Below, one piece after another: positions 1 through 64,000 of a stretch of 64,000 nucleotides of DNA. Below the pieces are notes generated by a model. The model saw only the letters and a program-made list of their open reading frames with translations. It ran no database searches and was not told the origin of the DNA. The position numbers and the translations under genes are program-made. Position 1 is the stretch's first letter, and each line of letters opens with the position of its first letter. The DNA is from Rhodanobacteraceae bacterium (GTDB taxonomy: Bacteria; Pseudomonadota; Gammaproteobacteria; Xanthomonadales; Rhodanobacteraceae), in assembly GCA_030167125.1 (NCBI GenBank), contig CP126531.1:372001-436000 (forward strand). The letters run 5' to 3'.

Positions 1-33
1 CAAGCAGACCCCGTACGCGCTGGAGGGATGAGA

Positions 34-2706
34 ATGGCGACTTACCTCCCCAAGGAATACCAGCGATCCGTATTGGACAGCGTGCAGAAATATTTCCGCA
101 CGGTGCAGTCCATCGGCAATGCGGACAGCGCGTTCTACAACGCCACGCTTGAGCTATGGAACCGCGGCATCGCCTATCACCCGATCGACGGCTTCGACAC
201 GGCGATGCCTTATTTCTGCTTGCGCGTGCCGACCGGCGGAGGCAAAACCTGGCTGGCGGCGAAAAGCGTGGCGCTGGTCAACGCCGAGCTGTTGCGCACT
301 GAATTCAGCGTGATTCTGTGGCTGGTGCCCTCCAACACCATCCGCGAGCAGACCTCGCGCGCGCTGCGCGATCGCGAGCACCCATATCACGCGGCTTTGC
401 GCGAGAGCGGCCCGATTACCGTGCTGTCGCTGGACGAGGCCAAGAGCGTCACCCGCGCCACGCTGGAATCGACCACCACAGTGATCGTTTCCACCGTGCA
501 AGCGTTCCGGCGCGAGAACACCGAAGGCCTGAAGGTGTTCGAATCGAACGGCGCGCTGATGTCGCATTTCGAGCATCTGGACCATGTCCAGACTGCGGAA
601 CTGCAGCGCGATGAGAATGGTGCGGTGGTGTGCTCGCTCGCCAACGTGTTGCGCCTGCGCCGTCCGTTCTTGATCGTAGACGAAGCCCACAACAGCCGTA
701 CACCGCTGTCGTTCGCCACCTTCGCGCAGTTCCGGCCCAGCGGGATCATGGAGTTGACCGCCACGCCGGATACCGAGAGCACGCCCAGCAATGTGCTGCA
801 CAGCGTGTCGGCGGCGGAACTGAAAACCGAGAACATGATCAAATTGCCGATCCGCCTCGAAACCGAAGGCGACTGGCAGGAGTGCTTGGCCGACGCGATC
901 GACTGCCGTGGCCAGTTGCAGGCCGCCGCGGAAACCGAACGCCGGCACGGTGCGGCATACCTGCGGCCGATCGTGCTGATCCAAGCCGAGCCGCGACGCA
1001 AGGACATTGAAACGCGCGACGTGGATGCAGTGAAGCGAGCGCTCGTCGAAAACCACAACATTCCCGAAGACGAAATCGTCATCGCCACCGGCGAAACGCG
1101 TGGCCTGGAAGCGATTGAAAAGGAATACGCAGCGGGCGTCGCCGACGAGCGTTGTCCGGTGAAGTACGTAATCACCCAGCAGGCGCTGGCGGAAGGCTGG
1201 GATTGCCCGAGCGCGTATGTGCTGGTGAGCATGGCCGAACTGCGTTCATCGACGGCGGTCGAGCAGTTGCTGGGTCGCATCCTGCGCCAGCCGCAGGCGC
1301 AGGCGCGTACGTCGGCGCTGTTGAATCAGTCGTACGCGTTCGTGGTATCGCGTGACTTCGGTCAGACCGCAAGCGCGCTGCGCGACCGGCTGGTCGATGG
1401 CGCGGGTTTCGAGCGGCGCGAGGTCGGCGACTTCGTGGCGGCGCGCAAGGACGAACAGGCCCGGCTGGATTTGTCGGCGCGGCCCGGCAAGGTGGTGGTA
1501 ACGCCGGTGAGCGTGGAGTTGCCGGAAGCGCCCGATTTGCGCGATTTGCCCAAGCCCGTGCGCGACAAGCTGGAGTGGGACAGGAAGGCCAGCACGCTCA
1601 CGATCACGGTGCCGCTTACGGACGACGAAACTGCGACCGTGCAGGCGAGTGTCACTCAGCCGGAAGCCAAAAAGGCCATCGAGGCTGCGGCCGAGAGGTG
1701 TCGTGCGTCGGTCGAGATGTTCCAGACGCCAGCCGAACGCGGCGAAATACTGTCGGTGCCGCAGATGGCGCTGCGCGTGCAGGGCGAGCTGCAGCTTTTC
1801 GACGATCCCGAAGCGCTGGATTATCCGTGGGAGCTGTCGCCTTACGACGCCGATCCCACCAAGCCGCAGATCGAGGCGCTGGACGGCAACCGCATTGGCG
1901 AAGGCGGTGAAATCGACGTCGATTCCGAATCCGGCAGGGTCACCACACGCTTTATCGCCGAGCTGCAGCGCGACCTTGGGTTGAGTTACCGGCCCGAGCA
2001 CTGGGACGAAACGCGGCTGGCGACATGGCTGACGCGCAACTTGCCCGAGACGGCAATCCCCCACGCCAGCAAACGCGCTTTCGTCGCGCGCTGGCTACGC
2101 GCATTGCTAGATGCCGAAGGTTTCGACCTGGCGCGCGGCAATCGGCAGAAATTCCTGATCCGCACGTTGCTGGAGTCACGAGTGCGCGAATTGCGGCAAG
2201 CCGCCGTGAGTGAGGCATATCAGTCGGCACTGTTCGGCGTTGACGCGGCCAGCCGCGTTGCGGTCGGTGACGACTACATCTTTACGTTCAACCCGCAAGG
2301 CTACGCGCCCAGCCGCGATTACGACGGTCGCTTTGGCGTGTTTGACTTCCGTAAGCACTATTACGGCCGCATCGGAGACTTCGACAGCAAGGAAGAGTTC
2401 GAGTGTGCCTGCAAGCTAGACGCGTGGGGCCAAGCCGGTCGGATGCAGTTCTGGGTGCGTAACCTCGTGCGCAAGGAAGGCTGTTCGTTCTTCCTGCAGA
2501 AAGCGGATGGCCGGTTCTATCCTGATTTTCTGTGCAAGCTCAATGACGGTTCGGTCCTGGCCGTAGAGTACAAGGGCAGCCAAGGCTGGACCGACGCGCA
2601 AGAGGACCGCGACATCGGTGGCTTATGGGATGCGTTGAGCGGCGGTCGCTGCAAGTTCGTGATGGTGCGAAGAAGGCAGTGGGAGACTGTCGAAGCGCTG
2701 CTGTGA
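34..2706 (+). CDS. Type III restriction-modification enzyme, helicase/nuclease (Res) subunit
   Basis: ATP-dependent restriction subunit that would act with a Mod methyltransferase to translocate on and cut unmethylated DNA. The protein has a Walker A motif (PTGGGKT, about residues 66-72), a DEAH box (VDEAHNS, about 216-219), a helicase C-terminal region, and near the C-terminus PDF followed about 14 residues later by EYKGS, the spacing of a PD-(D/E)xK nuclease. Length (890 aa) is normal for Res. GGAGGG at 22-27 sits six bases before the ATG at 34 but directly abuts the in-frame ATG at 28, so I prefer 34. No Mod gene is visible; it probably lies left of the window. It sits beside conjugation genes, so it is likely cargo or a defence gene of a mobile element. 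Confidence 0.88.
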   Translation: MATYLPKEYQRSVLDSVQKYFRTVQSIGNADSAFYNATLELWNRGIAYHPIDGFDTAMPYFCLRVPTGGGKTWLAAKSVALVNAELLRTEFSVILWLVPSNTIREQTSRALRDREHPYHAALRESGPITVLSLDEAKSVTRATLESTTTVIVSTVQAFRRENTEGLKVFESNGALMSHFEHLDHVQTAELQRDENGAVVCSLANVLRLRRPFLIVDEAHNSRTPLSFATFAQFRPSGIMELTATPDTESTPSNVLHSVSAAELKTENMIKLPIRLETEGDWQECLADAIDCRGQLQAAAETERRHGAAYLRPIVLIQAEPRRKDIETRDVDAVKRALVENHNIPEDEIVIATGETRGLEAIEKEYAAGVADERCPVKYVITQQALAEGWDCPSAYVLVSMAELRSSTAVEQLLGRILRQPQAQARTSALLNQSYAFVVSRDFGQTASALRDRLVDGAGFERREVGDFVAARKDEQARLDLSARPGKVVVTPVSVELPEAPDLRDLPKPVRDKLEWDRKASTLTITVPLTDDETATVQASVTQPEAKKAIEAAAERCRASVEMFQTPAERGEILSVPQMALRVQGELQLFDDPEALDYPWELSPYDADPTKPQIEALDGNRIGEGGEIDVDSESGRVTTRFIAELQRDLGLSYRPEHWDETRLATWLTRNLPETAIPHASKRAFVARWLRALLDAEGFDLARGNRQKFLIRTLLESRVRELRQAAVSEAYQSALFGVDAASRVAVGDDYIFTFNPQGYAPSRDYDGRFGVFDFRKHYYGRIGDFDSKEEFECACKLDAWGQAGRMQFWVRNLVRKEGCSFFLQKADGRFYPDFLCKLNDGSVLAVEYKGSQGWTDAQEDRDIGGLWDALSGGRCKFVMVRRRQWETVEALL

Positions 2707-2923
2707 CAATCACTCGCGATTCCGTCGAGCTCGGCAAATACTTGCGACGCACGGGGTCGGAACCGTGGCATTTTGCCGATCGCTCAGAAGGCGGTTGTGG
2801 CCAATCTCCAGGATCCCTTGTTGTGGTGTTTGACTTTCAACTTTGACCCAAGAAGAGTGACGAGAGTCGAGAACGGTGGGAGTGACAACGCGTTTCGGGC
2901 GCTGTCTCATGGAAAAAGCATTT

Positions 2924-2952
2924 CAAACAAAACTGGCGCCCGGAGGCGCCAG
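2924..2952 (-). terminator. Intrinsic terminator of the conjugation operon
   Basis: Perfect 8-bp stem CTGGCGCC/GGCGCCAG with a 4-base loop at 2933-2952. Read on the minus strand it is followed by a T-rich tract (TTTTGTTTG, 2924-2932). It lies 34 bases past the stop of the last minus-strand gene, so it probably closes the whole virB-virD4-LPD7 transcript. The rest of 2707-2985 holds no credible gene. Confidence 0.7.
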
Positions 2953-2985
2953 CTTTGCTTGCTGTGGCGAGTGAGTGCGAACCGG

Positions 2986-3702
2986 CTAGCGGGAGCGGTC
3001 CTGAACCCTGTCCTCGACTTTCGAGGGACGTGGACGTTCCGCTTTGACTTCTGCGGCCGGTAATGTGCGGCCTGTATGCAGGGCGATCGCGATCGAGTCC
3101 CGGAAGCGTGAAACGAAAACTTCGGCCGCTTTCTTGGAGTCTATCTTCGCCTCCGCCACGGCTTTGGCCGCGGCGTCGGCGACGAATGCCGCCTTGAGCT
3201 CCGGATATTTCTTGACCGCGTCATCCCGATCTTTCTTGGATTCTGCATGCAGGAAGGCCTGCACCATTGGGTTCTTCTCCGACTCCCGACGCTCGGCGCG
3301 GCGCTGCAGGATTTCGGCGTCCTTTTGCGTCGGCTCGTAGCCACGTACCCCCAGGCTTTTTGAAGTCGCCTCGACGTAGATGGACTGCTGGAATTGCTTC
3401 GAACCCGTCACCTCGATCTCTTTCCAGCCTCGCGCCTGGGCAATGTCGATCAAGGCCCGCGTGGTGAAGGTGCTGATGGGATAATAAGCATGCATGCGGC
3501 TGCCGCGATCGACGAATTCGATGCGATCCGGGCGGTATGCCGATCGGAACGCATTGCCGTCCTGGTGATAGTGCGGTTTCAGGTGCTCGGGCATGGTGCG
3601 GTCGGGACTGCCTTGCTCGCCGCCCACACGGCGGATCTCGTTCAACGGCCGCTTGTTGACGGTGCGGCCACCCTCGGGCAGTGCGGGTGCTTCGTTGCTC
3701 AT
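2986..3702 (-). CDS. LPD7-domain protein (conjugation/relaxase associated)
   Basis: A 238-aa, highly charged protein. Its central part (around residues 60-115: a YRPD-IEFVDRG start, then RALIDIAQARGWKEIEVTG) matches the large polyvalent protein-associated domain 7 found in relaxases and mobile-element proteins. The C-terminal half is Lys/Glu/Ala-rich and probably helical. No relaxase catalytic motif (HxH, catalytic Tyr) is visible, so this is not itself a relaxase but a likely accessory to DNA processing. It is the last gene of the minus-strand conjugation operon, 22 bases after virD4. AAAGGAG seven bases before the ATG at 3702 supports the start. Confidence 0.7.
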   Translation of the reverse strand: MSNEAPALPEGGRTVNKRPLNEIRRVGGEQGSPDRTMPEHLKPHYHQDGNAFRSAYRPDRIEFVDRGSRMHAYYPISTFTTRALIDIAQARGWKEIEVTGSKQFQQSIYVEATSKSLGVRGYEPTQKDAEILQRRAERRESEKNPMVQAFLHAESKKDRDDAVKKYPELKAAFVADAAAKAVAEAKIDSKKAAEVFVSRFRDSIAIALHTGRTLPAAEVKAERPRPSKVEDRVQDRSR

Positions 3703-3724
3703 AGTGAACTCCTTTGAGAGTTGG

Positions 3725-5587
3725 TTAACGCGACATGGCGGAGAAGAGCTGATCCGCCGCTGCTTCGGCCTCGGCTTGGGAAACTTCCCCGGAGGGAAGG
3801 GTCACGTCGGACAAGTCGAGGCAAAAATCCGACAGTGGACGATCGTACACAGTATCAAGATCGGCCGCCTCCACCGCTCCGCTGGACGATGAACCCCTGG
3901 TATCGGCATTCGAAACCAAGGGCACGGGCGCGACAAAAGGTGGCGATCGCCGCCGGTGCATGAATGCTGGATCGCGATACCAGCGAATCTTGTCGGCCTG
4001 GATGGGCTGACAGCCTTTCGCAAGGACCAAGGCTTGCTCTTCGCCGATCTCCTTGACCTCCTGCGGAAGCAAAAGAGCACGCGCATGGTCCGATTCACTC
4101 ATCGAGCGGGTGCCTGTGGAGAACGTTGACGGCCGGGACGTCGACCTTGCCTGGTACGTATAGGTGCCAAGCTCGCGGCTGATCTCCGTGGCCACGGTCA
4201 TGTCGGGCGGCGTATAGCTGATCCGAACCTGATGGTTCTGGAAGAAGGTACACGCAGCTTCTTCCCCATACAGTTCACGAATTTGGCTGGGGGACTGAAA
4301 GATCGGTAGCAACCGCACACCGTATCCGCGAAGGAATGCGATCGCCTCAATGATCAGGGGCATTTTGCCCAGCGAACGGAACTCATCAAGCAGCAGCAGG
4401 CATTGGTACTTGAGCGCCGGGTTGTGCTCGGGCAATTCACGCGTGTTGAGGTCCACGACTTGCTGGAAGAACAGATTCAGCAAAGGTGAGAGACGGGAAA
4501 GATTGTCCGGGGTGATGCCGATATAGATGCTCGTGCGCCGCCGCCGCAGTGCTTCCAGGTCAAAATCGTTCGCCGCGGTCGCGGCGTCGAGGATGGGATT
4601 CAGGAACAACTCGAAGCGCGAGGTGAATGTCTTGCGGATCGACGTGCGCGTGTTGTCCGAGGTGCACACGTAGTCCAGCAACGCGTGCGCGCAGGAATCA
4701 CTGTAGGGAGTTCCCTGCGCCTGGCGCGCTTCGATGATTCCGGTGAACCGTTGGTCGTCGCCGGCGAAGGATTCGCGTGCAACCTGGCCGAGCGTGACCG
4801 GCTTGTCCGGGGTCTCCAGAAGGTAAAGAACCAGCCCCAGAAACAATGAGCGGCACGAGGCCGTCCAGATCGGATCGGTGCCGGCGATATCCGGAAAGAG
4901 AATATGGGCAATCTTCTGGATGTCGTCGACCCGCAGCGAGGCGTCTTCGCGGATATAGGCGAGAGGATTCCAGCGGTGCGTCTGGCGTAGCGGCGAGGCG
5001 GGACCGAACAAAAACACGTCATGGCCGTGAGCGGCACGAAAACCGGCCGTGATCTCCCAGTTCTCCTTTTTGATGTCCAGCACGATGACGGAGTGGTTCC
5101 AGTTGAGCAGGTTCGGGATCACGACGCCCACGCCTTTGCCTGAACCCGTAGGTGCTGCGAGCATCACATGAGGATATTTATCGATGCCTGCGGTCAGGAA
5201 GTGCTTGCCGCGGCGGCCCACGATGATCCCGTCGCCTTTCTGCGTGAGCAGCCCCGCGCGGCGAATCTCTCCGAGCCGGGCGAAGCGGGCCCGGCCGTGC
5301 TGAGGCGGTTTGGGCTTTTGGAAGAACAGCGCGAGGGGCGCCACGATCACCGCGGTAGCGGTTACGCCGCTTGCGATCAGCCAGTGCCTGACGTTCTCAA
5401 CCGCGCCATAGCTCCTGAGATAGGCCGGCCAAGTCAACAAAGTTGCCCCCGGTTGCTCGTGGCCACGGAAGGCAAGCCACAAAAAGGCGTGACCGGCCAG
5501 CCACAGCCACGCCGGCACTGCGCACAGCGCCAGCAGAATGACCAGGAGTGCTCTAACCCGGAAGGGTACGCTTGCGTTGCGGGTCAT
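3725..5587 (-). CDS. virD4: Type IV secretion coupling protein VirD4/TraG
   Basis: ATPase that docks the DNA-relaxase complex to the conjugation channel at the inner membrane. Two N-terminal membrane segments (about residues 12-40 and 70-90) precede a Walker A (APTGSGKG, about 145-152) and a Walker B (LLLLDEF). The open frame runs further upstream, but that extension lies inside virB11 and is a shadow. The first sensible ATG is at 5587, giving 620 aa, normal for the family, with a 35-base overlap with virB11. Role and partners are known for the family; the substrate element is not identified here. Confidence 0.9.
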   Translation of the reverse strand: MTRNASVPFRVRALLVILLALCAVPAWLWLAGHAFLWLAFRGHEQPGATLLTWPAYLRSYGAVENVRHWLIASGVTATAVIVAPLALFFQKPKPPQHGRARFARLGEIRRAGLLTQKGDGIIVGRRGKHFLTAGIDKYPHVMLAAPTGSGKGVGVVIPNLLNWNHSVIVLDIKKENWEITAGFRAAHGHDVFLFGPASPLRQTHRWNPLAYIREDASLRVDDIQKIAHILFPDIAGTDPIWTASCRSLFLGLVLYLLETPDKPVTLGQVARESFAGDDQRFTGIIEARQAQGTPYSDSCAHALLDYVCTSDNTRTSIRKTFTSRFELFLNPILDAATAANDFDLEALRRRRTSIYIGITPDNLSRLSPLLNLFFQQVVDLNTRELPEHNPALKYQCLLLLDEFRSLGKMPLIIEAIAFLRGYGVRLLPIFQSPSQIRELYGEEAACTFFQNHQVRISYTPPDMTVATEISRELGTYTYQARSTSRPSTFSTGTRSMSESDHARALLLPQEVKEIGEEQALVLAKGCQPIQADKIRWYRDPAFMHRRRSPPFVAPVPLVSNADTRGSSSSGAVEAADLDTVYDRPLSDFCLDLSDVTLPSGEVSQAEAEAAADQLFSAMSR

Positions 5588-6584
5588 AGTAGATACCGGT
5601 GACGCGGCGCGCCTTGTCGACCACCGAGAACTGGATGACGACGTCGACAAGCATGAACAGCAGGTGCTTGATGTCCTCTCGCGATAGATTGGCTCCGCCC
5701 GCCGATTCCTTGACCAGCAACATGAGCTGCTCGATGGCCAGGCGCGGCGACGTCGCATGCACCGAGGTAATCGAGCCGGGATGCCCGGAATTGATGTTGC
5801 GCAGGAAATAGAAGGCTTCATCCGAACGCAGCTCGGCAAGCAGGATACGGTCGGGCTTCATGCGCAAACAGGCTTCCAGCAGCATCTTGGGCGTTGCCCT
5901 GGAGACGCCTTGGCCATCCTTGGAGTAGAACAGCCGAACATGGTTGGGCTGCTTGATGATGTCGAGTTCGGGTGTGTCCTCGATGGTGATCAAACGCTCT
6001 TCGGACGGAACCAGATCCACGAGCGCTTTCATTGCGGTTGTCTTGCCGGAGCCCGTTGCGCCGGAGATCACGATGTTTTGTTTCGAGCGCACGGCGAGTT
6101 CCATGAACTCGCGTATGCGGTGTGCCGCGAGCAACCCGGACAACTGGTCTTCCATTACCCGCGTGGGATCTGCATCGACGAGAACCTTGTCGAAGGCGCC
6201 GGATTTTTCGTAGTCATGCAGATCAAAGCGCAACTTGGAGGGCTTGCGGATGGTGAGGCTGACGGTGCCCGCAGGAACCGCGGGCGGCACGATGGCTTGA
6301 ACGCGTTCCCCCGTGGGCAACGTGGCTGCGACCAGGGGCGCCCCCTCGTGGATCGTCTGTTGTGTGGAATTGGCGATCAAGGTGGCGAAGGTGCGCAGGT
6401 GGTCGTACGTCAGCGACGGCATGGCGTGAATCCGCCAGCCGTCGCGTCCTTCCGTCCAGACTTCGGCCGGCCGATTGATGACGACTTCGGTGACATTCTT
6501 CGAGAGCAACCCGCGCAGCGGCTGCAGGAACGTCTCGACAGCCGAGCATGCCCGGGCGGTGTCAGCGGGCTGCGGTAAGTCCAT
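5553..6584 (-). CDS. virB11: P-type conjugative transfer ATPase VirB11
   Basis: Hexameric secretion ATPase of the type IV secretion machine on the cytoplasmic face of the inner membrane. Walker A GATGSGKT lies at about residues 175-182. Also visible are the Asp box (TIEDTPEL), a Walker B/AELRSDEAF region and the His-box segment (GHPGSITSVHA). The 343-aa length is typical. It overlaps virB10 upstream by 23 bases and virD4 downstream by 35, implying translational coupling. Confidence 0.95.
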   Translation of the reverse strand: MDLPQPADTARACSAVETFLQPLRGLLSKNVTEVVINRPAEVWTEGRDGWRIHAMPSLTYDHLRTFATLIANSTQQTIHEGAPLVAATLPTGERVQAIVPPAVPAGTVSLTIRKPSKLRFDLHDYEKSGAFDKVLVDADPTRVMEDQLSGLLAAHRIREFMELAVRSKQNIVISGATGSGKTTAMKALVDLVPSEERLITIEDTPELDIIKQPNHVRLFYSKDGQGVSRATPKMLLEACLRMKPDRILLAELRSDEAFYFLRNINSGHPGSITSVHATSPRLAIEQLMLLVKESAGGANLSREDIKHLLFMLVDVVIQFSVVDKARRVTGIYYDPQRKRTLPG

Positions 6585-7686
6585 AGACGTTCCCGAAATA
6601 CAGATCGCGTGCGACGAAGATGTTGACGTGTGCGCCCTGCGCCTTGGTCAACGTCGGCGGGATGTTGACGCTGTTCTCGACGATGATCGCCGCTGCATCA
6701 TTGGCGGAGTTCGTGGTATTGGTGAAGGTAAGGCTGTTGTTGTTAGAGCCGCCGCTGTCTTGGACTGCATTGGAGGCCAGGTCATCGACGACCGAAACCA
6801 GCAATGCGGAGCCGAAGCGGGCCCAGAAGTGATTGTCGACGGTGCCGGCGAGACCCGAGCGACCCAGAGCATCGGTGCTGGGTGAATCCAGATTGATGAT
6901 GACGCCATTCGGCGTTTCGGCACGCGTCCACAGCACGAATATGCGGCTTTGGCCTTGGCGCAGTTGCGCAGCCTGATATTGGCCGACGAGGCGCGAGCCA
7001 CGTTCCAGCAGGAGCACCTTGCCGTTGGTCGAGTAGATGTTGCGCGCGAGCACGCAACTCGTCATGCCCGGTACCTCTGAGGACAAGGCAGTCTGGAGGA
7101 TGCAGTCCAGAAACATGCCCTGCGTCAGGGTCATGTTCGGGTCGGGCAATAACGATGCACTGACCTGCGCGGTGCGCGTGGCGCTCAGCGCATTGGACAA
7201 CGTACTCTGAGGCGGCTGACCTTGTTGCTCGCGACTCCCAATTTCCAAGTCCGGCAATGCCGCGGCCGGTTGCTCCGCGGCGCTTTGAGTGGTGAGGCTT
7301 GTGCCACCGATCGCCAGCAACGGTGCCCGTTTGCGGCGTTCCGCGAGGTCCGCCGCTGCTTTTTGGGCGGGCGTCATCGGGGCTGATGTTTGTCCGGACA
7401 AGGTGGATGTCCCGGCGCTCGCACTCGACGGGGGCGGAGGAGGGGGAGTGCTTTGCCCTTCGAAGGCGGTGCGCGTCAGATCGGGCGGAGCCGGGGTGAG
7501 CGTAGCTCCATGTGAAGTGTGGGTACGGCTTGCAAGTGCGCCCAGCATCGCGCGTGCCGCGAGTGCCATCACCAGCACGATCCCAAGTGCGACGAACGCC
7601 AGGAGGAACCACCGGTTGCCTTTACGGGGTCTGCCGACTTGCGGGATGCCCCTTTCGGCGACTTCGTTGGAGGGGTCGACGCTCAT
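6562..7686 (-). CDS. virB10: Type IV secretion protein VirB10/TrbI
   Basis: Inner-to-outer membrane energy sensor and core complex component. It has a short cytoplasmic N-terminus, one membrane helix (about residues 26-47), a Pro-rich periplasmic stretch with a run of six prolines (about 80-85), and a C-terminal TrbI beta-barrel domain with the family motifs LLLERGSRLVGQYQ and DSPSTDALGRSGLAG. Length is 374 aa. ATGA overlap with virB9 at 7683-7686. Order B9-B10-B11 matches canonical systems. Confidence 0.94.
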   Translation of the reverse strand: MSVDPSNEVAERGIPQVGRPRKGNRWFLLAFVALGIVLVMALAARAMLGALASRTHTSHGATLTPAPPDLTRTAFEGQSTPPPPPPSSASAGTSTLSGQTSAPMTPAQKAAADLAERRKRAPLLAIGGTSLTTQSAAEQPAAALPDLEIGSREQQGQPPQSTLSNALSATRTAQVSASLLPDPNMTLTQGMFLDCILQTALSSEVPGMTSCVLARNIYSTNGKVLLLERGSRLVGQYQAAQLRQGQSRIFVLWTRAETPNGVIINLDSPSTDALGRSGLAGTVDNHFWARFGSALLVSVVDDLASNAVQDSGGSNNNSLTFTNTTNSANDAAAIIVENSVNIPPTLTKAQGAHVNIFVARDLYFGNVYGLTAAR

Positions 7687-8675
7687 GGGGAACTTCCTTG
7701 GTCGGGATCGGCGCGTTGCATTCGGGGTGCGGGTTGCGTACTGGTGCGGGACGGAGGCGCTGCACCAGGTTCTACCGGTGCGGAAATCGCTCCCACGCCG
7801 GTTGCTTGCGCTGTCGGGACCACCACTGGAGGAGTCGCATTGATGTTCCCGCGAGAGGCTTGCGCGCGAAGGGTCCGCTGTACGTCCGGGCTTACCGTGT
7901 CGGTAGGTGTGGCCGAGCCGCGTGGGTTGTAATGGCGGTTCTGCATACAGGCAACCGACTTGCCACGGCGCAGGACGAGCTTGCGTGCAGTCGTTTGAAC
8001 GACGTACTCGTCATGGCGCATCTCGCCATTGACCAGGCTTTCGGTGCCATCGGCGTTGATGATGAAAATCGCAGGGATCTCCTGCGCATTCGGGAAACGC
8101 AGATAGGTGAACCGGCCATCGTCGAAGACCTCCGATGGCCACAAGCTGCGTTCGCCACAGGCGTAGTAATCCCAGTTGACCGGTTTCGGTGCGGCGTCGA
8201 GCTTGGCAACGAGCCGTGCCTGATCCGCTTGGGCCCGCTGGGCTTGCGCCAGGGCGGCCGCATCTTCCGGATAGCGGAAACGCACCTCGAAAAACATGCC
8301 CTTACTACGCGCGCCGGTGAGCCCGGTGACATGCCGCGCGTCCAGCGATAACTGGTACACGCGCTTGTTCGTAACGACAGTCGCGTTCGTGACCGCGTTG
8401 TCCTCGCGTGGTTTCACGAACAAATGTGAGCCGGCCGGGGCGACTTCCCAGGCCAGGGAATCGCCGAGCGCAATGCTCTGTACGTGCTCGTCTGCCGCAA
8501 ATTCGATGTCGGTCGAGTAGCCGTAATGGCCGACGATCTTGACCACGTCGGACGGGTTGTATATGACCGTCTTGATGCGCGCATCATAGGGACCGCCCTT
8601 CGGGATGGTTTCGGCCGAGACGAAGGTCGGCATCAGCAACAGGAGCATCAGCAGGGTTAAGAAGAACGCGCGCAT
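7683..8675 (-). CDS. virB9: Type IV secretion protein VirB9
   Basis: Periplasmic/outer membrane core protein. A signal peptide (cleavage after about residue 21, FVSA-ET) is followed by a CagX/VirB9 N-terminal domain (YNPSDVVKIVGHYGYST) and a C-terminal beta domain (FDDGRFTYLRFP, GTESLVNGEM). An additional low-complexity Pro/Ala/Thr tail of roughly 60 residues follows the conserved domain, making it longer (330 aa) than many homologues. It lies three bases from virB8. Confidence 0.93.
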   Translation of the reverse strand: MRAFFLTLLMLLLLMPTFVSAETIPKGGPYDARIKTVIYNPSDVVKIVGHYGYSTDIEFAADEHVQSIALGDSLAWEVAPAGSHLFVKPREDNAVTNATVVTNKRVYQLSLDARHVTGLTGARSKGMFFEVRFRYPEDAAALAQAQRAQADQARLVAKLDAAPKPVNWDYYACGERSLWPSEVFDDGRFTYLRFPNAQEIPAIFIINADGTESLVNGEMRHDEYVVQTTARKLVLRRGKSVACMQNRHYNPRGSATPTDTVSPDVQRTLRAQASRGNINATPPVVVPTAQATGVGAISAPVEPGAAPPSRTSTQPAPRMQRADPDQGSSP

Positions 8676-8677
8676 GC

Positions 8678-9361
8678 TCAGGCTCCTGTCGGCACAGTCT
8701 CGGGGTCGAGCCGGTAATCGCTGACCTGGAACCCGATCGGATCGACCAGCCGGGCCTTTTCATCAGTCGGGGGATTGAGGTAGCGGTACGTGATCGTCGC
8801 GATCCAGCGCGTGATCTTGTCTTGCGCATTCGGCATGTGCTCGGTCCGCGTAAACCGTACCTGGGCCACGCCTTGGCCGAGGAAGGCGATGGCGTTCACC
8901 GAAACATCGACCTGGCCGTCCTTGCCGTAGACGGCAGTCGGCGAATGCGGATTGTTCGGCTTTATCTGCTCGAAGTAGGCATTCGCCACTTGAGGTGAGG
9001 ACATGGTCGTGACGGCTTCATAGTCGGGGTACGCCATCGCCTTCGAGTAGGAACCCCGATACGTCACGTAACGCGCCAGAAAGTATTTGTCGATCGCCTC
9101 GTTGTAGGACTCGCGCTGATCGGTCAGGCGGGTCACGATGTCGGTCGCGCCCGTGTTCTTGTCCACCCGCACCACGAATGGCTCGACGGTCTTGAGCGGG
9201 GTCAGCAGCGCGACCGCGACCACGGCGGTAAGCGCGATAACGAGACCGACACCGGCGAAGATCCACGCGCGGCGTTCGGACCTGTGCGCGCGCACGAGCT
9301 GATCGGTTTCCCATGCCTTCGCTGCATCGAGAAAGGCGACTGTCTCCGGGCAATCATTCAT
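8678..9361 (-). CDS. virB8: Type IV secretion protein VirB8
   Basis: Bitopic inner-membrane assembly factor. It has a cytoplasmic N-terminus, a membrane helix at about residues 32-54, then a periplasmic NTF2-like VirB8 domain (TVEPFVVRVDKNTG, QVRFTRTE). Length is 227 aa, as expected. It overlaps the lipoprotein gene upstream by four bases (9358-9361) and lies two bases before virB9. Confidence 0.93.
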   Translation of the reverse strand: MNDCPETVAFLDAAKAWETDQLVRAHRSERRAWIFAGVGLVIALTAVVAVALLTPLKTVEPFVVRVDKNTGATDIVTRLTDQRESYNEAIDKYFLARYVTYRGSYSKAMAYPDYEAVTTMSSPQVANAYFEQIKPNNPHSPTAVYGKDGQVDVSVNAIAFLGQGVAQVRFTRTEHMPNAQDKITRWIATITYRYLNPPTDEKARLVDPIGFQVSDYRLDPETVPTGA

Positions 9362-9525
9362 TGCGCTTTCTTCTCCGGCATGGGGTAGCGATCAGGGGTG
9401 TTGATCGGCGTATAGGCGCCGTGACAGTCGGGCGCCCTGTCAGGAGTGGAAGCGCAGGCAGCCAGAGCGAGCAGGGCGGCGAGCAGCAGGGTTCCGCGCA
9501 AAATCGGCGTGAGTCGACGGGTCAT
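9358..9525 (-). CDS. Small lipoprotein, probable VirB7 equivalent
   Basis: A 55-aa protein with an n-region MTRR, a hydrophobic core and lipobox LAAC, then a short polar tail (positions 22-55) containing one further Cys. VirB7 proteins are small outer-membrane lipoproteins that stabilise VirB9. Size, lipobox and position between virB6 and virB8 fit, although sequence identity cannot be judged. GAAGGA precedes the ATG at 9525; the longer open frame upstream overlaps virB6 and is rejected. Confidence 0.7.
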   Translation of the reverse strand: MTRRLTPILRGTLLLAALLALAACASTPDRAPDCHGAYTPINTPDRYPMPEKKAQ

Positions 9526-9535
9526 TGGGTGTCCT

Positions 9536-10612
9536 TCAGATCGTGGTACGGCTACGGGCTTGCCACGTGCGGCGCACAAGGCCTGTGGCGCTCTGACCCA
9601 TGAGATGCCGGGAGAGTCGTTCGCTGGGCGTCATCGGCAACCGTCGTTCGGCGCGATCACGGGACCAGCCTTTGTGGGAGTGGCCTGTGCCAATCGCGCG
9701 ACTGACGCCCATGGCCAGGAACCCGGCTCCGCTGAGCCGCCCGAACATGCCCTGCGTCTGCAATGCCAAGCCACCGCCCAAGGCGGAGGCGATCGCTCGG
9801 GTTTGAAACAGCACGGCAAGCGTTGCGAGCGTCGCACCGAAGACTTTCAAAGTGTCAATCACCATCTCATTCCATTGATCGGTGTTGATCTGGGTCAGAT
9901 AGTCACTCAGGAAGTGGAAGCACAAGCTGATCGCGCACGCGACCAGCAGGAACAGGATCGCGAAGTTGACGACCTGACCAAGCCACGCCTCGAAGAAACG
10001 CTGGGTCTGTGGAAAGATCGCCAGCAGAATGAAGAGCGGACCGATCGCCAGCAGCAACGCCGTGGAGATGAAGGCCATGAAAATGATGCCGCACGCGAGT
10101 GCGACGATGCCCGTCACCGAGAGCCAGATCACAAAGGCCAGAAAGAGGTAACCGATTCCTCCAAGTCCAGTAACGCCGCCATCTTTCTGACCCTGCGCCC
10201 ACGCCTTGTCGCCGATCTGGATTCCCTGATTTTCCGCGTTGTCGAGGACATCCGCGATCGTCGTCGGTGAGCTTCCAGAACCTGAGCCGGGTGCGACGAG
10301 ACCCGCCGCAACGGCGCTTGGCGCGTGAAGGAAGAACCGCGCGACCTGGCCCTGATAGAAACCAGCCGACAATGCGAACGCGACGATGACGACAATGCGG
10401 ATGATGCGTTTCGCGCCGTCGGTGAAGGGTTCGCTGATGCGGCCGCTGGCAATCCCTACGGCCCACAACAGGACATAGATGGTGAGCAACGCTGTGGCTG
10501 CACCGCCGATGATGGCGACCATCGTCGAGGATGCGGCATTGACGTAATTCGTCGTCGTGGTGACGATCGAGTCGAGCAGCCAATGCGCAATGCGGGTATT
10601 GCTGGCGGTCAT
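9536..10612 (-). CDS. virB6: Type IV secretion protein VirB6/TrbL
   Basis: Polytopic inner-membrane channel component. About six hydrophobic segments are visible (residues 28-50, 67-87, 145-170, 172-195, 210-235 and 250-275), including the conserved WxG-rich stretch around the third. A polar, Arg-rich cytoplasmic tail of about 80 residues follows. Length is 358 aa. It lies between an EexN-like lipoprotein gene and the VirB7-like gene, the standard vir order. Confidence 0.92.
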
Positions 10613-10628
10613 TGAAGGTCGTTATCCG

Positions 10629-10898
10629 TCACTTCTTAGGACATGCTGTCGCCGGTGTCTCACCGAAATAGGATGGATCCATGCATCGATTCGCTTTTTG
10701 CACAATTCCGCACCACGGATTGGTCGCACGATCGGCGGTCGTCGAAGACTCGTTGCACTTTGCAACTGCCGCGTTCATGTTTTCCTGATTCTGTTTTCCT
10801 ACCAGCGTGTGGTAATCGGGCACGCGATCGGCAGAGTGCGAACAGGCACCGAGAGCCAGGACGGCGGCGGTGGCAAGGATGATCAAGGGACGTTTCAT
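10629..10898 (-). CDS. EexN-like lipoprotein, possible entry-exclusion factor
   Basis: An 89-aa protein with signal peptide and lipobox LGAC (Cys19). The mature part has the pattern K-C-N..., N-P-W-C, then A-N-R-C, resembling EexN/Eex entry-exclusion lipoproteins that stop a donor from receiving its own element. The location between virB5 and virB6 is where eex genes sit in VirB-type plasmids. It is preceded by GGAGAA ten bases before the ATG. The assignment rests on context and cysteine pattern, not a strong family match. Confidence 0.6.
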   Translation of the reverse strand: MKRPLIILATAAVLALGACSHSADRVPDYHTLVGKQNQENMNAAVAKCNESSTTADRATNPWCGIVQKANRCMDPSYFGETPATACPKK

Positions 10899-10913
10899 CG
10901 TGGGATTCTCCGG

Positions 10914-11603
10914 TCAGTATTTCGCGGCGGTGAGCTGGTAGTCGTCCTGGGTTTCTTTTTGCTGTTGGACACGGCGGTTGTTGTCGATGAGGGAATTCAT
11001 CGATTGCAGCTTGATCAGTTCGTTCAGGAGCATGCCGTTTTCGATCTCGATGCGTGCCTGCAGTTCTCCGATCGACTTCATGTCGGTGGTGCCGTTGATC
11101 TGATTCATGAGGTCAGTCAGCCGCTGGAAGCGTGTGCCGGAGTCGTCGTAGGTCTGGGCGTTGAGTGCCTGCGCGGTCGCGGCATCGTTGAGATGCGTGG
11201 TCAACGCCTGCACGACCGTCGGATCGACGTTGGCGAACTGCGGCTGGTTGAGTTCGGAGGCTTCGTTCCTGATCTGGTTGGCGAGTGCGCCGACCTGGCC
11301 GCCGTTTTGCATCGCGGCGAGGGTTTCGTGCCAGTTGGTCGGAATGTTGGCCGTGTAGTTTTCGGCGTCGATCGCGCCGAGGCCGCGGCTGCCGGTGATT
11401 GATGCGTATTCCTGCTTGGCCTGTTCGAGCTGGGCTTTCAGTTGTTCCAACTGCTGGATCATTGCCATGTATCGGACGATTGCCTGCTGCAGGTTGGCAG
11501 GATCGATCACGACGGCTTGGGCGTACGCCGTTTGCGGCGCCATGCAGAGTGCTGCGCTGCCCAAGGCCACGCCCAATGCCAGTGCCGATGCTTTGCGCTT
11601 CAT
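10914..11603 (-). CDS. virB5: Type IV secretion minor pilus protein VirB5/TrbJ
   Basis: Periplasmic protein thought to sit at the pilus tip and assist adhesion. It has a signal peptide (cleavage after AYA near residue 25) and a mostly helical, Gln/Leu-rich body with the family pattern MIQQLEQLKAQLEQAKQEY (about 45-63). The chosen ATG at 11603 has GAGGAG upstream and overlaps the virB4 stop by four bases. The longer frame, which would give 332 aa, lies inside virB4 and is rejected. Confidence 0.88.
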   Translation of the reverse strand: MKRKASALALGVALGSAALCMAPQTAYAQAVVIDPANLQQAIVRYMAMIQQLEQLKAQLEQAKQEYASITGSRGLGAIDAENYTANIPTNWHETLAAMQNGGQVGALANQIRNEASELNQPQFANVDPTVVQALTTHLNDAATAQALNAQTYDDSGTRFQRLTDLMNQINGTTDMKSIGELQARIEIENGMLLNELIKLQSMNSLIDNNRRVQQQKETQDDYQLTAAKY

Positions 11604-14014
11604 TGCGTTCTCCTCATTTGCTCGAAGACTGGAAGCCAGCGATCCGGGTCGTCCCCGCTTGCTGCGATGGCACGGTTGGCGAGCTCCACCGACGCCGCAG
11701 TACCGGACAGCACGGCCAGCTCCTGCTCGAAGCCGCGAAGGTTCAATTCGCAGACCGTGGAGTTCTGGCCCTGCTTGAACAGGAATCCGCGCAAGTTTTG
11801 CTCCACCATGTCTCTTCCGATGATTTCGTATTCGCGCTCCGTCAGCTTGAAGCCATCGATGTAGTCCTCGCGGGCAGCCTTCGGGTTGGGGAGATAGAGT
11901 TGCGTGACGCACTGTTCGATCAGCTGACGGCTGATCCGCGAGCGCAGCACGTCGGAGGGGCTTTGCGTTCCGAAGATCGCCAGCGCATTGCGCTTGCGCC
12001 AGGTCTTGACCGCATCGAGCGCTTTGCTCTCGAAGACCGGGTCGAGCAGCATCTTCCAGAATTCATCCATGTTGAGGATGAAACGGCGTCCGTCGATCAA
12101 CTGCTCCATGCGGTGGAACAGGTACATCACCGTTACGGTGCGGGTTTCGTCGTTGTCGAGGAAATCCGTCACGTCGTAGCCGAAGTGGCGGCCTGTGGCG
12201 AAGTTGATGGTGTCGACAGGGTTATCGAGCAGCCATCCGAGCGAGCCGCCCGCGCACCACTTGCGAAAACGCGCGGCGTTGCCGTTCGGATCGGTCGGGT
12301 CGAAGAACTCCTTGAGGGCGGAGAATCGCCGCGACTGATAAGGCATGATGTAGAGGCCAGCGATCGCATCGTGCACTTCACGTTCGCGGGAAGGCGAGAA
12401 CTGGAACTGCGCGTCTTCTCCCGCGATGCAGCGCTTGACGAGCTGCATCAGGAACGTGCGATTGCCTGGCGTATCGGGCAACGCGCAGGGATTGAAGCCG
12501 GTCGGTACGCCATTCTTGAGCGTTGCATACTGTCCGCCCATGGCGCGCACGAAGATTTCCTGGCCTTGGTCCTTGTCGAACGTGAAGACCGTCGGGCGGT
12601 ACTTCTCGCACTGCGCCAGCATGAAAGTCTGGATGACGGTTTTGCCGGCACCGGTCGGGCCGAGCAGCAGGGTGTGGCCCGGGGCACGTTGGTCCACATC
12701 GTCATCGACGCTGCGCCCTGAACTCGGCGGCAGGTGGAAATTGAAGTAGAACGGCGTGCCGGACGTCGTCTTCAGGAGTGTGACGGCCGGTCCCCACTGG
12801 TTGCCGTCGTAGCGGCCCATGGGATAGTTGTGGAAGCCGGTGAACCCGACGATGTTGCTGGAAGAAATCGTCGCCGGCCGTGGACGCATCTGGAAATTGC
12901 CCGGCAATTGGGCGAAGAACGCAGCCTCGATGCACTCGTCCTCACGGGCCACGGTGAAACCGCACTCGGACAGGGCCGCACGGGCATCCGAGAGGCGGTC
13001 GATCAATTCGCGCTGGTTGGCGGCCAGGATTTGCAGGCTCAGGTGGTGCTCGCCGAATACGACGCGATTGCTGGCGAGGTCGTCCAGGGCCTGGCTGATA
13101 TCGGCAATCTGCGTTTCCGACGCATCTTCGGCGTGTATCAGCAGGCGCTGTTGCCGTTGCAGCGCGGCCATGGCTTTGTTGCGGCCATAGATCGCAAACG
13201 ATTGCGTGAGCACGAAAGGGAAGGGCAGCGTGAGCATCACATTCAGATGGCCGGGCTCGGTGCGCTCGACCTGGTAAGCGCTGGCCGCGAGGATCGCGCC
13301 GACCCTGACGTGCGTGGGTGAGCGGATTTCCAGTTGATCCACGCCGAATGAAACGCGTGAGCTGACCATGCCGAACCCGGCGCGCCCTTTCGGCACGGCA
13401 ATGCTTTGCCATTCGCCGTTGATGAGGCGAGAGAGGAACTCAAGCGTCTCGGAGCACACCACTCTGTTGGCGGCGTAGGTCGAAAGACGGCGCGGCGCGT
13501 ACCGGCTCAAGCCCGCGAGAACCGTATCGGCCAATTCGTCGAGGCGGGCCGAGGCGTCCGAGATCGACTCGAGCACGCTGGCCGCGGTCTTTTTGGCTCC
13601 GAAGTCGAGCAGCTTCATGGCCGGGGATTTGCCACGCACCAACAACGTCACGTAGTGGACGTTGGCCATGAGCTGGACACCCGAGAGGCTCTCACGGTAG
13701 TGCTCGTTCAGACGGCCGGCAAAGTTGTTTTCGAAAGAGCCGGCGGGATACTCGGAGCGCTCTTCGCGGAGCGTGTGCATCCACAGCGCAACTTTCTCTG
13801 TTGCAATGTTGCGGATGAGGTTGGTGAGGGCGTCATGCCAACTCTGGATGTCTTCATCGTCCGCACATTCATGCGCGACACCCGCAAGTTTGATGACCGT
13901 GAGCGTGTCGCCGCCGACCGTCCGCACGTTGAAATTGGAAACATGCGTGGAATAGGGAACAAAGTCGGCCAGTGGCCGCGCCGCATTGGCGAGGCTTTGC
14001 TTGGATGCGAGCAT
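11600..14014 (-). CDS. virB4: Type IV secretion ATPase VirB4
   Basis: Main energising ATPase of pilus assembly and transfer. CagE/TrbE/VirB N-terminal domain (residues 1-430), Walker A GPTGAGKT (452-459), Walker B region ILNMDEFWKML and a C-terminal motif with GTQSPSDVLRS. Length is 804 aa, normal. Overlaps virB5 by four bases and follows virB3 by nine. Confidence 0.95.
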   Translation of the reverse strand: MLASKQSLANAARPLADFVPYSTHVSNFNVRTVGGDTLTVIKLAGVAHECADDEDIQSWHDALTNLIRNIATEKVALWMHTLREERSEYPAGSFENNFAGRLNEHYRESLSGVQLMANVHYVTLLVRGKSPAMKLLDFGAKKTAASVLESISDASARLDELADTVLAGLSRYAPRRLSTYAANRVVCSETLEFLSRLINGEWQSIAVPKGRAGFGMVSSRVSFGVDQLEIRSPTHVRVGAILAASAYQVERTEPGHLNVMLTLPFPFVLTQSFAIYGRNKAMAALQRQQRLLIHAEDASETQIADISQALDDLASNRVVFGEHHLSLQILAANQRELIDRLSDARAALSECGFTVAREDECIEAAFFAQLPGNFQMRPRPATISSSNIVGFTGFHNYPMGRYDGNQWGPAVTLLKTTSGTPFYFNFHLPPSSGRSVDDDVDQRAPGHTLLLGPTGAGKTVIQTFMLAQCEKYRPTVFTFDKDQGQEIFVRAMGGQYATLKNGVPTGFNPCALPDTPGNRTFLMQLVKRCIAGEDAQFQFSPSREREVHDAIAGLYIMPYQSRRFSALKEFFDPTDPNGNAARFRKWCAGGSLGWLLDNPVDTINFATGRHFGYDVTDFLDNDETRTVTVMYLFHRMEQLIDGRRFILNMDEFWKMLLDPVFESKALDAVKTWRKRNALAIFGTQSPSDVLRSRISRQLIEQCVTQLYLPNPKAAREDYIDGFKLTEREYEIIGRDMVEQNLRGFLFKQGQNSTVCELNLRGFEQELAVLSGTAASVELANRAIAASGDDPDRWLPVFEQMRRTQ

Positions 14015-14023
14015 GGAATGTCC

Positions 14024-14356
14024 TTATCTGCGCTTGCGGTGCTGCAGCGGCGAATAGGAACCCGCGCACCAGTAACCGCGCGTGCGGTGCATCGCCTTGG
14101 TATTGAGTTGCAGTCCGAGATATCTGAATGCGCGGGGGTCCTTTGCACAAATGAGGCGCGCGATGCCGTACAGCACGATCCCTGATCCGAGTGCGCCGAC
14201 CTTCCACATCACGTTGGTCTGCAGCATGTTGGCGACGAGGTAGGCGACGGCGCTCCCGGCGGTGATGAAAAGGAGTGCCTGAACTGGCAAGCCCAGCAGG
14301 ACCGGCGGCCGGGCGAGACCGCCGAACAAGGGATCGCTGCGGAGATGCTTGGCCAC
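14024..14356 (-). CDS. virB3: Type IV secretion protein VirB3
   Basis: Small inner-membrane protein of 110 aa. The motif DPLFGGLARPPVLLG at residues 8-22 is the usual VirB3 start, followed by two hydrophobic segments (about 20-40 and 43-66) and a basic tail. It lies three bases after virB2 and nine before virB4, so it is clearly translated from the same message. Confidence 0.92.
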   Translation of the reverse strand: MAKHLRSDPLFGGLARPPVLLGLPVQALLFITAGSAVAYLVANMLQTNVMWKVGALGSGIVLYGIARLICAKDPRAFRYLGLQLNTKAMHRTRGYWCAGSYSPLQHRKRR

Positions 14357-14359
14357 GGA

Positions 14360-14710
14360 TCAGCAGCCGCCGGCGCCGTACAGGGCGGTAATGACTTCGG
14401 TCGCAAGGCCGGCCACGATGGCGCCGACCAGCACTTGCCCCACCGTGGCCCACGACATCCTTCCGAACGCCGCCATGACGCCTGAGCCGAGCACGGCCAC
14501 CACCAGGATGAAGAACACGCCTTCCTTGATCCACGTGAGCGCGCTGTTGGCCTTGGTACACAGATCCATTCCGCCCGCTGCCTGCGCGAGTGCAAGGTGC
14601 GGTGACATTGCGCTCAACGCCATGGCGATGAGGCAGACAGTCAGTCGCAGATATCCGGTGTTGCGGGCAAAAACGGAGCAACAAGCAGCCAGGCGGGTTG
14701 ACGCCATCAT
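14360..14710 (-). CDS. virB2: Type IV secretion pilin VirB2
   Basis: Major pilin precursor. Long signal peptide ending near ALAQA (about residue 44), then a mature part with two hydrophobic helices (WIKEGVFFILVVAVLGSGVM and VGQVLVGAIVAGLATEVITAL) separated by a short basic loop. Length is 116 aa from the ATG at 14710, which has GGAG nine bases upstream. The ATG-ATG pair makes 14707 an equal alternative. Confidence 0.88.
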   Translation of the reverse strand: MMASTRLAACCSVFARNTGYLRLTVCLIAMALSAMSPHLALAQAAGGMDLCTKANSALTWIKEGVFFILVVAVLGSGVMAAFGRMSWATVGQVLVGAIVAGLATEVITALYGAGGC

Positions 14711-14744
14711 CGGTCGATCTCCAAAGTGAGGGTGTGTGTCTAGA

Positions 14745-14984
14745 TCACTGTTGCTCGCCGAGCAGGAGCGTCGGCGGCAAGGGTCCATGCTGCTTGATGG
14801 TCTTGAGCAAGCGGTCGAGCGACTTGTACTGGCGAGGCTCCTTGGTTGCGGTTCCGATCAGGGTCATGAATTCGTCCTTCCATACGGGCAATGCCTTCAG
14901 ACAGAATCCCCGCTTGCTTTCATAGATGCATAGTTGTCGGATCGCCTGGTTGGCGATCTGATCCGCCAACTCGGCTTCAAACAT
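14745..14984 (-). CDS. Small conjugation-operon protein, function unknown
   Basis: A 79-aa protein without signal peptide or membrane segment. It has an acidic N-terminus (MFEAELADQIANQAIRQ) and two Cys in CIYESKRGFC. It fits tightly between two co-directional genes (7 bases after the upstream stop, 34 before virB2), which supports it being real. The start at 14984 has no clear Shine-Dalgarno; upstream in-frame ATGs lie inside the previous gene. I do not recognise the family. Confidence 0.5.
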   Translation of the reverse strand: MFEAELADQIANQAIRQLCIYESKRGFCLKALPVWKDEFMTLIGTATKEPRQYKSLDRLLKTIKQHGPLPPTLLLGEQQ

Positions 14985-14991
14985 GGTTGGC

Positions 14992-15453
14992 TCAGTGCGC
15001 GGCTGCCCGGGCAGGTAGAGCGTTCGACGTTTGAGACCGTGCCTGGTTGATTCCAAGGGTTTGCCCGGGTGTGGCATGAGGAGGGTCCTGATCGGCCGAA
15101 CTCGGGCCGAGTCTAGTCCTCGTGTAATCGTTTTCCCTCTGCAATTGGTCACTCCCTGTTACATCGTTTTCTTGCTGCTTCCAGGCAGCGGCGGCGTAAA
15201 CGTCCCAGGGGGGCGGCGGCGTTTGCACGGTGACGCTTGAGACCTCTGTCGGAAGGTTGCCGGTGCCCTTGATCTGTTGCAGCAGCCACGCGTCGATGAC
15301 TTGGGTCGGGATACCGAGCTTGGCCATGGCGTTGGCCTCGGCGAGCGCGGTGTCGATGTTCGTTCGGACGGGGGCGGCGCCTGCCGCTGGAATTCCGAGG
15401 ACCAGCGTTGCGAGGAATGGGAGGGCGGAGCGCTGAAAGTGCATTCCGTTCAT
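14992..15453 (-). CDS. Exported conjugation-operon protein, function unknown
   Basis: First gene of the minus-strand operon. A hydrophobic N-terminus (LPFLATLVLGIPAAGAA) predicts export. The mature part has a helical segment with IPTQVIDAWLLQQ, a Pro-rich link (TPPPPWDVYAAAAW) and a polar, apparently disordered C-terminus. No family recognised and no lysozyme-type VirB1 motif seen. Start is uncertain: ATGs at 15474, 15453 and 15444 are in frame and none has a strong Shine-Dalgarno. Confidence 0.5.
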   Translation of the reverse strand: MNGMHFQRSALPFLATLVLGIPAAGAAPVRTNIDTALAEANAMAKLGIPTQVIDAWLLQQIKGTGNLPTEVSSVTVQTPPPPWDVYAAAAWKQQENDVTGSDQLQRENDYTRTRLGPSSADQDPPHATPGQTLGINQARSQTSNALPARAAAH

Positions 15454-16292
15454 AAAAGTGTGAAATTTATTCATAAATAGTTGTGAAAAATACTTCAACA
15501 AATATTCGGAATTCGCGAAGACTATCTGTCGTAAATGACCGTGTCAACGGCATTTTTTCATTATTCTGTTATGGGTTTACATGGGAGGTTCAGGGACAAT
15601 CCATTATGGGCACCGCCGCAGCGGACGGCTGTCGTGAACCGAGCCGCTGGCAGGCCATCGTCTCGGCCCTGTGGGCTTCCATCCTTGCCTGGGACTAGAA
15701 ATGTCGCCGCGCCTCTCTGCGCATGAAGGTGGGTTGCAATTTCGCAGGACGAACGCGAAAGCTGGTTTCGGCGAAGGCGGCTCGTTCCTCGTGTTGCACG
15801 TCCCCGCCGGTGTACGCGAGACGGCAAGTGCGGACTTGTCTCAAACCGACTGCAATTACCAGTGACGCGGAAATGCCGCGTGCTGACACCACAGCGTTTG
15901 AGCCGAGTTGCATTGAAGGTATGGACAGGGCGATCTGGTGCGCCCTTTGGGCTTCCATTTCGCTCCTGCGCCGATAGTGAATTCTCGCTGTGCTGCGCAC
16001 CGCTGCGAATCCGACGGCGCGCGTGTGCGCGTCCATGCGGGAACGCCGCTGCGCGGCTTTTCCCCCGCCGGCGTTGCCGGCGGCTCCCCCTGTTGCCTGC
16101 GCCGCCGCTTCCCGTGTCAAGGGCCGTTCGCGACCCGTGTCCTCGCTGTGCTGCGGGCCGCGCCAGTCGCTCACTGCGCCCTACGGCCGCTCCCCTGACA
16201 CTGCGGCGGCTCCGGCAGGGACGGTGCCCGTCCGAAAGCTGACGCGACCCGCCTGGTCGCTTCGCTTCCGGCCAGACACGATAGGAGCAGCC
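15454..16292. other. Long non-coding leader with repeats and hairpin upstream of radC
   Basis: About 840 bases with no convincing gene. The left 100 bases are AT-rich; the remainder is GC-rich. Visible structure: a 16-base direct repeat, 15 of 16 matching (CCCT-TGGGCTTCCAT, 15667-15682 and 15943-15958); a second exact 14-base repeat (CTCGCTGTGCTGCG, 15984-15997 and 16142-16155); and a perfect hairpin CCGCCGGC-GTT-GCCGGCGG at 16065-16083. Open frames here show no signal of coding. It may be a regulatory leader or contain transfer-related sites. Confidence 0.45.
15519..15547 (-). promoter_or_regulatory. Possible sigma70 promoter for the conjugation operon
   Basis: In an AT-rich stretch unlike its surroundings, the minus strand reads TTGACA (15542-15547), a 17-base spacer, then TAGTCT (15519-15524). 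The -35 is perfect and the -10 is weak. It lies about 65-95 bases before the first operon start. Prediction by eye only. Confidence 0.35.
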
Positions 16293-16958
16293 ATGCAATC
16301 GACCATCTTTCGCAGCAACCATTGCGTGCGGGACATCGCCACATCAGACCTGCCGCGCGACCGTTTGTTGTCGCGTGGTGCAAGTGCACTTTCCAACACC
16401 GAACTACTGGCGGTGCTGTTCGGCTGCGATCCCGAACGGATCCGCGCGGATGTTTGTGCGGCGGGAGGTTTGGCCGGTTACATGATTCGCCACGATGGCG
16501 GGTTGTCACCGGGACGGAAGGCGCGTGTGCATGCGGCGCTGGAACTTGCGCGACGCGTGATGGGCGAAGAACTGGCGGGCCGTGAGGCGTTGACGAGCCC
16601 GCGCGACAGCGCGGCTTATCTGAAGGCACGACTGGCGCACCTTCCGTATGAGGTATTCGCTTGTCTGTTCCTCGACAACCGCCACCGCGTTTTGGCGTTC
16701 GAGGAAATGTTCCGGGGTACATTGGATGGTGCGAGCGTGCACCCGCGCGAAGTCGTACGCGCGGCGCTGGAGCACAATGCGGCGGCGGTGATCCTCGCGC
16801 ACAACCACCCGAGCGGTGTCGCTGAACCTTCGGCTGCGGACCGCAACATCACGCGCCAGCTTCGCGACGCGCTGCAGCTTGTCGGCGTGCGGGTGCTCGA
16901 TCATCTGGTAGTAGGCTCCGGCGAGCCAACTTCGATGGCTGCACGCGGGCTGATCTAG
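16293..16958 (+). CDS. radC: RadC-like JAB/MPN domain protein
   Basis: A 221-aa protein of the RadC family. The N-terminal helix-hairpin-helix region is reduced. The C-terminal JAMM metal-binding site is complete: H170, H172 in HNHPSG and D183 ten residues on, with an upstream acidic pair (EEMFRGTLDGASVHPREV). RadC copies are common passengers of integrated elements, and a DNA-repair role has never been firmly shown. AGGAG at 16283-16287 sets the ATG at 16293; the longer frame is not supported. It is divergent from the conjugation operon. Confidence 0.88.
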   Translation: MQSTIFRSNHCVRDIATSDLPRDRLLSRGASALSNTELLAVLFGCDPERIRADVCAAGGLAGYMIRHDGGLSPGRKARVHAALELARRVMGEELAGREALTSPRDSAAYLKARLAHLPYEVFACLFLDNRHRVLAFEEMFRGTLDGASVHPREVVRAALEHNAAAVILAHNHPSGVAEPSAADRNITRQLRDALQLVGVRVLDHLVVGSGEPTSMAARGLI

Positions 16959-16962
16959 CCCG

Positions 16963-16994
16963 CGCTGCGCCGCACGTTTCTGTGCGGCGCAGCG
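16963..16994. terminator. Strong 13-bp hairpin after radC
   Basis: CGCTGCGCCGCAC (16963-16975), a 6-base loop and the exact complement (16982-16994), five bases after the radC stop. There is no T-run, so it is either a rho-independent-like terminator of weak type or an mRNA-stabilising 3' end. It sits at what looks like the border between the mobile module and the stress island. Confidence 0.5.
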
Positions 16995-17137
16995 GTTGTC
17001 ACCACTTTATTGCGCCATGTGCTTACCTCACGCCTATGCGCAAAGTGTGGTCTCATCCTCGTGGAGAATGCGGCGGCAAAGGCTTTCGGAACTTCGTCGG
17101 AGGGTTCCGTGTCGACGTAGGCTATGCGACCTGCGCC

Positions 17138-17743
17138 TCAGAGCGTGAGCCGATGGATCACGCGTGTCGGATCGTCCGGATCCTGCTCGCGTTTGAAACC
17201 CAAGTCACGAGCCAGGTCCCGCATTCGCTCGTTTTCGTTGGCGTCAATGGAAAACATGGAACGGACGCCCCGTTTGCGCGCGATGTCGATGAGGTCGCGC
17301 ATCAAGATGGTGCCCAAGCCTTGGCCTTGCCATACGTCGGCAACGGTGACCGCGCACTCGCACGATTGGCCATCGGGTGCAAGGCTGTAGCGGCTGACGC
17401 CGACCTCGTGGAGAATTCCACCTTCGCGCGACAGCGCAATGAACGCCATGTCATGCTGGTAATCGAGCTCCGTCAACTTGCGGATGAGGGAATCGCTGGG
17501 CTCGCCGATTTGGCCGAGGAAACGCATCCAGCGCGATTCCGGGCTCAAGTTGCGGATGAATTCGCGTTCAAATCCTGCGTCTTCCTTGCGCAATGCGCGA
17601 ATTATCACCTCGCTGCCATCCAGCAGGCTCACCACCGATTCCGGAACGTCCGCGGGGGCTGGCAAGGTCGTGATCTTGTTGCCTGAATTGGCATCAGTGG
17701 CGCTGGTCGTCTGATCCAAGGCCGTGTTTCTTGATGTGTGCAT
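17138..17743 (-). CDS. GNAT acetyltransferase related to the catalytic domain of Pat-type lysine acetyltransferases
   Basis: A 201-aa GNAT protein. The acetyl-CoA site is VADVWQGQGLGTILM (motif A, Q/R-x-x-G-x-G/A form). The upstream part (IRALRKED, RNLSPESRWMRFLG, LTELDYQHDMAF) resembles the GNAT domain that ends Pat/PatZ protein acetyltransferases, here without the CoA-ligase-like part. It could couple protein acetylation to the acetyl-phosphate/acetyl-CoA genes next to it; that is inference. GAGAGG eight bases before the ATG at 17743 favours this start over the GTG at 17752. An FNR-like site lies 59-72 bases upstream. Confidence 0.75.
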   Translation of the reverse strand: MHTSRNTALDQTTSATDANSGNKITTLPAPADVPESVVSLLDGSEVIIRALRKEDAGFEREFIRNLSPESRWMRFLGQIGEPSDSLIRKLTELDYQHDMAFIALSREGGILHEVGVSRYSLAPDGQSCECAVTVADVWQGQGLGTILMRDLIDIARKRGVRSMFSIDANENERMRDLARDLGFKREQDPDDPTRVIHRLTL

Positions 17744-17801
17744 GGCATGCACCTCTCATGGAGTTTGCGAGCCAAGCATGGTTCGCTGGGCCAGTCCCGT
17801 T

Positions 17802-17815
17802 GTGATGAGGATCAA
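17802..17815 (-). promoter_or_regulatory. FNR/ANR-type box before the GNAT gene
   Basis: Minus strand reads TTGAT-CCTC-ATCAC, 9 of 10 consensus positions of TTGAT-N4-ATCAA, 59-72 bases before the GNAT start codon. Confidence 0.55.
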
Positions 17816-17881
17816 CTTGGTCGCTGGTTGTCCCGGGGCAGGGGATGCAGAGGCCCATTTTTGGCACGAGCCAGAACGCAA

Positions 17882-19057
17882 TCAACGACTCCCTAGCGAT
17901 TCAAGCAACTTTGCGGTAGCCCGCGCGATCATCCTTTCCTCGTCGGTCGGGATCACGAACACTTGGGTCCACGCAGCGTCGGTGCTGATGCATGGAGTGT
18001 GGATCGCATTGCGTGCATCGTCCAGCACAATACCCAGCCAGCGGAGGCGTTCGCCAATGCGCTTCCGGATGCCGTCGGCGTGTTCGCCGATACCGCCGGT
18101 GAAAACCAGCGCATCCAGGCCGTCCAGCGTCGGCAATTGCGCGGTGATGGCACAGGCTGCACGCTCGGCAAACATTTCCAGGGCTTCGCGCGCGCGGGGA
18201 TCGTCGCTGGTTTCCAGTACGCGCACGTCGTCGCTGATCCCCGATACGCCCAGCAACCCGGAACGATTGCCCAACAAGTCCGATACGTCCTGCGCGCTCA
18301 TTCCGCGTTGCTGTTGCAGATACAGCAACACCCCGGGGTCGATCGCGCCACAGCGCGTGCCCATCATCAGGCCATCCAGCGGGGTGAAGCCCATGGACGT
18401 GGAAACGCTGCGCAGATTGCGCATCGCGCACACGCTGGCGCCGTGGCCGAGATGCGCAACCACGGTTTTCCCATACGGGTGTGTGCCGGCAATTTGCGGC
18501 AGGACACTGGCGATGTATTCGTACGACAGACCATGGAATCCCATGCGTACGATGCCTGATTCGCTCAACGCGCGCGGTAGCGCGAACCATTGCGCCAGCT
18601 TTGGCTGCGTGCGATGGAACGCGGTATCGAAACAGGCGATCTGCGGAACGTCCGGCAACAGGTTCTGCACGTTCCTGATCAGCGCGATCTCGGCCGGCTG
18701 GTGCGAGGGTGCCAGCACCGCCAGCGATTCGAGATCGGCCAGCACCTGCGCGTCGATGCGTACCGGCTCCGCGAAACGCGTGCCGCCGTGCACCACGCGA
18801 TGGCCCACTGCGGCAACGCGCACCTCGGGATAACGTTCGCGAAGCTCGGCAAGCAGCCAACGAACCGCCTCGCCGACATCAGCGATGGCGGGCCGTTCCG
18901 AATCCGTGGGTTGCCCGTGCGACGTGAAGGTGGCACGCACGTCGCGCCCGATGTCCGTGACGTTGCCGCGCAGGATCGGTTCGAGCGTGGCCGAATCGAA
19001 CAGCGCCAGCTTGATGCTGGACGAACCGATGTTGAGTGCAAGGATGCCGCTGTTCAT
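17882..19057 (-). CDS. ackA: Acetate kinase
   Basis: Cytosolic ASKHA kinase that converts acetyl phosphate and ADP to acetate and ATP. Start motif ILALNIGSSSIKLALF; also GHRVVHGG, the active-site stretch FDTAFHRTQP, GHLGHGASVCA and FTGGIGEHADGIR. The 391-aa length is normal. It overlaps the phosphotransacetylase gene by four bases (ATGA at 19054-19057). With the phosphoketolase across the divergent promoter it forms an ATP-yielding route that needs no respiration. Confidence 0.95.
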   Translation of the reverse strand: MNSGILALNIGSSSIKLALFDSATLEPILRGNVTDIGRDVRATFTSHGQPTDSERPAIADVGEAVRWLLAELRERYPEVRVAAVGHRVVHGGTRFAEPVRIDAQVLADLESLAVLAPSHQPAEIALIRNVQNLLPDVPQIACFDTAFHRTQPKLAQWFALPRALSESGIVRMGFHGLSYEYIASVLPQIAGTHPYGKTVVAHLGHGASVCAMRNLRSVSTSMGFTPLDGLMMGTRCGAIDPGVLLYLQQQRGMSAQDVSDLLGNRSGLLGVSGISDDVRVLETSDDPRAREALEMFAERAACAITAQLPTLDGLDALVFTGGIGEHADGIRKRIGERLRWLGIVLDDARNAIHTPCISTDAAWTQVFVIPTDEERMIARATAKLLESLGSR

Positions 19058-20001
19058 GGCAGCGCGGTCACGGCCGGACGCGCGAGCAGCCGCGCCAGCG
19101 CGCAGGAAACCACCCGCGCGCGCACGTCGTCTGCACGGCTGGTCAATGCGATCGGCACCCGTGCGCCCAGCACCACTCCGGCGGTCGCGGCACCAGCCAG
19201 GTACACCATCTGTTTGGCCAGCATGTTGCCGGTCATCAGGTCCGGCACCACCAAGATGTCGGCATGGCCGGCGACCGGCGATTCAATGCCCTTGATCGCG
19301 GCCGCGGCGACTGATACCGCATTGTCGAAGGCCAATGGCCCCTCGAGCATCCCGCCAGTGATCTGGCCGCGATCCAGCATCTTGCACAAGGCTGCAGCGT
19401 CGATCGTTGAAACGATGCGCGGGTTGACCGTTTCCACCGCTGACAGGATCGCCACCTGCGGAAGTGCGATGCCGATGGCATGCGCGAGATCGATCGCGTT
19501 CTGAATGATGTCGCGCTTGTCCAGCAGGTCGGGTGTGATGTTGAGCGCACCGTCAGTCAGCAACAGCAGCTTCGGGTAACGCGGCACGTCCAGCGCGAAC
19601 ACGTGGCTGACACGGCGTTCCGTGCGCAAGCCGTGTTCGTGATCCACCACTTCGGCCATCAACTCGTCGGTATGCAGCGCACCCTTCATCAGGGCGATCG
19701 CTTCGCCGGCGCGTGCGAGTCCGACAGCGCGTGCAGCCGCGGCGTGGCTGTGCGGCACATCCTCGATGCGGTAACCGTCGAGGTCCACTCCAGCCGATTC
19801 CGCAGCGCGCAGGATTTTCATCCGCGGCCCGACAAGGATCGGCTGGATCAGTTCACAACTTGCCGCTTCCAGTGCTGCCTGCAACGACAGCGCATCGCAG
19901 GGATGCACCACCGCCGTGGGAATGGCTCCGAGTGTCGTCGCGGTTTTCAGCAGGGCATCGAAGGATGATGGACGGCTTTCAACGTTCGCATCGGCTGGCA
20001 A
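19054..20001 (-). CDS. pta: Phosphate acetyltransferase (Pta/Ptb family)
   Basis: Interconverts acetyl-CoA and acetyl phosphate. It is the single-domain form (315 aa), like the Pta/phosphate butyryltransferase part of bifunctional enoyl-CoA hydratase proteins, with the motifs ITGGMLEGPLAFDNAVS and ADILVVPDLMTGNMLAKQ. The frame stays open to an ATG at 20136, but that overlaps the divergent adh start and contains the FNR box. A TTG at 20001 with GAGG about ten bases upstream puts the family-like start SSFDALLK near the N-terminus and the box 55 bases upstream. I therefore prefer TTG. Confidence 0.85.
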   Translation of the reverse strand: MPADANVESRPSSFDALLKTATTLGAIPTAVVHPCDALSLQAALEAASCELIQPILVGPRMKILRAAESAGVDLDGYRIEDVPHSHAAAARAVGLARAGEAIALMKGALHTDELMAEVVDHEHGLRTERRVSHVFALDVPRYPKLLLLTDGALNITPDLLDKRDIIQNAIDLAHAIGIALPQVAILSAVETVNPRIVSTIDAAALCKMLDRGQITGGMLEGPLAFDNAVSVAAAAIKGIESPVAGHADILVVPDLMTGNMLAKQMVYLAGAATAGVVLGARVPIALTSRADDVRARVVSCALARLLARPAVTALP

Positions 20002-20055
20002 GGCGGCGGTCCTCGTCTGGATAGAGGCATCCTGCGAGTTCCAGGTGCGGCAATC

Positions 20056-20069
20056 TTGATCGGGATCAC
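20056..20069. promoter_or_regulatory. FNR/ANR-type box shared by pta-ackA and adh-xfp
   Basis: TTGAT-CGGG-ATCAC, 9 of 10 consensus positions, placed between divergent genes: 55 bases before the pta TTG and 66 before the adh ATG. One site near the centre of the gap could serve both promoters. Confidence 0.7.
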
Positions 20070-20134
20070 AAGGAACAGGCGGAGGCGTGCTGACATGAGG
20101 CTGTACCCCGTCGAACGTTAGCAGGACATTCGCC

Positions 20135-21169
20135 ATGACCATTCCGCAGACCATGCGTGCCGCGATCGTATGTGGTTTCGGACGGCCGTTGTCGATCGAG
20201 GAATGGCCGGTTCCAAAGCCTGGCCCGGGTGAGGTGCTGGTGCGCATCGCAGCATCAGGCGTGTGCCACACGGACCTGCATGCCGCCGAGGGCGACTGGC
20301 CGGTCAAACCCACATTGCCATTCATTCCGGGCCACGAGGGCATCGGCCGGGTGGTGGCGCTTGGCCAAGGTGTCCACCATCTGAAAGAAGGTGATGTCGT
20401 CGGCATCGCCTGGCTGCACGACGCCTGCGGCCACTGCGAACACTGCATCACCGGGTGGGAGACCCTTTGCGGAGCCCAGCACAACAGCGGGTACAGCGTG
20501 AACGGATGTTTCGCTGAGTACGCGCTGGGCAACGCGGCCTACGTGACGCGGTTGCCGGAATATTCCGATCCCGTGGCCATGGCGCCGATCCTGTGCGCGG
20601 GTGTGACCACTTACAAGGGCATCAAGGAAACCGAGACGCGTCCGGGCCAATGGATCGCGATATCCGGCATCGGCGGCCTCGGTCATCTCGCGGTGCAGTA
20701 TGCGAATGCAATGGGGATGCGGGTGGTGGCGCTCGACGTGGCCGAGGACAAGCTGGCGCTTGCGCGAACGGACGGCGCCGAAGTCGTGGTAAATGCGCGC
20801 CTGGACAACGCCGCGCAGCATGTAATCGACGCGACAGGCGGTGGCGCACACGGCGTGCTGGTCACGGCGGTGTCCCGTTCGGCCTTCGGGCAGGCTGTCC
20901 AGATGGTGCGGCGCAAGGGCACCGTCAGTCTGGTCGGATTGCCGCCGGGAACGTTCGATACGCCGATCTTCGATGTCGTATTGAAGCGGATCACCGTGCG
21001 GGGATCGATCGTCGGCACACGCCAGGATCTGGCGGAGGCGATCGCATTCGCTACAGCGGGCAAGGTGCGAGCTCACACGCAGACGGCGGCGCTCGAGGAT
21101 ATCAACACGGTGTTCGCCGACCTAAAGGCAGGTCGGGTGACGGGGCGCACTGTCCTGAAACTCGGTTAA
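20135..21169 (+). CDS. Zinc-dependent alcohol dehydrogenase (AdhP-like)
   Basis: Medium-chain NAD(P)-dependent dehydrogenase, 344 aa. Catalytic zinc ligands lie in SGVCHTDLHAAEGDWPVK and PGHEGIG; structural zinc cysteines in CGHCEHCITGWETLC; nucleotide-binding motif GIGGLGHLAVQYA. Closest in style to AdhA/AdhP ethanol dehydrogenases, which recycle NADH by reducing acetaldehyde. No acetaldehyde dehydrogenase is in view, so substrate is not proven. First gene of the rightward arm from the shared FNR box, followed by phosphoketolase. Confidence 0.9.
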   Translation: MTIPQTMRAAIVCGFGRPLSIEEWPVPKPGPGEVLVRIAASGVCHTDLHAAEGDWPVKPTLPFIPGHEGIGRVVALGQGVHHLKEGDVVGIAWLHDACGHCEHCITGWETLCGAQHNSGYSVNGCFAEYALGNAAYVTRLPEYSDPVAMAPILCAGVTTYKGIKETETRPGQWIAISGIGGLGHLAVQYANAMGMRVVALDVAEDKLALARTDGAEVVVNARLDNAAQHVIDATGGGAHGVLVTAVSRSAFGQAVQMVRRKGTVSLVGLPPGTFDTPIFDVVLKRITVRGSIVGTRQDLAEAIAFATAGKVRAHTQTAALEDINTVFADLKAGRVTGRTVLKLG

Positions 21170-21235
21170 GCAGAAATACACGGCGGACGGTGCGTGATCG
21201 CAAGTCCATGCATGTTCGCCGATGAGGATCGAACG

Positions 21236-23635
21236 ATGAAGACGGATGTTGATAACGAGACAGTTTCTCCGCACACTCTGCGCAACGTGAACGCTTGGTG
21301 GCGCGCAGCGAACTATCTTTCGGTAGGCCAGATTTATCTGCGGGCCAATCCGCTGTTGCGCGAACCGCTGAGGCTGGAACACGTCAAGCACACATTGGTG
21401 GGCCACTGGGGCACCACGCCCGGGCAGAACTTCATCTATGCCCATCTCAATCGGGTCATCAAACAGCGCGACCTGGACATGATCTACATCTCCGGTCCGG
21501 GCCATGGCGGACCGGCGGTGGTGGCCAATGCTTACCTGGAAGGTACCTACAGTGAGGTGTACCCGAACATCGGTGAAAACGAGGCCGGCCTGCAAAAGCT
21601 GTTCAAACAGTTCTCGTTTCCGGGCGGCATCGCCAGCCATGCCTCGCCCGAATGCCCGGGTTCCATCCATGAAGGCGGCGAGCTCGGTTATTCATTGAGC
21701 CATGCGTTTGGCGCCGTGCTCGACAATCCGGACCTGATCGCCGCCTGCGTGATTGGCGATGGCGAGGCCGAGACCGGTCCGCTCGCGACGTCCTGGCATT
21801 CCAACAAGTTCCTGAATCCGGTCACTGATGGGACGGTGCTGCCGATCCTGCACCTCAACGGCTACAAGATTGCCAATCCGACCGTACTGGCACGCATTCC
21901 TGCAGAAGAGCTGGAGCAGTTCCTGCGCGGCTGCGGCTGGAATCCGCACTTCGTGCGCGGCAGCGATCCGGAGGCGATGCACAGGCTCATGGCCGCGGCG
22001 CTCGATGCGGTGATCACCGAAATTGCAGGCATTCACCGCAATGCGCGCGAGCAGGGTGTTTCGGCCCGTCCGGTCTGGCCGATGATCGTGCTCGAATCGC
22101 CCAAAGGCTGGACGGGGCCGAAGGTCGTGGACGGCAAGCCAGTCGAGGGCACCTTCCACGCGCACCAGGTGCCGTTGCCGATCTCCGAGAACACGCCCCC
22201 GCAGCATCTCACCGAGCTGGAGGCGTGGATGCGCAGTTACCGCCCGGAGGAGCTGTTCGACGAGCGCGGGCGATTGCGCGAGGAACTGCACGGGTTCGCG
22301 CCGCGTGGCGGTCGCCGCATGAGCGCCAACCCGCACGCCAACGGTGGCCTGTTGTTGCGCGACCTGTGCATGCCGGATTTCCGTGCGCACGCGGTGGACG
22401 TGCCCGCGCCGGGTGCCCCCGGCATCGGCGACACGCATGTGCTTGGCCGATTTCTCCGCGAAGTGATCCGTGCCAATGGGGACCAGAGCAACTTCCGCAT
22501 CTTTGGCCCGGACGAAACGGTTTCGAATGGGTTGGAGGCGACGTTCGAAGTCACCAACCGGCAATGGGAGCCGCCGATCATTCGGACCGACGAGTTTCTC
22601 GCTCGCGAGGGCCGTGTCCTCGAAATGCTGAGCGAACACCAATGCGAAGGCTGGCTGGAAGGTTATCTGCTGACCGGTCGCCATGGCCTCTTCAATTGCT
22701 ACGAGGCATTCATCCACATCGTGGATTCGATGTTCAACCAGCATGCGAAATGGTTGAAGATGACCGCGTGCATTCCGTGGCGTCGCAGGATTGCCTCGCT
22801 CAATTACCTGCTGGCCTCGCACGTATGGCGACAGGATCACAACGGGTTCACCCATCAGGATCCCGGCTTCATCGACCACGTAGTCAACAAGAAGGCGGGA
22901 ATCGTTCGCGTGTACCTGCCGCCGGATGCAAACTGCCTGCTGTCAGTGATGGACCACTGCCTGCGCAGCCGGCATTACGTCAACGTGGTGATCGCGGGCA
23001 AGCATCCGGCCCCACAATGGCTGGACATGGAGGCAGCGGTCAGCCATTGCAGCCTGGGTATCGGCATCTGGCCGTGGGCGAGCAACGACGAGGGCGGCGA
23101 ACCGGACGTGGTGCTGGCCTGCGCGGGCGACGTACCCACGCTGGAAACGCTCGCGGCGGTGTCGATCCTGCGCCGTCAATTGCCGGACCTGAGGGTGCGC
23201 GTGGTTAACGTGGTGGATCTGATGAAGCTGGAGCCAGAGAGCGTGCACCCGCATGGATTGAACGATGAGGACTTCGACCAGTTGTTCACCACCGGCAAGC
23301 CGGTGATCTTCGCCTACCACGGCTATCCATCGCTGATCCATCGCCTGACGTACCGACGCCGCAATCACGACAATTTCCACGTGCACGGTTACAAAGAGGA
23401 GGGCACGATCACCACGCCCTTCGACATGACCGTGCTGAACGACCTGGATCGATGGCACCTCGTGATGGATGTGCTCCGGCGCGTGCCCGGACTCGCTACG
23501 CAGACCGCATATCTCAAACAACAACTGCTCGACAAGCTGATCGAGCACGATCACTACATTCGCGAACACGGCGTCGACCTGCCGGAAATACGCGAGTGGT
23601 CATGGTCGTCACCGGATGCCGGCGCGCTCCGTTGA
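21236..23635 (+). CDS. xfp: Xylulose-5-phosphate/fructose-6-phosphate phosphoketolase
   Basis: Thiamine-diphosphate enzyme that splits xylulose 5-P or fructose 6-P with phosphate to give acetyl phosphate plus glyceraldehyde 3-P or erythrose 4-P. Family stretches include [44 protein letters not shown] and [19 protein letters not shown]. Length is 799 aa from the ATG at 21236, which has GAGG eight bases upstream. It feeds AckA/Pta encoded divergently. It follows adh by 66 bases and probably shares its promoter. Confidence 0.95.
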
Positions 23636-23640
23636 GCGCG
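23623..23640. terminator. Hairpin between convergent genes
   Basis: CGCGCTC-CGTT-GAGCGCG, a perfect 7-bp stem spanning the phosphoketolase stop codon. The convergent RNR-like gene ends at 23651. No T-run follows, so terminator function is only likely. Confidence 0.35.
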
Positions 23641-23650
23641 TGACGTGCGA

Positions 23651-24733
23651 TCACAATGGCTGCTGCTCGACGGCGGCACGCCAGGCCGGCTCGCCCAGCC
23701 CGTGGATCGCCGCGAGCTTTTGCGCTTCGAGTCGTTGCGTGTCGCCCAGATCGTTCGTCGCCAGTAACGGATAGTCGATGGGTTCGTCCATCCAGGGTTG
23801 CAGGACAGCTCGCATTGCAATCTGTGCCTTCCAGATCAAACCCGGCAGGGTGCCGGGCATGCCATTGGGGTCGATTCCACCTGCACGCAGGATATTCAGC
23901 GCATATCCGGACGAACGCACGGTGGTGCGTTGCCCGTGCGAAGCGGCGATCACGTGCGCATGGTTCTCTTCTCGTAGTGGGTCGACGGCATCCGCCACGT
24001 CGTTGGCCAGTAGCGCGAGTCGAGGTTGCGATGTGATTGCAGTCAGTTGCGCGTGCCGCAAGCCGTGGCGGGCGGCATCGTGCAGGAGTTCTTCCGGCAA
24101 CCCGCGCAGCTCGGCACGCGCCATGGAGGCATGTGCTTCACGCCCGCAGGATCCGCGCACGGCGGCGAGCATGATGCTGCCATGCAGGCACCCCTCGGCG
24201 AGCGCTCTTGCCATGGCCGCTGCCTGCGTGCGACCGGGGTCGCTGTCGTAACGCAGGCCCAGCAGTGCCAGTGCGTCGGCGACACCGATCATGCCGATAC
24301 GCAGGCGCGGCGCGGCGATGCTCGCCTGTAGCGCGGCGTTGTCCAGTGCGCGAACCGCCAGCGCAGCGCAATCATGGAGGGCGTCGAGGTCCATCGACTT
24401 GTCTGCGCCTTGGCTCGAAGACACGAAACCTGCTGCATTGAGGGAGGCATGCAGCACTCCGTCCCGCTGCTTGGTCCGGCCGGTGCCAGCACTCGCGAGC
24501 AGGCGTTCGTCGGGCAATAATCGCCACGACGCCAATGCATCCATGAAGCGCGTCTGCCACGTCGCGGTTTCGCCGTCCGGTTCGACCAAGGCCAGTGTGG
24601 CCGACACGCGCCGCCAAGTGTCTTCGATGGAAAGGTCGTGCAAGTCGGCTTGCTCACGCCATCGGAACCAGGCATCCCAAGCCTCGACGGCTGCAAGGTC
24701 GATGAAAGGAGACGGGCGACGCAAATCGATCAT
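23651..24733 (-). CDS. Degenerate ribonucleotide-reductase-like protein
   Basis: A 360-aa protein. Its middle matches the class II/I RNR large-subunit barrel: a stretch like NLxSxNLAxF (here HASLNAAGFVSS), then DxALxxxxxLAVRxLDN, IGMIGVADALALLGLRYDSD and LTAITSQPRLALLANDVADAVDP. The cysteine that RNRs carry in CNLGS is replaced (ASLN). No finger-loop cysteine/NxC motif, ATP cone or C-terminal Cys pair is visible, and the length is less than half of a real RNR. It is therefore unlikely to reduce nucleotides and may bind nucleotides for another purpose. Convergent with phosphoketolase; a weak FNR-like site lies 55-68 bases upstream. The ATG at 24733 lacks a clear Shine-Dalgarno. Confidence 0.65.
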   Translation of the reverse strand: MIDLRRPSPFIDLAAVEAWDAWFRWREQADLHDLSIEDTWRRVSATLALVEPDGETATWQTRFMDALASWRLLPDERLLASAGTGRTKQRDGVLHASLNAAGFVSSSQGADKSMDLDALHDCAALAVRALDNAALQASIAAPRLRIGMIGVADALALLGLRYDSDPGRTQAAAMARALAEGCLHGSIMLAAVRGSCGREAHASMARAELRGLPEELLHDAARHGLRHAQLTAITSQPRLALLANDVADAVDPLREENHAHVIAASHGQRTTVRSSGYALNILRAGGIDPNGMPGTLPGLIWKAQIAMRAVLQPWMDEPIDYPLLATNDLGDTQRLEAQKLAAIHGLGEPAWRAAVEQQPL

Positions 24734-24787
24734 GGGAACAACTTCGTGTAGGCAGCACCCACTATGGGCATCGTTCGGCACCGAAAT

Positions 24788-24801
24788 CTGATCTTTGTCA
24801 A
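24788..24801. promoter_or_regulatory. Weak FNR-type box between RNR-like gene and regulator gene
   Basis: CTGAT-CTTT-GTCAA, 8 of 10 consensus positions. It lies 55 bases before the RNR-like start (minus) and 122 bases before the FNR-family start (plus), so it fits the minus-strand gene better. Confidence 0.4.
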
Positions 24802-24922
24802 CTCCGGGTGCGGTGAAGGTGCTCCTGTTACGCACCGTTACACAGCGTTGCGCTGCCGACATCCTGCAGTGACGATGGCATCGCATCTTGGCGGCGAACG
24901 CAGTCACTACCGGAGCGCCACC

Positions 24923-25645
24923 ATGGATACCCCTTTTGTACCGTCCACGATCGAAACGTCGAACCCGCAGCCGAATGCGATCGAACAGCCGCTCGACTTG
25001 GACATCGAGGAACTGCAGCGGCATATGGTCGTGACGCGAAGAAAGGTGAGGGCGGGCCAGTACCTGTACCGGAACGGACAACCGTTCCACGCGTTGTATC
25101 TGGTCCATGCGGGTTTCCTGAAGACCTGCGAGTTGTCGGAGGATGGCCGCGAACAGGTGACCGGCTTCCGTATGCGCGGCGACCTGCTTGGTGTCGAGTC
25201 TATCGGCCTTGCGGTCCACACCTGCGACGCGGTCGCGCTGGAAGACTCGCAGATCTGGGAGTTGCCTTACCCGCCGGTGCTAACGGCGTGCCTGCACGTT
25301 CCCGAACTGCAGGTGCGATTGTCTTCCGCACTGGCCGAGGAGATACGGCGCGACCGATCCTGGATGCTGACCATCGGCACGCTGCCTGCCGAGCAACGCG
25401 TGGCGGCGTTCCTGCTCGACATCGCGCAGCGTCTTGCGCGTCTGGGGTTCAGCGCAAGACACTTCATCTTGCGCATGGGGCGTGCCGACATCGCGAGCTT
25501 CCTTGCGCTGAAGCATGAGACCGTGAGCCGCGCGCTGTCGCACCTCGAGCAGATGGGATACATCTCGGTGCTGCGGCGCGAAGTGCAGTTGCTGGATATC
25601 CCCAGGCTGGGCGCTTGCGTAGGCGTTTCCGGTACGCTTCAGTGA
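24923..25645 (+). CDS. FNR-family transcription regulator lacking the iron-sulfur cysteines
   Basis: A 240-aa Crp/Fnr protein. The cNMP-like sensor fold runs to about residue 125, including an FNR-like stretch EDGREQVTGFRMRGDLLGVESIG. A dimer helix and a winged helix-turn-helix follow, with recognition helix KHETVSRALSHLEQ. E199, S202 and R203 are the residues that read TTGAT half-sites in FNR. All four [4Fe-4S] ligands of FNR are missing: no Cys in the first 68 residues, and Trp112 replaces the C122 equivalent. It is likely to bind the boxes found around it but must sense something other than cluster loss (heme, NO, redox, or a partner). The kinase gene is convergent, 6 bases away. Confidence 0.88.
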   Translation: MDTPFVPSTIETSNPQPNAIEQPLDLDIEELQRHMVVTRRKVRAGQYLYRNGQPFHALYLVHAGFLKTCELSEDGREQVTGFRMRGDLLGVESIGLAVHTCDAVALEDSQIWELPYPPVLTACLHVPELQVRLSSALAEEIRRDRSWMLTIGTLPAEQRVAAFLLDIAQRLARLGFSARHFILRMGRADIASFLALKHETVSRALSHLEQMGYISVLRREVQLLDIPRLGACVGVSGTLQ

Positions 25646-25651
25646 CCAGCA

Positions 25652-27709
25652 TCAGGCATTGTCGAGCAGCCGCCGTATCGCGCCGGTGAGCTGTTCGCGC
25701 CGATACGGTTTGCGCAGCACCTCGAAAGTTTCGCCCGGATCTTCGTGGCGTCTGTCGCCTGGACCCTGATACCCCGAAACAAGCAGTATTGGAAGTTCCG
25801 GCCGGATGCGGCGCGCTTCGCGTGCCAACTCGATGCCATCCACGCCGCTGCCCAGCACCACGTCCGAAAACAGCAAGTCCACGTCCGGTTTCGCGATCAG
25901 CAGGTCCAGCGCTTCGCGCGCGCTTACAGCGGCCAACACGTTATAGCCGACGGCACTCAAAAACCGGATTGCAACAGCGCGGACATCGGTTTCGTCTTCG
26001 ACAACCAGTATCGTTTCGTGCCCAGTCTTTCGGCCGGCATCGGTGGCGTTTTCAGGGCCGGCCGCAGTGGGGATTGCGATGGCTTTTTCTGCGGCAGGCA
26101 GGATGAGTTCTATGCGGGTTCCATAGCCAAGCCGGCTGTCGATCGCAATGGCCCCGCCAGACTGGGTTGCAAACCCGTAGACCATGCTGAGGCCCAATCC
26201 GCTGCCCTTGCCGGATTTCTTGGTGGTGAAAAATGGTTCGAAAGCGCGGCTCTGCACCTCTGGCGGCATGCCCGTGCCGGTGTCGCTGACCATAATCGAT
26301 ACGTAGCGGCCGGCGGGCAGCTTCCATTGATTGTCTGTGTTCTCTAAATTGATTTCGCGCGCAGCAATGCCTAGGCGTCCACCGCGTGGCATTGCATCGC
26401 GGGCGTTTAAGGCGAGGTTGACCAGTGCTGTATCGAGTTCATTGGGATCGGCATGCACGTCGGGAATCTTCGCTGAGCAGTCGATCTGCACCACGATTGA
26501 CTCGCCCAATGTACGCCGGAGCATGGACCCCAATTCCTCCATCAGGGGTTGCGGCACGACCGCACGCGGCTGCAGCGGTTGCCGCCGCGCAAAGGTGAGT
26601 AGCCTGCGGGTGAGATCGGACCCCCTGTCGACTGCGCGCAAGGCGCTGTCGATGGCCTCCTGCATGTCGGGCCGGCTGGACAGTTCACCCTCCAGCATCT
26701 GCAGGTTTCCTGAAATGACGGTCAGCAGATTATTGAAATCGTGCGCGACGCCACCGGTCAGCTGGCCGATAGCGTCCAGCCTTTGCGCATGCGCCAGCTG
26801 TTCTTCGGTGCGGCTGCGCTGCATCGCCGATGTCAGCAAGCCTGCAATCGACTGCAGGAAATTCAATTTGCCTTCGTCAAAACTTCGCGGAGTGGCAGCC
26901 AACGCCATCAGGAATCCCAGCGTTTCCTGCCGCACGAAAAGCGGGACCAGTGCGGCATCGTGAAATCCCGCCCGGGAAAGATCTGCGCGGATGGTCTTGG
27001 AAGAGACGTCCTCCAGCATGTCCGAAGTGATCACCTCGTGCTTCCGCGCATCAAAGGCATTCCGCAGGGAATCATCATTCCCTAGGAGGGTAGTGATGGT
27101 GCGTGCGCTCTGGTCGGAAAGCCCGGTGGAGGCACGTAACTGGAACCTCCCGCGGCGCCAGTCAGTTGCAAAGATAGCTGCGGCGGGCAGTTCCAATGCC
27201 GCCGACGTCAACTCCAGCATTCGCCGGATCGCAAGCTCGTAATCGGGAGACTCCAGCGCCAGTCGGCTTATCAACGTGATGTAGCTATCCCGCTGGGCAC
27301 GTTCCAGCGCCTGACGTACGCGCCGAGTCTCGGAAATGTCGCGCACCGACGCGATGGCGATGACGCCTTTTTCGGTCGTGATCGAGCTGAGGCCGATTTC
27401 GAGCGGGAACGTCTGGCCGTCGTGCTTCAAACCCATCAATTCGTAGCCGATTCCCATCGGGCGGACGCGCGGCCGGGCCATATAGTGGCCACGATGCGTC
27501 ACGTGCGCATGGCGCAGCGGTTCCGGCACCAATGCTTCCAGTGCCGAGCCCTGCAGATCGCCCTGCTCGTAGCCGAACATGCGTTCGGCCTGCGCATTCG
27601 CCAGAACGATGGCGCCTTTCTGGTCCACCGCGATCATCGCGTCCGGTGCGATGTCGAACCACATGCTCAGCATCGTGAAGTTGGCCGCGGGGACTGGCGG
27701 GTTCATCAT
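25652..27709 (-). CDS. PAS-GAF hybrid sensor histidine kinase with receiver domain
   Basis: A cytosolic hybrid kinase of 685 aa with no membrane segment. Domains in order: PAS (about 12-130, MFGYEQGDLQG and DISETR ending), GAF (about 145-295), HisKA with phospho-acceptor H323 in GGVAHDFNNLLT, HATPase (N box NLALNARDAM, G boxes DTGTGMPPE and GSGLGLSMV), and a C-terminal receiver with D616 in LLFSDVVLG. Its start overlaps the stop of the response-regulator gene by four bases. An internal PAS/GAF could hold a small-molecule or heme sensor, but no ligand residue can be named. Confidence 0.9.
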   Translation of the reverse strand: MMNPPVPAANFTMLSMWFDIAPDAMIAVDQKGAIVLANAQAERMFGYEQGDLQGSALEALVPEPLRHAHVTHRGHYMARPRVRPMGIGYELMGLKHDGQTFPLEIGLSSITTEKGVIAIASVRDISETRRVRQALERAQRDSYITLISRLALESPDYELAIRRMLELTSAALELPAAAIFATDWRRGRFQLRASTGLSDQSARTITTLLGNDDSLRNAFDARKHEVITSDMLEDVSSKTIRADLSRAGFHDAALVPLFVRQETLGFLMALAATPRSFDEGKLNFLQSIAGLLTSAMQRSRTEEQLAHAQRLDAIGQLTGGVAHDFNNLLTVISGNLQMLEGELSSRPDMQEAIDSALRAVDRGSDLTRRLLTFARRQPLQPRAVVPQPLMEELGSMLRRTLGESIVVQIDCSAKIPDVHADPNELDTALVNLALNARDAMPRGGRLGIAAREINLENTDNQWKLPAGRYVSIMVSDTGTGMPPEVQSRAFEPFFTTKKSGKGSGLGLSMVYGFATQSGGAIAIDSRLGYGTRIELILPAAEKAIAIPTAAGPENATDAGRKTGHETILVVEDETDVRAVAIRFLSAVGYNVLAAVSAREALDLLIAKPDVDLLFSDVVLGSGVDGIELAREARRIRPELPILLVSGYQGPGDRRHEDPGETFEVLRKPYRREQLTGAIRRLLDNA

Positions 27710-28431
27710 CCGCTCCGCCTGTAAACTCGCGCCGAGAAGACGTAGCCGGCCCCCCGTACGGACTTGATCAATTCGGGATTTGCCGGATCGGATTCGACCT
27801 TGCGGCGCAATCGTCCGATCTGCACGTCGATCGCGCGGTCGAACGGGCCGGCATTGCGGCCATGAATGTGTTCCATCAGGTCGTCGCGCGACAGTACGCG
27901 GTTGGGATGTTCGGCGAGCACGCGCAACAGCTCGTATTCCCCGGTCGTGAGTGCAATGGCCTTTCCGTCGGCCGTGCGGAGCATGCGCGACTGGGGGGTG
28001 AGGAGGAAGTTGCCGAACTGGAATGCAGGCTCGTTTGCCACGTCAGCGGTGACGGCACTCGGAGTGGCGCGCCTCAGCACGCTACGCACTCGCGCCAGCA
28101 GTTCGCGCAGCTCGAATGGTTTGGTGACGTAATCGTCGGCTCCAAGTTCCAGTCCGACCACTCGATCCACCGATTCGCCTCGGCCGGTGATGATGATTAG
28201 TGCGCCATCCCAGCTCTTGCGAAGTTGACGTGTCAGATCGAAGCCGTCTTCGCCCGGAAGACCCAAATCGAGCATTACCAGATCAACGGACAATCGCGCG
28301 AGCGCGTCGCGCATCTCGGCGCCATTCGCCGCGACGCTGACCTCGAAACCCTGGCCGCTGAAATAACGGCGGAGCAAGTCGAGGACACCCGCGTCGTCAT
28401 CGACGACCAGCAAGTGCATACCAGCCGACAT
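27706..28431 (-). CDS. OmpR/PhoB-family response regulator
   Basis: A 241-aa regulator: receiver domain with acidic pocket DDD (11-13), phospho-Asp D55 (MLDLGLPGEDG) and K-P-F at about 105, and a C-terminal winged helix (ALTTGEYELLRVLAEHP, VQIGRLRRKVE, VRGAGYVF). First gene of a two-gene unit with the hybrid kinase, overlapping it by four bases. No FNR-type site lies close upstream of it; the nearest, at 28561, is better placed for the divergent stress-protein gene. Confidence 0.93.
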   Translation of the reverse strand: MSAGMHLLVVDDDAGVLDLLRRYFSGQGFEVSVAANGAEMRDALARLSVDLVMLDLGLPGEDGFDLTRQLRKSWDGALIIITGRGESVDRVVGLELGADDYVTKPFELRELLARVRSVLRRATPSAVTADVANEPAFQFGNFLLTPQSRMLRTADGKAIALTTGEYELLRVLAEHPNRVLSRDDLMEHIHGRNAGPFDRAIDVQIGRLRRKVESDPANPELIKSVRGAGYVFSARVYRRSG

Positions 28432-28560
28432 TCGTCTGACCCGGCACGAGAGCAGGGTTCGGATTTTATACCGATACCGCTTTCACGAAAGACACAGCCG
28501 CGAACCATATGGCAGGGGTCGGATGGACCGGGTTCGACCCTGCCGGAACCTGCGCGAAGC

Positions 28561-28574
28561 TTGATCCACGTCAC
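28561..28574 (+). promoter_or_regulatory. FNR-type box before the tandem Usp gene
   Basis: TTGAT-CCAC-GTCAC, 8 of 10 consensus positions, 70 bases before the ATG at 28644. Confidence 0.45.
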
Positions 28575-28643
28575 CATGAACTTTCCGGGAGGGCTGATGC
28601 TGTCGTTCCGCCGAAACGCGCGGGAAGACTGAGGTGAACGACG

Positions 28644-29588
28644 ATGCCGGAACGAAACTCCGCCTGCATGGTGATCGTGGACAAGAGTCTGGCGCTGACG
28701 CCGGGACTGGTTCGCGCCGCTGCCTTGGCACGCAAGAGCGGCGACCGGTTATTGCTGGCGTTGTTTGAATTCGACCGGGCACTGGCGCGCGCGGCGGCGC
28801 GCGGCTTCGATTTGGATGCCTATTTGCGTGGTCGGCGCGAGAAACTGGAATCGCTGGCGGAACAGTTGCGGCGCGATGGGCTGGCGGTGGAGACCCATTT
28901 GTTCTGGGATCACCCGATCATGGCTCGCACACTGCTGGCGGTGCTGGCCGAGCAGCCGACGATCGTGATCAAGGACGTGCGCCGGGAAAACGGGCTGAAG
29001 CGCGTGTTGTTCACGCCAGCGGATCTGGACCTGCTTCGCCAATGTTCGGCGCCACTGATGCTGGTGCACAGTGGTACGCATGGCCTCCCGAGGCATGTCC
29101 TTGCGGCAGTGGATCCGCTGGATGAGCAGGGGCGCCCGCACGAACTTACGGCGCGGGTTCTCAATGCCGCCAACCGGCTTGCCATGCAATGTGATGCGAC
29201 GCTGGATGTGGTGCACGCTTTTGAATACATGCCGCCGTTTGCCGACCCGCAATTCGGCTGGCTGCCGGACTTGGGTCAGATCGAGCAGTTTCGAGCCCTG
29301 CATCTCGACGCCCTCCAGCAACTCGGCAAGAAGTTCGGCGTTCCGGTGGAGCGCCTGCATTTGCTCGACGGCATTCCTGGTTGGGCGATTGCCGAATTTG
29401 CCACGACGAACCAGATCGACGTGGTGGTGATGGGCTCGATCCAGCGCAATTTCCTGCAGCGTCTTTCGATCGGCAGCGTGGCCGAAGACCTCCTGCAACG
29501 TCTCGATTGCGACGTGCTGGTGCTCAAGCCCGAGGGATTCGCGGAGCATCTGCGAGCAGAACTTGAAGGAAACGGCCAGACCGCTTGA
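28644..29588 (+). CDS. Tandem universal stress protein (UspE-like)
   Basis: A 314-aa cytosolic protein made of two Usp domains (about residues 5-140 and 150-305). The second keeps a nucleotide-binding-type loop (VVMGSIQRNFLQRL then IGSVAEDLL); the first is degenerate. UspE-type proteins protect cells during growth arrest and anoxia; biochemical role unclear. Starts 70 bases after an FNR-like site and is followed 20 bases later by a small membrane protein gene. Confidence 0.88.
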   Translation: MPERNSACMVIVDKSLALTPGLVRAAALARKSGDRLLLALFEFDRALARAAARGFDLDAYLRGRREKLESLAEQLRRDGLAVETHLFWDHPIMARTLLAVLAEQPTIVIKDVRRENGLKRVLFTPADLDLLRQCSAPLMLVHSGTHGLPRHVLAAVDPLDEQGRPHELTARVLNAANRLAMQCDATLDVVHAFEYMPPFADPQFGWLPDLGQIEQFRALHLDALQQLGKKFGVPVERLHLLDGIPGWAIAEFATTNQIDVVVMGSIQRNFLQRLSIGSVAEDLLQRLDCDVLVLKPEGFAEHLRAELEGNGQTA

Positions 29589-29608
29589 GCGCTGAACCGG
29601 GAGGCGAC

Positions 29609-29884
29609 ATGAATGCTGCTTACCTCGAAAGACGCGAAGCCGGAGCGATGGATGGTAGTGGGTACGTTCGTGGCGGTTTCGCCCGACAGCCAACCCGCGC
29701 GATCGTGACGAACATCTTGCCGTCCGTCGTCGGAATAGGTGCACCGGATCCATTGGAGCGCGGATGCATCCATGCGAAGTCTGGGGCCACCATCGGTGTG
29801 CCATGGGTGATGGTGCTGATGCACGCGATGGCATTGATCGGCTCCAGCATGGCTGGGTTGGCCTTCGCGCTATTCGTGCAGTGA
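29609..29884 (+). CDS. Small membrane protein, function unknown
   Basis: A 91-aa protein starting at an ATG with an excellent GGGAGG five bases upstream, 20 bases after the tandem Usp gene. The first 65 residues are polar; one hydrophobic segment (VPWVMVLMHAMALIGSSMAG, ending FALFVQ) closes the protein. No family recognised. It is supported by ribosome binding site and operon position only. Confidence 0.5.
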   Translation: MNAAYLERREAGAMDGSGYVRGGFARQPTRAIVTNILPSVVGIGAPDPLERGCIHAKSGATIGVPWVMVLMHAMALIGSSMAGLAFALFVQ

Positions 29885-30015
29885 GCATGTACACCAAGCC
29901 CTCTACCGGAAAGATTGCGGAACGCGCTTCGATCACGTTCATCGCGGCGAGTCGACAGGTGTTCTGCGAGGTCACGCCAGACACTTGACCCAATCCGCGA
30001 CATACGGGAGGCAAC

Positions 30016-30405
30016 ATGGCCACATTGACACAGCAACAGATCAGACACCTGTCCGAGTTGATGGACGTGCGCTTCGCGCGCGAAATCGAGGAGATCCGGG
30101 CTGTCAGGGAGCGCACACGCAATGAACGTGATCAAGGGGCCCCGGCCGACTGGATCGACGCGGCGCTGGTTGAATCCACGCTTGCAGCAGACGACGCAGT
30201 GATCAATCAGGACGTCCAGGACGCGCGTGACATCAGGGCTGCACGCGAACGCTTGTCGGCGGACACGTACGGTGTCTGCGTGGATTGCGGCGAGACAATC
30301 GCGTACGAACGCCTGCTGGCTTATCCCACGGCCAAGCGTTGCATCCATTGCCAGCGCCTGCATGAACGGCAGGATGCGGAACGTGGCGTTTCCCGTGTGT
30401 CGTAA
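30016..30405 (+). CDS. TraR/DksA-family zinc finger protein
   Basis: A 129-aa DksA-like protein: long N-terminal coiled-coil region (residues 8-80), then a C4 zinc finger C88/C91/C109/C112 (GVCVDCGETI and RCIHCQRLHE). DksA relatives bind the RNA polymerase secondary channel and adjust transcription in starvation. It lacks the DksA coiled-coil tip DxxDxA in the usual form (DDAVINQDVQDA is the nearest), so activity may differ. GGGAGG-like ribosome site before the ATG. Confidence 0.82.
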   Translation: MATLTQQQIRHLSELMDVRFAREIEEIRAVRERTRNERDQGAPADWIDAALVESTLAADDAVINQDVQDARDIRAARERLSADTYGVCVDCGETIAYERLLAYPTAKRCIHCQRLHERQDAERGVSRVS

Positions 30406-30472
30406 AGGTGAGGTGGCGAGAGCAGGGCAGTCTGCAATCTGCCCGTACCGGGATCCGCAAACAGCAACATCC

Positions 30473-30486
30473 TTGATCCGTATCAC
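30473..30486 (+). promoter_or_regulatory. FNR/ANR-type box before the NO reductase gene
   Basis: TTGAT-CCGT-ATCAC, 9 of 10 consensus positions, 58 bases before the ATG at 30544. FNR/DNR-type control of NO reductase genes is well known. Confidence 0.65.
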
Positions 30487-30543
30487 ATCTCACTGCGGTT
30501 TGCGCTTTAACTTCGCGCCTGAATTCCACCAGGAGTCGCGCCG

Positions 30544-32877
30544 ATGAATGCCTTGAAAATGGCCGCGAACGACGCGGTTCCCCAAGATCGTGTCAGCCGC
30601 ACTTTGATCTGGGTGTTGCTGGTGACGACGATCTGTTGTTGGGCCGCGATGATTGCTGCCACGGTGGCCACGTACCGGCAAGCGCCGCCGCTGCCGGAGC
30701 AAATGGTCGATGTCAGTGGTTCGACAGTGATGACCCGCGCCGACATCGTGGCAGGCAAATCGGGCTTTCAGCAGGCCGATTTGATGGACTACGGCAGCTT
30801 GTATGGCATGGGTTCGTACTTCGGTGAGGATTTCACTGCTGAATACCTGGTCCAGCTCGGCAACGAGGTTCGCGACAATCTGGCCTTGGCCCGTTACGGC
30901 AAACGGTTCGCGCAGGTCGAGCCAGCTTTGCAGCCAGGGCTTACCGAGGCGATGCAAAAGGAACTCAAGAGCATCGACCTCAGCCAGACGACAGTACAAC
31001 TGCCGGATGCGGTCGCGAAGGCTATCGGCACGTTGCGTGTGCAGATCGCTCGATTGCTGTTGAGTGACAATTTCGAACACGGCTATACCCGTGCCTACAG
31101 CCTCAACGACAAGAGCGCGACCGAGACGGCGAATTTCCTGCTGTACTCGTCGCTGACCACGATCGCGCGGCGTCCCGGTCAAGACGTGTCATGGACCGCC
31201 AATTGGCCACCAGAGCCTCTGGTCGGGAACCAACCGACGCCAGCTACCTTCCAGTGGACTTGGGCCTCGTTGACGCTGGTGTTCTTCGGAATCGGCGCAG
31301 TGTTGCTGATCTTCCGGATGTGGATCGAACCCAAGGTCGCGAACGAGACTTTCGAGCCCACGCTGGAGAAATTCTTTACGCCAACGCCCAGCCAGCGCGC
31401 ACTGTGGAAGTATCTGTTGGTGGTGGCGCTGGTGCTGCTGCTGCAGATTGCCGCCGGCACGGTGCTCGCGCATTACTACACGGAGCGTACCGGTTTCTAT
31501 GGATTCATCATCGACAGCTTCCTGCCATTTGCATTCGTGCGCGCCGTGCATTTACAGGCGCCGATTGTCTGGATCGGGATGAGCTGGATCGGTGCAGGTC
31601 TGTTCCTCGCACCATTGATTGGCAAGCGCGAGCCAAAAGGACAGCGCTTTCTCGTGAACCTGATCTTTTGGGTGCTGGTGGTCATCGTCGCCGGCGCGCT
31701 GATCGGCGATTACCTTGGCGTAATGGGTATCGTCAAGGATCACTGGTTCTGGTTGGGCAACCAGGGCTTGTCGTACCTGGAACTGGGTCGCCTGTGGCAG
31801 ATCCTGTTTTTTGTCGGCTTGCTGGTGTGGAGCCTGGTACTCCTGCGTGCGTTTCTGCCTACGCTCACCTCATTGGTCAAGGAAGGCCGCTCATTCCTGA
31901 GTCTGTTCCGGATCGAGCACCTGCTTTGGTACAGCACGCTGGGCGTGGCGGTGATCTATGCGTTCGGGATGATCCCGCTGGGCGCCCCCAATCCGTCCTT
32001 TACGATCACGGATTTCTGGCGCTGGTGGGTGGTCCACCTGTGGGTAGAGTGGGCCTTCGAACTGTTCACCGCCGCGGTGACCGGCTACTTCCTGATGGCG
32101 TTGGGCCTGGTGTCGCGCCAACTGGTGGAGCGCGCCGTGCTGTTCGAGTGGATCCTGATCCTGGTCAGCGGCATCCTCGGTACCGGCCACCACATGTATT
32201 GGGCCGGCGAAAGCGGCAGCCTGTGGATCGGCGTGGGCAGCATGTTCTCGTTCCTCGAGGTGTTGCCGCTGTTCCTGCTGGTGATGGAAGCGATCGATCA
32301 GCGGCGCCACATCGCCGAACGGGTGGCCTTCCCGTATCGGCTGGCATACCTCTACATCCTGGGCTCGGCCTTCTGGAACTTCGTGGGCGCCGGCGTGTTC
32401 GGCGGCGGCACGCTCAATGCACCGCTCGCGAACTACTACGAGCACGGCACCTTCCTGACGCTCAACCATGCGCACACAGCGATGTTCGGAGCATTCGGCC
32501 TGCTCGCACTCGGCTTGATCTACATGGTGCTTCGCTACTTGAACGGCGAACGGGCGTGGAGCGATCGCGCGGGCGTGTGGGCCTTCTGGCTCTACAACAC
32601 CGGACTGGTGATGTGGATCGTGATGAACTTCTTCCCGATCGGCTGGCCACAACTCGAAGCGGTTTACACCCACGGGTATGCCCACGCGCGCAGCCTGCAG
32701 TTCTATGAAACCACCAATTTCTGGCAGTGGATGCGCATGCCTGGCGACATCGTGTTCGCACTGGGCGCACTGCTGATGGCTTGGGATTTCGTGGTCAAGC
32801 TGCGAGCGCAAAGCAACAGGGAGCCGGCGTCCAACTCGAAAGGTCCGACACCGTTTCAGCAACCCGTTCCCGATTGA
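30544..32877 (+). CDS. norZ: Quinol-dependent nitric oxide reductase (qNOR)
   Basis: Single-subunit inner-membrane enzyme reducing 2 NO to N2O with quinol electrons. The 777-aa length, an N-terminal helix followed by a periplasmic cytochrome-c-like domain without a CxxCH heme site, and about twelve further hydrophobic segments define qNOR rather than cNOR. Conserved parts include HLQAPIVWIGMSWIGAG, WWVVHLWVEWAFELF, GTGHHMYWAG and LNHAHTAMFGAFG, which carry the heme and non-heme iron ligands. It detoxifies NO or, with a partner pathway, supports partial denitrification; no nitrite reductase is in this window. Confidence 0.95.
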   Translation: MNALKMAANDAVPQDRVSRTLIWVLLVTTICCWAAMIAATVATYRQAPPLPEQMVDVSGSTVMTRADIVAGKSGFQQADLMDYGSLYGMGSYFGEDFTAEYLVQLGNEVRDNLALARYGKRFAQVEPALQPGLTEAMQKELKSIDLSQTTVQLPDAVAKAIGTLRVQIARLLLSDNFEHGYTRAYSLNDKSATETANFLLYSSLTTIARRPGQDVSWTANWPPEPLVGNQPTPATFQWTWASLTLVFFGIGAVLLIFRMWIEPKVANETFEPTLEKFFTPTPSQRALWKYLLVVALVLLLQIAAGTVLAHYYTERTGFYGFIIDSFLPFAFVRAVHLQAPIVWIGMSWIGAGLFLAPLIGKREPKGQRFLVNLIFWVLVVIVAGALIGDYLGVMGIVKDHWFWLGNQGLSYLELGRLWQILFFVGLLVWSLVLLRAFLPTLTSLVKEGRSFLSLFRIEHLLWYSTLGVAVIYAFGMIPLGAPNPSFTITDFWRWWVVHLWVEWAFELFTAAVTGYFLMALGLVSRQLVERAVLFEWILILVSGILGTGHHMYWAGESGSLWIGVGSMFSFLEVLPLFLLVMEAIDQRRHIAERVAFPYRLAYLYILGSAFWNFVGAGVFGGGTLNAPLANYYEHGTFLTLNHAHTAMFGAFGLLALGLIYMVLRYLNGERAWSDRAGVWAFWLYNTGLVMWIVMNFFPIGWPQLEAVYTHGYAHARSLQFYETTNFWQWMRMPGDIVFALGALLMAWDFVVKLRAQSNREPASNSKGPTPFQQPVPD

Positions 32878-32878
32878 A

Positions 32879-32892
32879 TTGATCCGAATCAA
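32879..32892 (+). promoter_or_regulatory. Perfect FNR/ANR box before the first BON gene
   Basis: TTGAT-CCGA-ATCAA, 10 of 10, immediately after the qNOR stop codon and 52 bases before the ATG at 32944. Confidence 0.75.
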
Positions 32893-32943
32893 ATCGGAGC
32901 CGTCGCGAAGAGGGATAGTGACTGGCATCGAGGAGAAAACGAC

Positions 32944-33597
32944 ATGAAATCCGATCGGGAACTTCAGCGAGACGTGGTGGCGGAATTGAATTGGGATCCG
33001 TCCATTGATGCGAGCCGGATTGAAGTGGAGGCGTGCGCAGGCATCGTGACCTTGGCGGGCCTTGTGAACAGCTATGCGCAAAAGCGCGGTGCGCAAATGG
33101 CCGCATGGCGTGTCGACGGGGTGAAGGGCGTGATCGCGGACTTGGAAGTCGTGCTGCCAGATATCGACAGACGGTCGGACGAGGACATTGCCAAGGCTGC
33201 ACACAATGTATTGGCATGGAACACGTCGATACCGCCGCGCAAAGTGAAGGCGTCAGTCAAGCATGGCTGGGTCGTGCTCTCCGGCAACGTGGAATGGGAG
33301 TACCAGAGCCGTGCCGCCGAGTCCGCCATGCGCAACCTGACGGGCATCAAGGGCCTCACCAACCTGATCGAGATAAGACCGGCCATGGAACCGCGCGATG
33401 TCACGCGCCAGATCGAGGCGGCGTTGCGCAGACGATCCCATCGCCGTGCCAGGAACGTCTCGGTGGTGGTGAATGGCGGCACCGTGACACTTTGCGGGCA
33501 ACTGGATTCCCCGAGCGAGCGCAACGCGACGCGCCTGGTCGCATGGCGCGCACCGGGCGTTCGCAACGTGGTGGACGAGACGACGATCACGGCTTGA
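32944..33597 (+). CDS. Triple BON-domain protein
   Basis: A 217-aa protein with three BON repeats (about residues 3-70, 75-145 and 150-215), each with the pattern V-x-L-x-G-x-V followed by A-x-x-x-x-G-V-x-x-V. No signal peptide is visible, so it appears cytosolic, unlike OsmY-type BON proteins. It is a paralogue of the protein at 38302-38952. Starts an apparent operon with a Usp gene, the cydA-like gene and cydX under a perfect FNR box. Confidence 0.85.
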   Translation: MKSDRELQRDVVAELNWDPSIDASRIEVEACAGIVTLAGLVNSYAQKRGAQMAAWRVDGVKGVIADLEVVLPDIDRRSDEDIAKAAHNVLAWNTSIPPRKVKASVKHGWVVLSGNVEWEYQSRAAESAMRNLTGIKGLTNLIEIRPAMEPRDVTRQIEAALRRRSHRRARNVSVVVNGGTVTLCGQLDSPSERNATRLVAWRAPGVRNVVDETTITA

Positions 33598-33619
33598 GCC
33601 GCGATCCATGTAAGGGTAC

Positions 33620-33649
33620 GGGCCGCGCACCAGGGAAGGCACGCGGCCC
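33620..33649 (+). other. Intercistronic hairpin
   Basis: GGGCCGCG (33620-33627) and CGCGGCCC (33642-33649) around a 14-base loop, between the BON and Usp genes. No T-run. It may tune relative expression or mRNA decay. Confidence 0.3.
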
Positions 33650-33661
33650 AGGGAAGCAAAC

Positions 33662-34099
33662 ATGTTCACGCACATCCTCATTCCAATCGATGACGATCCG
33701 GGTTCGCATCGCGCGATCGAGCAGGGCATCGCTCTGGCAAAGAAGCTCGATGCCCGCGTGACGGGTTTCCATGCGATGACGGAGTTCAACCACGCGGGCA
33801 TCGTCGAGGAATTGCTTGAACCGCCGCCCGCGGAGTTGCAGGTGCTTGCGCAAGCCCACGCGGACAAGCTGTTCACGCCATTGCAGCGCGAAGCCGAACT
33901 CGCGGGTGTCCAGTACGACACCATCGCGAAGCGGGCCGAACGACCCTGCGAGGCGATTGTCGCGGCGGCGCAGAGGGCGCATTGCGATCTGATCGTGATG
34001 GCTTCGCATGGTCGGCACGGCATCGCGAAGCTGGTGCTGGGCAGCCAGACGCAACAAGTCCTGAACCACGCCGGCATTCCGGTGCTGGTGGTGCGTTGA
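33662..34099 (+). CDS. Universal stress protein, single domain
   Basis: A 145-aa UspA-fold protein. The ATP-binding signature is intact: MASHGRHG, nine-residue spacing, then LGSQTQQVL, and an N-terminal ILIPIDDDPGSHRAI. Probably an ATP-binding Usp. It lies 64 bases after the BON gene and 43 before the cydA-like gene. Confidence 0.9.
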   Translation: MFTHILIPIDDDPGSHRAIEQGIALAKKLDARVTGFHAMTEFNHAGIVEELLEPPPAELQVLAQAHADKLFTPLQREAELAGVQYDTIAKRAERPCEAIVAAAQRAHCDLIVMASHGRHGIAKLVLGSQTQQVLNHAGIPVLVVR

Positions 34100-34142
34100 G
34101 CAAGACAGTGCCGCTATCGCCGATCGCACGGGAGCAAGCGTC

Positions 34143-35690
34143 GTGACCAGTCCCCTCGGGTTCCATGTTTCGGCACTGTGGCCCCAGCTCGTCGCGGTGT
34201 ACTGCGTGACCTTGCTGCCGCTCGCGGCGGGATTGCCGCCGATCATCGCGATCATCGAAAGTGTTTACGTGATGACCGGAAGGGAAATCTGGCGGCAGAC
34301 CGCGCGCTTCTGGGGCAAGTTGTTTGGCGTGGTCCTGCTGATGTGGGCCGTGGGCTCGATCCTGCTCACGCTTTTGTATGTCGCGGATCCCGGCCGGTTC
34401 ACCAAACACATCCATGGAATGCCCGGCCCGTTGCTGGTGCTGTTCTTCATGCCTTTCGTACTTGCCTTCGGCCTGCTGCTGTGGAACCGTTTCCGCAACT
34501 GGTGGAATCCGCACCGGGTGCGGCACCTGATCGTTACATGGTTGTGGACGCCGTTGTTCGGATTCGCAGTGTTGAAGGTCGCGATCGGATTCGGCTTGCT
34601 GGACAACCCGGCCGGCGTGGACCTCGACGCCGGCAGCATGCAAGCCTGGATCTACGACGTGCCGGCGGTGCTGCTGAATGTCGCCGCCCAGTCCAGGTTC
34701 GTGCACATGATCGCGGCGTGCTATCTGACTGCCGCAAGCCTTGTCCTCTCGATTTCGGCCTGGTACATGTTGCGCGCCCGCAACATGCGGATCGCACGCC
34801 GTTCGCTGACCGTGGCCGCAAGTTTCGGTTTGGCAGCAGCACTCTCGATGGCGGTTCTTGGCGACCATCGCGGCTATGCCGAATCCTCCGGTCAGCAGAT
34901 GCGGATCGCCGCCATTGCCGCCGAGTGGCATACCCACGCAGCACCCGCGCCTTTCACGATTTTCGGGATTCCGGACAGCCACCAGCGCGTCACCAACGCA
35001 AGGGTGGACGTGCCGTGGGCTTTGGGGCTGGGTGCCACCCATTCATGGAGGAAGGCGGTTCCGGGCCTGGACGATCTGGAGGCGGTGAACCTGGCGCGCA
35101 TCCATGACGGTGTCGCGGCATTCACGGTGATGGATACGCCGTGGGCCGATCCGGGTGGCGTGGACAATCTTGTCTTCGACCTCGAAGACACACCCAACCT
35201 CGGCTACGGGTTGCTGTTGCTGCGGTACACCTCCAATCCAGCCCGTGCGAGTGACGCAATGATGGCCGCTGCAGCGAGGGACACGATTCCGAACGTGCCG
35301 TTGCTGTTCTGGAGTTTCCGCGGCATGGCGTTGCTTGGGCTGTATGCGATCGTCCTGTTTGGCTGCGCGTTCTGGCTCGCGTCGAATCGAAAACTGGACC
35401 GGCGCTGGTTCCTGCTCGCGGCAGCATGGAGCTTGCCCGTACCGTGGGTCGCGGGTGCGCTGGGCTGGATCGTGAGTGAAGCCGGCCGCGGTCCGTGGGT
35501 CATCGACGGTGTGTTGCCCGTGACGGAAATTCACGCCAGCCGCCCCGACATGATCGTCGGCGCCATCGCGTGCACCGCCATGGCCGTTCTGTTTGTTGCA
35601 GGTGCTGCATTGCTGGTTCGCCTTGTCCGCATCGGTCCCGAAGGGCTGAAGTTCTGGCCGGGCGATCCGGGCAAGGCCGGGAAATACTGA
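34143..35690 (+). CDS. Divergent cytochrome bd subunit I (CydA-like), active-site residues replaced
   Basis: A 515-aa polytopic membrane protein clearly homologous to CydA along its whole length (for example QSRFVHMIAA, SISAWYMLR, PAPFTIFGIPD, GYGLLLLRYT, GWIVSEAGRGPW). Measured against E. coli CydA by eye, heme b558 ligands H186 and M393 are kept (H188, M395) and so is E445 (E446). The heme d ligand H19 falls on Cys21, E99 and E107 are replaced by Gly/Met in the motif GPLLVLFFMPFVL, and the quinol residues K252/E257 become R254/A259. This is unlikely to be an ordinary quinol oxidase. A cydX-like gene follows, but no cydB is present. GTG start with GGGAG eight bases upstream. Confidence 0.85.
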   Translation: MTSPLGFHVSALWPQLVAVYCVTLLPLAAGLPPIIAIIESVYVMTGREIWRQTARFWGKLFGVVLLMWAVGSILLTLLYVADPGRFTKHIHGMPGPLLVLFFMPFVLAFGLLLWNRFRNWWNPHRVRHLIVTWLWTPLFGFAVLKVAIGFGLLDNPAGVDLDAGSMQAWIYDVPAVLLNVAAQSRFVHMIAACYLTAASLVLSISAWYMLRARNMRIARRSLTVAASFGLAAALSMAVLGDHRGYAESSGQQMRIAAIAAEWHTHAAPAPFTIFGIPDSHQRVTNARVDVPWALGLGATHSWRKAVPGLDDLEAVNLARIHDGVAAFTVMDTPWADPGGVDNLVFDLEDTPNLGYGLLLLRYTSNPARASDAMMAAAARDTIPNVPLLFWSFRGMALLGLYAIVLFGCAFWLASNRKLDRRWFLLAAAWSLPVPWVAGALGWIVSEAGRGPWVIDGVLPVTEIHASRPDMIVGAIACTAMAVLFVAGAALLVRLVRIGPEGLKFWPGDPGKAGKY

Positions 35691-35715
35691 ATACGAACGA
35701 ATCGGGAGATCGCAT

Positions 35716-35841
35716 ATGTGGTACTTCACATGGCTGCTTGGCGTCGGCCTCGCGTGCAGTTTCAGCATCCTCAATGCGATGTGGCTCGAGGTGCATGCGG
35801 ATGACGAACGCGACTGGGCAGCGGTCGTCAATGACGATTGA
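35716..35841 (+). CDS. cydX: CydX/CbdX-like small cytochrome bd subunit
   Basis: A 41-aa protein that begins MWYFTWLLGVGLACSFSI and continues LNAMWLE, the hallmark of the single-helix CydX/YbgT subunit that stabilises the heme region of cytochrome bd. GGGAG lies nine bases upstream of the ATG. It directly follows the cydA-like gene (25 bases), in the position cydB-cydX would hold, but cydB is missing. Acidic tail after the helix. Confidence 0.85.
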   Translation: MWYFTWLLGVGLACSFSILNAMWLEVHADDERDWAAVVNDD

Positions 35842-35932
35842 CAAGTTCACGAAAAGGGGCGTTGCTAAATGATGAGCACACCCGGTTTGCCTTCGCACGA
35901 CTTTGAAGCAGCAGCGCCAACGAGGTGATTCC

Positions 35933-36334
35933 TTGAATCCATGGCTGTTAGCGAAAGCCGTTGCCGTGTGGGGCGTGATCCTGGTGCTTGCGTTCGCAAA
36001 CGCCGGGTTGCGAGAAGTCATATTGATCCCGCGATTCGGCAACGTGCGGAGCCTGACCGCCAGCGGGGTAATCCTCTCGTTGCTGGTGCTGTTCGTGGCG
36101 TACGTGAGCGTCCCGTGGCTCGGCGCGATGCGAACCCGGGAGCTGCTCGCCGTCGGCTTGGGCTGGTTTGCGCTGACACTCGCGTTCGATTTGTTGCTGG
36201 GCATGGCGCAAGGTGAGCCACTGCGTCAGCAGTTGGATGCCTATCTGTTCAAGCGCGGCAATCTGTGGCCAGTGGTTTTGCTGGTTACTGCCTGTGCGCC
36301 CTACCTCGCGGCGAAGCTGCGCGGCTGGATCTGA
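35933..36334 (+). CDS. Four-helix membrane protein, function unknown
   Basis: A 133-aa membrane protein with four hydrophobic segments (about residues 5-25, 42-62, 72-92 and 113-130). The frame opens at a TTG at 35903, but the TTG at 35933 has GAGG eight bases upstream and a better N-terminus. It lies 91 bases after cydX. It is not CydB: far too short and without its motifs. A role as an alternative partner of the CydA-like protein is only a guess. Confidence 0.6.
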   Translation: MNPWLLAKAVAVWGVILVLAFANAGLREVILIPRFGNVRSLTASGVILSLLVLFVAYVSVPWLGAMRTRELLAVGLGWFALTLAFDLLLGMAQGEPLRQQLDAYLFKRGNLWPVVLLVTACAPYLAAKLRGWI

Positions 36335-36373
36335 GGGTGACGCAGCGCAGAGGAGGGCTGATCGGCAGAGAAG

Positions 36374-36387
36374 TTGATCGTCATCAA
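36374..36387 (+). promoter_or_regulatory. Perfect FNR/ANR box before the sulfide:quinone oxidoreductase gene
   Basis: TTGAT-CGTC-ATCAA, 10 of 10, 53 bases before the ATG at 36441. Confidence 0.75.
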
Positions 36388-36440
36388 TTGGCGAGTCGCG
36401 ACGACAAGTATTTTTGACGGGAATCTCCGAGGATCCTGTC

Positions 36441-37727
36441 ATGGCAAAGATAGTGGTATTGGGCGCGGGTTTGGGCGGCATGAGCGCAGCCTATGAAATC
36501 AGGTCGCGTGTAGGCACGAACCATTCGATCACGATGATCGGTGACGGACCACTGTTCAACTTCACGCCATCCAACCCCTGGGTGGCGGTGGGTTGGCGCA
36601 GCGCCGAGGACATCCGGGTGGATGTGACCCGTCCTCTCGCAAATCACGACATCCGCTTCATACCGGTCGCAGCCGAAAAGGTGGTTCCCGAAGCCAAGCG
36701 CATCGATCTTGTCGACGGCAACAGCGTCGATTACGACTACCTGGTGATCACGACCGGGCCGCGTCCGGCGTTCGAGAAGGTACCGGGCAGCGGCCCGGAA
36801 GGTTTCACCCAGTCCATATGCACCGGCCCGCACGCCCAAAAGGCGTGGCATGCCTACCAGACGTTCCTGACCAACCCGGGCCCCATCGTGGTGGGCGCCA
36901 TGCAGGGCGCGAGCTGCTTTGGTCCTGCCTACGAGTTCGCGATGATCCTCGACACCGACCTGCGCCGCCGAAAGCTGCGCGACCGCGTGCCGATGACCTT
37001 CATCACGTGCGAGCCGTACATCGGGCACATGGGTCTGGGCGGCATCGGCGATTCGGAAGGCCTATTGGAATCGGAATTGCGTCGGCGTCACATCAAGTGG
37101 ATCGCGAACAGTCGCGTGAAGAAGGTTGAAGCGGACAAGGTGCATCTGGAAGAACTGGATCACGATGGCAGGGTTGCGCATGTGCACGAGCTGCCGTTCG
37201 CATTCTCGATGCTGATCCCGGGCTTCGCCGGCGTCGAGGCCGTGCAGGGTGTCGACGGGTTGGTGAATCCCAGCGGTTTCATCTTCATCGACGAGCACCA
37301 GCGCAACACGAAATACCCGGAAATTTTCGCGGCCGGCGTGTGCGTGGCGATTCCGCCGGTGGAGTCGACCCCGGTACCGACCGGTGTGCCCAAAACCGGG
37401 CTGATGATCGAGTCGATGGTCGAAGCGATCGCGGAAAACCTGCGCGCCGAGCTGGCCGGCAAACCTGCCAGGGCGACGGCAACCTGGAATGCGCTGTGCC
37501 TGGCCGACATGGGTGACAGCGGATTCGCCTTCCTGGCGTTGCCGGAAATCCCACCCGGCAACGTGACGAAAACCATGGCCGGCAAGTGGGTGCATCCAGC
37601 CAAGGTGGCCTACGAAAAGTATTTCCTGCGCAAGATGCGCCAGGGCAAGGCCGATCCAGGCTATGAGAAGCGCATCCTCAAGGCATTCGGCATTGCACGG
37701 TTGAAACCGAAAAAGCACGCGGCATAA
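36441..37727 (+). CDS. sqr: Sulfide:quinone oxidoreductase
   Basis: Membrane-associated FAD enzyme passing electrons from sulfide to quinone. An N-terminal Rossmann motif (VVLGAGLGGMSAAYE) is followed by all three redox cysteines of the A. ferrooxidans-type enzyme: C127 (SICTGPHA), C159 (GASCFGPAYE) and C353 (ALCLADMGDSG). Also AAGVCVAIPPVE and the C-terminal GKWVHPAKVAYEKYFLRKM. Length is 428 aa. GAGG nine bases before the ATG. Control by a perfect FNR box suggests sulfide detoxification or electron input under low oxygen. Confidence 0.9.
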   Translation: MAKIVVLGAGLGGMSAAYEIRSRVGTNHSITMIGDGPLFNFTPSNPWVAVGWRSAEDIRVDVTRPLANHDIRFIPVAAEKVVPEAKRIDLVDGNSVDYDYLVITTGPRPAFEKVPGSGPEGFTQSICTGPHAQKAWHAYQTFLTNPGPIVVGAMQGASCFGPAYEFAMILDTDLRRRKLRDRVPMTFITCEPYIGHMGLGGIGDSEGLLESELRRRHIKWIANSRVKKVEADKVHLEELDHDGRVAHVHELPFAFSMLIPGFAGVEAVQGVDGLVNPSGFIFIDEHQRNTKYPEIFAAGVCVAIPPVESTPVPTGVPKTGLMIESMVEAIAENLRAELAGKPARATATWNALCLADMGDSGFAFLALPEIPPGNVTKTMAGKWVHPAKVAYEKYFLRKMRQGKADPGYEKRILKAFGIARLKPKKHAA

Positions 37728-37823
37728 GTGAAAGTTGTGGGGTGTACTCGCGTCAACGACCGCAATGTACGTCGAACGCCTAGGCCCAGGCGACAGGGAG
37801 CAGTTACCCAGCGTGCGGAGAAG

Positions 37824-38294
37824 TTACGGTTTCACGACGGCAATGTTGGCCGCGCGGAACAATGACTGAGGTAATTCGGTGCGAATGGCTGCCGCACTTG
37901 CACGAGTCAAATTTTTGGGAAGTCTAAGCACTACGGCGGCACGCAGATGTGCGTCCAGCGTCGCGTTGAGCATCCCGAGAAACGCCGGTGGTGCGATCAA
38001 TACGAGATCATGGTAACGCTGCGCATCGCGTGCATGTTTCAGGTGAGACTCCAGGGTCGCGGCGAACTGTGCGGCAGTTTTTTCCCTCGGCGAGGTATGC
38101 GCCTCGATCGCGTGCCGGCCCTCGCCAATACGGTCGTGGACGCGCGGCGGCGGCGCGTGCTCCCGCTCGTGACCGGGAGTACGCGCCGCCGGATTGACGA
38201 AGTCCTCGATTTCGGTCATGCGCGGCGCGCCTGCAGCAAGCGAGAACAGGCGTGCCCGCGCGCGATCGGCGACGAGAACCCACACTTCTTTCAT
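37824..38294 (-). CDS. Host-attachment-family protein
   Basis: A 156-aa protein of the family usually called host attachment protein (VWVLVADRARARLF at the start; LVLIAPPAFLGMLNATLDAHLRAAV; a release-factor-like fold). The name comes from plant-associated bacteria; the molecular role is unknown. It resembles eRF1/baeRF-type ribosome-acting proteins in fold, so a translation role in dormancy is possible. Seven bases after the BON gene, so probably under the box at 39012. Confidence 0.75.
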   Translation of the reverse strand: MKEVWVLVADRARARLFSLAAGAPRMTEIEDFVNPAARTPGHEREHAPPPRVHDRIGEGRHAIEAHTSPREKTAAQFAATLESHLKHARDAQRYHDLVLIAPPAFLGMLNATLDAHLRAAVVLRLPKNLTRASAAAIRTELPQSLFRAANIAVVKP

Positions 38295-38301
38295 GGCGAT
38301 C

Positions 38302-38952
38302 TCAGCGGAACATCAGGTTGTCGTCGACGCGCTGGACCCCCGGAGCCGACCAGACAGCGTGCTCGACCGCCTGCATTTCGCTCCAGTTGTCGACGCGCCC
38401 CTCGATGTGCACTGTGCCGTCACTGCGCACGTCCACGTGGACCGCGTCGGCCTCGACCTCGGCGTGCCGCTTCAACGCGTCCTGGATGCGCCGTTTCAGG
38501 TCGCCCGCCTGAACGGCCGAAGTCAACGTGATGTTGTTCATGACGCCCTTGACGCCATTCAATTTCCGGACCTCGTTCTCCGCTGCCTGGCGCTGATAGT
38601 TCCATTTCACGCCGCCCGACAACGTGATCCAGCCATCGGACACCTTCACACGGACACAATCCTTCGGGACAAGGGTGTTCCACGCGAGAATGTTGACTGC
38701 ACGTTGCGCAATCTCATCATCGTTCCACTTCTTGTCGCCGGGAAACCGCACCTCGATTTCCTGGGCGATCCCCTTGACGCCCTTGACTCGCCATGCGGCA
38801 CGTTCCGCCGCCATCTTCTGCACATAATCAGGCACGTGGCCGCTGAGGGTAACGACGCCATTCTCGGCCGCCACGCCAATGTCTGCAGCATCGATGCTCG
38901 GTTCGTATTCCAGCTCGTCGACGACCAGCTGGCGCAGTTCTTTGTCGTTCAT
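38302..38952 (-). CDS. Triple BON-domain protein (second copy)
   Basis: A 216-aa paralogue of the protein at 32944-33597, with the same three-BON layout and no signal peptide (start NDKELRQLVVDELEYEPSIDAADIGV; WNTLVPKDCVRVKVSDGWITLSGGV). BON domains usually bind phospholipid or membranes. First gene of a two-gene unit, 60 bases downstream of a perfect FNR box. Confidence 0.85.
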   Translation of the reverse strand: MNDKELRQLVVDELEYEPSIDAADIGVAAENGVVTLSGHVPDYVQKMAAERAAWRVKGVKGIAQEIEVRFPGDKKWNDDEIAQRAVNILAWNTLVPKDCVRVKVSDGWITLSGGVKWNYQRQAAENEVRKLNGVKGVMNNITLTSAVQAGDLKRRIQDALKRHAEVEADAVHVDVRSDGTVHIEGRVDNWSEMQAVEHAVWSAPGVQRVDDNLMFR

Positions 38953-38987
38953 TGCTTTGCTCCTTTCGGGGATCAGGGGATTTCATT

Positions 38988-39209
38988 TCACATGTTGCGT
39001 GGAATGGCTTGTTGATCCGCATCAACAAGAGTTGTTTTGGCCGGCCGCAATGGAGCGTCCGCAGCACGGCGCAGGAACCGTGGCATGCGCGCCGCGTATT
39101 TTTCGGCGCGACGCATGCGCGGCAACGCCACGAACAGGACCCAGCCCAGCAACACGCCCGTGACGAACGCACAGGCGAGTATTGGCCAAATGATCGGGAT
39201 GAGTTGCAT
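38988..39209 (-). CDS. Small single-helix membrane protein
   Basis: A 73-aa protein: hydrophobic helix at residues 3-29 (IPIIWPILACAFVTGVLLGW), then a basic tail. AGAGG eight bases before the ATG at 39209 supports the start. Its last codons contain the FNR box of the downstream BON gene, so the BON operon has its own promoter inside this gene. No family recognised. Confidence 0.5.
   Translation of the reverse strand: MQLIPIIWPILACAFVTGVLLGWVLFVALPRMRRAEKYAARMPRFLRRAADAPLRPAKTTLVDADQQAIPRNM
39012..39025 (-). promoter_or_regulatory. Perfect FNR/ANR box before the second BON gene
   Basis: Plus strand TTGAT-CCGC-ATCAA, 10 of 10 in both half-sites, 60 bases before the BON start at 38952 and inside the 3' end of a small gene. 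Confidence 0.72.
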
Positions 39210-39303
39210 GGAGAAACCTCTCAAGCGTCGTTGGATATCGCAACGCCAAGCGTAGAAAGCGCAATCCACGGCCGCTTGACATCGATCACAGGAATGCGGT
39301 CAC

Positions 39304-41877
39304 TCAAGCCGCGGACGCCGTGCGCTGAATGACCTCGGGTTCCGTGGCGACGGCACCCATGAAGCGGCGCTTCACGAGTTCCACCAGAAGCAAATAGGTT
39401 GCCGTGGCGGCGGCGAGAAAGACGAAGAACATCGGGGGCAGCGGGATGAATCCCAGATCCGCGCCGATTGGCGTGAACGGCAACAGCGTGCCGACGGTGA
39501 CCGCGCCGAGCACGGTGGCCACCAGTGACTTGCTCGGGTGGCTGCGCAACGGGTTGCCGGCGGTGCGGATCACGAACAGCACCAGCGTCTGCGTGGCGAG
39601 CGATTCCACGAACCAGCCTGTATGGAATTCGGCTTGCGAGGCGTGCAGCCACGCGAGCAACACGTAAAAGGTGAGGAAGTCATACAGCGAGCTGATCGGC
39701 CCCACGCCGAGCATGAACCGCCGGATCGAGCTTACGCTCCAGCGGCGCGGCGCCATCAGCTGCGAAGCGTCCACGTTGTCGCCGGGAATGGTGACCTGCG
39801 CGATGTCGTAAAGGAAATTGTTGAGCAGGATCTGGGTGGGCAGCATCGGCAGGAAGGGCAGGACGAGCGATGCCACGGCCATGCTGAGGACATTGCCGAA
39901 ATTCGAGCTGGTGCCCATCAACAGATACTTCATGACGTTGGCGAAAGCCTTGCGGCCCTCGATGACGCCAGCGTGCAGCGCGCCCAGATCACGTTCGCCC
40001 AGCACGATATCTGCTGCGTCGCGTGCCACGTCCACGGCATTGACGACGGAGATGCCGACATCGGCCGCATGCAGCGAGGGCGCGTCGTTGATGCCGTCGC
40101 CGAGGAAACCAACCACGGCGCGGCGGGCTTTCAGTGCCAGCACGATTCTATGTTTCTGCGCCGGGCTGACGCGTGCGAATACGCTGACGCGTTCGGCAAC
40201 GACACCCAGCGCATCCTGATCGAGCCTGTCCACCTGGGCCCCGGTGATGATTTCACGCGCGTCCAGCCCAACCTGCTCGCAGACATGACGCGCGACCAGT
40301 TCGTTGTCGCCGGACAGGATCTTCACGGTTACGCCGTCTCGCGCGAGTGCGCGCAGGGACTCGGCCACGTCCGGCAATACCGGATCGGCGAACGACACAA
40401 AACCAGCCAGGATCAGGTCCTTTTCGTCACCAGGCGCGTAGCGCGGCTTTTGTTCGATATCGCGCCAGGCAATGGCGAGAACCCGCAGACCCTGCCTCGC
40501 ATACGCGTCGCAGACGCGCCTGATCCTTTCGCGCATCTCCATGTCCAGCGCACAGGCGGTGCCGTCCACCACGCATTGCGTGCATTGGCTGATCACGAAT
40601 TCAGGTGCACCCTTCGCAACCAGGAGTGTTTCGTTCCCGCGCGTCGCCACGACGCTCAGGCGGCGACGCTCGAAATCGAATGGAATTTCATCGAGCTTTT
40701 GCGCCCCATCGTTCAGGGGGACGCAGCCGCGCAGGATCGCGTCGTCGAGCGGACTGCGGATGCCGGTCTGCAGCGAACTGTTCAAGTGCGCAAGGGCGGC
40801 CGTCCGATCCGACGGTTCGCCCGTCGGATCGACGCTCGCGAAGACTTCGGTTTCGTTGCGCGTCAGCGTGCCTGTCTTGTCGCTCAGCAGGACCGTCATG
40901 CTGCCGAAGTCCTCGATGGCGGCGAGGTGCTTCACCACCACGTGGTGGCGCGCCATGCGCATGGCACCGCGCGCGAGCGTGACGGTGGTGATCATGGGCA
41001 TGAATTCCGGCGTCAGTCCGACCGCCAGCGCCAGCGCGAACAGCAGGGTTTCGAGCAACGGCCGGTGGAACGCGATGCCGGCCAGCACGACCAGCAACAC
41101 CAGTCCGATCACGGTGCGCATGATCAGGCGCGCGAAGCCGGAGAGGCCGCGCTCGAACTCGGTGGGCGGCGGACGCTCCGAAAGGCGCGCGGCGACGTCA
41201 CCGAATGCGGTGTCGTTGCCGGTCGCCAGCACGACGGCCGTGGCGGTTCCTGCAACCACCGAAGTGCCGAGGAAAACGAGATGCCGCGACTCGGCACCCA
41301 CGCGTCCCTGCGGTTGCTCGCAGGCATCCTTCTCTTCGGGTGCGGATTCTCCCGTCAGGGCGGATTGCTGGACGTGCAGCCCGCGCGCTTCCATCACTCG
41401 CGCGTCGGCAGGTATGCGATCCCCCGCGGCAAGGCGAATCAGGTCGCCGGGTACCAGCGAGCGTCGCGGTACATCGCGCCAAACGCCATCGCGGCATGCG
41501 CTGGCCGTCGGCGCGATGCTCTCCCGCAGCCGCTCGGCGGCGCGTTTGGAGCGATAGCTCAGCACGTAGTTGAGCATCACGCTCAACAACACCATCGCGA
41601 CGATGATGCCGGCGCCGACACGATCGCCAAGGGCGCCGGAGACCATCGCCGCAACCAGCAGCATCAACACCAGCGGATTGCCGAACAATCCGATCAGCGC
41701 TGCCAGGGGGCTGGTGCGCAAGCCAGCCTGCGGATCATTGGGTCCATGCTTCGCCAGGCGTTGCATGGCTTCGGATTCGCTCAGTCCTTTGGCATTGCTG
41801 TCGAGCAGGGCGAATACACGCGCCTGCGGGGCCTGCGCGGGGTCGAGTGTGGGGTTCGCGTGAGAGGCGTCGTTCAT
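39304..41877 (-). CDS. mgtA: P-type ATPase, magnesium-translocating (MgtA/MgtB-like)
   Basis: An 857-aa P3B-type ATPase. Actuator TGES (SALTGESAPEEKD), phosphorylation motif LLSDKTGTLTRNETE, hinge GDGINDAPSLHAADVG and about ten membrane helices. Near VASLVLPFLPMLPTQILLNNFLYD the C-terminal half matches MgtA. It imports Mg2+ in known members. The ATG at 41877 (MNDASH) is preferred over 41889. Unusually it is predicted to be under an FNR-type box rather than a visible Mg-sensing leader; 41878-42045 is too short for the classical mgtA riboswitch. Confidence 0.88.
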   Translation of the reverse strand: MNDASHANPTLDPAQAPQARVFALLDSNAKGLSESEAMQRLAKHGPNDPQAGLRTSPLAALIGLFGNPLVLMLLVAAMVSGALGDRVGAGIIVAMVLLSVMLNYVLSYRSKRAAERLRESIAPTASACRDGVWRDVPRRSLVPGDLIRLAAGDRIPADARVMEARGLHVQQSALTGESAPEEKDACEQPQGRVGAESRHLVFLGTSVVAGTATAVVLATGNDTAFGDVAARLSERPPPTEFERGLSGFARLIMRTVIGLVLLVVLAGIAFHRPLLETLLFALALAVGLTPEFMPMITTVTLARGAMRMARHHVVVKHLAAIEDFGSMTVLLSDKTGTLTRNETEVFASVDPTGEPSDRTAALAHLNSSLQTGIRSPLDDAILRGCVPLNDGAQKLDEIPFDFERRRLSVVATRGNETLLVAKGAPEFVISQCTQCVVDGTACALDMEMRERIRRVCDAYARQGLRVLAIAWRDIEQKPRYAPGDEKDLILAGFVSFADPVLPDVAESLRALARDGVTVKILSGDNELVARHVCEQVGLDAREIITGAQVDRLDQDALGVVAERVSVFARVSPAQKHRIVLALKARRAVVGFLGDGINDAPSLHAADVGISVVNAVDVARDAADIVLGERDLGALHAGVIEGRKAFANVMKYLLMGTSSNFGNVLSMAVASLVLPFLPMLPTQILLNNFLYDIAQVTIPGDNVDASQLMAPRRWSVSSIRRFMLGVGPISSLYDFLTFYVLLAWLHASQAEFHTGWFVESLATQTLVLFVIRTAGNPLRSHPSKSLVATVLGAVTVGTLLPFTPIGADLGFIPLPPMFFVFLAAATATYLLLVELVKRRFMGAVATEPEVIQRTASAA

Positions 41878-41915
41878 GGTTGAACGCAACCTTGCCGCGG
41901 GAACCGGAAGGGATG

Positions 41916-41929
41916 TTGACGTCGGTCAA
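41916..41929 (-). promoter_or_regulatory. FNR-type box before mgtA
   Basis: TTGAC-GTCG-GTCAA, a perfect palindrome, 8 of 10 positions of TTGAT-N4-ATCAA, 39 bases before the ATPase start. Confidence 0.5.
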
Positions 41930-41959
41930 TCACTTCGGCATCTCTCGAATCAACTCGAG

Positions 41960-41973
41960 TTGACATGCATCAA
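41960..41973 (+). promoter_or_regulatory. FNR/ANR-type box before hsp20
   Basis: TTGAC-ATGC-ATCAA, 9 of 10, 73 bases before the Hsp20 start. With the box at 41916 it gives each divergent gene its own site. Confidence 0.6.
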
Positions 41974-42045
41974 CATGGCCCGATGCCCAACGCGTAGCGT
42001 GCCGGTTCGTGCCCTGGATGCACGATCGTTAGCGAGGAATACACC

Positions 42046-42489
42046 ATGACAGCACTCACACGCTTCAACCCGTTCCGGACTCCGGCACGGTTCGATACTC
42101 CCGCGGCGTTTGACGACTTGTTCCGCAATTTCGGGCTTGGTCCGGTCTGGAACCAGCCCGAGTTCGTCTCCGACATGCGGGTTGACATCACCGAGGACGA
42201 CGATGCCTATCACATCGATGCCGAAATCCCCGGCGCACACAAGGATGACATCGAGGTATCCGTGGAGGGAAACCGCGTGGCGATCAGCGCCGAGGCGAAA
42301 CGCGAAAAGGAGAAGAAGAACGGAAAGGAGCTCATTGTCGAACGCTCGTGGGGCAGGGCCTATCGTGCCTTCGCGCTGCCGAGCGACATTGACGGCAATC
42401 GCACGGAAGCACGCTACGACAAGGGCGTGCTCACGCTCACGCTTCCGAAGCAGGCGAACGGGAAGGCCCGCAGGATCGCGGTGAGCTGA
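42046..42489 (+). CDS. Small heat shock protein, Hsp20/alpha-crystallin
   Basis: A 147-aa ATP-independent holdase. The alpha-crystallin domain lies at about residues 42-140 (DMRVDITEDDDAYHIDAEIPG, GVLTLTLPK); the short N-terminus starts TALTRFNPFRTP as in many bacterial Hsp20s. AGGA eight bases before the ATG. It is followed by a clear terminator, so it is a single-gene transcript. Confidence 0.93.
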   Translation: MTALTRFNPFRTPARFDTPAAFDDLFRNFGLGPVWNQPEFVSDMRVDITEDDDAYHIDAEIPGAHKDDIEVSVEGNRVAISAEAKREKEKKNGKELIVERSWGRAYRAFALPSDIDGNRTEARYDKGVLTLTLPKQANGKARRIAVS

Positions 42490-42509
42490 TTCATGCCGGT
42501 TTTGTCGGG

Positions 42510-42540
42510 GCCGCCGTCACGAGGGGACGGCGGCTTTTTT
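42510..42540 (+). terminator. Intrinsic terminator after hsp20
   Basis: Perfect 9-bp stem GCCGCCGTC/GACGGCGGC with a 7-base loop (42510-42534), then six T residues (42535-42540), 20 bases past the hsp20 stop. Confidence 0.85.
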
Positions 42541-42568
42541 GCGTCTGCGGGTCAGCGGCGCGTGTGTC

Positions 42569-42922
42569 TCATTGGGCAATCGCGTGAGACTTGATGTCGC
42601 CACGACGCCGGCGCACATGGTCCTCGACGCGGCGGCGCAGGGCATCGAACGTGTGCGTCACGGCAAGGTAGGCATCCTCGTGGCTGGAATCGGGTGAAGG
42701 CGTATGCCCGGCCTCGATCGTGCAATCACGCAGGGTGACCGAGGCGCGCACGTTGTAGCGATTGCCGTGATGGTGTTTGTGCTCGCATGCGCTCACGACG
42801 ACATTGCAGGCGAGTATGTCTTCGGCAAACCGATCGAGGCGTTGCACGCGTTCATCGATTCTTGCGCGCAACGCTTCGGATGCTGGCATGCCGCGAAAAG
42901 TCACGGAGGTCTGGATGGTCAT
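42569..42922 (-). CDS. hpf: Ribosome hibernation promoting factor / RaiA-like protein
   Basis: A 117-aa short-form HPF/YfiA protein with S30AE-type fold (VTFRGMPASEALRARIDERVQRLDRFAEDI; later HEDAYLAVTHTFDALRRRVEDHVRRRR). It inactivates ribosomes during arrest in known members. It lies away from rpoN, where the housekeeping hpf usually sits, and carries an upstream FNR-like site, so it is probably an anoxia-specific copy. Confidence 0.82.
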   Translation of the reverse strand: MTIQTSVTFRGMPASEALRARIDERVQRLDRFAEDILACNVVVSACEHKHHHGNRYNVRASVTLRDCTIEAGHTPSPDSSHEDAYLAVTHTFDALRRRVEDHVRRRRGDIKSHAIAQ

Positions 42923-42991
42923 AGTTGTGTGCCGGGCAGTGTGGCGCAGGTGCCGTGTCTTTCAAGTTTGGTTGACTGTCGGCGCGCAATG

Positions 42992-43005
42992 GTGATCTGG
43001 GTCAA
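42992..43005 (-). promoter_or_regulatory. FNR-type box before the hibernation factor gene
   Basis: Minus strand TTGAC-CCAG-ATCAC, 8 of 10, 70-83 bases before the hpf start. Confidence 0.4.
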
Positions 43006-43037
43006 ATGCAGCGGAGGAGAGGTTTTGCGCGAAACTG

Positions 43038-43051
43038 TTGATGAGCATCAA
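43038..43051 (+). promoter_or_regulatory. Perfect FNR/ANR box before the usp-adh pair
   Basis: TTGAT-GAGC-ATCAA, 10 of 10, 77-90 bases before the Usp start at 43128. Confidence 0.72.
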
Positions 43052-43127
43052 TACCCGCCATGGAGGCTCGGGCATCTTGGCACGCACCCGGATTCCGATT
43101 CGAATCGATCACTGTGCGGAGATGGCC

Positions 43128-43946
43128 ATGAAAGACATCCTCATTCACGTCAGGGATTTTGAGAAACACACTCCCGCTGCCCATTTCGGCGTGCGACTCG
43201 CAGCGACATTGGGCGCGACCGTCACAGGTGTGTATGCCTGCCCGAGGCCCCTGTATATCGCGCCGGCATACGAGCCAGAGTTGATGACGGAATCCATTGA
43301 GAACGCACGCGAGTGGGTCAAGAACGCCGTCCAATCGAAGCAATCCTTCCTGGACTGGACGGCTTCAATGGGTGTTCCACAGGCCGAATGGCTTGTGGCG
43401 GAAGGACCGGCCGGCGATGCGCTGGCACAGGCGGCGACACGGCACGACCTACTGATACTCGATCATCCCGAGGATGACGACGGGTCGGCCTGGGACATTC
43501 CCGGGGTGATTCTCAAGACGGGCGTCCCATGTATCGTCCTGCCACACCACGGTGTGCATTACAGCCCGTTCGAGCGGATCGCAATTGGCTGGAATGGTTC
43601 GCCGGAAGCGATGCGTGCGGTGCACGCTGCTCTGCCGTTCCTGCAGGGCAAGCGGGTCTTGCTGCTGTGGGGCGAAGAGCGCGACCTCTACCACGGCGTG
43701 GACTGGGATCCGCCGTTCAACATCATGGAATACCTTCGCAATCATGGTGTGACGGCCGAAGAGCACTTCGTTACCGGGAAACATGACGACGTGGGCGTGG
43801 TGCTGCTGGAAGAGGCAATGAAGTTCGGGGCGGAACTGTTCGTGATGGGCGCCTATGGCCGCAGCCGTTTCAGCGAGTGGATGCTGGGCGGCGCGACCCG
43901 TCACGTGCTGACATGGGCCGATATCCCGGTGCTCCTGCGACACTGA
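43128..43946 (+). CDS. Tandem universal stress protein
   Basis: A 272-aa two-domain Usp (about 1-140 and 150-272). The second domain keeps the nucleotide loop (VMGAYGRSRFSEWMLGGATRHVL). GGAG six bases before the ATG at 43128 supports it over the ATG at 43122. It is 28 bases before a zinc dehydrogenase gene and probably co-transcribed from the perfect FNR box. Confidence 0.88.
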   Translation: MKDILIHVRDFEKHTPAAHFGVRLAATLGATVTGVYACPRPLYIAPAYEPELMTESIENAREWVKNAVQSKQSFLDWTASMGVPQAEWLVAEGPAGDALAQAATRHDLLILDHPEDDDGSAWDIPGVILKTGVPCIVLPHHGVHYSPFERIAIGWNGSPEAMRAVHAALPFLQGKRVLLLWGEERDLYHGVDWDPPFNIMEYLRNHGVTAEEHFVTGKHDDVGVVLLEEAMKFGAELFVMGAYGRSRFSEWMLGGATRHVLTWADIPVLLRH

Positions 43947-43974
43947 ATGCGGTACGTATCCGCGGGTTGAAACC

Positions 43975-44958
43975 ATGCGCGCAATGGTTCTGGAGGAGAT
44001 CGGTGAGCCGCTTGTTCTGAAAGAGTTGGCGAATCCCTCTGTGCTGCCGGACGAAGTGCTTGTGCGGATCGAGGCCTGCGGCGTGTGCCGCACCGATCTG
44101 CACGTGGTCGATGGCGAGTTGCCGCTCGTGAAGCCACCGGTCATACCGGGACACGAAATCGTCGGCATCATCGAACGCGCGGGTGGTCGCGTCAGGGAAC
44201 TCGTGCCGGGGATGCGCGTCGGCGTGCCATGGCTCGGTGGCACCTGTGGTGTTTGCGCCTATTGCACGACGGGGCGCGAAAACCTGTGTGATCACCCGGA
44301 ATTCACCGGCTGTACCAAGCCAGGTGGATTCGCCAGCCACGTGGTCGCCCGCGCCGCTTATTGCGTTCGCTTGCGCGACGATGCGGATGCAGTAGCCACC
44401 GCGCCGCTGCTGTGTGCGGGATTGATTGGATGGCGATGCCTGAAGCGCGCTGGCGATGCATGGCGGATCGGGTTGTATGGATTTGGTGCTGCCGCCCACA
44501 TCATTGCGCAAGTGGCCGCGCGGCAAGATCGCGAGGTATTTGCCTTCACCCGTCCCGGGGACGCAGCTGCGCAATCGTTCGCATTGTCGCTCGGTGCCGT
44601 GTGGGCCGGCGGCTCGGATGTCTTGCCTCCGGAGCAACTGGATGCGGCCATCATCTTCGCGCCCCTCGGATCGCTTGTTCCTGCCGCGTTGAAGGCAGTG
44701 CGCAAGGGTGGGAGAGTGGTGTGCGGCGGAATTCACATGTCGGACATTCCCGCTTTTCCGTATCGACTGTTGTGGGAAGAGCGTGAAGTCGTTTCCGTCG
44801 CGAACCTTACGCGTGAAGACGCACGCAGTTTCTTTCCGATGGCCACCGCCATGGGAGTCAAGACCATCACGCAACCCTACCCGCTGGAGCGGGCGAACGA
44901 GGCGCTGGCGGATCTCCGCAACGGCAGTTTCAGCGGTGCCGCCGTGCTGGTGCCATGA
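43975..44958 (+). CDS. Zinc-dependent alcohol dehydrogenase family protein
   Basis: A 327-aa medium-chain dehydrogenase. Catalytic zinc site ACGVCRTDLHVVDGELP with GHE; structural zinc cysteines CGVCAYCTTGRENLC. The nucleotide-binding loop is YGFGAAAHIIAQVA, close to the AdhA type seen with Usp genes under anaerobic control in pseudomonads. Substrate unknown. It differs from the first dehydrogenase at 20135, so the island carries two. Confidence 0.88.
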   Translation: MRAMVLEEIGEPLVLKELANPSVLPDEVLVRIEACGVCRTDLHVVDGELPLVKPPVIPGHEIVGIIERAGGRVRELVPGMRVGVPWLGGTCGVCAYCTTGRENLCDHPEFTGCTKPGGFASHVVARAAYCVRLRDDADAVATAPLLCAGLIGWRCLKRAGDAWRIGLYGFGAAAHIIAQVAARQDREVFAFTRPGDAAAQSFALSLGAVWAGGSDVLPPEQLDAAIIFAPLGSLVPAALKAVRKGGRVVCGGIHMSDIPAFPYRLLWEEREVVSVANLTREDARSFFPMATAMGVKTITQPYPLERANEALADLRNGSFSGAAVLVP

Positions 44959-45132
44959 AATTTCGCCGGAGCGATGCCGTGACGACCGGCGTTCGCGAAC
45001 TCGAAGCCAGGAAACTCACAACCTCGTACGCGCCGTCGCTTGTGCATGGACGGTGTTACAGCTCGGGGCAATGACTTGCAAAGCTCATGAGTTGAGAGGC
45101 ATGTAGCTTGGTCTGGGGATACCGATGGGGAT

Positions 45133-45152
45133 ACGGTGATTCGCATCACCGT
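45133..45152. other. Perfect hairpin between the stress island and the electron-conduit operon
   Basis: ACGGTGAT-TCGC-ATCACCGT, an 8-bp stem, in a 258-base gap (44959-45216) between converging genes. Its core looks like an FNR/CRP palindrome (GTGAT-N4-ATCAC), but no start codon lies near, so terminator or stabiliser is more likely. Nothing else is evident in the gap. Confidence 0.35.
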
Positions 45153-45216
45153 CGCGAAGGTCGGCAAGACGGTGACTTACAGCAACAATTAGATCCCATC
45201 ACGGACCACCTTTCCG

Positions 45217-45900
45217 CTACAGACTCGACACGTATTCGGCGAGCGCTTGCATGTCGGCCGCGCCGAGGTTGCGCGCGACGCCCTGCATCACCTTGTCGTT
45301 GCTGGTCCCGACGCGGGTGCCGTCGCGGTAAGCCTTCAATTGTTCCAGCACGTACGGCGCGTTCTGGCCGGCGAGCACCGGAAACGTCGACCACGCCGGT
45401 TGCGGTGCGGTGCTGGTGAAATCGGGGCGAGGCCCCCGGCCGTCGATGCCGTGGCAGCCCTGGCAGGGCGGGATGCCTTGCGCGGCGTCGCCATCATGGA
45501 ACAGGATTGAACCGCGCGATGATTGCTGCGGCGCGTGCTTGCCGGGCAGCGACGCGAAATGCGCGGCAAGGTTGCGCATGTCCTGGTCGGTCAGCGTTTT
45601 CGCGAGCGGTTGCATCACGGCGTTGTCGCGTGCGCCATCCTTGAAAGCACGCAACTGCACGTAGAGGTAGGTTGCCGATTGTCCGGCGAGGTTGGGGAAT
45701 GTCGGCGCAACCGCGATGCCGTTGCTGCCGTGGCAAGCCGCGCAAACGTCAGCTTTGGCCGCGCCCGCCGCCGCGTCGCCGCGGATCGGTGCTTGCTTGC
45801 GCAGGTCATCGAAGCGCGGACTTGCAGCCAGTGCCACGCCGATGGCCATTACCAGCCATGCAATCGAGGCAACGAGTGCGGCGCGTGTCGTGAAGCTCAC
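45217..45900 (-). CDS. Diheme cytochrome c (c4-like)
   Basis: A 227-aa exported cytochrome: signal segment at residues 8-26, heme sites CAACH (53-57) and CQGCH (146-150), each followed by a cytochrome c fold with M-x-x-x-A (VMQPLAKTLTDQD, KVMQGVARNLGAAD). It would carry periplasmic electrons. GTG start with GAGG eight bases upstream. It is the last gene of the sigma-to-cytochrome unit, 10 bases after the porin gene, so it likely serves the decaheme cytochrome. Confidence 0.88.
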   Translation of the reverse strand: MSFTTRAALVASIAWLVMAIGVALAASPRFDDLRKQAPIRGDAAAGAAKADVCAACHGSNGIAVAPTFPNLAGQSATYLYVQLRAFKDGARDNAVMQPLAKTLTDQDMRNLAAHFASLPGKHAPQQSSRGSILFHDGDAAQGIPPCQGCHGIDGRGPRPDFTSTAPQPAWSTFPVLAGQNAPYVLEQLKAYRDGTRVGTSNDKVMQGVARNLGAADMQALAEYVSSL

Positions 45901-45910
45901 GGCGACATCC

Positions 45911-48493
45911 TCACAGTTTCACGTTGAGCATCACGCCGACCAGGTTGGCGCTGTAATGCGGCTGCGGGCCGAGGTCGGTGTAGATCCGGTGGTCGATCAC
46001 CAGGTTGTCCTGCAACCCGAGGTAGTGCCAATCGGCGAAGCTGCCGGTCTCGAACAGGTCGAACACCCGCATCCCGATCATCCGCGATAAGGCAATGTCG
46101 AAGCCGAGCTGCAGGGTGTTGATGTGGTAGTGGTTGTCCGGGAAGGCATCGCCGACGTCGTCGGCGAACTGTTGCTGCGTGATGGGCAGTGCGCCGGGCG
46201 AGGCGAACACGTAGCCGATCCTGCCGAGTGCGTACGTGTAGGTGTAACTCAAGTCCGCGCGCACGCGTCCGAAATCGTGACGGAGCGTGAGGCCGGCGTT
46301 GTAATCGCGCTCGTGGTCGATGCTCTGCCACTGGTTCGCGAGCGGGAACAACGGTCCGCCCAGCGACGGATCATTGCGGCCCGGCCCGCCGGTGACGTCT
46401 TCGTTGTCGGCGACGTTCGAGAAATTCAGGCTCGAATCGTCGCGTCCCAGGTTGGCGCTCATGCTGGTCAGCGGCGAGGGTTGCCAGTCCCACGACAAGT
46501 CGAAACCGCGGTTGCGCGTGGCTTGCCGGCCGATCGCGGCGCCGTAGTCGTCGCGCGTCGCGTACGCGATGGCCGATAGCGTTGCAGTGTCTCCGATCGG
46601 ATAAATCAGCGTCGCGTGCAGCTTGTGTTCGATGCGGTTGCTCAGGTCGTACTTGCGCATCGCGTCGGTGGTGAACGCGACATTGCCGAGCGGCGGCGTC
46701 ACGAAGCCGGGCAAGCTGGTCGAGTAGAACGGCGCGTAGGGATCGTAGTTGTAGGGTCCGCCGTTGCGGTACGCGAATTCGTAGTCGACGCGCAGCGTGC
46801 CCTTGCCGAGCGCGCGGTCCACCCAACCCAGCTTGATGCGTTGTTCGTTGACCAGTTTGCGCTCGCGGTATTTCGGCTGGTCGCGATCGAAGCTCCAGGT
46901 CACGTTGAAAGTGTTGTTTTCGCTGGCGCGCCAGTCGATGCCCGTGTCGAACACGGTGTCGGTGTAGCCGAACGGAATCGCGCGCACTTGGGTCACGTAA
47001 GACGCGTACAGCGGATTGCGCGGATCGAAGATGCCGATCTGGCCGGGGATGATGCTGCCCTGCGATCCGTTCTCGGCGATGTAGCCGTACTGCCCGGTCA
47101 GCGGATTGAAGGCGAGGTAGTTGGTCTTGTTGTCCTCGCGGTACCAGCGCAGGCCCGCGTGCCAGCCGAGTTTCGGGGAAGGGTGCAGCGTGATCTTCGC
47201 GTCGAGCAGGCCGGTGTCGATGCGTGCGTTCGCGGTCTGCTGCGACAGCGCCGCGGTGGTGTTCCAGTTGGCGCAGTTGAAGGTGTAATCCGCCGACGGC
47301 GAAATGAAGATGCCGCCGGTGCCCGTGCAGGTGACGGGCGGCAGCAGCGGATCGTCCTGGCGCATCGTGCCCCACGCCGCGGCCAGCGAGAGTTGGCCGT
47401 TCCACTTCAGGCTGCGCGAAAGCTCCGCGCGCAGGTTGTGGTAGTCGTTGTCGGGCTCCAGCGAAAACTGGCCCTGATGGATGTTGGCGACTTGCGGCAC
47501 GCCGACGACGTTGGTCAGCGCGAACGGGCTCTGGTAATTCAACGTGTCCTTGTGGTTGCGGAAGAACGAACCCGTGTAGTTCAACTGGAATTGCCAAACC
47601 TCGCCGACGTCGCGCAAACCCGCGTTGACGTCGGTGGTGGTGAAGTCGATCGGGCGCACCGTTTCCAGTGCACCGCCGTTGTCCTGGAGGATATAGTTGA
47701 GATACATCGGGCCGCCCCACAAGCGGTCGCCCGTGCGTTGCTCGTTGACGATCGAGACGTAGCCGGTCCAGTCGCGATAGAAGTTGTCTTCGAAGCTGAG
47801 GCCTTCGCGCCTGCGCGTGAGGCCGATCGTTTGCCGCGGGCGCGTGTTCGCGACGGCTGCTACTTCGGTGGGCGTACTGCCGCCGGGCACCAGCGGCGCC
47901 GGCAGTGTCAGGTTGGTAGTGCCAACGCCGTTCCACAACGGGTAGGCGCTGGTGGTGACGTTGTGTGGAATGTCGCGGTAGAAGGCTTCGATCCTATAGA
48001 CGCCGTATTGCCCGGCGCGCAGGCGGTAGTACTGATCGTCACCGCTCAACCGGCTGCCGCGGAATTCGACGTACTGTCCGGTCTTCGGATTGTCGGCATA
48101 CAGCGCGAACAGGCCGAGCGCGATGCCGTCCTTCCAGCCGGCGTACTGGCGGAAGAATTCGGCCCGGGTATCGCCGCCCACGTGCAGGTAACCGAGTTGC
48201 AAAAAGCCCGAGTACACCCAGTCGCTGTTCTTGTACAGCGGTGAACCCTTGTCGTTGCGTTGCGGTGGATACGGATACAGCACGCCGCTGGGCGTGCGCA
48301 TCATGCCGGCGTGCAGCCACGAGAACCCGCGCGGGTCGGGCCACGCAAGCGGCGCCCAGCCGGTGGGATCGAGCGCGTTGCCATACTGGATGTCGCCCAC
48401 GCGCGCGCTGTCGCTGGAATCGGCCCACGCCGGCGCACCCACGAAAGCTGCGGCAATGGCGATGGCCAGCGATGTGACGAACAGTTTGCGCAT
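45911..48493 (-). CDS. MtrB/PioB-family outer membrane beta-barrel
   Basis: An 860-aa outer-membrane porin that sheaths a multiheme cytochrome and lets electrons cross the outer membrane. Signal peptide (cleavage after AWA, about residue 24), then many amphipathic beta strands with Tyr/Trp-rich turns and a terminal strand ending LVGVMLNVKL. Family-like stretches include GLSFEDNFYRDW and DYNAGLTLRHDF. The CxxC near the N-terminus of Shewanella MtrB is absent, and the greater length is closer to PioB. GGGAG before the ATG. The partner decaheme gene is immediately upstream. Confidence 0.85.
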   Translation of the reverse strand: MRKLFVTSLAIAIAAAFVGAPAWADSSDSARVGDIQYGNALDPTGWAPLAWPDPRGFSWLHAGMMRTPSGVLYPYPPQRNDKGSPLYKNSDWVYSGFLQLGYLHVGGDTRAEFFRQYAGWKDGIALGLFALYADNPKTGQYVEFRGSRLSGDDQYYRLRAGQYGVYRIEAFYRDIPHNVTTSAYPLWNGVGTTNLTLPAPLVPGGSTPTEVAAVANTRPRQTIGLTRRREGLSFEDNFYRDWTGYVSIVNEQRTGDRLWGGPMYLNYILQDNGGALETVRPIDFTTTDVNAGLRDVGEVWQFQLNYTGSFFRNHKDTLNYQSPFALTNVVGVPQVANIHQGQFSLEPDNDYHNLRAELSRSLKWNGQLSLAAAWGTMRQDDPLLPPVTCTGTGGIFISPSADYTFNCANWNTTAALSQQTANARIDTGLLDAKITLHPSPKLGWHAGLRWYREDNKTNYLAFNPLTGQYGYIAENGSQGSIIPGQIGIFDPRNPLYASYVTQVRAIPFGYTDTVFDTGIDWRASENNTFNVTWSFDRDQPKYRERKLVNEQRIKLGWVDRALGKGTLRVDYEFAYRNGGPYNYDPYAPFYSTSLPGFVTPPLGNVAFTTDAMRKYDLSNRIEHKLHATLIYPIGDTATLSAIAYATRDDYGAAIGRQATRNRGFDLSWDWQPSPLTSMSANLGRDDSSLNFSNVADNEDVTGGPGRNDPSLGGPLFPLANQWQSIDHERDYNAGLTLRHDFGRVRADLSYTYTYALGRIGYVFASPGALPITQQQFADDVGDAFPDNHYHINTLQLGFDIALSRMIGMRVFDLFETGSFADWHYLGLQDNLVIDHRIYTDLGPQPHYSANLVGVMLNVKL

Positions 48494-48539
48494 GCACTCT
48501 CCCTATCGCCGCCGCATCAGGGAGCCATCGGCTGTTCTG

Positions 48540-48589
48540 CCCCCTTGAGTCAAGGGGGCTGCCAAGCCGCTGCCGTGCAACGGCTTGGC
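48540..48589. repeat. REP-like double hairpin between the cytochrome and porin genes
   Basis: Two adjacent perfect stems: CCCCCTTGA/TCAAGGGGG (48540-48558) and GCCAAGCCG/CGGCTTGGC (48561-48569 and 48581-48589). They sit in the 158-base gap between the decaheme gene and the porin gene on the minus strand, so within the polycistronic leader of the porin. The look is that of a dispersed intergenic repeat. Confidence 0.55.
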
Positions 48590-48651
48590 GGGGGTTGTGG
48601 AAGGATGGTTCTGCATGGTCAAGGAAAGCAGCACCCCATACGTCGAATGGT

Positions 48652-49884
48652 TCATTTATGGAACCGCGAACCCGAGGGATTGTTGGAGCCGTGGATGTTG
48701 GCGTGGCAGGTCAGACAGGCCCGGCCGATCAGCCGCTCGTCCGGCGCCGGACCGGTTGCAAGCCCAGCCGTCGTCAGCACGTCGTTGGGATGTCCCGTCA
48801 TGATGTGGCACTGCTGGCACAGCATCGGCACCGGCAGCGTGAGCAACGCCTCTTGGTTGGAACCGTGCGGGTCGTGGCAGGCCAGGCAGTCCTCGCGCAC
48901 CGGCGCGTGTTCGAACAGGAACGGTCCGCGTTTCTCGGCGTGGCAGACGTAGCAGGTTTCGTTGACCGTGTCGGTCTTGATGAGGTCCGCCGTCAAGGTG
49001 CCGTGCGGATTGTGGCAATCCACGCAGGACATCTCTCCTTCCGGCAGCGGCATGTGCGAGCGGCGGTTGAACTTGTCGCGGATGTCCATGTGGCAGGCGG
49101 CGCAGACCTGGTTGATCGAGTTGTCGGCCAGAACACCTTCGGCCGACAGCTTCGCCATCGGATTGTGGCAATCGGTGCAGCCGAGCTGGTGCTGCTGGTG
49201 CACCGAGCCGATCCAGTCCTGGCGCGCGCCGCCCTTGTGACATGCGAGACACACGCCGGCCTGTACGTCGATCGGTGTTTTGGAGTCACGGGTGAAGGCG
49301 ATGATCAAGCCCGGTCGCGTTGGATCCTTCGCATGTGCGGAACCCGGCCCGTGACAGGCTTCGCACGCCGCCGCGGCGCCCGTTCCGGCCGCGCCGGCGC
49401 GGAACGCCTGCACGTGCAGCGAGTGCGAGGCCCGCACGTTTTCCAGCGCGTGGCAGGCGACGCAGGATTTCGCGCCGATCGCGACCGCATCGGGCGCCAG
49501 CGGATTCTTCGCGATCGGTGCGCCGTCGAAAGGCGCGGCCGCGCTGTCGTCGAGTAAGGCGTGCGCAGACGGATGCGCATTCGCGTCCGCGTCGGTGCGC
49601 ATGTCGGTGCGCGGCAACATCCGCGCGAAATCCTGGGTGGTCAATGCGCTGGCGGGCAACGCGCCCCCGTGCGGATCGCCATCGTTTGGATTCGCCGCGG
49701 CTTGCGGCGTCATCGCCGGCAGCATGCGGCTGAAATCCTGTTCTGTCAGCGTGCCCGGAGTTGTGGCGGGATGGGTCACTTGCGCATCGGCATGCCGGAC
49801 GGTCAAGAGGGCGCCCGCCACGCCAAGCAACATGAGCAACGCCATGGCCGAATGCAGGCGTACCGTTCGATCAGAAGAAGCCAT
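48652..49884 (-). CDS. Decaheme c-type cytochrome (MtrA/PioA/DmsE family)
   Basis: A 410-aa periplasmic cytochrome with exactly ten CxxCH sites, the first at residues 141-145 and the last (CLTCH) near the C-terminus, spaced in two pentaheme-like halves as in MtrA. Ahead of the hemes lies a roughly 100-residue extension absent from MtrA, containing a duplicated motif LTEQDFSRMLP (46-56) and LTTQDFARMLP (81-91). Signal segment at about 14-34. It would sit inside the porin encoded next and pass electrons across the outer membrane. Overlaps folE2 by 14 bases. Confidence 0.92.
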   Translation of the reverse strand: MASSDRTVRLHSAMALLMLLGVAGALLTVRHADAQVTHPATTPGTLTEQDFSRMLPAMTPQAAANPNDGDPHGGALPASALTTQDFARMLPRTDMRTDADANAHPSAHALLDDSAAAPFDGAPIAKNPLAPDAVAIGAKSCVACHALENVRASHSLHVQAFRAGAAGTGAAAACEACHGPGSAHAKDPTRPGLIIAFTRDSKTPIDVQAGVCLACHKGGARQDWIGSVHQQHQLGCTDCHNPMAKLSAEGVLADNSINQVCAACHMDIRDKFNRRSHMPLPEGEMSCVDCHNPHGTLTADLIKTDTVNETCYVCHAEKRGPFLFEHAPVREDCLACHDPHGSNQEALLTLPVPMLCQQCHIMTGHPNDVLTTAGLATGPAPDERLIGRACLTCHANIHGSNNPSGSRFHK

Positions 49885-50866
49885 GTCCGGAGCCCGGAAA
49901 GTTCCGGCTGACCTGCGCGACGGCGTCGTGCGCGTGCAGGCTTTCCTGGTGTTCGACGCGCAGGTGGAACGCCGCGATGCCTTCGTCGTTGTCGAGCGCG
50001 CGCCGGATGCGGCGCGCCGCGTCCTCGCAGAACATCGGGTTCTCGGCGTTGGCCTGCGCGAAGGCCTGCTCGTCTTCGCGCTTCACGGCGGTCTGCACCG
50101 CGGTGCCGAGCGAGTGCTCGACGCGATCGATCAAGGCGAGCAGGTCCATCGTCGCACCCGGAACGAAGCGCACGCGCACGCGCGCGATGCTGCGCTGCGC
50201 GTGCGGGGTGGCGGCCATGCCACGCGCGCTGCCCAGCCACGCCAACACTGCGGCATGATTTAGCGGTTCGCCTGCGCGGAAATCCGTCGCGAAGCGTTGC
50301 TGAGCCACTTGCCGCGACAGCGCGAGGGAAGCAGGGCAGGTCGAGGAATACACGACTTGCGTTCCGAGCTCCATGTGGAACGCGTCGCCGGTCAGGACGG
50401 CTTCGATGGAAACCGGATAGGCACGCCAGCCGTGGTGCTCGCTGCGCAATGCTTTCCGGCGCACCAGGTACTCGAAGTGGATGCCGATGCGCGCGCAATC
50501 GGCGAGGTCGTGGTGCGAATGCAGGAACGCACGCAGCAACGATTCGAGCGTTGTCGCGTCGACGGCCGCGCTGCCGAGATGCCGGTTCAGCAGCAGGTAC
50601 AGCCGCGACATGTGGATGCCGCGCCGGTCCGCACGCACCAGATTCACGAACGCGTCGACCCGCGCGCGGCAGCGCTGCGGATCGCCGTCGCCGGCATCGA
50701 ACAGGATCGGCATCTCGATGCCCTGCATGCCGACCCAGTCGATCGCATCGCCAGCCGGCGGCAGTGTTTCCGCGGCGACGTCGGGCTTCGGGTGAAGGAG
50801 GTCGCGCAGTTCGTCCCGGGCCGAACTCGTCGCGTCGGGCGCGGTCGGCGCGTCCGCACTAGCCAT
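49871..50866 (-). CDS. folE2: GTP cyclohydrolase IB
   Basis: A 331-aa cytosolic enzyme of the FolE2 (COG1469) family, turning GTP into 7,8-dihydroneopterin triphosphate for folate/pterin synthesis without needing zinc. Family stretches: RRGIHMSRLYLLLN, YSSTCPASLALS (catalytic Cys), TPHAQRS and AVKREDEQAFAQANAENPMFCEDAAR. Overlaps the protease gene by eight bases and the decaheme gene by 14, so it is locked into this operon. Why a pterin enzyme sits with an electron conduit is not evident. Confidence 0.9.
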   Translation of the reverse strand: MASADAPTAPDATSSARDELRDLLHPKPDVAAETLPPAGDAIDWVGMQGIEMPILFDAGDGDPQRCRARVDAFVNLVRADRRGIHMSRLYLLLNRHLGSAAVDATTLESLLRAFLHSHHDLADCARIGIHFEYLVRRKALRSEHHGWRAYPVSIEAVLTGDAFHMELGTQVVYSSTCPASLALSRQVAQQRFATDFRAGEPLNHAAVLAWLGSARGMAATPHAQRSIARVRVRFVPGATMDLLALIDRVEHSLGTAVQTAVKREDEQAFAQANAENPMFCEDAARRIRRALDNDEGIAAFHLRVEHQESLHAHDAVAQVSRNFPGSGHGFF

Positions 50867-52118
50867 GGTTCGATGGCGCCGCACGGCGCAGCGCGGCCAC
50901 CGCGGCGGCCGCGTTCACTTGCAGCACGCCGCCAGCCTTCGTGCTGGTGCGTGTCAGCAGATCATGGATCGCACGCGCATCCAGATCAGGATCGAGTGAC
51001 ACCAGCAACGCGGCGATGCCGCTGACCTGCGCGGCGGCCATGGACGAACCGGACGTGAAGTCGTAACCGCCGTCGGGTTGCGTCGTCAGGATGTCGTCGC
51101 CGGGCGCGTTCAGCACGCCGGGCGGGCTCAGCCCGCTGCCGCTCGCGTTCACCACGATCACGCCCGGCACGTCGGCGGGGAATCCGTCGAGCCTGCCGTC
51201 CGGCGGCAGCGCGGCGATCACGACGTGCCGCTGCAACACGCCTTGCAGCAGCCGAGACAGCAGCGGATCAGATGGGCCGCCCAGGCTGAGGTTCACGATG
51301 CGCGCATTCGTGTCCATCACGGCGGCCAGCGCCTTGGCGAGGGTGAAGGAATTGCAGCGCGCACCATTGGAATCCGATGGATACCAGCACGCCTTGTAGA
51401 TGCTCAGCCGCGCCTTGGGCGCCATGCCGACGATGCCGATGTGGTTGTCGGCGATCGCGCCGATGATGCCGGCAACTTCGGTGCCGTGGTGATCGCGCTC
51501 GAACGCCGCGGCATCGTCATCCACGAGGTTGTGCACGTCGCGGATCTGGCCCTTCAGGTCCGGGTGCTCGAAGTCTGCACCGGTATCGACGATGGCGACA
51601 TCGACGCCCGCGCCTTGGGTTGCGGTTTGTGCGCGGGCTGCGGCGGTCTCGACGAAGCCGCGCTGGAGGTCGACGTAGGGATCGTTGTACTTGCGCGCAT
51701 CCTGCCGGCCGCTTGCGTACACCGAAAAATTCCGCAGCGGCTCCGCAAGCTGCACCCGCTTGTCGCGCGCCAGCGCCGCGAGCAGCGTATCGCGGCTGGT
51801 GCCCGCGGCCGGTTCCAGCACGATGCAATAAACGTCCAGGCTCTTGATGGGCCAACCGACGAGTTCGCGCCAGCGGTAGCTCTGCTGCAGCGTGGCGAGC
51901 AGGGATGCAGCGCGCTGTCCCGCACCGTAATTCCCCGATGGCACATAACCGAGCAAGCTGGAACCCGCATGCGTCGGCGGTGGATCGAGCGGGTTGGCCA
52001 CCGCCAGCACGATGTCGCGTTCGCCATCCATCGAAGCCGCGGCGTTTCCCGTCTGCGCATGCGCGCGCACGCTCCAGGCCAGGCACGCGATGGCGAAGAG
52101 CAGCGCGCCGGCTTTCAT
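50859..52118 (-). CDS. Exported subtilisin-like serine peptidase (S8), oxyanion Asn replaced
   Basis: A 419-aa secreted protease with signal peptide (cleavage after AHA, about residue 21), a propeptide-like domain (about 80-128, ending LARDKRVQLAEP) and an S8 catalytic domain. D178 (IVDTGADF), H211 (HGTEVAG) and S359 (SGSSMAAAQ) form the triad. The usual AAGN motif with the oxyanion-hole Asn reads AALPPDG (302-308), so activity may be reduced or altered. Start is unclear because a short repeat supplies several ATGAAA copies; 52118 gives a clean signal peptide, and 52160 is the in-frame alternative. Confidence 0.82.
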   Translation of the reverse strand: MKAGALLFAIACLAWSVRAHAQTGNAAASMDGERDIVLAVANPLDPPPTHAGSSLLGYVPSGNYGAGQRAASLLATLQQSYRWRELVGWPIKSLDVYCIVLEPAAGTSRDTLLAALARDKRVQLAEPLRNFSVYASGRQDARKYNDPYVDLQRGFVETAAARAQTATQGAGVDVAIVDTGADFEHPDLKGQIRDVHNLVDDDAAAFERDHHGTEVAGIIGAIADNHIGIVGMAPKARLSIYKACWYPSDSNGARCNSFTLAKALAAVMDTNARIVNLSLGGPSDPLLSRLLQGVLQRHVVIAALPPDGRLDGFPADVPGVIVVNASGSGLSPPGVLNAPGDDILTTQPDGGYDFTSGSSMAAAQVSGIAALLVSLDPDLDARAIHDLLTRTSTKAGGVLQVNAAAAVAALRRAAPSNHG

Positions 52119-52200
52119 GGCGCGATTTTTCGTGGCCCGGATTTCATGGCCAGTTTTCATGACCTATTTCATGGCCCGGTTTTCATGGCACGATTTCATA
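52113..52200 (-). repeat. Degenerate 12-15 base tandem repeat carrying repeated ATGAAA
   Basis: On the minus strand ATGAAA (one copy ACGAAA) recurs with first bases at about 52199, 52186, 52172, 52160, 52147, 52133 and 52118, spaced 12-15 bases and mostly preceded by GCC or GTC. The array spans the anti-sigma stop codon and the protease start, placing ATGs in several frames. Confidence 0.6.
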
Positions 52201-52828
52201 GCTTGTCGTCGACGGGCTCCGCCAGGCGGATGTCGCGATCCGCGCGAAGCTTCCGCAATGCAGACGCCGAAGACGAAGCGGACTCCGCCGGCACCACCGC
52301 GTAGGCGCCGGCGTCATTCGGGCCGTCGACCACGCGCAGGCCCAAGTCGTGCAGCAACCTATTCCAGTCGGCCAGCTTCATGCCGGTGGCGGGAATCACG
52401 CGCAGCGCGCCGGCCGGTTCCAGCAGCGCGGGCCGGCTGAGGGTTCGATAATGCGGCGCCTGGTCCGACCACAGCCGCACGCCGAGCGCGCCGATGCCGA
52501 GCGCCTGCAGCACGACCGCGGCGGCCAGCGCCCGCGTCAACCATCCTGATGGCCAGCGCCGGGCCGGCGCCGCTTCGGCTTCGGGCGAATCGATGCGTTC
52601 CAGCAGGCGTTTCAATCCGCGCTCCGCGTCTACGGGCACATCCGTCGGCAGCGACAGGGCGCAACGCAGCCGGCTCTGCTGCGCAAACTCCGCGCTGCAC
52701 GCTTCGCATTGCGCAAGGTGGTGCATCAGCCATTCGCGTTGCCCGGGGGCGGCGGTGGCCTGCAATGCCCACGGCATGATTTCCCACGCGCGTGCACAGT
52801 CCTTGCCGGAATTCATCTCGATCGTCAT
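52196..52828 (-). CDS. Zinc-finger anti-sigma factor with subtilisin-propeptide-like tail
   Basis: A 210-aa single-pass membrane protein: a zf-HC2 anti-sigma site H37-x3-C41-x2-C44 in the cytosolic part, one helix at about 98-118, then a periplasmic domain whose end (LRADRDIRLAEP, 194-205) resembles the propeptide end of the neighbouring S8 protease (LARDKRVQLAEP). ATGA overlap with the sigma gene (52825-52828) marks it as the cognate anti-sigma factor. The resemblance suggests the protease and anti-sigma communicate; this is inference. Confidence 0.82.
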   Translation of the reverse strand: MTIEMNSGKDCARAWEIMPWALQATAAPGQREWLMHHLAQCEACSAEFAQQSRLRCALSLPTDVPVDAERGLKRLLERIDSPEAEAAPARRWPSGWLTRALAAAVVLQALGIGALGVRLWSDQAPHYRTLSRPALLEPAGALRVIPATGMKLADWNRLLHDLGLRVVDGPNDAGAYAVVPAESASSSASALRKLRADRDIRLAEPVDDKL

Positions 52829-53409
52829 GACCTGTTCTCTCGTTGCGCAGATGCATCGCCTGCCAGCACCGGAAGCACGTTGCGCAACTTGATGCGCGCA
52901 TGGAACAAACGTGCCTTCACCGTGCCGACGGGGGCCTGCATGATGGCGGCGACCTCGTCGAGGCTGTTGCCGACGCCGTAAACCAGTTCGACCACGATGC
53001 GCTGGTCCGCGGACAAGTGCTTGAGTCCCTCGCCCAGCCAGTCGCGCAACTCGCGGTCCTCGTCTGGATCGTGCGAGGGACCGTGTCCTTCGCGCAGCGC
53101 GTAATCGTCCACGGGTTCGTCGCCGCGTTGCCGCAGCGCCTTCAGCCCGCAGCGATAGGCGATGCCCATGATCCAGGTGGAAACACGCGAGTCGCCGTGG
53201 AAGCTGTCCGCCTTCCGCCACGCGATCCAGAAGCAATCGTTGACGATCTCCTCGATCAGGTCGGCGCGGCGGGTGAGGCGCGACAGGAAGCGGGTCAGGC
53301 CGCCGTGGTAGGCGCGATACAGCGTCTCCAGCGCCGTGCGGTCGCCCGCCGCCATGCGCTGCAGCAGCATGCGGTCGCGGGCGTCGACATCGCTTGAGGG
53401 TTCATTCAT
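52825..53409 (-). CDS. ECF-type RNA polymerase sigma factor
   Basis: A 194-aa sigma-70 family protein: region 2 (about residues 30-95, RADLIEEIVNDCFWIAWRKADSF then STWIMGIAYRCGLK) and region 4 (about 140-190, LDEVAAIMQAPVGTVKARLFHARIKLRN). It would direct transcription of its own operon when the anti-sigma factor is inactivated. The ATG at 53409 (MNEPSSDVD) is chosen; the frame extends to 53547 but that part is Pro/Ala-rich and unlike sigma factors. No recognisable ECF promoter was found in the 94 bases before it. Confidence 0.88.
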   Translation of the reverse strand: MNEPSSDVDARDRMLLQRMAAGDRTALETLYRAYHGGLTRFLSRLTRRADLIEEIVNDCFWIAWRKADSFHGDSRVSTWIMGIAYRCGLKALRQRGDEPVDDYALREGHGPSHDPDEDRELRDWLGEGLKHLSADQRIVVELVYGVGNSLDEVAAIMQAPVGTVKARLFHARIKLRNVLPVLAGDASAQRENRS

Positions 53410-53503
53410 CGCTGCACGGAAACGGCCAGTCCGCAGGGTGGGTGCCGGTCCGGGGTGTGAAGGTTGCCTGCCAGGGGCGGCGGACTCGCACGGCGCTGCG
53501 GCT

Positions 53504-54295
53504 TCAGAAGGATCGGGAAAGGATAATGAGCCAAGGCGAGGCGGCATAACGGCTCAGATACGTCCGTGAACCCGAATCGATGGCGACGCGATCGAGTTCG
53601 GCCTGCCACGCGCCATGCCGCCACAGCAGTCCCGCTTCGCCATAACGGTAATAGCCCGTGAGATAACGTTCATTCGGCGGATTGCCGTAGGGCACCGCAT
53701 AACGCGCAACGCCCAGCCCACCGGTAATGGAGAAAGCCCCCGCCAGCGGCCAGTGGAAATTCAGATCGGCGGCGGGGTGTGGGCTGTGCTCGCCGGCGCC
53801 GGCGACGTGGACGAGTGAAACGCCGAAGGTCAGGATGTCGCGGTACACCCAGTACACGCCGGGCTCGTAAACGTTGGCGTGAAGGCGGCCGGCGTAGTGG
53901 TAATAGACCATGTCGGCCTGCATTCTCCAGTCGCCGGAAAGGGTCCATGCGTGTGCAACCTGCGCCACGCTTTCGGCGACACGGCCCGGCGAGCGCACTT
54001 CGATCCCGCCCGACAGGCCCAGCGACCAGCCCGATGGCGTCGTCCACGCAATGCCGCCTTGCAGTGCCGGAGTCGCGGGCGTGATCGCGAGGCCGCGATC
54101 CGCCAGCTGCGAGGCGAGCGATGCCGAGCCGCTGAGATCGCCGGCGCGCGCGTGGACCGGGACGAGCAGGAAAATTGCAACGGCGGCGGCGCGTGCGCGG
54201 GCCGCGCTGCCGGGGTCGCGCTGGCGTGGTGCCTTTCGCCGTGGCGGGTCGCCGCGACGGAGATGCCGGAAACGGTTTCGACCTTCATGCGTCAT
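53504..54295 (-). CDS. Exported, probable outer membrane beta-barrel protein, function unknown
   Basis: A 263-aa protein with a long basic n-region (residues 1-35), a hydrophobic core (AAAVAIFLLVPVHARAG) and a mature part of alternating Tyr/Trp/Gly strands (VYYHYAGRLHANVYEPGVYWVYR, GYYRYGEAGLLWRHG) ending RSF, the terminal aromatic typical of outer-membrane barrels. GGAG nine bases before the ATG. Same strand as the sigma factor, 94 bases ahead of it. No family recognised. Confidence 0.6.
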   Translation of the reverse strand: MTHEGRNRFRHLRRGDPPRRKAPRQRDPGSAARARAAAVAIFLLVPVHARAGDLSGSASLASQLADRGLAITPATPALQGGIAWTTPSGWSLGLSGGIEVRSPGRVAESVAQVAHAWTLSGDWRMQADMVYYHYAGRLHANVYEPGVYWVYRDILTFGVSLVHVAGAGEHSPHPAADLNFHWPLAGAFSITGGLGVARYAVPYGNPPNERYLTGYYRYGEAGLLWRHGAWQAELDRVAIDSGSRTYLSRYAASPWLIILSRSF

Positions 54296-54457
54296 GTAAC
54301 CGCACTCCGACCATCGAGGGGCCGTGATCCTCGGGCGACCGCACGAATCCTGTCAAGCCGGCACGCGGCCTGCGTCGATTCGCCATTCAACCAAAGCGCG
54401 CCACGAAGACACCCACCTCACGACTCTTCGCGACATTCTGGTACGGCTCTGCGCGCC

Positions 54458-55291
54458 ATGTTCGAACAAAGTACGCCCGCTGTCGAATCGCAACTGCTCG
54501 ACACGCGCCAGGCCTTCGACAGCGTCGCCGCCGATTACGACGGCCCGCGCGGCAACAACGTGCTGATCCAGCGCATGCGGCGCGCGCTGTGGAACGCGGT
54601 GCGCGACGAGCTTCCGCCGGGATCGCGGTTGCTGGACCTGGGATGCGGCACCGGCCTCGACGCGGTCGAGTTCGCGCGGCGCGGCTATCGCGTCACCGCC
54701 ACCGACTGGTCGCCGCGCATGGTGGAACGCACGCGTTCGCTGGCCGCACAGGTTGCAACGCATGCCCGCGTCGACGCGCGCCACGTCGGCATCCACCAGC
54801 TCGACCGGATCCAAGGCGAATTCGACGGCATCTATTCGGATCTCGGGCCGCTCAACTGCGTGCCCGATCTCGAAAAGGCGGCGGCCGAGTGTGCGCGCCT
54901 GCTGCGGCCCGGCGGCAAGCTGGTGTGCTCGGTGATCGGCCGCATCTGTCCGTGGGAAATCGGTCACTACGTGGCGCGTGGACGTTTCGGTCGCGCGTGG
55001 GTACGGGCCGCGCGCGGCGTCACGCCGGTCGGCATGAACCGCCACACGATCTGGACGCGCTATTACCTGCCGCGCGAGTTCTACCGCGCCTTCGCCGAAC
55101 ACTTTTCGTTGTGCGGCTATCGCGCGCTCGGCCTGTTCATGCCGCCGCCGTACCTGCTGGATTACTACCGCCGCCACCCGCGATGGTGCGACTGGCTGGC
55201 GCGGCTCGATGATCGCCTCGGCACGCTGCCGCTGTTGCGCGGCATGGGCGACCACTTCCTGATCGTGATGAGCGCGCGGTCGCGGCCATGA
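54458..55291 (+). CDS. Class I SAM-dependent methyltransferase
   Basis: A 277-aa Rossmann methyltransferase. Motif I LLDLGCGTGLDAVEFARRGY, acidic loop TATDWSPRMVERT, post-motif GKLVCSVIGR. Substrate unknown. First gene of the plus-strand glycan cluster; it overlaps the amidohydrolase gene by four bases (55288-55291). The ATG at 54458 gives the normal family length; the upstream open frame runs through the divergent gene and is rejected. Confidence 0.85.
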   Translation: MFEQSTPAVESQLLDTRQAFDSVAADYDGPRGNNVLIQRMRRALWNAVRDELPPGSRLLDLGCGTGLDAVEFARRGYRVTATDWSPRMVERTRSLAAQVATHARVDARHVGIHQLDRIQGEFDGIYSDLGPLNCVPDLEKAAAECARLLRPGGKLVCSVIGRICPWEIGHYVARGRFGRAWVRAARGVTPVGMNRHTIWTRYYLPREFYRAFAEHFSLCGYRALGLFMPPPYLLDYYRRHPRWCDWLARLDDRLGTLPLLRGMGDHFLIVMSARSRP

Positions 55292-56508
55292 CCGCCGCCG
55301 CCGTCAGCTTGCACGGCGCGCGGACGATCACCGCCGAAGGCGAATCGCGTGCGCCGTTGTCGATTGCCGATGGCAGTGTTTGCGCTTCGTCGCCTGCACG
55401 CGCGTACCGGATCAATCTGCGCGACCACGTGATCGCGCCGGGCCTGATCAACGCGCACGAACACCTGCACCTCAATGCGGTACCGCCGCTGCCGATGGGC
55501 GCGCCGTTCCCGAACAGCTATGCATGGATCGAGGCGTTCCAGGCGCATTTCCGGAATCCCTTCGTCGTCGCCGCGCTTGCGATACCGAAAACGCTGCGGC
55601 TGCGGCACGGTGCATTGAAGAACCTGCTCGCGGGCACGACCTGCGTGGCGCACCACGATCCCTGGCATCCCGCGCTGGACGCAAGGGATTTTCCGGTCGC
55701 GTTGCTGCGCGATTACGGCTGGAGTTACGCGCTGGGCTGGCCCGCTTACGGACCGCCGGCATCGCGGAGTTTCGACGCCACGCCGGCCGATCGGCCGTGG
55801 ATGATCCACCTTGCCGAAGGCACCGATGACATTGCGCATGCGGAACTGGCGCAACTGGATGCGCTGGGTTGCCTCGCGTCGAACAGCGTGCTGGTGCACG
55901 GCGTCGCATTGCGCGAGCGCGACATCGATCGCGTGATCGAAACGGGCGCTGCGGTGGTGTGGTGCCCGACCAGCAACCACAACCTGCTCGGGCGCACACT
56001 CGATCCGCGGCGCCTGCATGCCGCCGGGCGGCTGGCGTTGGGCAGCGATTCGCGGCTCAGCGGCGCGCGCGATCTGCTCGATGAATTGCGCGGCATCGTC
56101 GCTGCCGGCGTACTCGCTGCGCGCGACGCGCTGGCACTTGCGACAACCGATGCCGCACGCATCCTGCGCCTGCCGCAACGCGGCCATCTCGGGGCCGGCG
56201 CCCCCGCGGACCTGCTGGTCGTCGCCGATCGCGGTGGCGACCCCGCATGCAGCATCGTCGGGATCGAACGCAGCGACGTTCGCGCCGTGATACGCGATGG
56301 CGTGCCGCGCATCGCCGATCCCGACTTCGCCGAATGGTTCGACGCGGCCGGCGTGGAAGCGGTGCCGGTAACGCTGGACGGAAAGTCCAAGCTGCTCGCG
56401 AAGGCGCTGGCCGATCCGGTGCTCGTGGAGATGGAACCCGGGCTCGAATTCGCTTCGCGTACCGAAGAGCCGGCGACCGAACCGGCGCTGGCCGAGGGAC
56501 ATTGCTGA
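55288..56508 (+). CDS. Amidohydrolase-family metal-dependent hydrolase
   Basis: A 406-aa TIM-barrel amidohydrolase of the SsnA/TrzN-AtzF style: N-terminal beta sandwich, metal site APGLINAHEHLHLN, then THHD-like VAHHDPWHP, IHLAEGTDDIAH, VLVHGVALRERD and the Asp site LGSDSRLSGARDLLDE. Substrate unclear (deaminase or amide hydrolase of a ring or sugar derivative). The neighbouring methyltransferases and glycosyltransferases suggest it works on a biosynthetic intermediate. One-base overlap with the next gene. Confidence 0.82.
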   Translation: MTAAAVSLHGARTITAEGESRAPLSIADGSVCASSPARAYRINLRDHVIAPGLINAHEHLHLNAVPPLPMGAPFPNSYAWIEAFQAHFRNPFVVAALAIPKTLRLRHGALKNLLAGTTCVAHHDPWHPALDARDFPVALLRDYGWSYALGWPAYGPPASRSFDATPADRPWMIHLAEGTDDIAHAELAQLDALGCLASNSVLVHGVALRERDIDRVIETGAAVVWCPTSNHNLLGRTLDPRRLHAAGRLALGSDSRLSGARDLLDELRGIVAAGVLAARDALALATTDAARILRLPQRGHLGAGAPADLLVVADRGGDPACSIVGIERSDVRAVIRDGVPRIADPDFAEWFDAAGVEAVPVTLDGKSKLLAKALADPVLVEMEPGLEFASRTEEPATEPALAEGHC

Positions 56509-57206
56509 TGTCGCACGTCGAAACGCTGGAACCGCGTGCCGCGTACGCCTTGTGGGCGGCGAGCTATCCGCCGCACGCGCACAACCCGGTAATGCAGGCG
56601 GAAGAGCGCGCGATGTTGAAATTGATGCCGGCGGATTTGCGCGGGCAAGCGGTGCTCGATGCGGGCTGCGGCAGCGGACGCTACATGTTGCACGCGCTGC
56701 ATCGGGGCGCGGTGCAAGTGATGGGCGTCGATCTTTCCACCGAAATGCTTGAGCGCGCCGGTGCGGAACTGGCTGCGCGTGTTCGCCGCGCCATCATCGA
56801 ATTGGTGGAGGGTGATCTCGAAGCATTGCCGGTGCCGGACGCCTCCGCGGACCTGACGGTCTGCGGCCTGGCGATCGGACACCTGGATCGCCTGCAACCC
56901 GCGCTGTCGGAATTGCGTCGCGTGACGCGCCCCGGCGGCGTCATCCTGTGCAGCGACGTGCACCCGATCGGGCATGCGCTCGGCTGGCGCCGTGATTTCA
57001 AATCCGGCGACGGACATTACGCCGTCCGGCACACGCCGCACTTCTACAGCCACTGGCACGCGGCCTGCGCAGCGTTGCATCTGGAAATCGTGCGGGTGCT
57101 GGAACCGATGCTCGATCCCGCCGACGTTCCGGCCGGCGCACACTTCGATCCGCTGGCGCTGAAAGTTCCGGTCGCGCTGGCGTTCGAGTTGCGCCGTTTG
57201 CCTTGA
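56508..57206 (+). CDS. Class I SAM-dependent methyltransferase (UbiE-like)
   Basis: A 232-aa methyltransferase: VLDAGCGSGRYMLHAL motif I, MGVDLSTEMLERA, the middle motif VCGLAIGHLDRL and GGVILCSDVHP. Closest in style to UbiE/COQ5-type methylases, which act on small aromatic or lipid substrates. Starts at an ATG overlapping the amidohydrolase stop by one base. Confidence 0.85.
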   Translation: MSHVETLEPRAAYALWAASYPPHAHNPVMQAEERAMLKLMPADLRGQAVLDAGCGSGRYMLHALHRGAVQVMGVDLSTEMLERAGAELAARVRRAIIELVEGDLEALPVPDASADLTVCGLAIGHLDRLQPALSELRRVTRPGGVILCSDVHPIGHALGWRRDFKSGDGHYAVRHTPHFYSHWHAACAALHLEIVRVLEPMLDPADVPAGAHFDPLALKVPVALAFELRRLP

Positions 57207-57218
57207 CGCGACTCGTCC

Positions 57219-58733
57219 ATGACACATTCGCCCAACACGCTGCTGATCAATCCGACCGTCACCACGCGTCCGCGCTTTCCGCTGTCGCTGCTGAACCTGG
57301 CCGCGGCGCTGGACCGCTTCGGCGACAGCCACATCGTGGATGGCAACATCGATCGCGATCTGGTGGGCGCAACCCTGGCGGCCGCCGGCAAACGGCATTA
57401 CGACGCCATCGGCATCGGCATCATGGGCGGCCCGCAGGTGGCGCCGGCGATCGCGGTGTCGAAGGCGATCCGCGCACACCATCCGTCGATGCCGATCATC
57501 TGGGGCGGCTATTTCCCGACGCTCTACACCGACACCACGCTGGCCGCGCCGTACGTGGATTACGCGATACGCGGGCAGGGCGAGGAGAGCTTGGTCGAGC
57601 TGGTGTCGGTCCTCAGCCGTGGCGGTGGCGACGAGGCGCTGGCCCGGATCGACGGGCTGTCGTGGCGCCGCGATGGCGGGATCGTGCACAACCCTAACCG
57701 CAAGTTCCATTACGGCGACATCGCGCCCGCGCTGCTGCCGTACGCAAAGCTGGGCAACCTCGAACAATATTTGAGCGGCACGTTCCTCGGCAGCCGCACC
57801 GCGGTGCACCAGGCGTCGATCGGTTGCCGCTTCCGCTGCACGTTCTGCGGCGTGGCCGCGATGTTCGGCGGCGCCACCGCGTTGCCAGCAACGGAACGGC
57901 TGGAGCGCGAGCTGGGATATCTCAAACACGAACTCGGCGCCGATTCCATCCTTTTCTACGATCACAACTTCTTCGACCGCGAGCAGGACATGATCCCGCT
58001 GCTCGAAGTGATGGCGCGCTTCGAAATGCCGTGGTGGTGTTTCGCGCGCGCCGACGCGTTGCTCAATTTGTCCGAGAACACCTGGAAACTGGTGCGCAAG
58101 AGTCGATTGCGCATGGCCTACATCGGCGCCGAATCGCCCAGCGGCGCGATGCTGAAGGAAATCCGCAAGGGCACGCGGCCGGACCAGACGCTGGCGGTGG
58201 CCGAGCTGTGCGCGCGCCACGGCGTGATCCCCGAGTTCTCCTTCATGCTGGCGCCGCCGGTGGATGCCGAGCTGGAAACCGAGCAGGCGTTCGAGTTCAT
58301 CCGCGAACTGAAGCGCATCAATCCGGCGTCGGAAATCATCACGTACATCTACACGCCGCTGCCCGAAAGCGCGAAACACGAGAAGGATCGCGGCAAACGC
58401 AAGTCGATGCCCTTGCTCGACGTGCACGGCGAACCGGTGGTGTTTCCCGCGACGCCGGACGGGTGGACCGAGCGCCGCTGGGTCGACTACGCCTGCCATG
58501 CCGACGCGCCGTGGCTCAGCGAGAAACTGCGCCGGCGCATCTACGATTTCGTCACCGTGCTGCGTTGCCGGTTTCCCACCGTGCAGGACCAGCGCGCGCC
58601 GCATTGGGCCAAGCGCGGCATGAGCGCGATGGCGGCGTGGCGTTACCGCCATCGGCGCTACAACCGTCCGTGGGAACTCGACATCGCCAACCGTTTCGTG
58701 CGGTTGCGCAAGCCGCAGATCACCGGCGCGTAG
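57219..58733 (+). CDS. B12-binding radical SAM protein
   Basis: A 504-aa protein with an N-terminal cobalamin-binding Rossmann domain (residues 5-130; GIGIMGGPQVAPAI and GGYFPTLYT) and a radical SAM domain with cluster motif C-x3-C-x2-C in GCRFRCTFCG (about residue 205). Similar to HpnP/BchE-type enzymes that methylate or rearrange unactivated carbon. No classical DxHxxG is visible in the B12 domain, as in this subclass. It may methylate the glycan or lipid made by this locus. Confidence 0.88.
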   Translation: MTHSPNTLLINPTVTTRPRFPLSLLNLAAALDRFGDSHIVDGNIDRDLVGATLAAAGKRHYDAIGIGIMGGPQVAPAIAVSKAIRAHHPSMPIIWGGYFPTLYTDTTLAAPYVDYAIRGQGEESLVELVSVLSRGGGDEALARIDGLSWRRDGGIVHNPNRKFHYGDIAPALLPYAKLGNLEQYLSGTFLGSRTAVHQASIGCRFRCTFCGVAAMFGGATALPATERLERELGYLKHELGADSILFYDHNFFDREQDMIPLLEVMARFEMPWWCFARADALLNLSENTWKLVRKSRLRMAYIGAESPSGAMLKEIRKGTRPDQTLAVAELCARHGVIPEFSFMLAPPVDAELETEQAFEFIRELKRINPASEIITYIYTPLPESAKHEKDRGKRKSMPLLDVHGEPVVFPATPDGWTERRWVDYACHADAPWLSEKLRRRIYDFVTVLRCRFPTVQDQRAPHWAKRGMSAMAAWRYRHRRYNRPWELDIANRFVRLRKPQITGA

Positions 58734-58735
58734 CG

Positions 58736-59875
58736 ATGGCGGCCCTGCACGTCGCGCAGCTCAATTTTCCGCCGGCGCCCGCGGGGCTCGGCATCGAGGC
58801 GTTGCTGGAACGCTGGCCGTCGCTGGCGGACATCGCGGAAATGGTGGCGGGTGCCGGCATCCGTGTTTCGGTGTTGCAGGCGGCATTCCATTCGGCGCGC
58901 CTGACGCGCAACGGCGTCGACTACCGGTTCGTCGACATCGGCAAAGCGCGTTCGGCGGGAGAAAAGGCACGCCGTTTCGCAAGCATGTTGGCGGGCATGG
59001 ATGTAGGCCTGCTGCACGCGCACGGGCTGGGCTTCGTCGAAGAAGCCGCCGCGATCGCCGACCGAATGTCGCTGGCGGCGCCGATCGTGTTGCAGGACCA
59101 CGCCGACCGGCCGCCGCGCTGGTGGCGGCGCGCGCGTCATCGGCGCTGCTTCGCGATGGCATCCGGCATTGCCTTCACGTCGCTCGAGCAGGTACGGCCG
59201 TTCGCGGCGGCGAACCTGTTCGCGCCGTCCACGCGGTTTTTCGCGATCCCCGAATCCAGCAGCCGTTTCACGGTCGGCGATTGCGATCGTGCGCGCGCAG
59301 AGAGCGGCCTGGATGGCGATCCCTGCGTCGTGTGGGTCGGGCGCCTGACCCGCGGCAAGGATCCCATGACGGTGCTCGAAGGCGTCGCGCTCGCTGCGCC
59401 GCGCCTGCCGGATCTGCATTTGTGGTGCGCCTTCGGCGCGGCGCCGATGCTGGCCGAAGTGCGGGCGAGGATCGCCGATGATCCTCGCCTTGCCGGGCGG
59501 GTGCACCTTCTGGGCGAAGTGCCGCACGCGCGCATCGAGACCTTGCTGCGCGCGGCCGATTTTTTTGTTTCGGGCAGCCGCGCCGAGGGCAGCGGTTACG
59601 CCACGATGGAGGCGCTGGCCTGCGGCGTCACGCCGGTGCTGACGGACATCCCCGCGTTTCGCGCCTTGACCGGCAATGGGCGCATCGGTCATTTGTGGCC
59701 GTGCGGTGACGCAACGCGCCTCGCGGACGAACTGTTCCTCGCAGCCACTGCACGGGCATCGCCGCAGCAGGTGCGCGCGCATTTCGATGCGACGCTTTCG
59801 TTCGAAGCGGTCGGGCGGCTTTGGAGCGACGCCTATGCGCAGGTGCTCGATGGCTGGCGCCGGAGGGCGGCGTGA
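58736..59875 (+). CDS. Glycosyltransferase, family 4-like
   Basis: A 379-aa GT-B fold protein. N-terminal acceptor domain with LLHAHGLGFV; C-terminal donor domain with VVWVGRLTRGKDPMTVLEGV, GEVPHARIETLLRAADFFVSG and the E-x7-E type SRAEGSGYATMEALACG. Predicted retaining transferase acting in the cytosol on a lipid-linked acceptor. Two bases after the radical SAM gene. Confidence 0.85.
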   Translation: MAALHVAQLNFPPAPAGLGIEALLERWPSLADIAEMVAGAGIRVSVLQAAFHSARLTRNGVDYRFVDIGKARSAGEKARRFASMLAGMDVGLLHAHGLGFVEEAAAIADRMSLAAPIVLQDHADRPPRWWRRARHRRCFAMASGIAFTSLEQVRPFAAANLFAPSTRFFAIPESSSRFTVGDCDRARAESGLDGDPCVVWVGRLTRGKDPMTVLEGVALAAPRLPDLHLWCAFGAAPMLAEVRARIADDPRLAGRVHLLGEVPHARIETLLRAADFFVSGSRAEGSGYATMEALACGVTPVLTDIPAFRALTGNGRIGHLWPCGDATRLADELFLAATARASPQQVRAHFDATLSFEAVGRLWSDAYAQVLDGWRRRAA

Positions 59876-60981
59876 AACTCGCGCTGGTGGTGCCGGGCGG
59901 TGTCGACCGCAGCGGCGAAGTGCGCGTGATCCCGGCGTTGCTGGCGCTGATCGAGCGGCTGTCGCGCACGCACGAGGTGCACGTTTTCGCGTTGCACCAG
60001 GAACCCGTCGCGGATCGCTGGAAACTCGCGGGCGCCACCATCCACAACATCGGCGATGGCGCGGTTTACCTGCGCGGCATCGCCGCGGTGCGGGCGGAAC
60101 ATCGCCGCGCGCCGTTCGGCGTGGTGCAGGCGATCTTCTCGGGCCCATGCGGATTGATTGCCGTCGCGGCGGCGAAGCTGCTGCGGGTGCCCAGCGCGGT
60201 GCATGTTACCGGCGGCGAACCCGTCGCGATGCGTGACATCGGCTACGGCGGACGGCTCAGCTGGAAGGGGCGCCTGCGCGAACGTCTTGCGCTGCGTGGC
60301 GCCGATGCCGTCACGGCAACCAGTACGCCGGTCGTCGAGTTGTTGCACGCCTTGGGCATCCGGGCGCAGCGCGTGCCGCTCGGTGTCGATCTCCGCAAAT
60401 GGCCGCCGCTGGCCCCGCGCTTGCGTAGCAACGGCCCGGCACGCCTGGTCCACATCGCCAGCCTCAATCGCGTCAAGGATCAGGCGACACTTCTGCACGC
60501 GCTCGCGCGGTTGGCCAAAACGGGCGTGGAATTCGAAATGGACATCGTCGGTACCGACACCTTGCAGGGAGCGACCACGAAACTCGCCCGCGAACTGGAG
60601 TTGGATTCGCGTATCCGGTTCCTTGGCTTCAGGACGCAACGCGAGCTGCGTCCGCTCGTGGAATCCGCCGACCTGCTGGTGATGTCGTCGCGGCACGAAG
60701 CGGGGCCGTTCGTGCTGCTCGAAGCGGCCGTGGCCGGCGTGCCGACGGTCGGCACCACGGTGGGGCACATCGCCGAATGGGCGCCGTCGGCAGCGCTGGC
60801 CGTGCCGGTCGGCAATCCGGAGCGGCTGGCGGATGCGATCCACACGCTGCTTGCCGACGAAGCGCTCAGGCTGCGGGTTGCGCGCGCCGCGCAATGCAGG
60901 GCGCTGTCGGAAGACGCCGATTACACGGCACAAAGCTTCGAGGCCTTGTACCAGCGCCTGACCGGCGGCTTTCGCGGATGA
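59872..60981 (+). CDS. Glycosyltransferase, family 4
   Basis: A 369-aa GT-B transferase: N-terminus LALVVPGGVDRSGEVRVIPAL, HVTGGEPVAM acceptor loop, LVHIASLNRVKDQATLL, and SSRHEAGPFVLLEAAVAGVPTVG with the E-x7-E motif. GTG start at 59872 with GGAGGG five bases upstream overlaps the previous stop (GTGA). Works next to the first transferase, probably adding a second sugar. Confidence 0.87.
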   Translation: MKLALVVPGGVDRSGEVRVIPALLALIERLSRTHEVHVFALHQEPVADRWKLAGATIHNIGDGAVYLRGIAAVRAEHRRAPFGVVQAIFSGPCGLIAVAAAKLLRVPSAVHVTGGEPVAMRDIGYGGRLSWKGRLRERLALRGADAVTATSTPVVELLHALGIRAQRVPLGVDLRKWPPLAPRLRSNGPARLVHIASLNRVKDQATLLHALARLAKTGVEFEMDIVGTDTLQGATTKLARELELDSRIRFLGFRTQRELRPLVESADLLVMSSRHEAGPFVLLEAAVAGVPTVGTTVGHIAEWAPSAALAVPVGNPERLADAIHTLLADEALRLRVARAAQCRALSEDADYTAQSFEALYQRLTGGFRG

Positions 60982-61048
60982 ACACCGCACGGCTTTGTAA
61001 ACAGAACGTACCTGCAACCGAAGCCGCATGGCAGGGAACACACAGGCC

Positions 61049-61876
61049 ATGACGACCTCCGCCTACCGGCTGACAGACCCGGTTTCGCCCTACCGCGCGT
61101 TGGCGCGGCATTTCGCGCTGGTGGTGCAGATGGCGCGGCGCGACGTGGCGGGGCGCTACCGGGGTTCGTTCGCCGGACTGCTGTGGTCGTTCTTCAATCC
61201 GTTGCTGATGCTCGCGATCTACACCTTCGTGTTCGGCGTGATCTTCAAGTCGCGCTGGAATGCGCAGGCGGACAATCCGTTCCAGTACGCGATGGTGTTG
61301 TTCGCCGGATTGAACATCAACACGCTGTTCTCGGAGTGCGCCAACCGCGCCACCACGCTGATCGTCGAAAACACCAATTTCGTCAAGCGCGTGGTGTTTC
61401 CGCTGGAAACGCTGACCTGGAGCACGCTCGGCTCCGGGCTGTTCCACCTGGGCGTCTCCACGCTCGTGTTGCTGCTGATCTCGCCGCTGGTGATGGGACA
61501 CGTTTCGTGGACGCCGGTCTTCTTTCCGGTCGTGGTCCTGTGCTTCCTGCCGTTCGTCGCCGGGACGGTCTGGCTGCTGGCGGCGCTGGGCGTGTATTTG
61601 CGCGACCTCAAGCAGGCAGTGGGCATCGCCACCACGGCGCTGATGTTCCTGGCGCCCATCCTGTATCCCGCCACGTCGGTTCCGGAGCGCTGGCGCGTCG
61701 CGCTTTATTTCAATCCGCTGACCGTCATCGCGGAGGCTTCGCAGGACGTGCTGATCTGGGGCCGTGCGCCGCGTTGGGATCATCTCGCCGCGTACGCTGT
61801 TGTCTCATCGCTGTTCGCGTGGGCCGCGTTCGCCTGGTTCGAACGGACGCGAAAGGGCTTCGCCGATGTCGTCTGA
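61049..61876 (+). CDS. wzm: ABC-2 polysaccharide exporter permease
   Basis: A 275-aa permease with six membrane segments and the O-antigen/teichoic acid exporter pattern (MARRDVAGRYRGSFAGLLWSFFNPLLMLAIYTFVFG; PILYPATSVPERWR; YFNPLT). It forms the channel through which a lipid-linked glycan crosses the inner membrane. ATG at 61049 is favoured by AGGGA upstream, with 61028 as alternative. Overlaps the ATPase gene by 11 bases. Confidence 0.92.
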   Translation: MTTSAYRLTDPVSPYRALARHFALVVQMARRDVAGRYRGSFAGLLWSFFNPLLMLAIYTFVFGVIFKSRWNAQADNPFQYAMVLFAGLNINTLFSECANRATTLIVENTNFVKRVVFPLETLTWSTLGSGLFHLGVSTLVLLLISPLVMGHVSWTPVFFPVVVLCFLPFVAGTVWLLAALGVYLRDLKQAVGIATTALMFLAPILYPATSVPERWRVALYFNPLTVIAEASQDVLIWGRAPRWDHLAAYAVVSSLFAWAAFAWFERTRKGFADVV

Positions 61877-63284
61877 CGATTTCAGCCTTCGCGTGGCGAG
61901 CCTGTCCAAGCGCTACGAAATCTACGCGCAACCTGCGGAACGGCTGAAGCAGATGATCCTGCCGCGCGTGCAGCGAGCGGCGCGCCGGCCCGTGCGGAAT
62001 TACTTCACCGAGTTCTGGGCCGTACGCAACGTGGGCTTCGATGTCCGCAAGGGTGAAACCGTGGGCATCGTGGGCCGCAACGGCTCGGGCAAGTCGACGC
62101 TGCTGCAGATGATCTGCGGGACCTTGACCCCCACCTGCGGGACGATCGCGGTGAACGGCCGCGTGGCGGCGCTGCTGGAACTGGGCGCGGGCTTCAATCC
62201 GGAATTCACGGGCCGGGAAAGCGTGCGCCTGAGCGGACTCCTGTACGGACTGTCGGAGCAGGAGTTGAACGCGCGCTTCGACGCGATCCTCGATTTTGCC
62301 GGGATCGGCGATTTCATCGACCAGCCGATCAAGACCTATTCCAGTGGCATGTACGTGCGGCTGGCATTTTCGGTCGCGATCAACGTATCGCCCGACGTGC
62401 TGGTGGTGGACGAAGCGCTTGCGGTAGGCGACGAGGCTTTCCAGCGCAAGTGCTTCGCGCGCATCGACGCGATTCGCGATGCCGGTGCGACGGTCCTGTT
62501 CGTGTCGCACGCGACGGGCACCATCATGGAACTGTGCGACCGCGCGATCCTGCTGGACGGAGGTGAAATGATCGCCGACGGCTCGCCGAAATTCGTGGTG
62601 TCGCGCTATCACAAGTTGCTGTATGCACCGGCTGACAAGGCGGCTGCGGTACGGGAAGCAATCAGACAGGAATCCATCGCCGTGAACGCCGGCGCGGCGT
62701 TGCCGGCAATCCATTCAAAGGTGCGATGCGGGTCGTCGAACAAAATGCCCGCGGCGGTGAACGACGTCGAGATCAGGAACGTCGAGGAGTCGGCGTATTT
62801 CGACGAAGCGATGGCGCCGCTCAGCACGGTGCATTACCCGTCCCGTGGCGCGTTGATTTCCGCGCCGCGGATCGAAACCGGCATGGGGCGGCAGGTGAAC
62901 GTCCTGTCGCCGGGCCGCGAATACATCTACACCTACGACGTGCTGTTCCAGACGGCCGCGGCCGGGGTGCGCCTGGGCATGATGATCAAGACCATCACTG
63001 GCCTCGAACTGGGTGGCGCCGCCACCGCGCCGAATCCCGCGAGCGGCATGTCGGTTGCGGTCGGACAACGTTTGCAGGCGCGTTTCCGTTTCCGCGCCAT
63101 GCTTGCGCCGGGCGTGTATTTCATGAACGCGGGCGTCACCGCGGCCGAACCGGAAGGCGAGACGTATCTCGACCGGATCATCGACGTCCTGATGTTCCGC
63201 GTGACATACGACGCCGAGCGCGTCGCGACCGGCACCGTGGATTTCCATGTGCTTCCGGATCTGAGCGTGGAGACCGTGTCGTGA
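61866..63284 (+). CDS. wzt: ABC exporter ATPase with C-terminal glycan-binding domain
   Basis: A 472-aa ATPase: Walker A GRNGSGKST (about 70-78), signature YSSGMYVRLAFS, Walker B DVLVVDEALAVGDEAF and H-loop VSHATG. After residue 290 comes a beta-sandwich domain (GREYIYTYDVLFQ, APGVYFMNAGVT) of the Wzt type that recognises the modified end of the exported polysaccharide. Its presence implies chain-end-capped glycan export. Confidence 0.92.
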   Translation: MSSDDFSLRVASLSKRYEIYAQPAERLKQMILPRVQRAARRPVRNYFTEFWAVRNVGFDVRKGETVGIVGRNGSGKSTLLQMICGTLTPTCGTIAVNGRVAALLELGAGFNPEFTGRESVRLSGLLYGLSEQELNARFDAILDFAGIGDFIDQPIKTYSSGMYVRLAFSVAINVSPDVLVVDEALAVGDEAFQRKCFARIDAIRDAGATVLFVSHATGTIMELCDRAILLDGGEMIADGSPKFVVSRYHKLLYAPADKAAAVREAIRQESIAVNAGAALPAIHSKVRCGSSNKMPAAVNDVEIRNVEESAYFDEAMAPLSTVHYPSRGALISAPRIETGMGRQVNVLSPGREYIYTYDVLFQTAAAGVRLGMMIKTITGLELGGAATAPNPASGMSVAVGQRLQARFRFRAMLAPGVYFMNAGVTAAEPEGETYLDRIIDVLMFRVTYDAERVATGTVDFHVLPDLSVETVS

Positions 63285-64000
63285 CGGTGGCAACGTCGAT
63301 GCTCAGCGGCACACGGCGTACCGGCATCGCCGATACGCGCAAGGCCATCCTCGTGCTGGGCATGCACCGCAGCGGCACGTCCGCCGTCACCCGCTGCCTC
63401 AATCTGCTCGGCGCGGAGGTGGGCAACAAACTGCTTCCGCCTGCGGAGGACAACCGCTCCGGCTTCTGGGAGCACGCCGATGTCGTGGCCATCCACGAAG
63501 AGCTGCTGAAGGGTCTGGGCCGGGCGTGGCATGACGCGCGCGCCCTGCCGGATGGTTGGCTGCTCTCGGCTGCAGCGCGCAAGGCACGCGTGAAGCTCGC
63601 CCGCCTGATCGCCGAAGAGTTCGATGCCAGCACGCTGTGCGCGATCAAGGATCCCCGCCTGTGCCGCTTCGTGCCGTTGTGGCGCGAGGTGTTGCTCGAA
63701 TCGGGACTGGACGCGGTCGCGCTGCTGGTCGTGCGCCATCCCGCGGAGGTGGCGCGTTCGTTGAATGCGCGGGATGGCCTGCGCTGCGAAACCACGTATC
63801 TCAATTGGCTCCAGCATTTCGTGGAAGCGGAAACCGCGACCCGCGGCATGCCGCGCAGCCTGCTCGCCTACGATGGACTGCTTGCGGATTGGCGCAACGC
63901 CTTGGCCAAGGCAGGGCGCGCATTGCATGTGCAGTGGCCGGTGCCGATCGAGGACGCGCATCCCGCGATCGATGCATTCCTGGATCGAGCGGAACGCCAC
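63281..64000 (+). CDS. Sulfotransferase-like protein (partial, runs off the window)
   Basis: Open frame of 240 codons without a stop at the window end. N-terminal P-loop-like GMHRSGTSAVTRCLNLLGAEVG binds the 3'-phosphate donor (PAPS) in sulfotransferases; also AIKDPRLCRFVPLWRE and LLVVRHPAEVARSLNARDGL. Possibly a sugar sulfotransferase for the exported glycan. The GTG at 63281 overlaps the wzt stop (GTGA); an ATG at 63299 is the alternative start. Confidence 0.8.
   Translation, partial: MTVATSMLSGTRRTGIADTRKAILVLGMHRSGTSAVTRCLNLLGAEVGNKLLPPAEDNRSGFWEHADVVAIHEELLKGLGRAWHDARALPDGWLLSAAARKARVKLARLIAEEFDASTLCAIKDPRLCRFVPLWREVLLESGLDAVALLVVRHPAEVARSLNARDGLRCETTYLNWLQHFVEAETATRGMPRSLLAYDGLLADWRNALAKAGRALHVQWPVPIEDAHPAIDAFLDRAERH

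Follow-up and report, generated by a model that had tools for sequence, protein, structure and literature searches.

A CydX-associated variant of cytochrome bd subunit I that lacks CydB and the heme d ligand in a Rhodanobacteraceae genome

What function can a cytochrome bd subunit I serve when its heme d ligand is replaced and no CydB is encoded beside it? The question is raised by a gene in a 64,000-nucleotide stretch (the window) that covers positions 372001-436000 of a complete 3.28-Mb Rhodanobacteraceae genome (one contig, 99.85% complete; G000). A preliminary description made from the letters of the window had proposed a cytochrome bd derivative with different chemistry. The features concerned are given below in window coordinates; residue codons were assigned by alignment with E. 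coli CydA.

30544-32877, + strand: quinol-dependent NO reductase (qNOR; PF00115, PF22085), with an FNR box at -71
32879-32892, no strand: FNR/Dnr-type box TTGATCCGAATCAA at the head of the inferred operon, an exact match that lies 65 bp before the BON gene
32944-33597, + strand: protein with three BON domains (PF04972, E 1.5e-44), whose gene opens the inferred operon
33662-34099, + strand: universal stress protein (USP; PF00582, E 2.8e-30), which immediately precedes the CydA-like gene in each of the six genomes that have this gene
34143-35690, + strand: CydA-like protein without heme d and proton-channel residues, 515 aa, GTG start (PF01654, E 7.2e-77)
34203-34205, + strand: Cys21 codon, at the alignment position of His19, which ligates heme d in E. 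coli CydA
34704-34706, + strand: His188 codon, equivalent to His186, a heme b558 ligand, kept
35325-35327, + strand: Met395 codon, equivalent to Met393, a heme b558 ligand, kept
35478-35480, + strand: Glu446 codon, equivalent to Glu445, the heme b595 ligand, kept (role from PMC8585947 and PMC6853902)
35716-35841, + strand: CydX, 41 aa, of ordinary sequence (MWYFxWLLGxGLA..F.ILNAMW.E; PF08173, E 2.8e-17; TIGR02106, E 6e-17)
35933-36334, + strand: hydrophobic 133-aa membrane protein, TTG start (GTG at 35966 possible), no Pfam or NCBIfam match
36374-36387, no strand: another exact FNR/Dnr-type box, TTGATCGTCATCAA, 67 bp before the next gene
36441-37727, + strand: sulfide:quinone oxidoreductase (SQR; full-length match to PDB 3sz0, a sulfide-quinone reductase, E 1e-154)

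The protein resembles CydA over its full length, as had been described. The PF01654 match spans the whole sequence with a score of 259 bits, and alignment with E. coli CydA (PDB 6rko) scores 325 bits. An AlphaFold model computed from a 74-sequence alignment (pLDDT 79, pTM 0.81) superimposes on E. coli AppC (7ose_A) with TM-scores of 0.86/0.88 over 504 columns, which identifies the CydA fold; model confidence is low at residues 80-120, the TM2-3 loop and TM3. The 41-aa CydX reported directly downstream is also genuine. Its reading frame starts after a gap of 25 bp and scores above the cut-offs of both family profiles, and a CydX gene whose pattern matches the canonical CydX of relatives was found in all six carrier genomes.

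Orthologues were found in 5 of 15 congeneric genomes searched (G004, G006, G010, G014 and G015), with 68-83% identity to the G000 protein; together with G000 these are the carriers. One of them is 'Lysobacterales bacterium 66-474' (L032), and the carriers are a small set of related soil and bioreactor bacteria. Beyond the five orthologues the next-nearest relatives are only 41-45% identical, and the best plasmid matches all stay below 60% identity. Similarity searches and the tree indicate that the nearest relatives are nearly all gamma- and alphaproteobacterial CydA proteins with a long Q-loop. In a maximum-likelihood tree the six orthologues group together behind a very long, fully supported branch, whose length, together with composition bias, makes the attachment point of the group untrustworthy.

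Known structures show heme d ligated by H19, heme b595 by E445, and heme b558 by H186 and M393 (PMC8585947), and E. coli E99 mutants and the E74F mutant lose heme d (PMC6853902). To see which of these residues persist, we compared the six orthologues with 107 other CydA proteins recovered by the same searches, here called canonical (E. coli numbering). H19 (where the row covers the position), E99, E107, S140, K252 and E257 are invariant in the canonical set and E74 nearly so; H186, M393, R391, W441, E445 and R448 are invariant as well. In all six orthologues E74 is replaced by Thr or Ala, E99 by a hydrophobic residue and E107 by Ala. Across the six, S140 became Ala, Val or Glu, K252 became Arg or Gln, and both E257 and R9 became Ala. 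The loss of E99 and E107 noticed in G000 thus holds throughout the group and extends to E74 and S140, and the alignment bears out R254 and A259 of G000 as the counterparts of K252 and E257. H186, M393, R391, Q249, D239, Y243, W441, E445 and R448 are retained in all six, which agrees with the earlier assignment of H188, M395 and E446 as H186, M393 and E445.

The heme d ligand itself is lost in every orthologue. The preliminary description had placed H19 on Cys21; the loss of the histidine stands, but Cys is not an invariant replacement, as position 19 reads C, C, C, G, C and C in the six, with Gly in G004. A Cys21 thiolate as a conserved substitute ligand for heme d is excluded by this glycine. 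The alignment is anchored by A16, Y18, P24, L25 and G28, present in all six orthologues, which share no alternative conserved His in TM1. That the protein is an ordinary CydA misread through an alignment error, with its CydB encoded elsewhere, has practically no likelihood: pairwise, 74-row and larger alignments agree and none restores a His at the heme d position, no TM1 His is conserved, and PF02322 finds nothing.

The CydB family search (PF02322) gave no match across the complete G000 genome and was positive in 10 of 14 control genomes, which rules out a CydB hidden elsewhere in G000 and extends the absence first noted for the operon to the whole genome. The same genome holds a single CydA-family gene (PF01654), so that a second CydA-type chain as in CydAA' or OR-N was not found by this search, and no CydD scored above the curated cut-off. 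CydC exceeded its cut-off in only four genomes of the genus, each time beside canonical cydAB. No CydB was found in carriers G010, G014 and G015; the candidate in G006 was rejected, being only a 21-bit PF02322 match inside an unrelated 446-aa reading frame. G004 is the only carrier with a separate canonical CydAB, so CydB could be borrowed there. This genome also stands alone among the carriers in having Gly at position 19 and in lacking the 133-aa protein. The other respiration genes of G000 are four heme-copper oxidase genes and one qNOR. Because the three defining features that were tested, CydB, His19 and E99/E107, are absent, the protein is a variant of cytochrome bd subunit I and not a cytochrome bd oxidase.

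The replacements are concentrated in one half of the protein. Among columns that are at least 95% conserved in 128 canonical proteins, the six orthologues have lost 50 of the 78 in TM1-4 and 12 of the 77 in TM5-9 (Fisher p 2e-12, lost vs fully kept columns). Identity to the nearest canonical CydA is only 25-34% in TM2-4, a region in which two canonical proteins share 72-92%, while TM5-8 and the Q-loop lie near the canonical range. By these comparisons TM1-4, the heme d pocket on the CydB side, is rewritten and the quinol/b558 half in TM5-9 is kept. The hydrophobicity of TM2 is 1.27-1.80 in the six and at most 1.24 in any canonical protein, and that of TM9 exceeds the canonical mean; both are consistent with loss of the polar channel and of CydB contacts. 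No distant member with the same losses was found among canonical loci from the genome-contig scan, among the loci of 100 relatives, or among the 29 best loci drawn from 369 genomes of the class.

This pattern might be expected if a cytochrome bd operon had been lost and the gene were decaying, given that CydB and CydDC are both missing and that constraint on the O2-site half is weaker than in canonical enzymes. We consider decay very improbable. All six orthologues, from six species, have intact frames of 515 aa (mutual identity 64-85%) with pairwise dN/dS values of 0.16-0.30, CydX is at least as constrained as the CydA-like protein, and the b558 half is fully kept. The intact frames and the dN/dS values exclude a pseudogene. 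Since the five congener orthologues share the same length and these low ratios, the lineage is under purifying selection and not decaying. Within the six, dN/dS is about 0.15 in TM5-8, as in canonical enzymes, and 0.33 in TM2-3, and most canonical pairs show the reverse; these regional ratios are approximate, being Nei-Gojobori estimates on GC-rich genes.

Whether quinol can still bind bears directly on function. K252 and E257 have long been counted as quinol-site residues, and E. coli enzymes mutated there have lower quinol oxidase activity; the CydA-like protein could accordingly be impaired in quinol oxidation. Cryo-EM and mutagenesis published in 2026 identify Y243 and R298 as the quinol site, with K252 and E257 bracing the Q-loop (PMC13189123). 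The long Q-loop and Y243 are kept in all six orthologues; R298 is His in all six, as it is in E. coli AppC and in 8 of the 107 canonical relatives. The quinol site is for these reasons altered but not clearly lost. The preliminary statement that the quinol residues are replaced is not supported in that form: Tyr243 is kept, Arg298 has become His, the half with the Q-loop and b558 evolves as it does in canonical enzymes, and K252 and E257 are not headgroup residues according to the 2026 study (PMC13189123).

The gene lies in a probable operon of the genes for BON, USP, CydA-like protein, CydX and the 133-aa membrane protein. Control by an FNR-type regulator had been suggested for it, and the exact box TTGATCCGAATCAA 65 bp before the first gene agrees with this; weaker boxes precede the BON gene at -64 in G014 and at -68 in G006, and the qNOR box at 30473-30486 has one mismatch. 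With up to two mismatches allowed, the window contains 32 FNR-type boxes against 12.6 expected. Exact or near-exact boxes at 30473, 32879, 36374, 39012 and 43038 are spread across a stress/low-oxygen cluster with USP, BON, DksA-like, qNOR, SQR and HSP20 genes. A Crp/Fnr-family regulator encoded at 24875-25645 has an ETVSR recognition helix and no visible N-terminal Cys cluster, features that would suggest a Dnr-like protein and not an O2-sensing Fnr. Its gene is kept near the operon in G015 and G006, and the protein is a candidate for acting on the FNR-type boxes of the window. On the minus strand, positions 45217-49845 encode an MtrB/PioB-type outer-membrane porin and c-type and multiheme cytochromes with doubled CXXCH motifs, which together look like an extracellular electron transfer cluster.

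The order USP, CydA-like gene, CydX is conserved in all six genomes, and hemN follows CydX in four carriers (G014, G015, G004 and G010). SQR, a probable feeder of the quinone pool, occurs in all six carriers and in 2 of the 10 non-carriers of the genus; four assembled loci have it within a few kb of the CydA-like gene, and the same probably holds in G010, across a contig break. For qNOR the counts are 5 of 6 carriers, G010 being without it, and 4 of 10 non-carriers, and it adjoins the operon in two genomes, G000 and G004. The 133-aa protein is found in five of six carriers and in none of the ten non-carriers. These counts are all confounded by relatedness inside the genus. In G006 (locus L115) azurin follows the CydA-CydX pair, with nosZ-, nosD-, nosF- and nosY-like genes further on, in place of hemN and SQR. 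No electron-acceptor candidate conserved beside the CydA-like gene is common to all six genomes.

What do these observations say about the function of the protein? From sequence comparison, the heme d, proton-path and CydB parts are lost, and the b558 ligands, Glu445 and CydX are kept. Because the O2-reducing heme pocket and the partner subunit are gone and the quinol half remains, CydA-CydX probably has a job other than breathing oxygen. Our preferred reading, in which our confidence is evenly balanced, is that the pair forms a quinol-linked cytochrome b (b558, perhaps also b595), the electron-input half of cytochrome bd, which does not reduce O2.

With regard to the hemes bound, quinol oxidation, the acceptor and the oligomeric state, we infer the following scheme. 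Quinol, derived in part from the neighbouring SQR, would bind beneath the retained long Q-loop and reduce heme b558 at H188/M395, from where electrons may move to heme b595 at E446 near the periplasmic face. With heme d, the proton channel and CydB gone, four-electron reduction of O2 to water with cytoplasmic proton uptake would not be possible. The one- or two-heme cytochrome b would instead pass electrons to, or be poised by, a small-molecule or periplasmic acceptor, and the complex would act under low-oxygen, FNR/Dnr-type control. That E445, W441 and R448 are kept speaks for b595, whereas loss of R9 and the rewriting of TM1-3 call for caution: the b595 site adjoins the rewritten helices and the heme may not be bound. 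The complex is probably still kept together by CydX and may be a dimer bridged by it, like that of E. coli bd-I (PMC13189123).

We can propose only tentatively the more specific version, a repurposed, CydB-independent CydA-CydX complex under FNR/Dnr control that oxidizes quinol via b558/b595 and reduces an acceptor other than O2, such as NO, a reactive sulfur species or a periplasmic protein. Such a complex would so far be restricted to one genus-level group. The earlier idea of a bd derivative with different chemistry is upheld as far as the missing CydB and heme d site are concerned; its suggestion of NO, sulfide or signalling chemistry was not supported, the linkage to SQR and qNOR being circumstantial.

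The neighbourhood also bears on a catalytic alternative, a bb-type terminal reductase in which either b595, open and five-coordinate at E446, or a heme b that occupies the old d pocket would let quinol and periplasmic protons reduce O2 or NO, making the complex an FNR/Dnr-controlled NO or O2 scavenger. E445, W441 and R448 are kept in all six orthologues, the operon has qNOR as its neighbour in G000 and G004, and azurin with the nos-like cluster in G006, FNR-type boxes occur at the operon, and cytochrome bd hemes are able to bind NO. We regard this as unlikely, however, since the proton path through E107, E99 and E74 and the heme d ligand are absent in all six, TM2-3 have turned hydrophobic, and the association with qNOR is weak (5/6 vs 4/10, with none in carrier G010).

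A heme b protein that reports the quinone state or binds NO, H2S or O2 without turnover would likewise explain why catalysis is lost while ligand-binding parts stay. The USP, BON, DksA-like and SQR genes nearby and the two-component and Crp/Fnr regulator genes upstream would suit such a redox or gas sensor. The protein has no output domain, however, no kinase or regulator is fused to it or invariantly adjacent, and a nine-helix heme protein with CydX would be an odd sensor, which makes this role quite unlikely.

The rewritten CydB side could alternatively serve a new two-subunit assembly, either a dimer through the former CydB face or a complex with the 133-aa protein, and in both cases CydB would be replaced as it is by CydA' in CydAA'. 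CydB-side columns are replaced in all six orthologues, partly by invariant residues (L76, Y77, H89, P92 and P103, E. coli numbering), and the distribution of the 133-aa protein (5/6 vs 0/10) points the same way. Yet the 133-aa protein is missing from the complete G004 genome and has relatives in a few distant genomes, and G000 has no second CydA gene; we judge this assembly improbable. As an obligatory substitute for CydB the 133-aa protein is excluded by its absence from G004 and by its rarity, with relatives in distant genomes; it is found beside SQR rather than strictly beside CydX.

Among described systems, the CydA-like protein resembles the qOR1 enzymes bd-I and bd-II (E. coli CydABX and AppCBX) in CydA fold, length, long Q-loop and sequence (35-44% identity). 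It also shares H186/M393, R391, Y243, W441, E445, R448 and the canonical CydX immediately downstream; it differs in lacking CydB, H19, E74/E99/E107 and CydDC. Cyanide-insensitive CIO and bb'-type quinol oxidases are bd-type enzymes without a heme d spectrum that retain CydB (CioB) and the active-site ligands, in contrast to the CydA-like system, from which both CydB (CioB) and the heme d ligand are missing. The CydAA' and OR-N proteins of archaea and Nitrospirota are CydB-less CydA-type proteins that pair two CydA-type chains (PMC12342949). They share with the present protein a CydA-type chain without CydB, and in part they do without the quinol or heme sites. Here, by contrast, there is one chain with a long Q-loop, CydX and a gamma/alphaproteobacterial qOR1 affinity; OR-N is compared by its description only. 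The E. coli E99 and E74 mutants lose heme d through changes at the same positions (PMC6853902), but they are laboratory single mutants, whereas here several positions are replaced together and maintained under selection. Our literature search, outside which the 2021 superfamily classification lay, turned up no earlier description of a qOR1 CydA that has a long Q-loop and CydX and lacks CydB and heme d.

If the more specific version, which we propose only tentatively, is true, this would be the first known qOR1 long-Q-loop CydA that works without CydB and heme d. It amounts to a natural dissection of cytochrome bd, in which the quinol/b558 half and CydX are kept and the half with heme d, the proton channel and CydB contacts is rewritten. 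If b558 is bound and quinol is oxidized, the pair would offer a minimal system for examining why CydB is needed, whether b595 is functional in the absence of heme d, and what CydX does by itself. Metagenome surveys that count cydA genes as oxygen reductases will miscount.
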